DNA of 42,029 nt. It comes from Armatimonadota bacterium. GTDB lineage: Bacteria; Armatimonadota; DTGP01; JAKQQT01. The DNA lies in assembly GCA_029564025.1 (NCBI GenBank), contig JAKQQT010000507.1, forward strand, positions 1 through 42,029. Direction: 5' to 3'. The number at the start of each line of letters is the position of its first letter. Positions within the stretch are counted from its first letter, which is position 1. This document shows, one piece after another, positions 1 through 42,029 of the stretch. A model generated the notes under the pieces. It ran no database searches. It saw only the letters and a list, made by a program, of their open reading frames with translations, and was not told the origin of the DNA. The translations under genes were made by a program, and so were the position numbers.

Positions 1-321
1 GGCATCGGGCTGACCCAGTCGTTCGCGCTGGAACTGGTAAGCCTGGGCATCAAGGTCAACGCTATTTGCCCCGGAAACTTCTTTGAGGGACCGCTGTGGT
101 CCGACCCCGAGAACGGCCTGTTCGCCCAGTACCTGCGGGAAGGAAAAGCGCCGGGAGCAAAGACCGTGGACGACGTGCGCAGGTTCTACGAGGCCAAGGT
201 ACCGATGGGACGCGGAGTGACCGTGGCTGACATTATGAGAGCCGTGTACTACCTGGTTGAGCAGGAGTACGAAACCGGCCAGGCGTTGCCCGTGACGGGC
301 GGACAGGTGATGTTGCACTGA
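1..321 (+). CDS. Short-chain dehydrogenase, sorbitol-6-phosphate 2-dehydrogenase-like (5' truncated by window edge)
   Basis: Frame +1 translation GIGLTQSFALELVSLGIKVNAICPGNFF...VRRFYEAKVPMGRGVTVADI...TGQALPVTGGQVMLH*, typical SDR C-terminus resembling SrlD (KVPxxRG, VTGGQVM). Confidence 0.85.
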   Translation, partial: GIGLTQSFALELVSLGIKVNAICPGNFFEGPLWSDPENGLFAQYLREGKAPGAKTVDDVRRFYEAKVPMGRGVTVADIMRAVYYLVEQEYETGQALPVTGGQVMLH

Positions 322-322
322 G

Positions 323-1951
323 ATGAGCCAGGATATACCGACAACCCAGCACGCCGTGTTACTGACCGGGCCGGACCAGGTACGGCTTGAAACCGCGAAA
401 ACCGTCCCCGCGCCGGGACCGCATCAGATTCTGGCGCGCGTGGAAGCCGTGGGGCTGTGCTTCTCCGACTTGAAACTCCTGCACCAGTTCAGCAACCACC
501 CGCGCAAGGGACCGGTCATTTCGGGGATCGATCCGGCTGTTCTGGAAGCGCTGTCCTCGTATGTGCCGGACGACAGGCCCACGGTGCCAGGTCATGAACT
601 GTCGCTCCGCATCGTCGCGGTCGGCGTGGGCGTCGCCGGATTCCGCGTGGGCGAACGCTGGTTGCCGCAACCCGACTTCCGGGGCTTCAAGACGGCCGGA
701 TCGAACGGCGCGATCGGCTACAACTTCGAGGGCGGCCTGCAGGAATACGTGCTTCTCGATGAGAGGATACTCAACGATCCGGAAACCGGGGAATCGTACA
801 TGATTTCGGTCGATGAGGCTGTCAGCGCGGCGGCGGTGGCGCTGGTGGAACCGTGGGGGTGCGTGGAATGTTCCTATGCCACCACCGAGCGGAACTGCGT
901 CAAAGCCGGCGGCCGAGTGCTTGTGATAACCGATGAAGGCGCGAATGAACTGGCCGTTCAGACGTGTTTTTCGCCCGACGGACCACCCGCTGAAATCACG
1001 CGCATCGGCGCCTGTGATGTGGACACTCTCCCGGATGGTTCGTTCGACGATGTCATCTACTTCGGCTCCCGGCGGGAGACAATCGAAGCCCTTAATGACA
1101 AGATCGCCGCCGGTGGAATCATCAACATCGTGCTGGGCGGGAAACGCATCGGCGAACCGGTGTCGGTCGGCGTCGGGCGCATCCACTACGGGCCGACGCG
1201 GTGGGTTGGAACGACCGGGTCGGATCCCGCCGAAGGGTATGCGGTGATACCCGCGAACGGGGAGTTGCGCCGGGGCGACAAAGTGGCCGTGATCGGCGCC
1301 GGCGGGCCGATGGGCCAGATGCACGTGATACGCGCGGTATGTTCCGGCATCCCGGGCCTTTCGGTGTGGGCGATGGACGTGGACGACGCCCGCTTGAAGT
1401 CGATTTCAGCCAAGGCGGAAACCCTGGCGCGCGCGAACGGCGCGGAGTTCCGGGCTGTCAACTCGAAAACGACGTCCGTCGAAGAACCCTTCACATATTA
1501 CGCTCTGATGGCTCCGATACCGGCGTTGCTGGAAAACGCGATCAACAACGCCGCGCCCGGGGCGGTCATCAATGTGTTCGCCGGTATCCCCGCGCCGGTC
1601 CGTCACGGGATCGACCTGGATGCCCTTCTCGAAAAGCGTCTCTTCGTGTTCGGAACCAGCGGCTCCGAAACGGAACACATGCGCATCGTTCTGAAAAAGG
1701 TTGTGGACGGCAGACTCGACACACTGGCCTCGGTGGACGCCGTGTCCGGCATGGCGGGCGCGGTGGACGGACTGGCGGCGGTCGAAAGCCGGACCCTCGC
1801 CGGGAAGATCCTCGTGTATCCGATGTTGCACGACTTGCCGCTGACGCCGCTTTTCTCGATCGGGGAGCGGTTTCCCACGGTTGCGTCCCGGATGGTCGAC
1901 GGGCGCTGGACCCGCGCGGCGGAAGAGGAGTTGTTACGGGTGGCGGACTGA
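323..1951 (+). CDS. Zinc-type medium-chain alcohol dehydrogenase, L-sorbose-1-phosphate reductase (SorE)-like, with two Rossmann-like segments
   Basis: ORF 542 aa; N-terminal GroES-like MDR region (VEAVGLCFSDLKLL, VPGHELSLRIVAVG, VEPWGCVEC); second Rossmann GDKVAVIGAGGPMGQMH; starts 1 nt after the upstream TGA. Confidence 0.8.
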   Translation: MSQDIPTTQHAVLLTGPDQVRLETAKTVPAPGPHQILARVEAVGLCFSDLKLLHQFSNHPRKGPVISGIDPAVLEALSSYVPDDRPTVPGHELSLRIVAVGVGVAGFRVGERWLPQPDFRGFKTAGSNGAIGYNFEGGLQEYVLLDERILNDPETGESYMISVDEAVSAAAVALVEPWGCVECSYATTERNCVKAGGRVLVITDEGANELAVQTCFSPDGPPAEITRIGACDVDTLPDGSFDDVIYFGSRRETIEALNDKIAAGGIINIVLGGKRIGEPVSVGVGRIHYGPTRWVGTTGSDPAEGYAVIPANGELRRGDKVAVIGAGGPMGQMHVIRAVCSGIPGLSVWAMDVDDARLKSISAKAETLARANGAEFRAVNSKTTSVEEPFTYYALMAPIPALLENAINNAAPGAVINVFAGIPAPVRHGIDLDALLEKRLFVFGTSGSETEHMRIVLKKVVDGRLDTLASVDAVSGMAGAVDGLAAVESRTLAGKILVYPMLHDLPLTPLFSIGERFPTVASRMVDGRWTRAAEEELLRVAD

Positions 1952-3159
1952 TGAAACGCGCGGTTGTGTTCGGTGCGGGAAACATCGGCCGGGGATTTCT
2001 GGGCCAGTTGTTCCACGAATCCGGCTACGTCACCGTTTTCGTGGATGTTCTGGAACCGCTGGTCGAAGCCCTGAACGCACGCGGCGAATACCCCGTTCGC
2101 ATCGTTGACCGCCAGACGAAAACCCTCACGGTTCGCAATGTCAGAGCCCTGCACTCGAACGACCTCGATGCCGTGGCGACAGAATTGGCGGCGGCAGATA
2201 TCGCGGCGACGGCGGTCGGCGGTCCGGTCCTCCCCCATATTGCACCCGCTTTGGCTTCGGGGATCGCCAGACGGTTCGTGAACCCCCGGGCGTTGCCGCT
2301 AAACATCATCGTCTGCGAAAACCTGATCCACGCCGGACCGCATCTGCGCGCACTGGTTCAGCGGTATCTTGACCCGTCGCTCCACGGTTTGCTGGAAGAA
2401 CGCGTCGGATTCGTTGAAGCCAGCATCGGGCGGATGGTCCCGGTGATGACGCCGGAAGTCAGGGCGGAAGATCCCCTGTTGATCGAAGTCGAGGCGTACT
2501 GCGAACTGCCGGTCGACGCCGACGGTTTCCGCGGTCCCGTACCCGACATCGCCCATCTGCTTCCGTTACCCAATTTCGGCGCGATTGTGGAGCGCAAACT
2601 GTACGTTCACAATGCCGGGCACGCGTCAGCGGCCTACCTCGGGTACCTAAGACGTTGCGAGTTTGTATGGCAGGCGGTCGAGGATCCGTTCATCCGGCGC
2701 GTCACCAGGGGCGCTATGTCGGAATCGTGCCTTGGCCTCAGCCGCAAGCACGGCGTGCCCCTGGCCGAACTGCAGGCCCACGCGGAGGACTTGCTCCGCC
2801 GATTCCACAACAAGGCGCTCGGCGACCAGGTGGCGCGGGTGGCGAAGGATCCGATGCGAAAACTGGGACCCGAGGACCGACTGATCGGCGCCGCCCGGAT
2901 GTGTCTTGAGCAGGGCGTGGAACCGTCGAACCTCGCGCTGGCGTGTGCCGCGGCCTTGCGGTTCGACGATCCGAATGATCCCTCGGCCGTCAGACTTCAG
3001 GCCGTCCGCGCGGAATCGGGCGATGAAGGCGTGTTGACGGAGGTGTGCCGACTCTCGCCCGGTCATCCCCTCCGGAGCCTGATTCTGTCCGCCGCCGAAC
3101 GCCTGTCAGGACGGCTTGACGGCGACAGCCTCGATCTCGATCAGCACGTTGAACGGTAG
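1951..3159 (+). CDS. mtlD: Mannitol-1-phosphate 5-dehydrogenase
   Basis: MKRAVVFGAGNIGRGFLGQLFHESGYVTVFVDV...; start overlaps previous stop (TGATG) within the longer open frame 1201..3159. Confidence 0.88.
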   Translation: MKRAVVFGAGNIGRGFLGQLFHESGYVTVFVDVLEPLVEALNARGEYPVRIVDRQTKTLTVRNVRALHSNDLDAVATELAAADIAATAVGGPVLPHIAPALASGIARRFVNPRALPLNIIVCENLIHAGPHLRALVQRYLDPSLHGLLEERVGFVEASIGRMVPVMTPEVRAEDPLLIEVEAYCELPVDADGFRGPVPDIAHLLPLPNFGAIVERKLYVHNAGHASAAYLGYLRRCEFVWQAVEDPFIRRVTRGAMSESCLGLSRKHGVPLAELQAHAEDLLRRFHNKALGDQVARVAKDPMRKLGPEDRLIGAARMCLEQGVEPSNLALACAAALRFDDPNDPSAVRLQAVRAESGDEGVLTEVCRLSPGHPLRSLILSAAERLSGRLDGDSLDLDQHVER

Positions 3160-3492
3160 CGCGGCCACCTGCACTGCGCTCCGGGCGGGCGGATTCGTGT
3201 GAAAAACCTCGCCGTAGATCGTATTGACGATTCCGTAGTGGCCGATGTCGGTCAGGAAGATGGTCGTTTTCAGCACATCCTCGGGACCGCAACCGGCGGC
3301 CTTCAAAGCGCCCAGCAGGTTGTCCAGAGTCTGCTTCGTCTGTTCGTGGATGTCGCCCATCACGACCGTGCGGGATTTGGGGTCCAGCGGAATCTGGCCT
3401 GAGATGAACACCAGTCCGTTGGCTTCCACAACCGGCGAGTAAGGGGCTCCGGCCGCGGCGATCGGGCCGTCGTAGGTTTTCTTGGCGGACAT
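3106..3492 (-). CDS. RidA/YjgF/UK114 family protein (reactive intermediate deaminase)
   Basis: 128 aa; PYSPVVEANGLVFISGQIPLDP...TKQTLDNLLGALKAAG...PARSAVQVAALPFNVLIEIEAVA signature. Confidence 0.92.
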   Translation of the reverse strand: MSAKKTYDGPIAAAGAPYSPVVEANGLVFISGQIPLDPKSRTVVMGDIHEQTKQTLDNLLGALKAAGCGPEDVLKTTIFLTDIGHYGIVNTIYGEVFHTNPPARSAVQVAALPFNVLIEIEAVAVKPS

Positions 3493-3512
3493 GTCAATTC
3501 CTCGTGCGCGGG

Positions 3513-4295
3513 TTATTCCGGGGGTGCGAAGGTCATCACATCGGGCGAATTGGCGGCAATCACCGAGTATCCCGCGCGTACGGCGATACCGGTCGCGGAT
3601 CCCCCTGCTGTATTGTAGAGAAAAGTGATGTCGGCTCCGTCTTTCCTCGATTGCCGCGTTACGAAATTCAGCAGTGCCAGTCCGATGCCTTTACCCTGCA
3701 TTTCCGGCTTCACGCTAATCCGTCCGACGTTGGCGACGCCGTTTCGCAGGGAGAACGAGCAGGCCCCGGACGGTACGCCGTCGTAGAGTCCGAACCAGTA
3801 CCACGTTTGCGGAGCACGGAAGCGAACGGTTTCCATGGCGCGGGTTTCGGAACGGGCGGGCTCGGTCAAATCGGATGTGATGATGTTGAGCCAGGTTTCG
3901 AGCGTCGCGTTCGTCACCATCGTCATGTAAACCTGGGGCTTCGTGAAGATGGAGGGCGATGCCGGATCCCAGAGCATCGTGTCCAGCGTGGGTCCGGGAT
4001 AACGCGACCAACCGGATCGCGCCAGGCGGTCGTACAGGCCGGGCGGTTGCGCCAAAGGATCGATGAGGACGGACGCTGTGCGCTTGCGCTTGTGGTAGAA
4101 GGCTTTGATGCGCTCGATCAAGGCATCGGCGTTATCGGGATCGGAGCGCAGAAGGGCGGCGTGATTCCATTCCCACAACGAAGGGGCGCGCCCGTCCGCC
4201 ACGAGACGGGCGCCGTCCCAATCTTCCATGACGTCGGCGACGGAGTCCTTCATCGCGAAATCGGCGTCGTATATGCGTTGGAGGATGTCGGTCAT
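3513..4295 (-). CDS. GNAT-family N-acetyltransferase
   Basis: C-terminal GNAT motif VGRISVKPEMQGKGIGLALLNFV...GTAVRAGYSVI-like; start taken at MTDILQRIYDADF (4295) inside the longer ORF. Confidence 0.75.
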   Translation of the reverse strand: MTDILQRIYDADFAMKDSVADVMEDWDGARLVADGRAPSLWEWNHAALLRSDPDNADALIERIKAFYHKRKRTASVLIDPLAQPPGLYDRLARSGWSRYPGPTLDTMLWDPASPSIFTKPQVYMTMVTNATLETWLNIITSDLTEPARSETRAMETVRFRAPQTWYWFGLYDGVPSGACSFSLRNGVANVGRISVKPEMQGKGIGLALLNFVTRQSRKDGADITFLYNTAGGSATGIAVRAGYSVIAANSPDVMTFAPPE

Positions 4296-4336
4296 GGCGA
4301 CGCGGTAGGGGCAGGTTACCAACCCGCCCCTGCACG

Positions 4337-5302
4337 TTACAGCGTGATCCGCTTTCCTTCTTTCTGGCTCTGGTAAACAGCCTGCGCAATGCGCACGGCT
4401 TGCAGACCGTCGTTGGCGGTGATGGCCGGTTGGCGGTTTTCGCGGATGGCCGACAGGAACTCGATGACTTCCTTCTCGAAGCGCCACGGACCTTCCGGCG
4501 TCAGTTCCTTCCAGTCGCTGGAGCCTTTTTCCAGAATCTGGGATTTGCCGGTGTTGTAGTCCACCACGGCCGCGCCCTCACTGCCGTAAACTTCCACGAT
4601 GTTGGCGCTACCGGGGGTGGACCAGCTTCCTTCAATGACTCCCACGGCGCCGCTTTTCGCGCCCAGCATCATCACGCAGGAGTCTTCCACCCGGTAGTTG
4701 GGCGCATAGGCGGCGGTGAATCCGTCCACCCAGGCAACGTCGCCGGCCAGGAATCGGAAAATGTCGATGGAGTGGATGGAGGTGTCCAGCGCCGCGCCGC
4801 CGCCCGCGATATCGGGGTCTCCGAACCACTTGCCGGTCATATCCTGCCGTCCGCCGAAGCGGTTGCGGACCATCAGCACGCGTCCGAGTTTGCCGTCGTT
4901 GATGGCGGTTTTGATCTGCTCGAGGGGCGACTCGTAGCGGTGGCAGAACGCGAGCATCAGGATGGTCTTCGTGCGCTCGGCGGCGTCCACCATCGCCTGT
5001 GCTTCGGCAACCGTGCGCGCCATGGGCTTCTCGCACAGCACGGGTACGCCGGCTTCCAGGCAGGGAATCACGCCGTCGCCGTGAAACTTCGGCGGACTGC
5101 AGACGCTTACGGCGTCCGGTTTGGCGTTGGCCAGCAGTTCCTGCGGAGTCGCGAAGGATGCTGTTCCCCATTCTTTTTCGGCGCGCTCGCGGGCGGCCGG
5201 AGACGGATCGACTACAGCGCTGATCTCAACGCCGGGTTGGGCAATGTACGAGTTGCGGTGGAGTCCGGCGATACCGCCGGCGCCGATGATGGCTACTTTC
5301 AA
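4337..5302 (-). CDS. Gfo/Idh/MocA family oxidoreductase
   Basis: LKVAIIGAGGIAGLHRNSYIAQPGVEISAVVD...VSVCSPPKFHGDGVIPCLEAGVPVLCEKPMARTVAEAQ; probable TTG start at 5302 (ORF open to 5359). Confidence 0.92.
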   Translation of the reverse strand: MKVAIIGAGGIAGLHRNSYIAQPGVEISAVVDPSPAARERAEKEWGTASFATPQELLANAKPDAVSVCSPPKFHGDGVIPCLEAGVPVLCEKPMARTVAEAQAMVDAAERTKTILMLAFCHRYESPLEQIKTAINDGKLGRVLMVRNRFGGRQDMTGKWFGDPDIAGGGAALDTSIHSIDIFRFLAGDVAWVDGFTAAYAPNYRVEDSCVMMLGAKSGAVGVIEGSWSTPGSANIVEVYGSEGAAVVDYNTGKSQILEKGSSDWKELTPEGPWRFEKEVIEFLSAIRENRQPAITANDGLQAVRIAQAVYQSQKEGKRITL

Positions 5303-5424
5303 GGCAAAACCTCTTCTTTGATATTTGGGTGGGAATGCGAAAACGGAGCGGGCTGACACACGCGATCCGCCAAGGAATTATGTCACATTACGGAACCGGC
5401 AGGCCAAACACGGGGAGATGCGAC

Positions 5425-6690
5425 TCACTTGCCCTGGTTCGATAGGCGTTCGAGGACGGTGGCCGTTTCCTTGTCCCTGGGAGCAAGTTTCAGTGAATTC
5501 TGATACGCGTCGACGGCCTGGGAAACGGCGTTTGCGCGTTCGTACACGGAGCCCAGTTTGAACCAAACGTCGGCATCCGGCCGGATGGCCAGCGCGGAGC
5601 GGTACTCCTTCAAGGCGCCGTCGTTGTCGCCCGCTTCAAAGCGTTCGTCGCCGGCGAGGATGTGCCTGGCGCGTTTCTTCTCTGTCGGCGATAGCGGCTG
5701 AGACGGCGATGCGAACAGCGTGTGTTCCACGCCCAGCGTCGGGGATACCTTCGCCATTGGTCTGACCGCTCGCTGGCGGTCGGCATCACTGTCGAAATTG
5801 TAATAGGACGCAACGGCTTCCAGGTCTCTCAGATCCTCACGGTTGGTTTCCCGCCCGATTCCGGCCTGGAATCCCAAAGCCCCGCCGGGCGACTGGTTCG
5901 GAGCCAGGTCTGTTATTCGGTCCAAGCCAACCTTGCCGCCGGAGGTTCCTGCCGCGCCGACCAGGGGCTTCGACTCCGTAGAGGGCTCCGCCGCCTTGAA
6001 CGATCCGGTCGGGGCCGGCGCGGCGGCGGGAGCAGGTGCGGGCGCAGTCGCTCGGGTAAGCCGTGCCGCAGTCGGCGGTGTCACCTTCTCTCCAGAGATC
6101 GGGGCTCCGACTGCCGGAGCAGGAACGGTTATCGCGGGTACGGACGGCTTCTCCGCAACTACATTCAACTTATCCCCGCGTTGGATTTCCGTTTTTGGTT
6201 GGACTGCTGGCTTCTTGTCTGCCTCGGCCTTGGGAGATGAAACTGTGAGATTGCCGGCGGGAGGAGCCGCGCCTTTGGGCTTCGTATGATCGCGCAGTCC
6301 TTGCGGCTCGGCGGTATCGGGTACCGCAGACGCAGGTTTATGCTCCACCCGAGTTTCCTGAACCGGCGTGCGGAACGGATTGGCGTAGAAGATGAAAACG
6401 GCCGTGGCGACCACCGCAACCGGCGCGAGTGCTGGTCGCCATACGGAGCGGCGTGGGGTCGGTTGCGCCGTCAGTTCCCGACGAACCCGGCTCCACAAGC
6501 CCAAATCATCTGCGGCCGGAACGCGCGGCGCGGCGGCTTTCAGGACATACGAGGCCGCGCGGAGTTTCTCCAACTCCGACCGGCAGACGTCACAGGTCTC
6601 CAGATGGCGCTCGATGCGGCGGGACTCGGCGGGAGACAGGGCTCCCTCGAGGTATCCGGCCAACCGATTTGTCACGTGTCCCCAGGCCAT
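5425..6690 (-). CDS. Anti-sigma factor with zf-HC2 domain, TM segment, low-complexity linker and C-terminal TPRs
   Basis: RIERHLETCDVCRSELEKL (HxxxCxxC), TM VAVVATAVFIFYANPF, Pro/Ala/Lys-rich linker, TPR-like ERFEAGDNDGALKEYRSALAIRPDADVWFKLGSVYERANAVSQAVDAYQNSLKLAPRD; directly follows an ECF sigma gene. Confidence 0.8.
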   Translation of the reverse strand: MAWGHVTNRLAGYLEGALSPAESRRIERHLETCDVCRSELEKLRAASYVLKAAAPRVPAADDLGLWSRVRRELTAQPTPRRSVWRPALAPVAVVATAVFIFYANPFRTPVQETRVEHKPASAVPDTAEPQGLRDHTKPKGAAPPAGNLTVSSPKAEADKKPAVQPKTEIQRGDKLNVVAEKPSVPAITVPAPAVGAPISGEKVTPPTAARLTRATAPAPAPAAAPAPTGSFKAAEPSTESKPLVGAAGTSGGKVGLDRITDLAPNQSPGGALGFQAGIGRETNREDLRDLEAVASYYNFDSDADRQRAVRPMAKVSPTLGVEHTLFASPSQPLSPTEKKRARHILAGDERFEAGDNDGALKEYRSALAIRPDADVWFKLGSVYERANAVSQAVDAYQNSLKLAPRDKETATVLERLSNQGK

Positions 6691-6699
6691 CCTCGTTGC

Positions 6700-7290
6700 C
6701 TACAATGCCTCGCTGAGGCTTTCCCTTAATTTCCGCACCGCGTAGTGAATCCTGCTCCACACCGTGCCGATGCGTGTTCCGGTTATCTCGGCGATTTCCT
6801 CGCCGGACTTGTTCTCAAAAAAGTGCAGGATGATCACCGCCCGGTGCTTCTCCGGCAACGCGTGCACCGCGTCGCGGACGGCCGATTCCGAAAACCTCTT
6901 CCAAAGCACGGATTCCGGCGATTCCGCCACGTCCGACGGCAATCGTTCGGACCAGTCAGTATCATCCGCTTGCGGGTCGGCCCGTTGTGACTCGTACCGG
7001 GCGATTTTCGACGCGTGCCTCATTGCCGTGTTGAGCGCGATACGGTACAGCCACGTGCTGAACCGGGCGTCGCCCCGGAACGTATTCAGCGACCGGAACG
7101 CCCGTATGAAAACTTCCTGTGTTACGTCCTCGGCGTCTTCAGGATACCGCAAAGCCCGGGCCACCACCCGGCCGACCATCGGCTGGTAGCGTTCCACAAT
7201 CGCCCCGAATGCGTCCGTGTCTCCCGCCCGACATCGGGCGACTGCCTGGGCATCCGGGTCCTGCGCGATTTGTCTGCCGCGTGTGAACAC
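6700..7290 (-). CDS. ECF RNA polymerase sigma factor (sigma-70 family)
   Basis: DTDAFGAIVERYQPMVGRVVARALRYPEDAEDVTQEVFIRAFRSLNTFRGDARFSTWLYRIALNTAMRH; region 4 EKHRAVIILHFFENKSGEEIAEITGTRIGTVWSRIHYAVRKLR. Confidence 0.95.
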   Translation of the reverse strand: MFTRGRQIAQDPDAQAVARCRAGDTDAFGAIVERYQPMVGRVVARALRYPEDAEDVTQEVFIRAFRSLNTFRGDARFSTWLYRIALNTAMRHASKIARYESQRADPQADDTDWSERLPSDVAESPESVLWKRFSESAVRDAVHALPEKHRAVIILHFFENKSGEEIAEITGTRIGTVWSRIHYAVRKLRESLSEAL

Positions 7291-7358
7291 TGTTGTGATT
7301 CCGCGCGGCTCCGATGTATCCGATTACTCAGACTCCCGGCGCCGCGAAAACCTTCAAA

Positions 7359-7937
7359 TCAAGCCATCGGACCCGGTCCGCGCAATATGTGGTCCGCCAG
7401 GATTTTAACACCAATACCCACCAGTACCAGCCCTCCTGTCAGTTCCATCTGGCGGCCGAACCGTTGTCCGAGCCGCGATCCCAAACGCATACCGATGATG
7501 GTCATCACCCCGGCGACGATGCCGATTACGATGACCGCCGACCAGATGGTGACATTCAGCATGGCGAACGACAGGCCCACCGCCAAGGCGTCGATGCTGA
7601 CCGCGATGGAGAGGCTGACCATGGTGAGCCCCCGGGTCGGGTCGGAACGGTCCTGTTCATCGTCACCGCCGAGCGCACCCAGAACCGCCTTTCCGCCCAC
7701 GAGCAACAACAGCGCGAAAGCGATCCAGTGGTCCCAGGTCGAGAACGATTGCGCCAGGCGTGTGCCGGCCAGCCAGCCGATCAGCGGCATCAGCGCCTGG
7801 AACAGCCCGAAGTGGAACGAAAGACGAAACACCTGGCGCGCCGAAACACTGCCAAGGGCAACTGAACAGGCGATGGACACCGCGAAGGCGTCCATCGCCA
7901 GGCCAAAAGCGACCGCCAGTAATTCAAGGGTGCTCAC
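7359..7937 (-). CDS. mntP: Manganese efflux pump MntP
   Basis: 192 aa, MSTLELLAVAFGLAMDAFAVSIACSVALG...FHFGLFQALMPLIGW...SIDALAVGLSFAML. Confidence 0.9.
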   Translation of the reverse strand: MSTLELLAVAFGLAMDAFAVSIACSVALGSVSARQVFRLSFHFGLFQALMPLIGWLAGTRLAQSFSTWDHWIAFALLLLVGGKAVLGALGGDDEQDRSDPTRGLTMVSLSIAVSIDALAVGLSFAMLNVTIWSAVIVIGIVAGVMTIIGMRLGSRLGQRFGRQMELTGGLVLVGIGVKILADHILRGPGPMA

Positions 7938-7950
7938 GGCAACGGGGCTT

Positions 7951-10323
7951 TCATGCGGCTGTGATCTCCCCGACGCCTTCCACCGTTCGTCCGCCCGGCA
8001 AAACGACGATCATCCGCGTGTCTGGCGGGCCGGACGCGTGAACCTTGCAGGCGCCATCCTCGATTTCCCAGGACACCCGCACGTCGCCCCGCCGCGTGGC
8101 GACGGTTCCGTTCGCCCAGGCCAGAGGTCCGGGTTGCGGCGCGATGCGAACGGCTTCGAATCCCGGCTTCGCGGGTTGAACTCCCAGCGTCTCCGCAACG
8201 AACTCGTAAATGGGCACGCTTCCCCATCCGTGGCAGTCGGAGCGTCCGTGGATGGGATCCTCCGGCCAGGTTGTGACGTGCAGGTCGGCAAGGCCGATCC
8301 ACTGGTCGAACAACTCATAGGCGCGGTGGTACAGGCCGGCCTTCTTCAACGCGCGGAAGAGGTAGAACTGCATGGCCCAGTTCATCTGTGAAAGCGACTT
8401 ATCTTCCAGGCAGGCCAGTGCCAGGTCGGACCGCAGTTCCTCCGATGCGGCGCCGCTCAGGATCGCCCATACTTGCGGATGTACGCTGGTAGCCGGCAAT
8501 CCGGGGCTGTCGCGGAAAAGGCCGCTCTTTCCGTCCCAGCAGTAACGGCGAACGGCGGCGTTCACCTCGGCGGCACGTTCGCGGTACTCGCCGGCGCGAT
8601 GCGCGTATCCGGCCGGTTCCGCCAGTTCGGCGGCGGTCTTCAGCGCTGATGCGTACAACTGGCTGAACACCGTCGCGGGCTTGTCCGGCGAACCGGGCGG
8701 CATACCCGCGTCCCAACCCTTCACCCAGTCAAAATACGGCCAGTAGTAGAAGCCGCCGACCAGACCGTCAGGGGTGAGGCGCCGGTCAAACCAGTCCAGC
8801 ACGGAATCCACGGCGCTACGGTAACGGCGTGGTACTTCACGGTCGCCTGTTAGTGACCAGTGGTCGTAAAGCATGAATATCCAATGCAGGGCGAAACCGG
8901 GGATGATCTGCGGCACCACGGTAGGCGTTCTGCTCTGCACCAGTCCGCTGGGGTGCCAGGAGCAATGGTAATCGTGGATGGCTTTCAGCATGGGGCGTGT
9001 GTCCCCCGTCATGCACGCGGCGAACAGCGCTTCCAGGCGGGTGTCCATCGTGTACTGCAATTGCTCGTAATACGGGCAGTCTATAAATGTTTCGTGCAGA
9101 CAGCGCTGGACGGTGCGAACGCTGATGTCCCAGAGTTCCGCGTGCCTGGGGTCGGCGCTTTCGAACCGGCTTCTGACCTCCAGGGGATATCCGGTTTCGA
9201 TATAGGTGAGCGGTCGTACAACCAGTGGTTCCGCGCCGACCTTGATGTGCACGCGCACGAAACGGAATGTCCGGAACCAGAAGGGCTGGTAGGTTTCATC
9301 GGCCCCTCCGGGCCGGTAGCGGTCGTTCAGGCCGAAAATGCCGCCTTCCGCGGGATCGTCGCGAATGCCCTTTTTAACCCATGCCTGGCCTTCCTCGCCC
9401 TGTCCGTAGGCTTCGGCATACGTCAGGCGAATTTCACTGCCCTTGCCGCCCGAAACGGAAAGGCGGATGTAGCCGGTGGTCAATTCGCCTGCGTCAAGGT
9501 CGATGGTCCATTCGGAATCGGGAGGCAGTTCCGCGTCGTTGGCGAGACCGCACAAAGCGGCCGAAACGACCTTTGGCTTGACGGAACCGGTGTGGATGCC
9601 CAACGCGACTTTGCCGCAAGCCAGCCCGCGCCTGGTTTCGTACAGCGGCGGGATCGGGCGGGGCGTCAGGTTCCAGCAACTGAAGTCGGTGCACATTTTG
9701 CGGTCCGGGCTGAGGCCGGGATAAAACGGCACGGCTGGAATCCAACGCGAGTCGTCGTAGGTCTGATCGGTCCATCCGTGCGGAAGCAGGCCGCCTTCCA
9801 CGTCTTCGGTCTGGCCAAACAGTTCGGTGCCCCGTGTGGCGTGAAACCGGATTCCCTCGCCGCGCAGGACGAGCCACTGACCGTTGGTGTCCACGCACTC
9901 GCCCTCTCCGGTCCATTCGCCCTGCAGGAAGAAGCCCCCGTAAGCGGCGCGGTAGACGGATGAAATGCCGACGGAATCCATGCGGTAAGGCTCGGCGGTG
10001 TGAAAATGAAGCACACGGGCGGCCAGGATGTTCTGGCCGGCGTGGAGATACGGGGAAACATCGACGGTTTCGTAGTGCTGTCGCCAGTAGTCGCCCTTGC
10101 ACGGTCCGACCGAAACGCGTTCCCCGTTGAGAAAGAGTTCGTAGCGGCTGTCGGCGGACACGCGAACCGTCAGCCGTGCGCCCGGTTCCGCCTGGAAGGT
10201 ACGGCGGAAGTATCGGACTTCGTGCTCGCCCGGTACCGTTCTCGGTATGCCCTCGTCCCAGATCCAGTAGGCGGTCCAGTCCGGCGGAGCAATGTCGGTG
10301 GTTAATTCTCGCGGCGCATCCAT
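7951..10323 (-). CDS. Alpha-L-rhamnosidase-like glycoside hydrolase (GH78-type)
   Basis: WTAYWIWDEG...EVRYFRRTFQAEPGARLTVRVSADSRYELFLNGERV..., RYPGGADETYQPFWFRTFRFVRV-type core, CLHETFIDCPYYEQLQYTMDTRLEAL; start at 10323 has AAAGGGG 8 nt upstream. Confidence 0.88.
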   Translation of the reverse strand: MDAPRELTTDIAPPDWTAYWIWDEGIPRTVPGEHEVRYFRRTFQAEPGARLTVRVSADSRYELFLNGERVSVGPCKGDYWRQHYETVDVSPYLHAGQNILAARVLHFHTAEPYRMDSVGISSVYRAAYGGFFLQGEWTGEGECVDTNGQWLVLRGEGIRFHATRGTELFGQTEDVEGGLLPHGWTDQTYDDSRWIPAVPFYPGLSPDRKMCTDFSCWNLTPRPIPPLYETRRGLACGKVALGIHTGSVKPKVVSAALCGLANDAELPPDSEWTIDLDAGELTTGYIRLSVSGGKGSEIRLTYAEAYGQGEEGQAWVKKGIRDDPAEGGIFGLNDRYRPGGADETYQPFWFRTFRFVRVHIKVGAEPLVVRPLTYIETGYPLEVRSRFESADPRHAELWDISVRTVQRCLHETFIDCPYYEQLQYTMDTRLEALFAACMTGDTRPMLKAIHDYHCSWHPSGLVQSRTPTVVPQIIPGFALHWIFMLYDHWSLTGDREVPRRYRSAVDSVLDWFDRRLTPDGLVGGFYYWPYFDWVKGWDAGMPPGSPDKPATVFSQLYASALKTAAELAEPAGYAHRAGEYRERAAEVNAAVRRYCWDGKSGLFRDSPGLPATSVHPQVWAILSGAASEELRSDLALACLEDKSLSQMNWAMQFYLFRALKKAGLYHRAYELFDQWIGLADLHVTTWPEDPIHGRSDCHGWGSVPIYEFVAETLGVQPAKPGFEAVRIAPQPGPLAWANGTVATRRGDVRVSWEIEDGACKVHASGPPDTRMIVVLPGGRTVEGVGEITAA

Positions 10324-10485
10324 GGTCATTTCCCCTTTCGTGTACGTCATCAAGTTAGTTCACAGCGGCCAGCGCAGTCGAGCGTTGCGGACCGGCGCAA
10401 CCGGAGGCGTCCGCGGGCGTCCAAGTATGATGGGCGGATGTTCTTTGCTCTTATTTTCCGTCAAAACACAGGGGGTTGAAAGAAC

Positions 10486-11508
10486 ATGACACGGAATCGC
10501 TGGATGATGGCGGCAGTCGCGTTGTTTGCCGTTCAGGCCTTGAGCGTGGCGGAGACATCGAAAAACGTTTTGCTGATCGGGTGGGACGGCGCGCGCCGCG
10601 GTCACGTGGAGAAAATGCTGGAAAGGAACGAACTGCCGACGCTGGCCGCGTTGAAAGCCGAAGGGAAGATGGTGAACATCAACGTCACCACCGGCGCCAC
10701 CGACACGAAAGCAGGGTGGAGCCAGATTTTGACCGGGTATCACCCAAACACCACGGGTGTCCACTCAAACGGGAAGTACCAGCCAATCCCGAAGGGATAT
10801 ACCATTTTCGAGCGCGCTGAAAAAGCGTTTGGAGACGACAAGGTGTACACGGCGATGATCGTGGCCAAGTCCGGCCACGTGGACGCCGCGGGCCCGGTGA
10901 AAGTCCCGTATCAGCGCTGGAAGACGCGAAGCGAGAAGGGTCCGCTGAAGAACCTGCCGGAACAGGCGCGACTGCGGCGCAACGGCATGAAGGTCATCCA
11001 GGAAGGCGCTCGGCGTTTCGTCGTGGCGCCGGGCAAGCCGTACTTCAACGCGAAGGATGGAATGGACCTTTTTGTGAACGGACTGAAAACGGACGAGGCC
11101 GTTTCAACGAGGACGCTGTCCGAAATCGAGAAGAACAAGGACAAGCGGTTCCTCATTTTCGCGCATTTCGCCCGGCCGGACCACGACGGACACCAGTTCG
11201 GCGAGGGTTCGAAGGAATACAGCGCCGGCTTGAAGGAAGACGACGAGTGGACCGGCAAGATCATCAAGCGCCTCAAGGAGATGAACCTCTACAAGGACAC
11301 CACCGTGTATGTAGTGGTGGACCACGGTTTTGACGTCGGAAAGACCACCCACCGCAACGCGCCCTACGTGTTTATGGCGACCAACGACACCGAGGTCCGG
11401 CGTCCGGGCGATCGGGCGGACATCGGTCCCACCGTCCTTAAGCGCCTGGGTATCGATATCGCCAAACTGGAGCCGCCGCTTTTTGGGAAGCCGCTGACTG
11501 AACGCTGA
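10486..11508 (+). CDS. Secreted alkaline-phosphatase-superfamily (phosphodiesterase/sulfatase-like) hydrolase
   Basis: Signal peptide MTRNRWMMAAVALFAVQALSVAE; metal-site-like NVLLIGWDGARR, FARPDHDGHQFG, VYVVVDHGF. Confidence 0.8.
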   Translation: MTRNRWMMAAVALFAVQALSVAETSKNVLLIGWDGARRGHVEKMLERNELPTLAALKAEGKMVNINVTTGATDTKAGWSQILTGYHPNTTGVHSNGKYQPIPKGYTIFERAEKAFGDDKVYTAMIVAKSGHVDAAGPVKVPYQRWKTRSEKGPLKNLPEQARLRRNGMKVIQEGARRFVVAPGKPYFNAKDGMDLFVNGLKTDEAVSTRTLSEIEKNKDKRFLIFAHFARPDHDGHQFGEGSKEYSAGLKEDDEWTGKIIKRLKEMNLYKDTTVYVVVDHGFDVGKTTHRNAPYVFMATNDTEVRRPGDRADIGPTVLKRLGIDIAKLEPPLFGKPLTER

Positions 11509-11584
11509 AAATAAACAGCAAAAATAGCCGCGCCGATGTGGCCGCGTCGCGAATCCGGACGTACAATTAAGGCGTCGGTGACAG

Positions 11585-11617
11585 GGGGTTTCCGAATCAC
11601 CGGAAGCCCCTTTTTTT
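11585..11617 (+). terminator. Rho-independent terminator of the phosphodiesterase-like gene
   Basis: 10-bp stem GGGGTTTCCG / CGGAAGCCCC (one G.T), loop AATCAC, followed by TTTTTTT. Confidence 0.8.
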
Positions 11618-11687
11618 GCTGGTCTTTCGCCGGGTCCTTCGCCGGGCTGTCTGTTGCTATCGGAGGAGACGGTGGAAGGGGGATTCC

Positions 11688-14600
11688 ATGGTATACCACA
11701 AGCGTTATCTTCTGACTCTTTTGCTCTTCCTGATCCCGGCGTCTGCGTGCCTCGCCGCAACATACACCGTAACATCGGCGGACGAAGACGGCCCCGGCAC
11801 GCTGAGGCAGGCCATTACCGACGCCAACGGCGACTCGGAAGCCGACGTCATCGCCTTCAGCCTGCCGCCGCCATACGAAATCAGCGTTTCTACAAACCTC
11901 CCGGCGATGTCCCAGCCGGTTACCATCGACGGCTCGACACAGGCCGGTTTCACCGGACCGCCGCTTGTTTCCCTAGTCGGAGCGGGCGCCTCCGAAGGGC
12001 TTGTCATCGAAACCGGTGGCTGTCAGGTCAGATGCCTGAACATCCGGAACTTCACCGGCGCCGCAATCACCATCCGCTGGGGCGCGGAGAATTCAGTTAC
12101 GGGTTGCTGGCTCGGTCTGGACGCATCGGGCGAGAACGCCGTGCCCAACAACCGCGGCATTATTCTTCAATGGGGAACAACCGACAACACCATCGGCGGA
12201 TTGTCCGGCGGCGACCGGAACGTCATTTCCGGCAACACGGAAACCGGGATCCACATCACCGACTGGAGCACGTCACGCAACAAGGTGCTGGGTAACATCA
12301 TCGGTCTGAACGCCGCCGGAACGAAGGCCGTTCCCAACCGGTTGGGAGTCGCCGTTTGCTGTGACGCATCAGACAATGTCATCGGCTCCACCGCGGTCGG
12401 GGGACGGAACATCATTTCCGGCAACTATGAGGCCAATATCCAGTTCGACGACCGACTGGGCGGCAACGTCATCAGCGGCAATTACATCGGCACCACGGTC
12501 GACGGCCTGGAGGTGCCGATCGACGCCGGTATGACGAAAGGGGTTGAACTCTGGAACAGTGTCGGGCAGATAATCGGGCCGGGTAACGTCATCGCTGGTC
12601 ACACGGAAGCCGGCATCCGCATCGGTGGTGTGTATTCCGTGAACAACAGAATCATCGGCAACTGGATTGGCGTCAAGTCGAACGGTACCGAGCCTCTGCC
12701 GAACGGCGACGGCATCAAGGTTGATAACAACGCCCACGACAACACCATCGGGGGAACCTCCGAGAGCACCCGGAACATCATCTCCGGAAACTCCCAGGTC
12801 GGTGTCCGCCTCAACGGGCCGGGCGTCACCGGCAACGTTGTCTGCGGCAACTACATCGGCCTGGATCCGGTCGGTGAAAACGCTGTCAGGAACGGCGAAT
12901 ACGGCGTGGCTATCCAGGACAGGGCGTCCGGAAACACCATCGGAGGCACACAATCCGAGGCGCGCAACGTTATTTCCGGAAACCAATCGGACGGTGTGCG
13001 CCTGGAAAACCCGGGAACGACGGCCAACGTTGTATCCGGAAACTACATCGGCCTCGACGCCACGGGTTCATTCGCTGTGTCCAACGAGGGAACCGGCATC
13101 AGCGTTACGGACCAGGCTTCTCGAAATACGTTCGGCGGAACTGCTTCTGGAACGCGGAACTACATTTCGGGCAACAAGGGCTGTGGAATCTTCATCGACG
13201 GTATCGGCACCACGTCAAATGTCGTTCAGGGCAATGTCATCGGCCTGGAAAAGACGGGACTCAGCGCCGTGCCTAATGAAAACCAGGGTGTGGTTGTTGC
13301 GAACGGCGCGGTGGATACGCTGGTGGGTGGAACCGCGGCGGGCGCAGGAAACATCATCTCCGGCAACAATTCCCACGGTATCGAGGTTTCCGGCCGCGAC
13401 ACCGCGCGCACCATCGTTCAGGGAAACACCATCGGCTTGAATGTACCGCGCAACGTCACCGTCGGCAACAACGGTAACGGAATCATGGTCAGTTGGGAGA
13501 CGAGGTTCAACCTCATCGGTGGAACAGCGCCCGGCGCAGGCAACCTGGTGACCGGCAACAGTTCCGGCATCCACGTCGAGGATGCGCACGACAACGTGGT
13601 TCAGGGGAATCTCATCGGAACCGACCCGACCGGCCGCCAGAACCTCGGCGCGGGCTGGGCCGGCGTGAACATCGCCCAGGGCTCGCAGAGGAACATCATC
13701 GGAGGCGCCGGGGCCGGTGAGCGCAACATCATCGTGGGCGGCTGGTCGGGCGTGGCCCTCGTTGATTCCGGCACGGCGCACAACGTCGTTCGCGGAAACC
13801 ACATTGGCGTGGACATCACCGGGAATATCATCCTGGGCGGCGGTGACCATGCCGTGAACATACGCGAAGGCGCCCACGAAAACGACATCGGGGGACCGGG
13901 AACCGGCGACGGCAACATCATCGCTGGCTACGGAGGCAACGGTGTCGTGCTGGCAGGTAACGTGAGCCCGGTGCGGAACCGCATACTCCGCAACTCCATC
14001 CGAAACCACAATCTGCTGGGAATCGACCTGGAACCTGCCGGCGTGACGCGAAATGACGCCCGTGATAGCGACACCGGACCCAACATGTTGCAGAACTATC
14101 CGGTACTGACGTCGGCCGCCTACAGCGCAGGCAATATAGACATCACAGGCACGCTGAACAGTGTTCCGTCCACCACATTCCGGCTGGAATTCTTCAACAA
14201 CGCCCTTTACGTTGCGGGAGCCTATGGGCAGGGTGAGGTGTATCTCGGCTCGCAGAATGTGACCACCGACGCCTTCGGTAACGCGGCGTTCAACGTGTCA
14301 TTGCCCGCGCCTTCCAGGCCGGGCGCCGGGGTCACCGCGACGGCCACGGATTCCGCCGGTAACACGTCGGAGTTCAGCCTGTCCGTAAAGGTCGCCGACC
14401 TGCCCGTCGAGAGCAGTCTCGTGGTGACCAACGTGTACGATTCCGGCGAAGGCTCACTGCGGCAGGCGATACTGGATGCCAACGCCAGGGCCGGCCTGGA
14501 CACCATCACCTTCAACATCCCCGGCGGCCTCCAGCAGATAGCACCCGTTTCACCACTGCCACCAGTCACCGAATCGGTGGTCATTGACGGCACAACACAA

Positions 14601-17600
14601 CCTGGCTTCACCGGAACGCCGTTGATCGTCCTCGGCGGATGGTCCAGCGGAAACTGCGACGGCCTGGTCATCCAGGCGGACTCGTGCGTCATCAAGGCGT
14701 TGAATATCGAGGGATACGCGCGGGCCGGCATCGTTCTGGAGAGCGGCGGAAACACCGTAACCGGATGCCAAATCGGTATCGACCCGACCGGGATATACCG
14801 GTCACCGTGCACGCCGGGTATTCTGGTGCAGGGTGATAACAACATCATCGGCGGCTCCACGGCGGCGGAGCGGAACGTTATCTCGGGCAACAACAGTGCC
14901 GGAATTCTCCTGGACGGCGCCGCCGGCACGATGGTCACCGGCAACTTCATCGGCCCTGACCCGAGCGGTATGCTCGAGATCGCCAACCTGGACTCGGCTG
15001 TGCAGTTCCTCAACGGCGCCAACAACAACGTTATCGGCGGCCTGGGTGCCGGGCAGGCGAACCTGATATCCGGCAACTACGCGGCGGGTGTCGAACTGCG
15101 CGGCCCGGATGTGACACTCAACACCATCCAGGGCAATTACATCGGCGTCGACGTGACCGGGGTGGAGCCGCTGGCCAACCACTGGCTGGGCGTCCGCCTG
15201 TGTTCGGGAGCCCATCATAACACGGTGTCGAAGAACGTGATATCGGGCAACTGGCACAACGGCGTCGAGATTGCCGATACCGGTTCCGACGGTAACTCCG
15301 TCCTGCAGAACGTCATCGGATTGTGCGTGATGGGTGATGCGGCAATTCCGAACAATGCGGGTGTTGTGGTTCGGTACGGCAAGGACGCTGTGGTTGGCGG
15401 AAACACCATCTCGGGCAACATTAACAGCGGTATTGAACTGAGTGAGACTTCGGCCAACCGGGTTTATGGAAATCTGGTCGGCACGGACGTTACGGGTAGT
15501 TTGCCTCTGGGCAACATGGCTCACGGTATTGTCCTTCTTGGAGCAAGCCACGACAACGTCATCGGCGGACTGGCTCCGGGCGACGGCAATATCGTCTCTG
15601 CCAGCGGTTCCAGCGGTATTCAGTTCTACACCGAAGGAAACCGGGACAACCTGGTGCAGGGCAACATCATCGGGTTGGACATCACCGGCACGAAGCCGCT
15701 GGGCAATGCCCGTGAAGGCATCAGTCTGTGTTGCGGGGCTTCAAACAACACCATCGGAGGTACGGTGGCGAGCGCTCGCAACGTCATCTCCGGCAATTAC
15801 GGCGCCGGCGTCGGCGATTGGGCGACAAACACCCGTATTCAGGGTAACTATATCGGAACCGACGTAACAGGCGCCACCGCCGTTGGCAACGCTTACCAAG
15901 GCGCATACCTGAACTCCACTAACCCGATGGTACTCAACAACGTGGTGTCCGGCAACATGGGAGGAGGTATCGTCCTGCAGAACTCCAGCGGCGGTGTGGT
16001 GCAGGGAAATCACGTGGGGACGAATGCGGCGGGAACGGCCGCCGTCGGCAATTACTGGCAAGGCATCGGCCTGTTCTGGGCCAACAGCAACCACGTCATC
16101 GGCGGCAGTCTCCCCGGCCAGGGAAACCTGGTGTCCGGCAACTTCGGAAACGGCGTCCAGGCCAGTGAACTCAGCATCTCCAACGTTCAAATCCTCGGCA
16201 ACCGCATCGGCGTTCAGGCCGACGGCGTATTGCCTCTGCCGAACCGTCAGAACGGTATCGAGTGCTTCAGTGGCGTCACCGGCGTCACAATCGGCGGAAC
16301 GGCCGCGGGCGCCGGAAACACCGTCGCGTTCAACGGCGAGCGGGGCGTGTGGATACGCGACGGCTACAACGGCTCCTGCACAGGAATCGCCGTGCGCGGC
16401 AACTCAATTCACAGCAACACCCTCCTCGGTATCGATATCGGGCCGGAGGGTGTTACGCCCAACGATAACCTGGACGCCGACACCGGGTCGAACGGATTGC
16501 AAAACTTCCCGGTGCTTACGAAAGCCACGCTGTCAGGCGGTCAGGCGACCGTCACCGGCACGATGAACAGCAAGGCGAACACTGTTTACGCCGTCGACTT
16601 CTTCTCGGGACCCGCCTGCACCGCGCCGTGCACTCAACAGGGCGCTGTGTACCTTGGTTCGACAAGCGTGACCACGGATGCCGCCGGTTCGATACCCGTC
16701 AGCGCCACGGTTCCGTGCGCCCTGCCGGCAGGCAGTGTCATCACCGCCACGGCGACTTCTCCCACGGGCGACACCTCGGAGTTTTCAGCCGGGGTGAATC
16801 TGGTGGACTTCAAGCCCGTTCTGGCTGTGACCAATGTGGCCGTCGATGATTCGCTTGGTAACAACAACGGCGTCATCGACTACAACGAGTGCGTGAAACT
16901 CACGGTCACCTTCGGCAACACCGGGGCGACGGACGCAACCGGCGTGACGACGGGGATGAGCGTGACGACATCGGGAGTGACGGTTGTCGACGCCTCGGCT
17001 CCGGTGCCGGATATCCCGGCCGGGGGTACGCGAGCCAACACCACTCCGTACAAGATCGGCGTCTCGCCGTTATTCGTATGCGGAACACCAATCACCGGTA
17101 CGATTCAGGTGACGTGCGGGCAGGGCGTGTACAACGTCCCATTTGCCGTCGCCACCGGCACGGTTTCGTCGCCGATCACATACACGGCAACGGGACCGGT
17201 TGCCATACCGGACGGCGACCTGGCAGGCGTTGACCTACCAATCAGCGTTTCCGGACTCAGCGGTACTCTGGCGGATGTTACGGTAGCGCTGTACATCAGC
17301 CACACGTGGGATTCCGACCTGGACATCAGCCTGATCGGGCCGGACGGCACGAAGGTGGCGCTGGCGTCGGGCAGGGGAGGTTCCGGAGACAAGTTCGGGG
17401 CGGACTGCCCGGCCGGTTCGAACGATACCATCTTCGACGACACGGCGGCGAACTCCATCGCAACCGGAACGGCCCCGTTTACCGGATCCTTCCGTCCGGA
17501 ACAACCGCTCTCCGCGTTTTACGGCAAGGCGGGCGCGGCGGTGAACGGCACGTGGAAATTGCACGTGGTTGATGTCGTATCGACGGACGCGGGAACGATC

Positions 17601-17915
17601 GAATGCGCCTCTGTGACCATTCGGGAGAGAACTTGTTCGGACGGCGGCGGAACCTGCTCCGGAACGTTCATCTACGGCGACGCAAACGGAGACGGACTGG
17701 TCAATGCGGACGACGTGAAAGCGCTGTTGAAGGCGGTGGGCGGTCTGGCGCGCACGAAGCCGATGAACGGAACGGCCGATATCAGCATCGCCGCCGTTGA
17801 CACCGCACCGAAGCCCTCCGCCGATCCACGCGGATTCGGCGATGGAAAGCTGACTATGGCGGACGTGGCGCGGTTGATACGCCATCTGAACGGCAAGGAG
17901 CCGGTTTACCCGTGA
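11688..17915 (+). CDS. Giant secreted right-handed beta-helix protein (two complete modules) with proprotein-convertase P domain and dockerin-like C-terminus
   Basis: 2076 aa from MVYHKRYLLTLLLFLIPASACLA (signal peptide); repeated N(T/V)IGG...RN(V/I)ISGN...GNYIGxDxTG; two GxGSLRQA(I)xDAN N-caps; P domain VALYISHTWDSDLDISLIGPDGT...NGTWKLHVVD; YGDANGDGLVNADDVKALLKAVGG...GDGKLTMADVARLIRHLNG. Confidence 0.9.
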   Translation: MVYHKRYLLTLLLFLIPASACLAATYTVTSADEDGPGTLRQAITDANGDSEADVIAFSLPPPYEISVSTNLPAMSQPVTIDGSTQAGFTGPPLVSLVGAGASEGLVIETGGCQVRCLNIRNFTGAAITIRWGAENSVTGCWLGLDASGENAVPNNRGIILQWGTTDNTIGGLSGGDRNVISGNTETGIHITDWSTSRNKVLGNIIGLNAAGTKAVPNRLGVAVCCDASDNVIGSTAVGGRNIISGNYEANIQFDDRLGGNVISGNYIGTTVDGLEVPIDAGMTKGVELWNSVGQIIGPGNVIAGHTEAGIRIGGVYSVNNRIIGNWIGVKSNGTEPLPNGDGIKVDNNAHDNTIGGTSESTRNIISGNSQVGVRLNGPGVTGNVVCGNYIGLDPVGENAVRNGEYGVAIQDRASGNTIGGTQSEARNVISGNQSDGVRLENPGTTANVVSGNYIGLDATGSFAVSNEGTGISVTDQASRNTFGGTASGTRNYISGNKGCGIFIDGIGTTSNVVQGNVIGLEKTGLSAVPNENQGVVVANGAVDTLVGGTAAGAGNIISGNNSHGIEVSGRDTARTIVQGNTIGLNVPRNVTVGNNGNGIMVSWETRFNLIGGTAPGAGNLVTGNSSGIHVEDAHDNVVQGNLIGTDPTGRQNLGAGWAGVNIAQGSQRNIIGGAGAGERNIIVGGWSGVALVDSGTAHNVVRGNHIGVDITGNIILGGGDHAVNIREGAHENDIGGPGTGDGNIIAGYGGNGVVLAGNVSPVRNRILRNSIRNHNLLGIDLEPAGVTRNDARDSDTGPNMLQNYPVLTSAAYSAGNIDITGTLNSVPSTTFRLEFFNNALYVAGAYGQGEVYLGSQNVTTDAFGNAAFNVSLPAPSRPGAGVTATATDSAGNTSEFSLSVKVADLPVESSLVVTNVYDSGEGSLRQAILDANARAGLDTITFNIPGGLQQIAPVSPLPPVTESVVIDGTTQPGFTGTPLIVLGGWSSGNCDGLVIQADSCVIKALNIEGYARAGIVLESGGNTVTGCQIGIDPTGIYRSPCTPGILVQGDNNIIGGSTAAERNVISGNNSAGILLDGAAGTMVTGNFIGPDPSGMLEIANLDSAVQFLNGANNNVIGGLGAGQANLISGNYAAGVELRGPDVTLNTIQGNYIGVDVTGVEPLANHWLGVRLCSGAHHNTVSKNVISGNWHNGVEIADTGSDGNSVLQNVIGLCVMGDAAIPNNAGVVVRYGKDAVVGGNTISGNINSGIELSETSANRVYGNLVGTDVTGSLPLGNMAHGIVLLGASHDNVIGGLAPGDGNIVSASGSSGIQFYTEGNRDNLVQGNIIGLDITGTKPLGNAREGISLCCGASNNTIGGTVASARNVISGNYGAGVGDWATNTRIQGNYIGTDVTGATAVGNAYQGAYLNSTNPMVLNNVVSGNMGGGIVLQNSSGGVVQGNHVGTNAAGTAAVGNYWQGIGLFWANSNHVIGGSLPGQGNLVSGNFGNGVQASELSISNVQILGNRIGVQADGVLPLPNRQNGIECFSGVTGVTIGGTAAGAGNTVAFNGERGVWIRDGYNGSCTGIAVRGNSIHSNTLLGIDIGPEGVTPNDNLDADTGSNGLQNFPVLTKATLSGGQATVTGTMNSKANTVYAVDFFSGPACTAPCTQQGAVYLGSTSVTTDAAGSIPVSATVPCALPAGSVITATATSPTGDTSEFSAGVNLVDFKPVLAVTNVAVDDSLGNNNGVIDYNECVKLTVTFGNTGATDATGVTTGMSVTTSGVTVVDASAPVPDIPAGGTRANTTPYKIGVSPLFVCGTPITGTIQVTCGQGVYNVPFAVATGTVSSPITYTATGPVAIPDGDLAGVDLPISVSGLSGTLADVTVALYISHTWDSDLDISLIGPDGTKVALASGRGGSGDKFGADCPAGSNDTIFDDTAANSIATGTAPFTGSFRPEQPLSAFYGKAGAAVNGTWKLHVVDVVSTDAGTIECASVTIRERTCSDGGGTCSGTFIYGDANGDGLVNADDVKALLKAVGGLARTKPMNGTADISIAAVDTAPKPSADPRGFGDGKLTMADVARLIRHLNGKEPVYP

Positions 17916-17925
17916 TAACACGGAA

Positions 17926-17956
17926 GGAAGGGGGCATTTGACCTCTGCCCCCTTCC
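17926..17956 (+). terminator. Hairpin terminator after the beta-helix gene
   Basis: Perfect 11-bp stem GGAAGGGGGCA / TGCCCCCTTCC with 9-nt loop, 11 nt after the stop; downstream T-tract is weak. Confidence 0.65.
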
Positions 17957-17976
17957 TGTTGTAAAATCTGTGTGCT

Positions 17977-18052
17977 GGGCCTGTGGCGCAGTTGGGAGCG
18001 CGCCTCAATGGCATTGAGGAGGCCAAGGGTTCGAATCCCTTCAGGTCCACCA
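17977..18052 (+). tRNA. tRNA-Ala (anticodon GGC), CCA encoded
   Basis: 76 nt; acceptor GGGCCTG/CAGGTCC, anticodon arm CCTCA-ATGGCAT-TGAGG (GGC), T-arm AAGGG-TTCGAAT-CCCTT, terminal ACCA. Confidence 0.95.
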
Positions 18053-18064
18053 CCGGACTGTATC

Positions 18065-18095
18065 GACCCCGCCCGGAAGGGCGGGGTCTTTTTTG
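18065..18095 (+). terminator. Rho-independent terminator of tRNA-Ala
   Basis: Perfect 10-bp stem GACCCCGCCC-GGAA-GGGCGGGGTC followed by TTTTTTG. Confidence 0.9.
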
Positions 18096-18112
18096 TTTTG
18101 GAGGTTCGCACG

Positions 18113-19069
18113 ATGCGGGAAATCCAATTTGCGGGAAACCCGACGTTCCTGGTCACCGGCGGCGGCGGTTTCATCGGCTCGCACATAGCCGAAACGCTGG
18201 TCGGCATGGGGCATACCGTGCGCGTGCTGGATGACTTCAGCACCGGACACATGTCCAACATCCCGCCCGGGTGCGATGTGATCGAGGGCAGTATCACGGA
18301 TTTGGAAGTCGTGCGCTCCGCCGTGGACGGCATCGATTACATACTCCACCAGGCGGCTATTCCCAGTGTGCCGCGCAGTGTGAAAGACCCTCTGGCTTCG
18401 CACAACGCTAACGTTGACGGCACGCTGAATCTTCTCCTTGCCGCGCGCGACGCGAAAGTCCGCCGTCTTGTTTACGCATCGTCCTCCAGTGTCTACGGAG
18501 ACATGCCGACATTGCCGAAGGTCGAAACGATGCCCCCGCGCCCGAAGTCGCCGTACGCTTTGCAGAAACTGACCGCCGAGGAGTACTGCCGCATTTTCTT
18601 CGATGTGTACGGGCTTGAGACAGTGAGCCTGCGCTATTTCAATGTCTTCGGTCCGAGGCAGGATCCGAAGAGTTACTACACCGGCGTCATCGCCAAGTTC
18701 GCCACGGCACTGCTGACAGGGCAGACGCCCACCATCTTCGGAGACGGTTTCCACAGCAGGGACTTCACCTTCGTCAGCAACAACGTGCGCGCCAATCTGC
18801 TGGCTTGCACCGCGCCCGCCTCGGCCGCCGGGCAGACGATGAACGTCGCGTGCGGCGACCGAATCACGCTCAGGCAACTGCTGGACAGCATACAGGAGAT
18901 TCTGGGCACCGGCGTTCAGCCGGAATACGGCCCCGAACGTGAAGGGGACGTGCGCGACAGCCAGGCGGACATCAACAAGGCGCGGGAACTGATCGGTTAC
19001 GAACCGGCGGTCGGCTTCATCGACGGTCTTCGAACGACGATGGAGTGGTACCGAAAAACGCTGGCCTGA
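18113..19069 (+). CDS. NAD-dependent epimerase/dehydratase (UDP-sugar 4-epimerase-like, extended SDR)
   Basis: FLVTGGGGFIGSHIAETLVGMGHTVRVLDDFSTGHMSNI...; YASSSSVYGD...SPYALQKLTAEEY (SxxYxxxK); start at 18113 with GGAGG upstream. Confidence 0.92.
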   Translation: MREIQFAGNPTFLVTGGGGFIGSHIAETLVGMGHTVRVLDDFSTGHMSNIPPGCDVIEGSITDLEVVRSAVDGIDYILHQAAIPSVPRSVKDPLASHNANVDGTLNLLLAARDAKVRRLVYASSSSVYGDMPTLPKVETMPPRPKSPYALQKLTAEEYCRIFFDVYGLETVSLRYFNVFGPRQDPKSYYTGVIAKFATALLTGQTPTIFGDGFHSRDFTFVSNNVRANLLACTAPASAAGQTMNVACGDRITLRQLLDSIQEILGTGVQPEYGPEREGDVRDSQADINKARELIGYEPAVGFIDGLRTTMEWYRKTLA

Positions 19070-19165
19070 CCGGTTGTGCGCGGCGTGTCGTCAAAGACGC
19101 TATAGTTATAGAAAAGCCGCCTTTCATAAGTTGCCATTGCCAGCACGGCGGCCGACCTACGCTCA

Positions 19166-20692
19166 ATGATGAACCGAAATCTGTTTGGCGGCCTCATTCT
19201 GGCCGTGTCCCTCATGGTCTTTTCAACCGCGTGTGTCCGCGCCCAGATCATCGCAGACCGCGTGTACGGTCAACCGGACTTTGCCACCGCCCTGCCGGGC
19301 AACTCCGCCGTTCCGCCCAATGCGCGCATCAACCTGCCGTATGACGTGGCGGCCGGGCCTGAAGGTGTGTACATTTCGGACAACTATTACCACCGAGTCC
19401 TTTTCTTTCCGGGCGAGGCCGTGGAAGCCACGGCTGTTTACGGCCAGCCGAACTTCGAAAGCCTCAGCCCCAACAACGGCGGCGTAAGCGCCAACAGCCT
19501 GAACTACCCCTGGGGTGTGGCGCGCGACAGTTTCGGTGTCTACATTGCGGACGGCAACAACAACCGAGTGCTCTTCTACCCGCACGGTTCCACCACCGCC
19601 ACGCGTGTTTACGGCCAACCTTCGTTCACCTCAAACAAGGCCAACTACTACGGTTTGAACGAGAACTCGCTGTTCGGCCCGTCCTTCCTGGCTACGGACG
19701 GGACAGGCGGCCTGTACGTGGCGGATACCGGCAACAACCGCGTTCTCTTTTTTCCGCCGAACAGCACCACGGCGACGAAGGTCTGGGGCCAGCCGAAGTT
19801 CACGACGAACTACCAGGGCGCCAGCGATACCGCGGTATCTTCCCCGCGCGGGATTGCGGTCGACTCGGAAGGCCTTTATGTGGTGGATTACAATAACCAC
19901 CGGGCGTTGTTCTTCCCGCACGGTTCGACAACCGCCACACGCGTCTACGGACAGCCGGATTTCACATCGTTTTTCCCGAACGATGGAGGATGCGGACCCA
20001 ACACCCTGCAACAACCGCTGGGATGCGCCGTGGACGAGACGGGATTTTATGTGGACGACTATCTGAACAGCCGGGCGCTGTTCTGGCCGCACGGCAGTAA
20101 TGTCGCCTCGGTGGTTTACGGTCAGACGGATTTCACCACGGTGCGCCTTAACTGGAATGGAGTCACGCCGTACGGGTTCTACGCGCCGCGCTCGGTCACA
20201 ACGGATGCCACCGGCGTTTATGTTTGCGATTTTGGCGGACGGGTGCTGAGGTTTCCGAAAACCACAACCCCGATGGCGGCGAGTGTTTCGTTCTTGACGG
20301 CTCCAGTTGGCGCGCGCGCGGGGCAACCATTTGAGGTCCAGCCTTCGGCTGTTGTACGTTATTCCAACGGCGCGCAAGCGACAAACTACACAGGTAATGT
20401 GCGCATACGCATCAAGCCGGGTTCCGGTCCGTCGTGCGGAACGTTGCTCGGAACGACCACCGTGTCGGCGGTTGCCGGAATCGCGACGTTTACCAACCTC
20501 GCCATCGACAAGCCCGGAACATACGAATTGATGGTCACCACGGCCACCTTTCCCATTCCGGAAACGGTGTCTGTCACAATTGGCGCGGCGCCGGGAGAAT
20601 CGCTGGCAGGTGATGTGAACGGAGACGGTTTCTTCAATGTCGCCGATGTAGCCGCCACTCTGAAAATCGCCGCGGGGTTGTCAACACCATGA
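19166..20692 (+). CDS. Secreted NHL-type six-bladed beta-propeller protein with Ig-like domain and half-dockerin C-terminus
   Basis: Signal peptide MMNRNLFGGLILAVSLMVFSTACVRA; six V(Y/W)GQ(P/T)xF repeats with (G)xYx(A/S/V)DxxNxRxLFxP; ends GDVNGDGFFNVADVAATLKIAAGLSTP. Confidence 0.85.
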   Translation: MMNRNLFGGLILAVSLMVFSTACVRAQIIADRVYGQPDFATALPGNSAVPPNARINLPYDVAAGPEGVYISDNYYHRVLFFPGEAVEATAVYGQPNFESLSPNNGGVSANSLNYPWGVARDSFGVYIADGNNNRVLFYPHGSTTATRVYGQPSFTSNKANYYGLNENSLFGPSFLATDGTGGLYVADTGNNRVLFFPPNSTTATKVWGQPKFTTNYQGASDTAVSSPRGIAVDSEGLYVVDYNNHRALFFPHGSTTATRVYGQPDFTSFFPNDGGCGPNTLQQPLGCAVDETGFYVDDYLNSRALFWPHGSNVASVVYGQTDFTTVRLNWNGVTPYGFYAPRSVTTDATGVYVCDFGGRVLRFPKTTTPMAASVSFLTAPVGARAGQPFEVQPSAVVRYSNGAQATNYTGNVRIRIKPGSGPSCGTLLGTTTVSAVAGIATFTNLAIDKPGTYELMVTTATFPIPETVSVTIGAAPGESLAGDVNGDGFFNVADVAATLKIAAGLSTP

Positions 20693-22209
20693 ACTTCCGA
20701 ACAGCATCTACCGCTCTTGCCGTGCTTATCTTCGCCGCACCGGGGCAAGCCCTGGTGATGCCCGACCGCGTTTACGGACAACCGAACCTGAACGTGGTGA
20801 TTTCCAACAACCCGGACCTTCCACCCAATGGCCGGATGGTGTCTCCCAGGGGTGTCGCGGTAACCGAAGAGGGTGTTTACATCAGCGATGAGATGCTGAA
20901 TCGCGTGCTGTTTATGCCGGGTGGCTCTATCCTCGCCTCGCGGGTGTACGGACAGCCGGATTACTCAAGCACGTTTTACAACCACTACGGGCTCAATGCG
21001 TCCAGCCTGTCCCGTCCGGCAGAGGTGGAAGCCAACGATTCCGGCGTTATCATCGCGGACTGGCGAAACTCGCGCGCTCTTTTTTACCGTCCCGGTGAAA
21101 CCACAGCCAGCCGGGTATTCGGCCAACCGGGCTTTGGTTCCTCATGTCCCCAGTGGGATGGCATTTCTCCCAACAGCCTCACGTATCCTGAAAACGTATC
21201 GCTGGACGCCAACGGAGGGGCCTACGTAACTGACTCGTTCATCTGCCGGGTGCTGTATTACCCGCCGGGCAGTTCGTGGGCCACTCGTGTGTACGGCGCC
21301 GAAACCCTTTACAGCATGTTCACGGGATCGAATGAGAAGTGGATGAACAGCGCGGCAGGAACTGCCGTTTCGGCCGATGGGGTATACATTGCCGACCGCG
21401 CAAACCACCGGGTGCTGTTTTATCCTCACGGAAGCCAGTCGGCCACACGCGTCTACGGGCAACCGAACTTCACCGCGCACGTCGTGAACAACGGCGGAAT
21501 CAGCGCCAACTCGCTGTACTACCCGACGGATGTTGCCCTCGACAAGGACGGTGTGTACATCAGCGACACATACAACAAGCGCGTGCTGTTCTACCCCGGA
21601 ACCAGCACCACGGCTACCATCGTATACGGACAACCGAGCCTGAACACGGTGGTTAACTCGTCAGCGCCGGGAGACGGTATCCTCTCCGATGCCCGCGCAA
21701 TTGCGGTGGACGAATTCGCCGTCTACGTTGTGGAAACTTACCGCGCCCGGGTGGTCCGGTACCCCAAGGTGGGTGTGAATGTGCCAAGATCGTTTGAGTT
21801 CACGGGCCAACCCGGAACGGCCAAGGCAGGGGAATCCCTTTCGGAATCACCATTGGTCGTTGTAAGGAAAGCAGACGGAACCATCGCCTCGGACTTCAAC
21901 GGATTCGTCCGTGTGAAACTTGCCTCAGGTGTTGGACCTTCGTGCGCCAAACTGCTCGGAACAACGAAGTTTCCGGTGATAAACGGTGTCGCCGTGCTTG
22001 ATGATGTGCGGGTGGACACACCGGGAACGTATAAGCTGACCGCCAGTGTGGGAACGCTGACAGAGCACGACAGCGCGGAGTTCACCATCACCGCGCCGGA
22101 CCACGCGTTCAACCCGGCGGACGCCGACCACAGCGGATCCGTGACGATCACCGATGCGGTTCTGCTGTTGCGCGCATTCGCCGGTCTTGACGGCCTGACG
22201 AACGGCTGA
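20689..22209 (+). CDS. Second secreted NHL-type beta-propeller protein (tandem paralogue), half-dockerin C-terminus
   Basis: ATGA overlap with upstream stop; signal peptide MNFRTASTALAVLIFAAPGQA; repeats VYGQPNL, VYGQPDY, VFGQPGF, VYGAETL, VYGQPNF, VYGQPSL; ends NPADADHSGSVTITDAVLLLRAFAGLDGLTNG. Confidence 0.85.
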   Translation: MNFRTASTALAVLIFAAPGQALVMPDRVYGQPNLNVVISNNPDLPPNGRMVSPRGVAVTEEGVYISDEMLNRVLFMPGGSILASRVYGQPDYSSTFYNHYGLNASSLSRPAEVEANDSGVIIADWRNSRALFYRPGETTASRVFGQPGFGSSCPQWDGISPNSLTYPENVSLDANGGAYVTDSFICRVLYYPPGSSWATRVYGAETLYSMFTGSNEKWMNSAAGTAVSADGVYIADRANHRVLFYPHGSQSATRVYGQPNFTAHVVNNGGISANSLYYPTDVALDKDGVYISDTYNKRVLFYPGTSTTATIVYGQPSLNTVVNSSAPGDGILSDARAIAVDEFAVYVVETYRARVVRYPKVGVNVPRSFEFTGQPGTAKAGESLSESPLVVVRKADGTIASDFNGFVRVKLASGVGPSCAKLLGTTKFPVINGVAVLDDVRVDTPGTYKLTASVGTLTEHDSAEFTITAPDHAFNPADADHSGSVTITDAVLLLRAFAGLDGLTNG

Positions 22210-22353
22210 TCCTTCCCCAACAAGCCTGCGCCTCCCGACGCCGTTTGTTCGCGCGGCTTTCGACATGCCTTATCATGAAGATGATTCCATGCGCCCGGAG
22301 GCTTTGTAAGGAGCATACTGGCGCACCGTCACACGGCATGGAGGCAAGTTCAC

Positions 22354-25300
22354 ATGCGACGCACCGTTACGTTCACCTGGCGCCTGGCGCTTTTGTCCGC
22401 TCTGGGCATGATGCTGATGGGACAATCCGCCCGCGCTCAGACATGGGCCGACCTCTATTACAGGAACCGTCTGCCTTTCACAATCAACAACACATCCGGA
22501 CGGGCCTTCGCCGCGTCCGAACTGGCAACCGCAACTATTCCGGCATCGCTGACCGGGGACCTCGTTCGGCCCGACGGTTCGGACATTGCCGTATATTACG
22601 ACCAGACTCCCCTGCCAACCAAGGCCATGCCGATGGGCGGCTGTGTGAAGGTTGTGTTTCCCCTGCAGTCAGCGCTGGCCACGGGTACTTCCCAGTCGGG
22701 GTACACCCTTTATTTCAATGGCTACACGGGTTTCACCCCTCCGGCCGTACCGGCCGGAATCGTCTCCTATGATTTCCGCGATGGCAATCTGCACGGTTGG
22801 AAGAGCCTTCAGGATCCCGCCAATACGGGCCAGTCGGGCTCCGATGTGGTAATCGCCCCGGATCCGCAGGACGGCGAAACCTCGATGCTGTTGCAGGCAA
22901 CCAAGTACCATCACCCGATGGCCTATGCGGACGAGATGACTCCCGTGGGCGACGCGACGATGTACTTCGCCGGCCGAGCTTACGAGGGGCAGAAGGAAGT
23001 TGCGCCGATTCAACGATTCAATACCCAGGTCCTGATGGACTCGGAAGGCGCACAGTACGTAACCGGCGCTGATATCCCGGGTGTTGGTATTGCATTGGAC
23101 TCGTACGGTTCCTATGCCATGGGAATCATGACTACCCTGGGCGCGGAAGAGGGGACGCCGGCCCGGCGGCATCCGGGCCCGGAGATAATCATCGAGGGAT
23201 ACCCGTACACCGTTAACTCGCCAAACGTGCAATACGCGACCGTTGCGACGCGGTTGAAATCCGGAACCACCTGGTTCGCCGCGGACTGGTGGCAGGCGCA
23301 GAACAGGTTCGGAAACAGCGATCCTGTTGCCGGGGGATACCGGTTGAGCGTCAACACGGCGTCCAAGATCGGCGTTCAACCAATGCCGGAAGGCAAATTG
23401 GCGCTGATGCAGTACTACACCCCGGTCTACGTGAAGTGGATGTGCCTCGTACCCGGCGGTTGGTCGGACGACGTAACGACAACCACGGGAAGCGTGGAAT
23501 CCGCCCCCGGATTGCCGCCGGGCGCGGCTGTGATCCGCGGGATTGTGTACGATTCAACCGGCGGACCGGTGTTCACAATTGCGGACGCCACCGTTACCAT
23601 CAAGGACCAGAGCAACAACACCGTTGCCACCCTTACCACGGATGTAAACGGAAAATACGAGGCACTGGTTACGGCGACAGCCACACCGCAAATCTTCACG
23701 ATATCCGCCGTGAAGGGTGAGGCCACAGGCAGTGTCCAGCAGAACGTGACGGAAAGCGTGGAATACCAGATCGACCTGGGTATAACGTATCCAAACTTCG
23801 TCACGGGAATCATCAGCGACCCGCTGGGACGGCCCATTTCGGGAGCGGCGGTCGGATTCATGCTGGACGGCGGTCCGTACGTTTACACCGGAGCCAACGG
23901 CGTTTACGTTATACCGGTTCCCATCGGAACAGCCGTCCTTGGCGCACACAAGGATGGGCGCCTGATGGCCGGTCCGAAGTGGGTGAACACGGCTCGCGGC
24001 ACGGTGACCCAGCACATGACGAGTTTCCCGGCGATTACCAATATCATCGCGGGTATGACACCCAATCCGGTGCCGGGAGGAACAGGAACCGGCAACCTGA
24101 CTGACGGCATGTACAGCACGTACTGGGAGAGCGGTTCGGTGGCCGGGGTATCGCCCACAACGCCGATTCGCATCTCATTCCCGCTGACAAATGCCACGAT
24201 CACCGAAGTGGTCGTCCACTGGAAGAACCATCCGACAGCCTGGCATATCGAACTGACCAACCAGGTGACGAATTCCAGCGGACGAAATCCTTACAACGAT
24301 ACCCGTACGTACTACAACGCGGGTGAGAACGGACCGATCGAGCGCGGTGGATATACACCGCCCGGTTCTTCAGACCGCACCGTCGTACCAATGAAGACCG
24401 CGCGCGTGACCGGCGTGAGCATGCTGTCCATCGTTATCACCGGCGTGGCCGACAGCAATCCGGTATCGATATATGAAATCGAAGTCCGCAAGCCGGAATC
24501 ATCGCTGGAAGACGCGGCGGCGGCCTTGATGGTTGCCGCGGGATTGATGCGCGCTCCGACAGACATCGATATTCAAACCCGTTGGGCATCCTATCGGGAA
24601 TCGAAGAACATCGATGTCGCCACGGCCGTGCGCCTTGCCAGGGACACGCCACTGGAATACCGTGCGTTGCGGGTTCTGGCCATCAACTACGAACCGATTA
24701 TCGAGTCTGAAGGCAACAAGAAAGTACGCTTGGTGTTCGGGTGGAACAACCCCATCACGAATAATGAGAACCACCGCAAGGATATGGAACTCGCCAGCAA
24801 CGGTTATCTGCGGATTTACATGTTGCCACAGTTCATCCTGGACGAATGGCCTCTGCACCTCGATGGAACGCGCTACACCGACGCCCAGTACCTGGCGGAA
24901 ACCCGCGCGGGGAACTGGACGAAGGTTGGCGGAGACTACAACGCCATCATCCGGCAGTTCGACCTGGTGCGCCGCGTTGACGTGGGGGACGTGGACGAAA
25001 TCTGGTTGCAAGGCATACCGGGCCTCGGCTGGTGGGAAACCACCATGGCCGGCAAAAACGCCTACTGGTGCAACTCCGGACCCGTGCCCGGCCAGACCGG
25101 CAACCGCCTGTTTATCCTCAGTGGATTCAACTACGAACGCGGCAACGACTGTATGCTTGAAGATTGGGGGCACCGCTCCGAAAGTATCCTCGGCTTCAAG
25201 GTCTACGGCGGATGGAATGCGGCCAGCGAACGCACGCTGTTCGACAAGTTCACCAGGTTCGAGAAAATCACACCGGGCAAGGCTTCGTGCGGCAACGTTC

Positions 25301-25587
25301 ACTATCCGCCGAACGGGACATCCGACTACGACTTCGCGAACACGACATACGTGTCCAGCGATGCGGACGACTGGCTGAACTACCCGAACTATCCGAGCGA
25401 GGGCGCGCCCCGGAAGATGATCAACCGAAGCGCCTGGGCGACACCGTACACCGGCGACTACCACCGCAACTACCACATCTGGTGGTTCAAGCGCTTCCCG
25501 CACGTGGCCGGCGTAGCCACCGACGGGCGACAGCACAACTGGTGGAAGTACGTGGTGTTCCTGAACGAACAACCCGAAAGCCGCTAG
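22354..25587 (+). CDS. Secreted multidomain protein: DUF2341-like N-terminus, carboxypeptidase-regulatory-like domains, discoidin-like region, degenerate dockerin-like helices, uncharacterised C-terminal domain
   Basis: 1077 aa; signal peptide; YYRNRLPFTINNTSGRAFAASELATATI...; VIRGIVYDSTGGPVFTIADATVTIKD and VTGIISDPLGRPISGAAVGFML; NLTDGMYSTYWESGSV...ISIVITGVADSNPVSIYEIEVRKP-type region. Confidence 0.75.
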   Translation: MRRTVTFTWRLALLSALGMMLMGQSARAQTWADLYYRNRLPFTINNTSGRAFAASELATATIPASLTGDLVRPDGSDIAVYYDQTPLPTKAMPMGGCVKVVFPLQSALATGTSQSGYTLYFNGYTGFTPPAVPAGIVSYDFRDGNLHGWKSLQDPANTGQSGSDVVIAPDPQDGETSMLLQATKYHHPMAYADEMTPVGDATMYFAGRAYEGQKEVAPIQRFNTQVLMDSEGAQYVTGADIPGVGIALDSYGSYAMGIMTTLGAEEGTPARRHPGPEIIIEGYPYTVNSPNVQYATVATRLKSGTTWFAADWWQAQNRFGNSDPVAGGYRLSVNTASKIGVQPMPEGKLALMQYYTPVYVKWMCLVPGGWSDDVTTTTGSVESAPGLPPGAAVIRGIVYDSTGGPVFTIADATVTIKDQSNNTVATLTTDVNGKYEALVTATATPQIFTISAVKGEATGSVQQNVTESVEYQIDLGITYPNFVTGIISDPLGRPISGAAVGFMLDGGPYVYTGANGVYVIPVPIGTAVLGAHKDGRLMAGPKWVNTARGTVTQHMTSFPAITNIIAGMTPNPVPGGTGTGNLTDGMYSTYWESGSVAGVSPTTPIRISFPLTNATITEVVVHWKNHPTAWHIELTNQVTNSSGRNPYNDTRTYYNAGENGPIERGGYTPPGSSDRTVVPMKTARVTGVSMLSIVITGVADSNPVSIYEIEVRKPESSLEDAAAALMVAAGLMRAPTDIDIQTRWASYRESKNIDVATAVRLARDTPLEYRALRVLAINYEPIIESEGNKKVRLVFGWNNPITNNENHRKDMELASNGYLRIYMLPQFILDEWPLHLDGTRYTDAQYLAETRAGNWTKVGGDYNAIIRQFDLVRRVDVGDVDEIWLQGIPGLGWWETTMAGKNAYWCNSGPVPGQTGNRLFILSGFNYERGNDCMLEDWGHRSESILGFKVYGGWNAASERTLFDKFTRFEKITPGKASCGNVHYPPNGTSDYDFANTTYVSSDADDWLNYPNYPSEGAPRKMINRSAWATPYTGDYHRNYHIWWFKRFPHVAGVATDGRQHNWWKYVVFLNEQPESR

Positions 25588-25617
25588 GCTTTCGACACGT
25601 AAGGCTGGTTAGGTACA

Positions 25618-25639
25618 TAGGGGCCCGTACGGGCCCCTA
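25618..25639. terminator. 22-nt perfect palindrome between convergent genes, probable bidirectional terminator
   Basis: TAGGGGCCCGTACGGGCCCCTA; downstream TGTGTTTTT on the + strand; lies between stop codons at 25587 (+) and 25657 (-). Confidence 0.65.
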
Positions 25640-25656
25640 CTGTGTTTTTGGGGAAA

Positions 25657-26661
25657 CTATCGGATGCCCAACGCCTCGGCGAGCGAATCGATGCGACGGA
25701 GTTCGGTCTGCAGATGCCCGGTCGATGCGCCGTCGAGGTAGTGCGGCATCTGGAGAAGACGGACGGACCACTCGTAAGCCGCGGCGGCCAGGCGTATCCG
25801 GTTCATCGGTACGTCCTGACCGAGGCTTTTGCCGAGTTTCTGATGGTAGACAATCAGCATATTGTCCAGCGGCACGCGCCCGTCCGGGTGATTGACACGC
25901 AGGTACATGAAGGCGATGTCCTCCGGGCCGCGTCCGATGCGCACCCCCTGCCAGTCTGTCCACACGAAAACGCCTGTTCCGTCCTGTCTCACGTTCCCGA
26001 TGTGGCAATCGCCGTGTATCAAGGTTTCGGGCAACGCCTCCAGGTGAGCCTGTGTGGCGGCGACGCTATCGATCCGTTTATCGATGATCTGGAGGCGTTC
26101 GGTGGTCAGAATGTCCTTGAAATGCGCCTTGCCGGCGAGGTGGTTCCAGCAAAGCCGGGCGTGTTGCGGCATGTCCTCCGCCTCGATGAATGAGGGTGTG
26201 CCGGAGAAGCCCAGCGCGCGAAGTTCATCGCCGCGGTTCCATAAGGCGGCGTGAAAGCGGGCCAGATCCTCGGCCGCCCGAAGGAAGTGGTCCCGTGTCC
26301 AACCCTCCAGGGGCGGAGCGGCGGGACAATCCTCCATCAGCACGGCGGTTATCTGCTTCTTATCCAGGCAAACGGCGTCCACGCGGGGTACGCGAACCGG
26401 CATACGTTCAGCAAGCATCCCGTAAAACAGCGCCTCGCGCCGGGCGCCCTCCGGATTTCCCTTCGAATCACCGGTCCGCTTCGCCTTCAGGATGCGCGTG
26501 GAACCATCGGCAAGATAGACGCGGAATCCGCCGGTGCCCCAGGGATTTTCCCCGATTACGTCAATGCGGTGAACGGATGCGGACTGGATGCCCAGCACAT
26601 CGAGAGCCTGCGAGGCAATATCGACGGAGGTGGAATGGCTGTTGGGTTCGGCGTTGCTCAT
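25657..26661 (-). CDS. Aminoglycoside phosphotransferase/choline-kinase-fold family protein
   Basis: LPETLIHGDCHIGNVRQDGTGVFVWTDWQGVRIGRGPEDIAF (HGDxHxxN and DW(Q)xxxxGxxxxD motifs); start at MSNAEPNSHS (26661). Confidence 0.85.
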   Translation of the reverse strand: MSNAEPNSHSTSVDIASQALDVLGIQSASVHRIDVIGENPWGTGGFRVYLADGSTRILKAKRTGDSKGNPEGARREALFYGMLAERMPVRVPRVDAVCLDKKQITAVLMEDCPAAPPLEGWTRDHFLRAAEDLARFHAALWNRGDELRALGFSGTPSFIEAEDMPQHARLCWNHLAGKAHFKDILTTERLQIIDKRIDSVAATQAHLEALPETLIHGDCHIGNVRQDGTGVFVWTDWQGVRIGRGPEDIAFMYLRVNHPDGRVPLDNMLIVYHQKLGKSLGQDVPMNRIRLAAAAYEWSVRLLQMPHYLDGASTGHLQTELRRIDSLAEALGIR

Positions 26662-26726
26662 TGCGATTTGCCCGTATGCGTTCAGCGGGTTTCTGAGCGA
26701 AAGGGAGTAATAACGGTGTTCACTCC

Positions 26727-28955
26727 TCAGAACTGCAGGATTACGCTGTCTCCGGCGGTTATCTTCAGCAGGCGGCGTTCCTCGGACCTCAAGTTGACAA
26801 CACGCAGGGCGAGGTCCCTGGTCCACGGATTCGTGAGGCGCAATACTCCCGTCTGCCAGTCCACGTCTTCGACGACCAGTGATTCCAGCAGATACAACCC
26901 TTCGCAGTCCGGGTCGATGAAGATGTGCCCGAACGAACTGAGCCAGTCCTCGATCCAGACGGTCCAGCCCGCGCACCAAGCGTGAGCCAGGGGTAGGATG
27001 TAGCCCTTCGGGTGTGTCCAGTCCGTGTGGAACCATTGTTCTGGAACCATACCGCGGCGAGCATTGAAGTCACCGTCCTCACGGGCGATGAACTGGCGGA
27101 AGCAGAACAGGTGGTCGCGGGCGCGGGCGAAGTAGAAGTCGTCCCGTGTGATGCGCCACAGCCTCAGCAGTTCCGGCAGGCAAATCAGTCCGTAGTTGTG
27201 CAGGTGCTGGTTCGAGGGCGAGGCGATATCACCGCCCTTGGTTCGGAAATCATACTGGCCGAGCAAGGTGTACGGCGAGAACGGAGTGTTGTACGACATC
27301 CGGAACGACAGCATGTAGTCCGCGGCGTGGCGGGACAATTCCAGCCACTCCTCATCGCCTTCCTCCTCGTACAGGTTGAGCATCGCAATGAGGGCATTAT
27401 AGCCGTCTTCTGACGTGACGCCGTACGGAACGTCCTCGGGGGCGCCGAAAAGTGATTCATTCCGTATCGATTGCGCGTAGTATCTTCCCGCTTTCACGGC
27501 GGCCTCGCGGTAGGCGGCGGAGTTCGGGAAGGGCAATCCGTCCGCGCGCGTCGTTCGGTGAGCGTCCAGCAGGGCCGGAATCCAGGAGAGACCTCCCGCC
27601 CCCTCCCACTCCTCCACATTTCCGGTTTCGAGGTGGTAGTACGTTCCAAACGAGCCGTCGTCCCTTTGAATCTTCAGGGCGAAATCCAGATTGGACTCCA
27701 CGGCGCGGCACCATAAATCGCGCCTCGCCGGGGTTATCCAAGGCGCTCTGCTGTGAAGGCCGATAATGTAGAACCAGGTAGCCTCGGCAATCGTCCGGCT
27801 CTGGGCGTAGGGAGCGGCGGGTCTCCCGGCGTTCCAACCGTGGGTCCATCCATCTTCCCTGGTCCAGCGAGGATAGAACATCCCCGCAGGCGCGATTCCC
27901 TCTTCGGCGATTCGGTCCAGCACGCTTAAGCCGGCTTGCGCCAGGTCGTTCCGTCCGGTGCGCGTGCCGTAACGGGCGAGGGCAAGGGCATAGGGGGCAC
28001 CGCTGACCCACGCGATGTGCATATCGGGCCGGTCCAGTTGTGTCGGATCAGGCCGGAAGTAGCGGTCGAAACCGGCCGTTTCGTAAAGGGTGGCTGGATC
28101 GCGGGAAAAGTGCCACTGCATCAAACCGTCGGCCGCGAGTTCGGCGGCTTCACCGCCGGAAATCCACGGTTGAAGGTCATCGGGATCGTCCTTGTACATG
28201 TCACGCAACAGAGACCGCCAACCGTCGTCGGTGACGCACGCCTCGAACGAAAACTCGACTGTTTCGGAGGGCAATACGACGAAAGAGCGCGATCTGGGCC
28301 TGGACCCGTCGGGACCGAACAGCGCGGGGCTGACCGGTTCTTCGCGCCACGGGAAGTGCAGGGACAGGTGGCTGATGCGTCCGTCGCTTCCGAAGCCGAG
28401 TCCCGATTCACCGTGGCTGAACGAAACCGGGGTGGATACGGCCGCCGCTGTGTCTGTATTCCGGAGCATCGCGAAGGGCGTCATCGTTCGGTCGGTGCGG
28501 AACCGCCAGACGGGCGAAGAAGCGGGATCATCTTCGTCAACGGGGGACCAGCGGGGGTACGAGCCTTTTCCATCCGGCCGGTTTTCGCCGTAGAAAATAC
28601 CGGGCACAAAAGGTTGCGCCTTTTTCAGTTGCACATCCCAGAAGACGTCCCAGGCGGTTTCCGCAGGCTCCATACCGAGGTACTGCGCACAGACGGTCCA
28701 ATGCGCCCGGGGAGCGAGGTCGCCAGCGACGGTAATCTCCGCGGTAATCTTCCACCGGTCGGCAATCTCGCCGGTTATCTCGAGGCCGTCCTGGGAGCGG
28801 ACGGCGTGGATCCAGCGCACCGGCTCACCGTCGCGCTCAGCAATCAGCAGGTTCGTGAGAACCGGTTGATCCGCCATGTCCAACGAAAATCGGTAAGTGT
28901 CTCCGCGGCGTTCAGCGCGAACGCGGCGGCCTAGTTCCAGGTATAGTTCAGCCAT
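26727..28955 (-). CDS. Six-hairpin (alpha/alpha)6 glycosidase-like protein, family not recognised
   Basis: HGWNAGRPAAPYAQSRTIAEATWFYIIGLHSRAPW...ESNLDFALKIQRDDGSFGTYYHLETGNVEEWEGAGGLSWIPALLDAHR; N-terminal beta-sandwich-like region; start at MAELYLELGR (28955). Confidence 0.55.
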   Translation of the reverse strand: MAELYLELGRRVRAERRGDTYRFSLDMADQPVLTNLLIAERDGEPVRWIHAVRSQDGLEITGEIADRWKITAEITVAGDLAPRAHWTVCAQYLGMEPAETAWDVFWDVQLKKAQPFVPGIFYGENRPDGKGSYPRWSPVDEDDPASSPVWRFRTDRTMTPFAMLRNTDTAAAVSTPVSFSHGESGLGFGSDGRISHLSLHFPWREEPVSPALFGPDGSRPRSRSFVVLPSETVEFSFEACVTDDGWRSLLRDMYKDDPDDLQPWISGGEAAELAADGLMQWHFSRDPATLYETAGFDRYFRPDPTQLDRPDMHIAWVSGAPYALALARYGTRTGRNDLAQAGLSVLDRIAEEGIAPAGMFYPRWTREDGWTHGWNAGRPAAPYAQSRTIAEATWFYIIGLHSRAPWITPARRDLWCRAVESNLDFALKIQRDDGSFGTYYHLETGNVEEWEGAGGLSWIPALLDAHRTTRADGLPFPNSAAYREAAVKAGRYYAQSIRNESLFGAPEDVPYGVTSEDGYNALIAMLNLYEEEGDEEWLELSRHAADYMLSFRMSYNTPFSPYTLLGQYDFRTKGGDIASPSNQHLHNYGLICLPELLRLWRITRDDFYFARARDHLFCFRQFIAREDGDFNARRGMVPEQWFHTDWTHPKGYILPLAHAWCAGWTVWIEDWLSSFGHIFIDPDCEGLYLLESLVVEDVDWQTGVLRLTNPWTRDLALRVVNLRSEERRLLKITAGDSVILQF

Positions 28956-29072
28956 AGTTATAGTAACGGTAGCGCCTGTGTATGAATGCCCGGCGTTGCT
29001 TTGCCTCACTCATTATGAAGGCACAGGGCGCCGGTAGTTCAACGCCTTGGTGATACGGAGGGTAGTGGTTTC

Positions 29073-29975
29073 ATGATAACAGCAGTCACCGGTCCGGGCG
29101 GGTTCGTTGGCCGTGCGCTTGTGAAGGCGCTCATTGAGCGGGCTGAACGTCCGGTGCTCCTCAGCCGCAACGTTGCGCGCCTGCCTGATTTCGGAGGTGC
29201 CGTTGAACCTGTTGAATGGTCTTCTACTGCCGCAACGCACCTGCCCCGCATCGATGCCGTGGTGAACCTGGCAGGCGAAACCATTTCCGGCCGCTGGACG
29301 CCGGAGAAGAAACGCGCCATTCGGGATTCCCGCGTGCTGGGCACACGCCGACTGGTCGAGGCGATTTCGCGGCTGGAACCGAAGCCCAGGGTGTTGGTTT
29401 CCGCGTCGGCAGTCGGGTATTACGGCGACAGGGGCGAGGAGGAACTGGCCGAGGACTCCGGACCGGGAACGGGCTTTCTGCCCGGGGTATGTGTGGAATG
29501 GGAATCAGAGGTCTCGAAAGCGGCCGAACCGGGCATCCGCGTCGTTATGTTGAGAATTGCGGTAGTGCTGGATTCCGGCGGGGGCGCGTTGCAACAGATG
29601 ATCACGCCCTTCAAGGCCGGGCTGGGCGGGCCGATGGGCTCCGGCAGGCAGTGGTTTCCGTGGATTCATCGAACGGACCTCGTAAACATGATTCTGGCGG
29701 CCATTGACAATGATTGGAGCGGCCCTGTGAACGCGGCGTCGCCAGGTGTCGTGCGTCAGGCGGAATTCGCGAAGGCCCTGGGTTCCGCGCTCGGCCGGCC
29801 GGCAGTCATGCCGGCGCCGGGATTTGCGCTCCGATTGATGCTGGGCGAGTTTGCCGACACACTGTTACACAGCCAGAAGGTGATTCCCGCCAAGGCGCAG
29901 ACAGAGGGATTCAAGTTCCGGTACCCGACGTTGCGCGAGGCGCTGGCCGCGTCGGTTGCGAAGCCGAGTGCGTGA
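29073..29975 (+). CDS. TIGR01777-type NAD-dependent epimerase/dehydratase
   Basis: MITAVTGPGGFVGRALVKALIERAERPVLLSRN...VVNLAGETISGRWTPEKKRAIRDSRVLGTRRLVEAI...VSASAVGYYGDRGEEELAEDSGPGTGFL. Confidence 0.93.
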   Translation: MITAVTGPGGFVGRALVKALIERAERPVLLSRNVARLPDFGGAVEPVEWSSTAATHLPRIDAVVNLAGETISGRWTPEKKRAIRDSRVLGTRRLVEAISRLEPKPRVLVSASAVGYYGDRGEEELAEDSGPGTGFLPGVCVEWESEVSKAAEPGIRVVMLRIAVVLDSGGGALQQMITPFKAGLGGPMGSGRQWFPWIHRTDLVNMILAAIDNDWSGPVNAASPGVVRQAEFAKALGSALGRPAVMPAPGFALRLMLGEFADTLLHSQKVIPAKAQTEGFKFRYPTLREALAASVAKPSA

Positions 29976-30036
29976 TACAATTGGGGTGACTGGGGTAGCC
30001 ATCTTTACCAACTCAAACGACTGACTGAGCGTAAAG

Positions 30037-30162
30037 CGCCGTCATTTCGAGCGTCAGCGAGAAATCTGCCCCTTCGGGCCCGTATGGGCGATTGCTCGGC
30101 TCCCCGCCAGAGGGGAGCATGGATTACCCACAGATTCCTCACGTTCGTTCGGAATCACGGCG
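30037..30162. repeat. Structured imperfect inverted-repeat element (REP/MITE-like), with internal hairpins
   Basis: Arms 30037-30068 and 30131-30162 match 24/32 as inverted repeats; internal GCTCCCC-GCCAGA-GGGGAGC and GCCC-GTAT-GGGC hairpins. Confidence 0.7.
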
Positions 30163-30235
30163 AAAAATATCTAGACGGCGCACTTCCCGTACGGTCCCGT
30201 ATGGGCGACTGCATCCCGGCCCGTTTTGAACTGCC

Positions 30236-31606
30236 ATGCGGACATTCTTCATCTCGGCGATTATCCTTTTCACGGCGTTGTCGTTCATCGCGCAGTGGCG
30301 TAAGCCTCAATCTTCGCCCGCCGGAAAAACCATGCTCACCTGGGTTACCGACGACAATCCCGCGCGCCGTGAACAGATGGCGCTGTTCCGCGAGTTCTGC
30401 GTTGCGAAGGGCAGACCGGATATCGACATCAAACTCGATCCCACAAACGCCGGAATGGACAAGGTCGTTGTTCAAAGCGTGGGCGGAGTCGGGCCGGACC
30501 TTTTCGATATGTACGAACGCGGCCAACTGGTTTCGTATCACGACGCGGGGATACTGGAGGACCTGACGGACACGGCCAACCGGCGCGGATTCGGGCTCGA
30601 CATCCTGTGGCCGGCGTTGCGCGACGCCGCGACCGTGGACGGGCGCCAGTACTCCATGCCCACGAACTGCGCGTCCACGGCGCTGTTCTACAACAAGGAT
30701 CTGTTCGACAAACTGGGTGTGCCGTATCCGAAAGGCGACTGGACGTGGGACGAGTTTGTGGAGACCGCCAAACGGCTGACCCGGCGAAAGGCGGACGGAC
30801 GAGGTTATGAGTCCTACGGCGTGATGGGCTACGGTATCGAGGAGTGCATCTGGCAAGCCGGGGGGCGCTTCTTCTCCGATGACGGCACTAAATGCGTGCT
30901 GGATTCACCGGAGGCTGTCGCCGGCGCGCGGTTCTACCATGACCTGCAATACAGGCACCACGTGATGCCGACCGCCGCCGAGGAAAGCGCGATGTCCTCC
31001 GCCGGCGGGTGGGGCACGGGGAGCCTGAACTACTTCATGGGCGGTCACATCGGAATGATTGTTTCGGGCCGGTTTGCCGTCATCCAGTGGCGGAAGTACC
31101 CGAACCTCCGCATCGGCGTCGCCCCGATGCCGCACGGCCGCGAGCACGCGAACCGCCTGTTGTGGCGGTCCACCGGTGTGAACGTGCGAGGGAAGAACAA
31201 GGACGCGTCCATGCTGTTCGCCGAGTTCCTGGCGTCAGAACCTTACAACCGCAACATCAACAGCGGCGGCGACGGATTGTCGGCCATCCCGCGCTACGCG
31301 GACACCCCGGAATTCCGGTTCGATCCGAGGTTTCCGAATGAAACCGACAACGCCCTGTGGATCGAGCAGATGAAACACAGCAAGGGCCTCGAGATGACAC
31401 CGTACGCAAGCCCGTTCATCACCCAGACCATCACCGACGGCCAACGCGACCTGATCCGGAGCGGGAAGGTCGACCCGGAAACGGCGATGAAGACCGCGGC
31501 GAGAAAAATCAACGCGTTGATCCAGAGAAACATCGAGCGCGACCCGGTGGTCCGCGAACGGTACCTGGCCGACCGCGCCGTGAAAACCGGAGGAGCGAAC
31601 CCGTGA
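30236..31606 (+). CDS. ABC transporter extracellular solute-binding protein (carbohydrate type)
   Basis: N-terminal TM/signal; LFDMYERGQLVSYHDAGILEDLTD...YSMPTNCASTALFYNKDLFDKLGVPYPKGDWTWDEFVETAKRLT. Confidence 0.9.
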   Translation: MRTFFISAIILFTALSFIAQWRKPQSSPAGKTMLTWVTDDNPARREQMALFREFCVAKGRPDIDIKLDPTNAGMDKVVVQSVGGVGPDLFDMYERGQLVSYHDAGILEDLTDTANRRGFGLDILWPALRDAATVDGRQYSMPTNCASTALFYNKDLFDKLGVPYPKGDWTWDEFVETAKRLTRRKADGRGYESYGVMGYGIEECIWQAGGRFFSDDGTKCVLDSPEAVAGARFYHDLQYRHHVMPTAAEESAMSSAGGWGTGSLNYFMGGHIGMIVSGRFAVIQWRKYPNLRIGVAPMPHGREHANRLLWRSTGVNVRGKNKDASMLFAEFLASEPYNRNINSGGDGLSAIPRYADTPEFRFDPRFPNETDNALWIEQMKHSKGLEMTPYASPFITQTITDGQRDLIRSGKVDPETAMKTAARKINALIQRNIERDPVVRERYLADRAVKTGGANP

Positions 31607-32616
31607 CTCCCCTCGCGCCGTCGAAGGTTCACAAGCGCGACCTGTCGGAAGTCGGCTGGTCCTTCCAACGCGCGCGCAACCGGAAGGACCTGTTCTCGGC
31701 GCTCGGTTTCCTTCTGCCCAATTTCCTCGGCTTCCTGCTGTTCACCACCTTTCCGGTCTTCGTTTCGTTGCTGGCTTCATTCACCAACTGGGACATCCGT
31801 CCCGGCGTGCCCCTGCGCTGGGTGGGCCTGCTGAATTTTCGTGACATGTTCTCGGACCCGGACTTTTACCAGTACCTCTGGAACACCGTCTACCTGATGT
31901 TCGGGATACCATTCAGCATTGCAGGCTCTCTGATACTCGCCTTGATTCTGAACCGCAAACTGAGGGGCATCGTTGCGTACCGCACGATGTTCTACATCCC
32001 GACCATCACCAGCGGGGTCGCGCTGTTCGTGATGTGGAAGGCCATCTACAATCCCGACTTCGGGTTCCTGAACCTCAGCCTGGACTGGCTGATCAGCCAT
32101 GGGGGTATCAACTGGTTCCGCGAGAACCTTCTGCACACCGCGCCGATCACGTTCGAGCAACTGCCCAAGTGGCATCTGGATCCGGACTGGGCCAAGCCGG
32201 CCCTGATACTGATGGGCATCTGGGCCGGCGTCGGCGGCGGCAACATGCTGTTGTACCTGGCAGGCCTCTCCAATATCCCGCCGGAATTGTACGAAGCCGC
32301 GGATCTTGACGGTGCGGCGCCGTGGGCGAAGTTCTGGAACGTGACCTGGCCGCAACTGGCGCCGACCACCTTCTTCGTGGTCATCATGAGCGTCATCGGC
32401 GGCCTGCAGGGAGGGTTCGAAGTCGCCCGGGTCATGACGAACGGGGGGCCGGCCGGCGCGACGACGACGCTGGGGTACTATATCTACAACAAGGCGTTTT
32501 TGGAATTCCGACTGGGTTATGCCTGCACCGTTTCGTGGACGATGTTCCTGGCGATTCTGGTGATCACGCTGATTCAGTGGCGGACCGGAAGCCGGTACGT
32601 GGAGAGCGCGACGTGA
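31603..32616 (+). CDS. Sugar ABC transporter permease (MalF/UgpA-like)
   Basis: GTG start in a GTGA overlap with the SBP gene; FLLPNFLGFLLFTTFPVFVSLLASFTNWDI...EAADLDGAAPWAKFWNVTWPQLAPTTFFVVIMSVIGG (EAA loop). Confidence 0.92.
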   Translation: MTPLAPSKVHKRDLSEVGWSFQRARNRKDLFSALGFLLPNFLGFLLFTTFPVFVSLLASFTNWDIRPGVPLRWVGLLNFRDMFSDPDFYQYLWNTVYLMFGIPFSIAGSLILALILNRKLRGIVAYRTMFYIPTITSGVALFVMWKAIYNPDFGFLNLSLDWLISHGGINWFRENLLHTAPITFEQLPKWHLDPDWAKPALILMGIWAGVGGGNMLLYLAGLSNIPPELYEAADLDGAAPWAKFWNVTWPQLAPTTFFVVIMSVIGGLQGGFEVARVMTNGGPAGATTTLGYYIYNKAFLEFRLGYACTVSWTMFLAILVITLIQWRTGSRYVESAT

Positions 32617-33500
32617 GCAAGCCTGCCCAGATTGCGAAGACCGTGCTGAGCCACGTCGTTCTTGCCGCTGTCGCGATGACGATGCTGGTTCCGTTCTTCT
32701 GGATGCTGGCCACCTCGTTCAAACCGCTCACCGAGGTTGAGAGCGGGCGTTTTCTGCCCGTGCAGTGGCAGACGCGCTACGAGGTCGATCCGGCCCGACC
32801 CGGCGAGTACACGCGCGTAAACAACTACCTGGAGGTTATCGCCTCAAGCGTGCCGGACCGCCGCATCCCGTTCGCTCAGTACTACTTCAACAGCCTGTTC
32901 ATCGCCGGTTGGGTAACCGTTCTGCAGGTTCTGACCAGCGCGATGGCGGCGTTTGCGTTTACCCGCATCCGGTGGCCGGGTCGCGAGCAGGTGTTCCTGA
33001 TGTACCTCGCCACGCTGATGATACCCGGCGTGGTGACGCTGATTCCCAACTACGCGCTGTTCGAGAGGCTGGGACTGCTGAACACGTATTCCGGCCTTAT
33101 CATCCCGGCGGCGTTCACTGCGTTCGGCACATTCCTTCTGCGGCAGTTCATGTTCAGCGTTCCCCTGAGCCTGGACGAAGCGGCGGAGATGGACGGCGCT
33201 TCGCGGAGTTGCATCTTCTGGGACGTCGTTCTGCCGCTCGCGAGGCCGGGCCTTATCACGCTGGCTATCTTCACGTTCATGGGCTCGTGGCAGGCGTTCT
33301 TCTGGCCGCTTGTGATGATAAAGGACGAGTGGCTCCGTACTCTGCCGATTGGCTTGCTGGTGTTCGATTCGATGCAAGGCCGCGAGACCCAGCTGATTAT
33401 GGCGGCCAGCGTGATGACGATGCTTCCGCTTGTGGTTCTGTTCGTGGTCGGACAAAAGTACTTCGTCAAGGGCATCCAATTGGGCGCCGTGAAAGGTTGA
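32613..33500 (+). CDS. Sugar ABC transporter permease (MalG/UgpE-like)
   Basis: GTG start in a second GTGA overlap; LVPFFWMLATSFKPLTEV...DEAAEMDGASRSCIFWDVVLPLARPGLITLAIFTFMGSWQAFFWPLV. Confidence 0.92.
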   Translation: MSKPAQIAKTVLSHVVLAAVAMTMLVPFFWMLATSFKPLTEVESGRFLPVQWQTRYEVDPARPGEYTRVNNYLEVIASSVPDRRIPFAQYYFNSLFIAGWVTVLQVLTSAMAAFAFTRIRWPGREQVFLMYLATLMIPGVVTLIPNYALFERLGLLNTYSGLIIPAAFTAFGTFLLRQFMFSVPLSLDEAAEMDGASRSCIFWDVVLPLARPGLITLAIFTFMGSWQAFFWPLVMIKDEWLRTLPIGLLVFDSMQGRETQLIMAASVMTMLPLVVLFVVGQKYFVKGIQLGAVKG

Positions 33501-33528
33501 TGCTTCGGCGCCCGGGAGATTATCCGGG

Positions 33529-34431
33529 ATGCCGAACGATGCCAACAAACGTTACGACGCCGTGTTCGCGGGCGGGGGAGTGCGCGCCATTGCCTATGTG
33601 GGCGCGCTGGAGGTTCTGGAAGCCTGGGGATACACGTTCCGCCGGTGCATCGGAACCTCGGCCGGGGCGATGATTGCCGCGCTCGTCACGGCCGGCTACA
33701 AAGCCTCGGAACTGCGTTCCATCCTCATGCGGTTCGATTTCGCCTCCCTGCGCGATTCCGCGCCGGAAGACATCGTCCCCGCCTTTGGACCCCTGCTGAG
33801 CCTGCTCAAGGACCACGGCATTTACAAGGGCGCCCGCCTGCAGGAGTGGCTCGGTGGATTGCTGGAAGCGCGCGGTGTTCGCACCTTCGCCGACCTGCGC
33901 GATGAAACCGGGGAATACCGTTTGCGCGCCGTGACTGCCGATATCGCCAGAGGACGACTGGTGGTCCTGCCCGATGACCTTCACTATTACGGCCACAATC
34001 CCGACGCGTTCAGCCCTGCGCTGGCGGTACGAATGAGCGCGGCTCTGCCGTTTTTCTTCGAGCCGGTGGCGTTGAAACCGCGCAAGGCTCCATTCGCGGA
34101 AGCCGTGTTTGTAGACGGGGGCGTTGCCCTGAACTTCCCGTTCGATCTCTGCCGTTCGGCCGGCTTGCCGGTGCTTGGTTTTCGGGTGGCCGGGCCGGAT
34201 ACCGAACGTCCCCGCAATGTGCGCGGGCCGATCGCTTATGCCTCAGCGCTGATGGAGACTCTGCTGGGTGCGCGGGACAGGATGACAGCGGAATCGCCAC
34301 AGGTCATCACAATCACCGTTCCGAACCGGAAGGCGACCGACTTCGACCTGTCAGCCGGTCAGAAAAAGCGCCTGATGGCGTGCGGAAGAACGGCGGTGGT
34401 GGATTGGTTGGCCGCGCGCGCGAAGGACTGA
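33529..34431 (+). CDS. Patatin-like phospholipase
   Basis: FAGGGVRAIAYVGALEVLE...CIGTSAGAMIAALVTAGY (GxSxG) and FVDGGVALNFPFD (DGG). Confidence 0.92.
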   Translation: MPNDANKRYDAVFAGGGVRAIAYVGALEVLEAWGYTFRRCIGTSAGAMIAALVTAGYKASELRSILMRFDFASLRDSAPEDIVPAFGPLLSLLKDHGIYKGARLQEWLGGLLEARGVRTFADLRDETGEYRLRAVTADIARGRLVVLPDDLHYYGHNPDAFSPALAVRMSAALPFFFEPVALKPRKAPFAEAVFVDGGVALNFPFDLCRSAGLPVLGFRVAGPDTERPRNVRGPIAYASALMETLLGARDRMTAESPQVITITVPNRKATDFDLSAGQKKRLMACGRTAVVDWLAARAKD

Positions 34432-34432
34432 C

Positions 34433-37237
34433 TCAGAGCGTGCCGGTTTCGCGAATCAGATCCACGCGCCGGCGGGTCCACTTTTCGAACTCCACAGCCC
34501 AGAAGACGATGCTTCCCGCGCCGAGGCTGACGAGCAACTGAATGCCGGTCAGCGCGTGTGTGTGGAAGATCGACTGCAGAGGCGGAAGGTAGAGGATGGC
34601 CATATGCATCACGAAAATGGTCATCGCCGCCGTCAGCAGGGGTCGGTTGGTAGCCAGGCCGATGCGGAATAGCGATTGCGTTTCGGACCGGGCGTTCAGC
34701 GCGTAGCTCATCTCGGCAGAGGTGAGCGCCGTGAAGATCATGGCGCTCCATGGTCCCGCGTGTCCGCCTTGGGTCTGGTATCCCCACACGCCCACGCACA
34801 TCGCCAGAATGCCCACCAGGAAGCCCATGACGACCATCTGGTAACCGAGTCCCTGGCTGAACGGCCCTTCGTTCTGGGGGCGCGGCCCGGAGCGCATCAC
34901 GTTCTTGTCGGCGGGTTCCAGACCGAGCGCCAGGCCGGGGATGCCGCCGGTGATGAGGTTTATCCAGAGCAGTTGCAGAACCGTAAGCGGGACGGGCATA
35001 CCAAACGCTTGCGTCAGCAGGATGCACGCCACTTGTCCGACGGTGCTGGCGATGATGTATCCGATATACCGCCGGGCGTTCCGGCAGACGGTACGGCCGA
35101 TTTCCATCGCGCGGACGAGCGTGGAGAAGTTGTCGTCCATGATCACGATGTCGGCGGAATCCTGCGCGATGTCGGTTCCGGAGACGCCCATCGCGGCGCC
35201 GATGTCCGCCTTCTGAAGCGCCGGGGCGTCATCGACGTGATGCCCGGTGATTGAAACGTTGGCGCCGCTTTTCTGGAAGGCCGTTACCAGCGCCAGGCGC
35301 TGTTCGGGTGTGATGCGCGAGAAAGCGGAAACGTCTTGAAGAACGGACGGAAGGTCTTCGTCCGGAATTTGTGCCAGTTCGGCGCCTGTCAGTACTTTGT
35401 TGTTAAACGAAATGTGCAGAGCCCGGGCGATTCTGCCGGCTGTCGGGCCGTCATCGCCGGACAGCATCACGGGCCGGATACCGGCGGACAGGCAACTCCA
35501 GATGGCCAGCCTCACGCCTTCGCGCGGCGGATGGTTCATCCCGGCCATGCCGATAAACACCAACCCGGTTTCCAGCGGCTCCACGGCGCCGTCCGGGGCT
35601 TTCTCGAGGGGACGGCACGCGATTCCGAGCACGTAAAGGCCTTCCTCAACGAGGCCGGCTTGCTTGTCGCCCAGTTCGCGGCGCAATTCGCCGGTCAGGG
35701 GGACAATCTGGTCGCCGCGCCACACGCGGTTGCACACCGAAAGCACGCTGTCGAACGAGCCTTTCGTCACAAGGAAGAATGGCGATGAGTCGCCACGGAA
35801 CAGCCAGGCAAGGGGAACATTCTGGCAGTCGCACCGCAGTTGGTGGACGGTGCTGACCCTTTTTCGTGCCGCGCTGAAGGGGGCTTCGGCGACGACCGGA
35901 TAGGCTTCATCGAGGCTTGCCTCCGGGATATCGTGCTCCGTCGCGGCCCTCACAAACGCTTCATCGACGGCCTGGGGGGCTTTTTTTCCGTTGGATTCGG
36001 CTTTGCCGCCGGGCACACAGCGGTCTTCGCGGCACATCGCCGCCAGTGCGAGCAGGATCTTCGTGGCAGGATGCGTGCGCTGTCGTCTGTGGTTCCGGGC
36101 GGTGGTGTCATGCTGATCGAGCGCGCTCTGGCCGACCAGTTCCGTGTTGTACCCGGCAATGCTGACAACGCGAACCGTCTGGTGCTCCTCGACCAGAGTG
36201 CCGGCTTTGTCCGCGCAGATAACGTTCACCGAAGCAACGTTTTCCACGCTGGACAGGCGTCGCACCAGGATGTTGTTCTCCAGCATCGTCTGCGCGCCCT
36301 GCGCCAGGGCAATCGTCATCACGCCTGGCAGGCCGATGGGGCATGCCGCCACGACCACGACAACGGCGGCGGCGATCATCTCCTCGGTGGTTTTGCCGTA
36401 CACCGCGCCTGCAGTAACAACCAGGGCCACGTCCACCATGATGGCGGCAAGAAGGACGTCGCACACCAGAGCCACTCTTTTCTGGAGGGGAGTCAGTTCG
36501 GCTCGAATCTTCGATGCGACCGGTGTCTGGACGGGCGTGTCCGCCTGCGCGTTGGCGGCCAGCACAACAGCGGCGCCGGTGCCGTGGATCACCGTGGAGC
36601 CGCGCCACAGCATGTTGTCAATCGGAGAATGACTACCGCCTTGATCGTTTCGCTTGTTGATTCGCACCGTCTCGCCTTCGGGAGTGATCTCCTGGATGCG
36701 AAGGTTACTGCTTTCTATCAGCCGCGCGTCGGCGGGAATCAGGGAACCGGCTTCCAGCAGAATCACGTCGCCGGGTTTCACTTCGTGGGCGCGAATGAGG
36801 TGTTCGGAGCCGTCGCGGTCCCGGACGCGCACCGAGGGCACGGCAATACGGCGTAATCTGGTGATGGTTCTGTCGGCGCGCGTCTCCTCGATGAAACCTA
36901 GCCCCGAGTTGATGATGATAATCAGCAGGATGGCGCTGACGTTCCGCCAGTCGGAATAGAGAAGGCTGATGGCGGCGACAGACATCAGCACCAGCATCAG
37001 CGGCGCCGAAAGCTGTTGCCAGATGATGCCGGCCGGGGTGCGCGCGGTGTCGGTTGAAAGCGCCTGCGCGGACTCGCGCCCGCGACCGTCCGTGAAATCC
37101 TCTCGCAAGGCGCGGCGCCGGGCTCGCCGTCCCGAAACCGTAGTCGGCGGAGCGGTCGGCCAGGGAGCGTCGTTGATGTACAGCGGCTGGTCGGTACGTT
37201 TCAAATGAGGCAGTTCCCCGTGCGTGGTAAAGGTCAA
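34433..37237 (-). CDS. P2-type (SERCA-like) P-type ATPase homologue with altered catalytic and ion-site motifs
   Basis: 934 aa intact ORF with recognisable A, P, N and TM regions, but PIGLP, DKAGT, SGDD, GHHVDDAP and NLITGGIP replace PEGLP, DKTGT, TGD, GDGxNDAP and NLxTDGxP. Confidence 0.85.
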   Translation of the reverse strand: MTFTTHGELPHLKRTDQPLYINDAPWPTAPPTTVSGRRARRRALREDFTDGRGRESAQALSTDTARTPAGIIWQQLSAPLMLVLMSVAAISLLYSDWRNVSAILLIIIINSGLGFIEETRADRTITRLRRIAVPSVRVRDRDGSEHLIRAHEVKPGDVILLEAGSLIPADARLIESSNLRIQEITPEGETVRINKRNDQGGSHSPIDNMLWRGSTVIHGTGAAVVLAANAQADTPVQTPVASKIRAELTPLQKRVALVCDVLLAAIMVDVALVVTAGAVYGKTTEEMIAAAVVVVVAACPIGLPGVMTIALAQGAQTMLENNILVRRLSSVENVASVNVICADKAGTLVEEHQTVRVVSIAGYNTELVGQSALDQHDTTARNHRRQRTHPATKILLALAAMCREDRCVPGGKAESNGKKAPQAVDEAFVRAATEHDIPEASLDEAYPVVAEAPFSAARKRVSTVHQLRCDCQNVPLAWLFRGDSSPFFLVTKGSFDSVLSVCNRVWRGDQIVPLTGELRRELGDKQAGLVEEGLYVLGIACRPLEKAPDGAVEPLETGLVFIGMAGMNHPPREGVRLAIWSCLSAGIRPVMLSGDDGPTAGRIARALHISFNNKVLTGAELAQIPDEDLPSVLQDVSAFSRITPEQRLALVTAFQKSGANVSITGHHVDDAPALQKADIGAAMGVSGTDIAQDSADIVIMDDNFSTLVRAMEIGRTVCRNARRYIGYIIASTVGQVACILLTQAFGMPVPLTVLQLLWINLITGGIPGLALGLEPADKNVMRSGPRPQNEGPFSQGLGYQMVVMGFLVGILAMCVGVWGYQTQGGHAGPWSAMIFTALTSAEMSYALNARSETQSLFRIGLATNRPLLTAAMTIFVMHMAILYLPPLQSIFHTHALTGIQLLVSLGAGSIVFWAVEFEKWTRRRVDLIRETGTL

Positions 37238-37381
37238 ATTCCATTCTACGCGACACGGGGCGCAAATAGGCCCTCTATCTTTTCAGGGAACCGGCAAATA
37301 CTACAATAAATGGATTCCGCCGTCCGGCGCCGGATGTCTGTCGGGCCGACGGTTTCGCGTGCATTACCACAGGAGACGGCC

Positions 37382-38122
37382 ATGACCGTGCCGACACTGC
37401 CCGAACAACACGCCATCGCGACGCATTTTCCGATTGCCATGCTGTTGACCGGAATCGTGTTCGATATGCTTGCGTCTATTGTGCGAAAACCGGTATGGCG
37501 CGCCGTGGGATTCTGGATGATGCTGGTGGGTGCCGTGATGACGATTCCCTCGGTGGTCACCGGGTGGATGACATTCTCGGATATGTACTCGAATTCGATC
37601 CCACCGGTTGTTGCGGTTCAGCACCGCTTGTTGGCTATTGTAACAACGGTCCTGGCCCTGATACTGGTCGTGCTTCGCATCGCCGATCGCGACAAGGCGA
37701 CCGGTTGGACGAGGGCGCTTCATGTGCTGGCCGGGATTGTCGCGGCTCTGGCCGTGGGCGCCACCGGGCACCTGGGAGGGCAACTGGTATTCAGGGGAGG
37801 GGCGAACGAGGTTTCGCCGGGCGCTCCTCACGCGGCCGCCCAGGCGGAGTTTACACCGCCTCCGGCCCTGGTGACGGAAGGCGAGAACCTGTTCTGGAGC
37901 GACGCCATTGGTTGCCGCGACTGCCACCGTGTCGGTGAAAGGGGTGGATTGACCGGACCGAATCTGACCTCAATCGGCACCTCGAAACCCGATGTGATGT
38001 GGCACGTGAGGCATCTTGAGGACCCCGCGGCCGTGGTGCCCGGATCCATGATGCCCAAAAACGAGAAACTGACACCTCTTCAGCGCGAGGCCCTGGCTAT
38101 GTACCTGGTTTCCCTGCGCTAG
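37382..38122 (+). CDS. DUF2231-like membrane domain fused to c-type cytochrome
   Basis: N-terminal four-TM region HAIATHFPIAMLLTGIVFDML...; CRDCH heme site at 37913-37927 and likely distal Met in SMMPKNEKLTPLQREALAMYLVSL; start at MTVPTLPEQH. Confidence 0.78.
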   Translation: MTVPTLPEQHAIATHFPIAMLLTGIVFDMLASIVRKPVWRAVGFWMMLVGAVMTIPSVVTGWMTFSDMYSNSIPPVVAVQHRLLAIVTTVLALILVVLRIADRDKATGWTRALHVLAGIVAALAVGATGHLGGQLVFRGGANEVSPGAPHAAAQAEFTPPPALVTEGENLFWSDAIGCRDCHRVGERGGLTGPNLTSIGTSKPDVMWHVRHLEDPAAVVPGSMMPKNEKLTPLQREALAMYLVSLR

Positions 38123-38187
38123 GATCCGGCGTGACGGCCCCCGGCCCGCGCCAAAGGTGACCGGTCGCGACAAGCGGCCCGGACCTG

Positions 38188-39921
38188 ATGATGGCAAACA
38201 TGCTCATTACAGCGCGGGAAGGGCGTCTCTGGGCGCGCTTCGGTTGGAGGGACGCGGCAATCTTCGTCGCGTTCTTCGCCGCTTTGCTGGCGTTCATGCA
38301 CACGCTCCAGTTGATGACCTCCGCGCTCGATCCGCCGGCGTTCAGCATCCGACTGTCCCCTTCAGCGTTGCCCGCATATGCCTGGCGTTCCGTGGTGCGC
38401 ATGTTTCTTGCCTACGGCATCAGCCTGGCCTTCGCCCTCACCATGGGCAGAATCGCGGCGTACAACCGGCGAGCGGAACAGGTGCTGATTCCCACACTCG
38501 ATATCCTGCAGTCCATCCCGGTGCTCGGTTTCGTATCGGTAACTGTCACCGGATTCATGACGCTGTTCCCCGGATCGGTGCTCGGCCTGGAGTGCGTCAG
38601 CATCGTGGCGATTTTCTCCAGCATGGCCTGGAACATCGCGTTCAGTTTCTACCAGTCGCTGAAAACGATACCGCGCGAACTGCACGAAGCCGCCGTCAAC
38701 TTCCGGCTGACGCCATCGCAGAGGTTCATCAAGCTGGAAGTTCCGTTCGCGATGACCGGCCTCGTATGGAACAGCATGGTCAGTTTTGGAAGCGGCTGGT
38801 TCTTCCTGGCGGCCTCGGAAGCCATCACGGTGCTGAACCATAACTACCAGTTGCCGGGGCTGGGATCGTACATGGCGGAAGCGGTGCACCAGAAGGATAT
38901 TGCCGCCATAGTATGGGCGATCGCGGCGATTGTCGCCGTGGTTGTTCTGGTGGACCAGTTGTTCTGGCGGCCGGTGGTGGCGTGGGCGCAGAAATACCGT
39001 ATCGAGGGACGCGACGACGACCAACCCACCAGCGTGATACTGGACATTCTGCGCAATTCCCAGTTGCAGGCGTGGTTTACCGACCGCGTTCTGGCTCCGA
39101 CCGGCGGCTGGATCCAGCGCATTATCGGACGGATGGAGGCGCGTGAGGCGCGGCGCCCCGGCCATTCGAGGTTTTTTTCCTTGCTTCGGTGGATCATTGC
39201 GATTCCCCTGGTGATTATCGGGGCGTCGCTGGTTCTGCGCGGGGTCAGCCTGGCCGTGTTTTCGTGGACCCTGCCGATGATCGGCCACACGGCGTGGCTG
39301 GGCTTGCTGACGCTGTTGCGCGTAACGGCGGTGGTGATCCTGGCGACGATCATCTGGGTTCCGATCGGCGTGCGTATCGGTTTTTCTCCGAAACTGGCCA
39401 AAATAGCCCAGCCTCTTGTTCAGATCGGCGCGGCCTTTCCGGCCAACGTGATCTTTCCGTTGATTACGTTCGCATTCGTGGCGACCGGAGTGCCTTTGTC
39501 ATGGGGAAGCATCCTCCTGCTGATGGTCGGCACGCAGTGGTACGTGCTGTTTAACGTCATTGCCGGCGCGTTGCAGGTGCCGGCGGATTTGCGGGAAGCC
39601 GCTCAGGTTTTCGGTTTGCGGGGCTGGAACCGGTGGCGCCGGCTGGTTCTGCCGGCTATTTTCCCCTCCTGGGTTACGGGCGCGCTGACCGCCGCGGGCG
39701 GCGCCTGGAACGCCAGTATCGTCGCGGAAGTCGCTGTTTGGGGTGACACAACCCTCACGGCGCCCGGACTGGGAGCGCTGATTACCGAGACGACACAGAA
39801 GGGCGACTGGCCGGGCATCATCCTCAGCATCGCCATGATGTGCGCTTACGTGGTGTTGCTTAACCGGTTTGTGTGGCAGAAACTGTATGAAATCGCCGAA
39901 GAACGATTCCGAATGACTTAG
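38188..39921 (+). CDS. Fused double ABC transporter permease (NitT/TauT-like)
   Basis: 577 aa with two permease halves, each with an EAA-type loop (ELHEAAVNFRLTPSQRFIKLEVPFAMTGL; DLREAAQVFGLRGWNRWRRLVLPAIFPSWVTG). Confidence 0.88.
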   Translation: MMANMLITAREGRLWARFGWRDAAIFVAFFAALLAFMHTLQLMTSALDPPAFSIRLSPSALPAYAWRSVVRMFLAYGISLAFALTMGRIAAYNRRAEQVLIPTLDILQSIPVLGFVSVTVTGFMTLFPGSVLGLECVSIVAIFSSMAWNIAFSFYQSLKTIPRELHEAAVNFRLTPSQRFIKLEVPFAMTGLVWNSMVSFGSGWFFLAASEAITVLNHNYQLPGLGSYMAEAVHQKDIAAIVWAIAAIVAVVVLVDQLFWRPVVAWAQKYRIEGRDDDQPTSVILDILRNSQLQAWFTDRVLAPTGGWIQRIIGRMEAREARRPGHSRFFSLLRWIIAIPLVIIGASLVLRGVSLAVFSWTLPMIGHTAWLGLLTLLRVTAVVILATIIWVPIGVRIGFSPKLAKIAQPLVQIGAAFPANVIFPLITFAFVATGVPLSWGSILLLMVGTQWYVLFNVIAGALQVPADLREAAQVFGLRGWNRWRRLVLPAIFPSWVTGALTAAGGAWNASIVAEVAVWGDTTLTAPGLGALITETTQKGDWPGIILSIAMMCAYVVLLNRFVWQKLYEIAEERFRMT

Positions 39922-39934
39922 ATCAGGTGACACC

Positions 39935-41326
39935 GTGAAACAGACGACCAAAACCAATAACCCGGACCTGCGTGGCACCGTGTTGCTTTCCGCCGACAAC
40001 ATCTCGAAGTTCTACGGCGAGGGACGGCGCAGGATTCAAGTCCTTCGCGATATCTGCCTGGATATCCGCGAAGGCGAGATTGTGGTGGTGCTGGGACCGT
40101 CCGGCGCCGGCAAGTCCACGCTGTTGCGCATCCTCTCCGGCCTGTCGAAACCGTCCGGCGGACGCGTCCTTTTCCGTGGAGAACCGCACGAAGGACCCAA
40201 CGCTTCCATCGCCATCGTGTTCCAGACGTTTGCGCTATTCCCTTGGCTGACGGTGTACGAAAACGTGGAAGTCGGCGTTCTGAACTCCGACCTGTCGGAA
40301 ACACAGCGCCGGAGAAGCATCCTGAAGGCGATCGACACCATCGGTCTGGACGGTTTCGAGGACGCGTATCCGAAGGAACTGTCGGGCGGTATGCGCCAAC
40401 GCGTGGGTTTTGCCCGGGCGTTGGTGGTGGAACCGGAAATCCTGTTTATGGACGAGCCGTTTTCCACGCTGGACGTGCTGACCGCCGAAAACCTCAAAAA
40501 GGAGCTTCTCTCGCTGTGGGCGGAACGCAAAATCCCGACGAAGGCCGTGGTGCTGGTGACGCACAACATAGACGAAGCCGTGACCATGGGCGACCGATTG
40601 GTGGTGATGGGCACCGATCCGGGCAATATACGCGTGGACATGCCGGGACTGCCGCTGGAGGAACGCGCCAAAGACCATCCGGAACATATCCGCATGGTCG
40701 ACTACCTGTACGGTGTGATGACGAATCCTTCCGAGGTGGTTGCGCCGTTCGGTCCGGAAACTCCGGTCGCCATGCCGGAAGCGCCGGCCCTGCGGCCTTT
40801 CCAGGTTCTTCCGCACGTGGAAGTCGGCCAGATCACCGGACTGGTGGAACGATTGCATTCGGCCAACGACCGGGAAGACATCTACGTGGTCGGCCGGGAT
40901 CTGAACATGGAAGTCGACGACCTGTTGCCGCTGGTTCAGGCGCTTGACCTGCTGGGACTGGGCGACGTGGAGGAGGGTGACGTATTCCTGACACCGGTGG
41001 GCGTGCGGTTTGCCGACGCCGGCCTTCAGGAGCGCAAGGAGATATTCCGCGATCAGGCCCGCGAGAACGTGCAGTTGATCCGCGCAATCCTGCACGGCAT
41101 TGAATCCGATATCGCCAACCGGATCCGGTGGGACGACGTGCTGGAAGACATGGAGCGTCAGTTCACCACGGAGGAAGCCGAACGCCAGTTGGACACTGCC
41201 ATCGATTGGGGACGCTACGCCGAGTTGTTCGCCTACGACGACAGCGACGGTGTGTTCTCACGGGAGTCCGAGGAATACTCGGCCCCGCCCGAGGGCGAGG
41301 AAGGCGAATCCGAAGCAGAGGAATAG
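39935..41326 (+). CDS. ABC transporter ATP-binding protein with C-terminal AAA-associated-type domain (nitrate/sulfonate type)
   Basis: Walker A GPSGAGKST, LSGGMRQRVGFARAL, Walker B EILFMDEPF; long C-terminal acidic domain from ~40800. Confidence 0.92.
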   Translation: MKQTTKTNNPDLRGTVLLSADNISKFYGEGRRRIQVLRDICLDIREGEIVVVLGPSGAGKSTLLRILSGLSKPSGGRVLFRGEPHEGPNASIAIVFQTFALFPWLTVYENVEVGVLNSDLSETQRRRSILKAIDTIGLDGFEDAYPKELSGGMRQRVGFARALVVEPEILFMDEPFSTLDVLTAENLKKELLSLWAERKIPTKAVVLVTHNIDEAVTMGDRLVVMGTDPGNIRVDMPGLPLEERAKDHPEHIRMVDYLYGVMTNPSEVVAPFGPETPVAMPEAPALRPFQVLPHVEVGQITGLVERLHSANDREDIYVVGRDLNMEVDDLLPLVQALDLLGLGDVEEGDVFLTPVGVRFADAGLQERKEIFRDQARENVQLIRAILHGIESDIANRIRWDDVLEDMERQFTTEEAERQLDTAIDWGRYAELFAYDDSDGVFSRESEEYSAPPEGEEGESEAEE

Positions 41327-41387
41327 TGGCTGGCAGACGGCAGTCCGAAGCCGGCGGAGGGATGCCAGTCTCAGACCGCCGTAATGC

Positions 41388-41759
41388 TCAGTCGCCTTGT
41401 GCCGGCGGAGGCGGGGGAGGTTCCTGAGCGCGCAACGGAACCTCGTTGCCGTTGATATAGCCGAGTTTGCGGGCCTGCGAACGGACGCCCTCGTCGGTTT
41501 GCAGATACTGAATGCGGCGCCGCAGGGCCGCATTCTCCTGCAGGTAGCGCGCTTTTTCGGCGCGTGAGGCCGCCAGGTTCGCTTCCAGATCCTTCTTCAG
41601 GCCCACCGGTTGCCATATCTTTTCGGCAAAGGCCACGAGGATCACGGCGACGATTGCCCACAGACAAAGCTTCGCCAGCGTTCCCACCGCATTTTCCCAG
41701 AAACCGGGCTTCTTGCGAGTGCGGCGGCGGTTCGTGGCGACAGGCTCACTCATCTTCAT
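41388..41759 (-). CDS. Septum formation initiator family protein (FtsB/DivIC-like)
   Basis: Single TM LCLWAIVAVILVAFAE followed by coiled coil LKKDLEANLAASRAEKARYLQENAALRRRIQYLQTDEGVRSQARKLGYINGNEVPL; Pro-rich tail. Confidence 0.8.
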   Translation of the reverse strand: MKMSEPVATNRRRTRKKPGFWENAVGTLAKLCLWAIVAVILVAFAEKIWQPVGLKKDLEANLAASRAEKARYLQENAALRRRIQYLQTDEGVRSQARKLGYINGNEVPLRAQEPPPPPPAQGD

Positions 41760-42029
41760 CCCTCCTTGAAGGTCGCGACGCGGATCAGGTTGGTGTTTCC
41801 GGACTGGCCTGCCGGGAATCCGGCGGTCAGAACCACGGTATCGCCGGGCTTGACGAGGCCCGAGTGCCGGGCGGCGCGAAAACTGTTTCTCAGGGTATCG
41901 TCCACGGTTTCGGATTGAGGCGCCATCAAAGGTGTCACGCCCCAACTGAGGGCGAGACGCCGGTAGGTCTCCGGATTGGCTGTTATACCAAGTATCGGCG
42001 ATTTGGGCCGATATCGAGCCACCATCCGG
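41756..42029 (-). CDS. pyk: Pyruvate kinase, C-terminal domain (5' end beyond window)
   Basis: VARYRPKSPILGITANPETYRRLALSWGVTPLMAP...GDTVVLTAGFPAGQSGNTNLIRV*; stop overlaps ATG of the ftsB-like gene (ATGA). Confidence 0.9.
   Translation of the reverse strand, partial: RMVARYRPKSPILGITANPETYRRLALSWGVTPLMAPQSETVDDTLRNSFRAARHSGLVKPGDTVVLTAGFPAGQSGNTNLIRVATFKEG

Follow-up and report, generated by a model that had tools for sequence, protein, structure and literature searches.

An Armatimonadota genome encodes a full-length homologue of P2A Ca2+-type ATPases in which both the catalytic shell and the ion site are altered, and these combined changes make normal Ca2+ pumping by the 934-aa protein improbable as judged from its sequence. 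The gene lies in a window of 42,029 nucleotides, the whole stretch of DNA that was analysed. We favour, with roughly even confidence, the reading that it encodes a transport-dead, still folded pseudopump that descends from P2A Ca2+-type ATPases, possibly nucleotide-binding and kept for a non-pumping role.

An intact reading frame with altered motifs

Residues are named in SERCA numbering unless query numbering is indicated. The gene and its motifs are as follows.

34433-37237 (minus strand): gene for the 934-aa P2A-type ATPase homologue, changed at catalytic and ion-site residues and starting with TTG
36668-36682 (minus strand): A-domain loop P-E-G-E-T with L186P (query numbering), T181E and S184T, catalytic Glu E183 (= E189) retained, from the alignment
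36335-36337 (minus strand): M4 PEGL changed to PIGL, E309I (I301); E in 52/52 homologues
36197-36211 (minus strand): phosphorylation loop DKTGT changed to DKAGT (T353A), with D351, K352, G354 and T355 retained, from the alignment
35633-35635 (minus strand): R560Y (Y535) at a nucleotide-contact position; R in 52/52 homologues
35531-35533 (minus strand): DPPR changed to HPPR, D601H (H569); D in 52/52 homologues
35453-35461 (minus strand): TGD changed to SGD, T625S, D627 retained; T in 52/52 homologues
35297-35299 (minus strand): K684R (R647); K in 52/52 homologues
35222-35245 (minus strand): Mg2+ loop GDGVNDAP changed to GHHVDDAP (D703H, G704H, N706D), D707 retained, from the alignment
35033-35044 (minus strand): M5 N768T and E771Q (T732, Q735), at positions variable in the family
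34946-34960 (minus strand): M6 NLVTDG changed to NLITGG, D800G (G764 at 34946-34948), N796 and T799 retained; D in 37/52 homologues

The ORF contains no internal stop and its predicted fold is complete, in agreement with the original prediction of a full-length, uninterrupted P2-type homologue. The product is homologous throughout the A, N, P and M domains and has 10 TM helices, the P2A layout. Pfam matches above cut-off are PF00122 (E1-E2_ATPase), PF13246 (Cation_ATPase) and PF00689 (Cation_ATPase_C); PF00702 (HAD hydrolase) scores below cut-off and PF00690 (Cation_ATPase_N) is undetected by Pfam, the N-terminus being divergent. All of these domains, including PF00690 and PF00702, score above cut-off in the canonical paralogue L136. 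The top NCBIfam model is the PMR1-type TIGR01522, ahead of the SERCA-type TIGR01116, at 464 bits against an equivalog cut-off of 798, and the top PDB sequence match is LMCA1 of Listeria. AlphaFold2, given a 38-row alignment, produced a complete E1-like P2A fold (mean pLDDT 81.2, pTM 0.79), uncertain over the first 62 residues and in a few loops; drawn from canonical homologues, the model is biased toward the canonical fold. Its best solved neighbours are SPCA1, LMCA1 and SERCA (TM about 0.7-0.8); over all Foldseek matches to these and to Na,K-ATPase, TM is 0.65-0.78, the higher scores being mainly against E1-type structures.

All the motifs quoted in the original prediction (DKAGT, GHHVDDAP, SGDD, NHPPR, PEGET, PIGLP and NLITGGIP) occur in the ORF, although its coordinates were 1-3 bases off (DKAGT lies at 36197-36211 and GHHVDDAP at 35222-35245). 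The substitutions that it listed, T353A, D703H, E309I and D800G, hold in the alignment, and those that it missed are R560Y, K684R, G704H, N706D, N768T, E771Q and T349V, the last of these being the final Thr of DKTGTLT (query numbering). Its equation of PEGET with TGES was out of register: the counterpart of TGES is EGET, only T181E and S184T are changed, and the catalytic Glu is retained. The positions E309, T353, R560, D601, T625, K684, D703 and N706 are invariant in 52/52 homologues, where the query carries I, A, Y, H, S, R, H and D, respectively; G704 is also invariant in the other homologues and changed only here. K684R, T625S and N706D are conservative changes. Further changes fall outside the core motifs, namely G235P and the replacement of the N-domain GDPTE by PQAVD. 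Ion-site loss as evidence stands for E309I, and is weaker for the other ligands, since the family itself varies there (N768 in 39/52, E771 in 33/52, D800 in 37/52). Thus DKTGT, a GDGxND loop with D703, and PEGL with acidic M5/M6 ligands, as expected of a functional P2A pump, are missing, whereas the dephosphorylation Glu of TGE is present (E189 = E183). Also retained are D351, K352, T355, G626, D627, D707, F487, K515, N796 and T799.

These changes suggest how the protein might behave. Without D703, T353 and other shell residues, Mg2+ would not be placed for aspartyl phosphorylation, and the loss of E309, E771 and D800 would leave the ion site with no acidic residue. The Post-Albers cycle would then presumably not run. 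With F487, K515 and D627 in place, nucleotide binding would be possible, leaving a folded, nucleotide-responsive membrane protein. Such a protein may have a regulatory or sensing role, and could act as a sensor, as a partner of another membrane protein or as a modulator of one of two canonical P2A paralogues.

Comparison with homologues and selection

Homologues came first from 61 relatives, next from a set of 291 phylum genomes, and also from a scan of genome contigs; the motif alignment has 54 rows, and residues were counted over 52 full-length homologues, two of them canonical copies that the same genome carries. Every homologue in the 54-row alignment has canonical motifs, with the 934-aa protein the sole altered member. 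The original prediction had asked whether homologues share the substitutions: none of the 52 does, and only this copy is degenerate. It retains 62/84 (74%) of columns conserved at ≥95% (leave-one-out scoring) and 9/17 active-site residues, as against 15-17/17 in the other 52, whose median is 99% of such columns and 17/17 residues; the next lowest homologue, L032, which has a comparably long branch, keeps 83% and 15/17. Among fully invariant columns, losses amount to 8/15 functional and 5/26 other (Fisher p = 0.04), a modest signal that weakens at looser thresholds (p = 0.06-0.08; p = 0.08 at 90%). Three of the five other losses themselves fall inside motifs: T349V (DKTGTLT), G667H (GDG) and G421P (N-domain GDPTE) (query numbering). 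The alignment over these 52 homologues therefore bears out the earlier claim that catalytic shell and ion site are both altered.

No close orthologue with the same changes was found in the 291 phylum genomes or in the scan of genome contigs, and a pattern search of the 291 genomes found neither C-x-DKAGT nor TGHxVxDAP in another P-type gene; other matches to these patterns, in short or antisense frames, were rejected as chance. Six exact 8-residue query peptides searched against genome contigs led only to homologues about 24-27% identical over long alignments, and a scan of viral contigs gave no match to the protein. Elsewhere in the homologue set, a P2A clade within one family (L120, L122, L124-L127, L129, L130, L132-L134) has G at N768, S at E771 and N at D800 with catalytic motifs intact; from these residues, its members probably differ in ion choice.

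In the tree, the 934-aa protein clusters with L111, L112 and L002 (SH-aLRT 99), canonical proteins of 38-40% identity to it, inside a group of P2A proteins from the same phylum. The end branch leading to it is 3-4 times longer than those of these three sisters (1.74 changes per column, compared with 0.40, 0.51 and 0.63), a length that makes its placement somewhat uncertain. Divergence is uneven along the protein: the first P-domain segment, in which the sisters resemble one another most, shows the largest drop (identity to sisters 0.47-0.49, versus 0.78-0.89 between sisters) and M7-M10 the smallest (0.33-0.41 versus 0.35-0.52). GC by codon position is 0.65/0.47/0.77, that of neighbouring genes. 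Neutral mutation was simulated up to the loss of 13/41 invariant columns, or of 33/127 columns conserved at ≥90%. The simulated genes acquired a median of 8-11 stop codons (about 9), and stop-free genes numbered 0/2000 in three settings and 1/2000 in the fourth; on top of the stop codons counted here, frameshifts would make an intact frame rarer still. Prolonged neutral decay is therefore unlikely and is rejected by the simulation, whereas recent or partial relaxation of selection is not.

Genomic context

The neighbours of the gene are a patatin-like gene in convergent orientation and, divergently oriented, a gene for a DUF2231/cytochrome c protein. Features of the gap and of the wider window are listed below.

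37238-37309 (no strand): 72-bp gap between the ATPase homologue gene and the divergent gene at 37310 (DUF2231/cytochrome c); the sole promoter-like site is on the plus strand, a count no higher than chance expectation
37310-38122 (plus strand): fusion of a DUF2231 membrane domain with a cytochrome c domain at the C-terminus
11616-17915 (plus strand): 2099-aa ORF with TTG start
26727-29009 (minus strand): 760-aa ORF with no Pfam match

The closest relatives of genes on the window contig, 59% and 71% identical, are in the one same-family genome compared (G001), which places the contig in this lineage. G001 keeps the adjacent ABC permease/ATPase pair without the ATPase homologue gene or the DUF2231-cytochrome c gene beside it. 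The sister genes lie in unrelated neighbourhoods, and no conserved neighbourhood was found with L111, L112, L002 or G001 that would suggest a partner.

At least two further P2A-type genes, each with canonical motifs, lie in the same genome: one is complete on C593 and one runs off its contig end on C659. The latter is the second canonical paralogue, L137 (G000:C659), and L139 (G000:C167) matches the C-terminal part of the P2A family; the two pieces are probably one split gene. In addition, C591 encodes a heavy-metal-type pump, and C414 carries an incomplete P-type gene. The canonical paralogues L136 and the incomplete L137 could provide cover for Ca2+ pumping.

Known systems, rival explanations and significance

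The P2A Ca2+-ATPases LMCA1, PMR1/SPCA1 and SERCA share with the 934-aa protein the A/P/N/M layout and the sequence and structure matches, but it lacks their E309, T353, R560, D601, D703, G704, N706, N768, E771 and D800 and scores below the family cut-off. P4 lipid flippases have Ile at the E309 position of M4 and retain DKTGT and the GDGxND loop. The M4 Ile is thus common to both, whereas the 934-aa protein lacks DKTGT and GDGxND and groups with P2A pumps by sequence and tree. The P6 ATPase CtpE lacks the M6 Asp, as here, but retains PEGL in M4, and shows that transport can survive when the M6 Asp alone is lost (PMC10654040).

The nearest parallel, and the one clear one, is human TMEM94/ERMA, a eukaryotic ER protein with a P-type fold that has DKQGI for DKTGT and GSSANL for GDGVND (PMC12134183; PMC13322241), and its own activity is disputed: one group detected neither ATPase activity nor a nucleotide at the site (PMC12134183), while another reported ATP-dependent Mg2+ uptake requiring the Asp (PMC13322241). 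Both proteins keep the Asp-Lys of an otherwise degenerate phosphorylation loop and have a hydrophobic M4 motif. TMEM94 lacks TGES and its nucleotide pocket is blocked, whereas the 934-aa protein, a bacterial one that the tree derives from within P2A pumps, retains both the TGES Glu and the F/K of the N domain. TMEM94 entries are absent among the best 60 sequence and best 50 fold matches listed for it, and a text search of open-access papers found none containing both 'P-type ATPase' and 'pseudoenzyme'.

The original prediction also suggested that the fold is maintained and pumping compromised; the intact frame, the predicted fold and the loss of shell and ion site agree with this. Its idea of a maintained pseudoenzyme is plausible only in part, since canonical homologues beside a single degenerate copy make up one half of what it had named as a refutation. 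Several points count against the pseudopump: the phosphorylatable Asp, the Lys, T355, D627, D707 and the TGES Glu are retained although a fully dead enzyme could dispense with them, it is known from one sequence and the searches gave no orthologue sharing its changes, the neighbourhoods compared point to no partner, and the Fisher signal is modest. A possible, if rather doubtful, account is that of a recently relaxed, redundant gene on its way to loss, in which paralogues took over, catalysis went unselected and the frame is as yet unbroken. The long end branch (1.74 against 0.40-0.63 in the sister genes), G235P, the GDPTE-to-PQAVD change, an N-terminus without a Cation_ATPase_N match, the TTG start, the want of a strong promoter-like site and occurrence in a single genome among those compared would all fit such a gene, but a median of 9 stops and 0/2000 stop-free genes in the neutral simulation to 13/41 changed columns argue otherwise, as do the persisting codon-position GC signature and the 62/84 columns still conserved. 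An assembly or binning artefact, with foreign or chimeric sequence in the metagenome-assembled genome, is very improbable: the genome is in 756 contigs with an estimated contamination of 6.39%, yet genes on the same contig are most related to the same-family genome (59% and 71% identity), the GC of the gene equals that of its neighbours, its nearest relatives come from the same phylum, and scattered in-frame missense changes are atypical of assembly errors.

We consider it unlikely that the protein remains active as a P-type ATPase whose catalytic centre has been rebuilt and whose substrate differs. A D-D pair results from N706D with D707, H666/H667 may bind a metal other than Mg2+, and the M4 Ile, as in P4 lipid flippases, would fit a neutral or bulky substrate; D351, K352, T355, D627, D707, E183, F487 and K515 are kept, and K684R, T625S and N706D are mild. 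Nevertheless, D703, T353, R560, D601 and E309 are invariant in 52/52 homologues, no intermediate form occurs among them, and P-type mutants at the D703-equivalent position are inactive in mutagenesis. Precedent is divided: TMEM94/ERMA is reported to drive ATP-dependent Mg2+ uptake despite DKQGI and GSSANL (PMC13322241) and CtpE-type P6 pumps transport Ca2+ without the M6 Asp (PMC10654040), but no ATPase activity was detected for TMEM94 by the other group (PMC12134183). Its most specific form, a working pump or flippase of new chemistry that arose from a Ca2+ pump in one bacterial lineage, with D351/K352/D707 and N706D, His at 703/704/601, no acidic ion ligand and Ile in M4, seems to us quite unlikely.

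The importance of the finding is moderate, because it concerns one sequence from one metagenome-assembled genome. A bacterial P2A pump with TMEM94-type lesions and canonical paralogues in the same genome would offer a simple, independent system, and, with the lost invariant residues listed exactly, it opens the question of what a P-type fold may be capable of without its catalytic loop.
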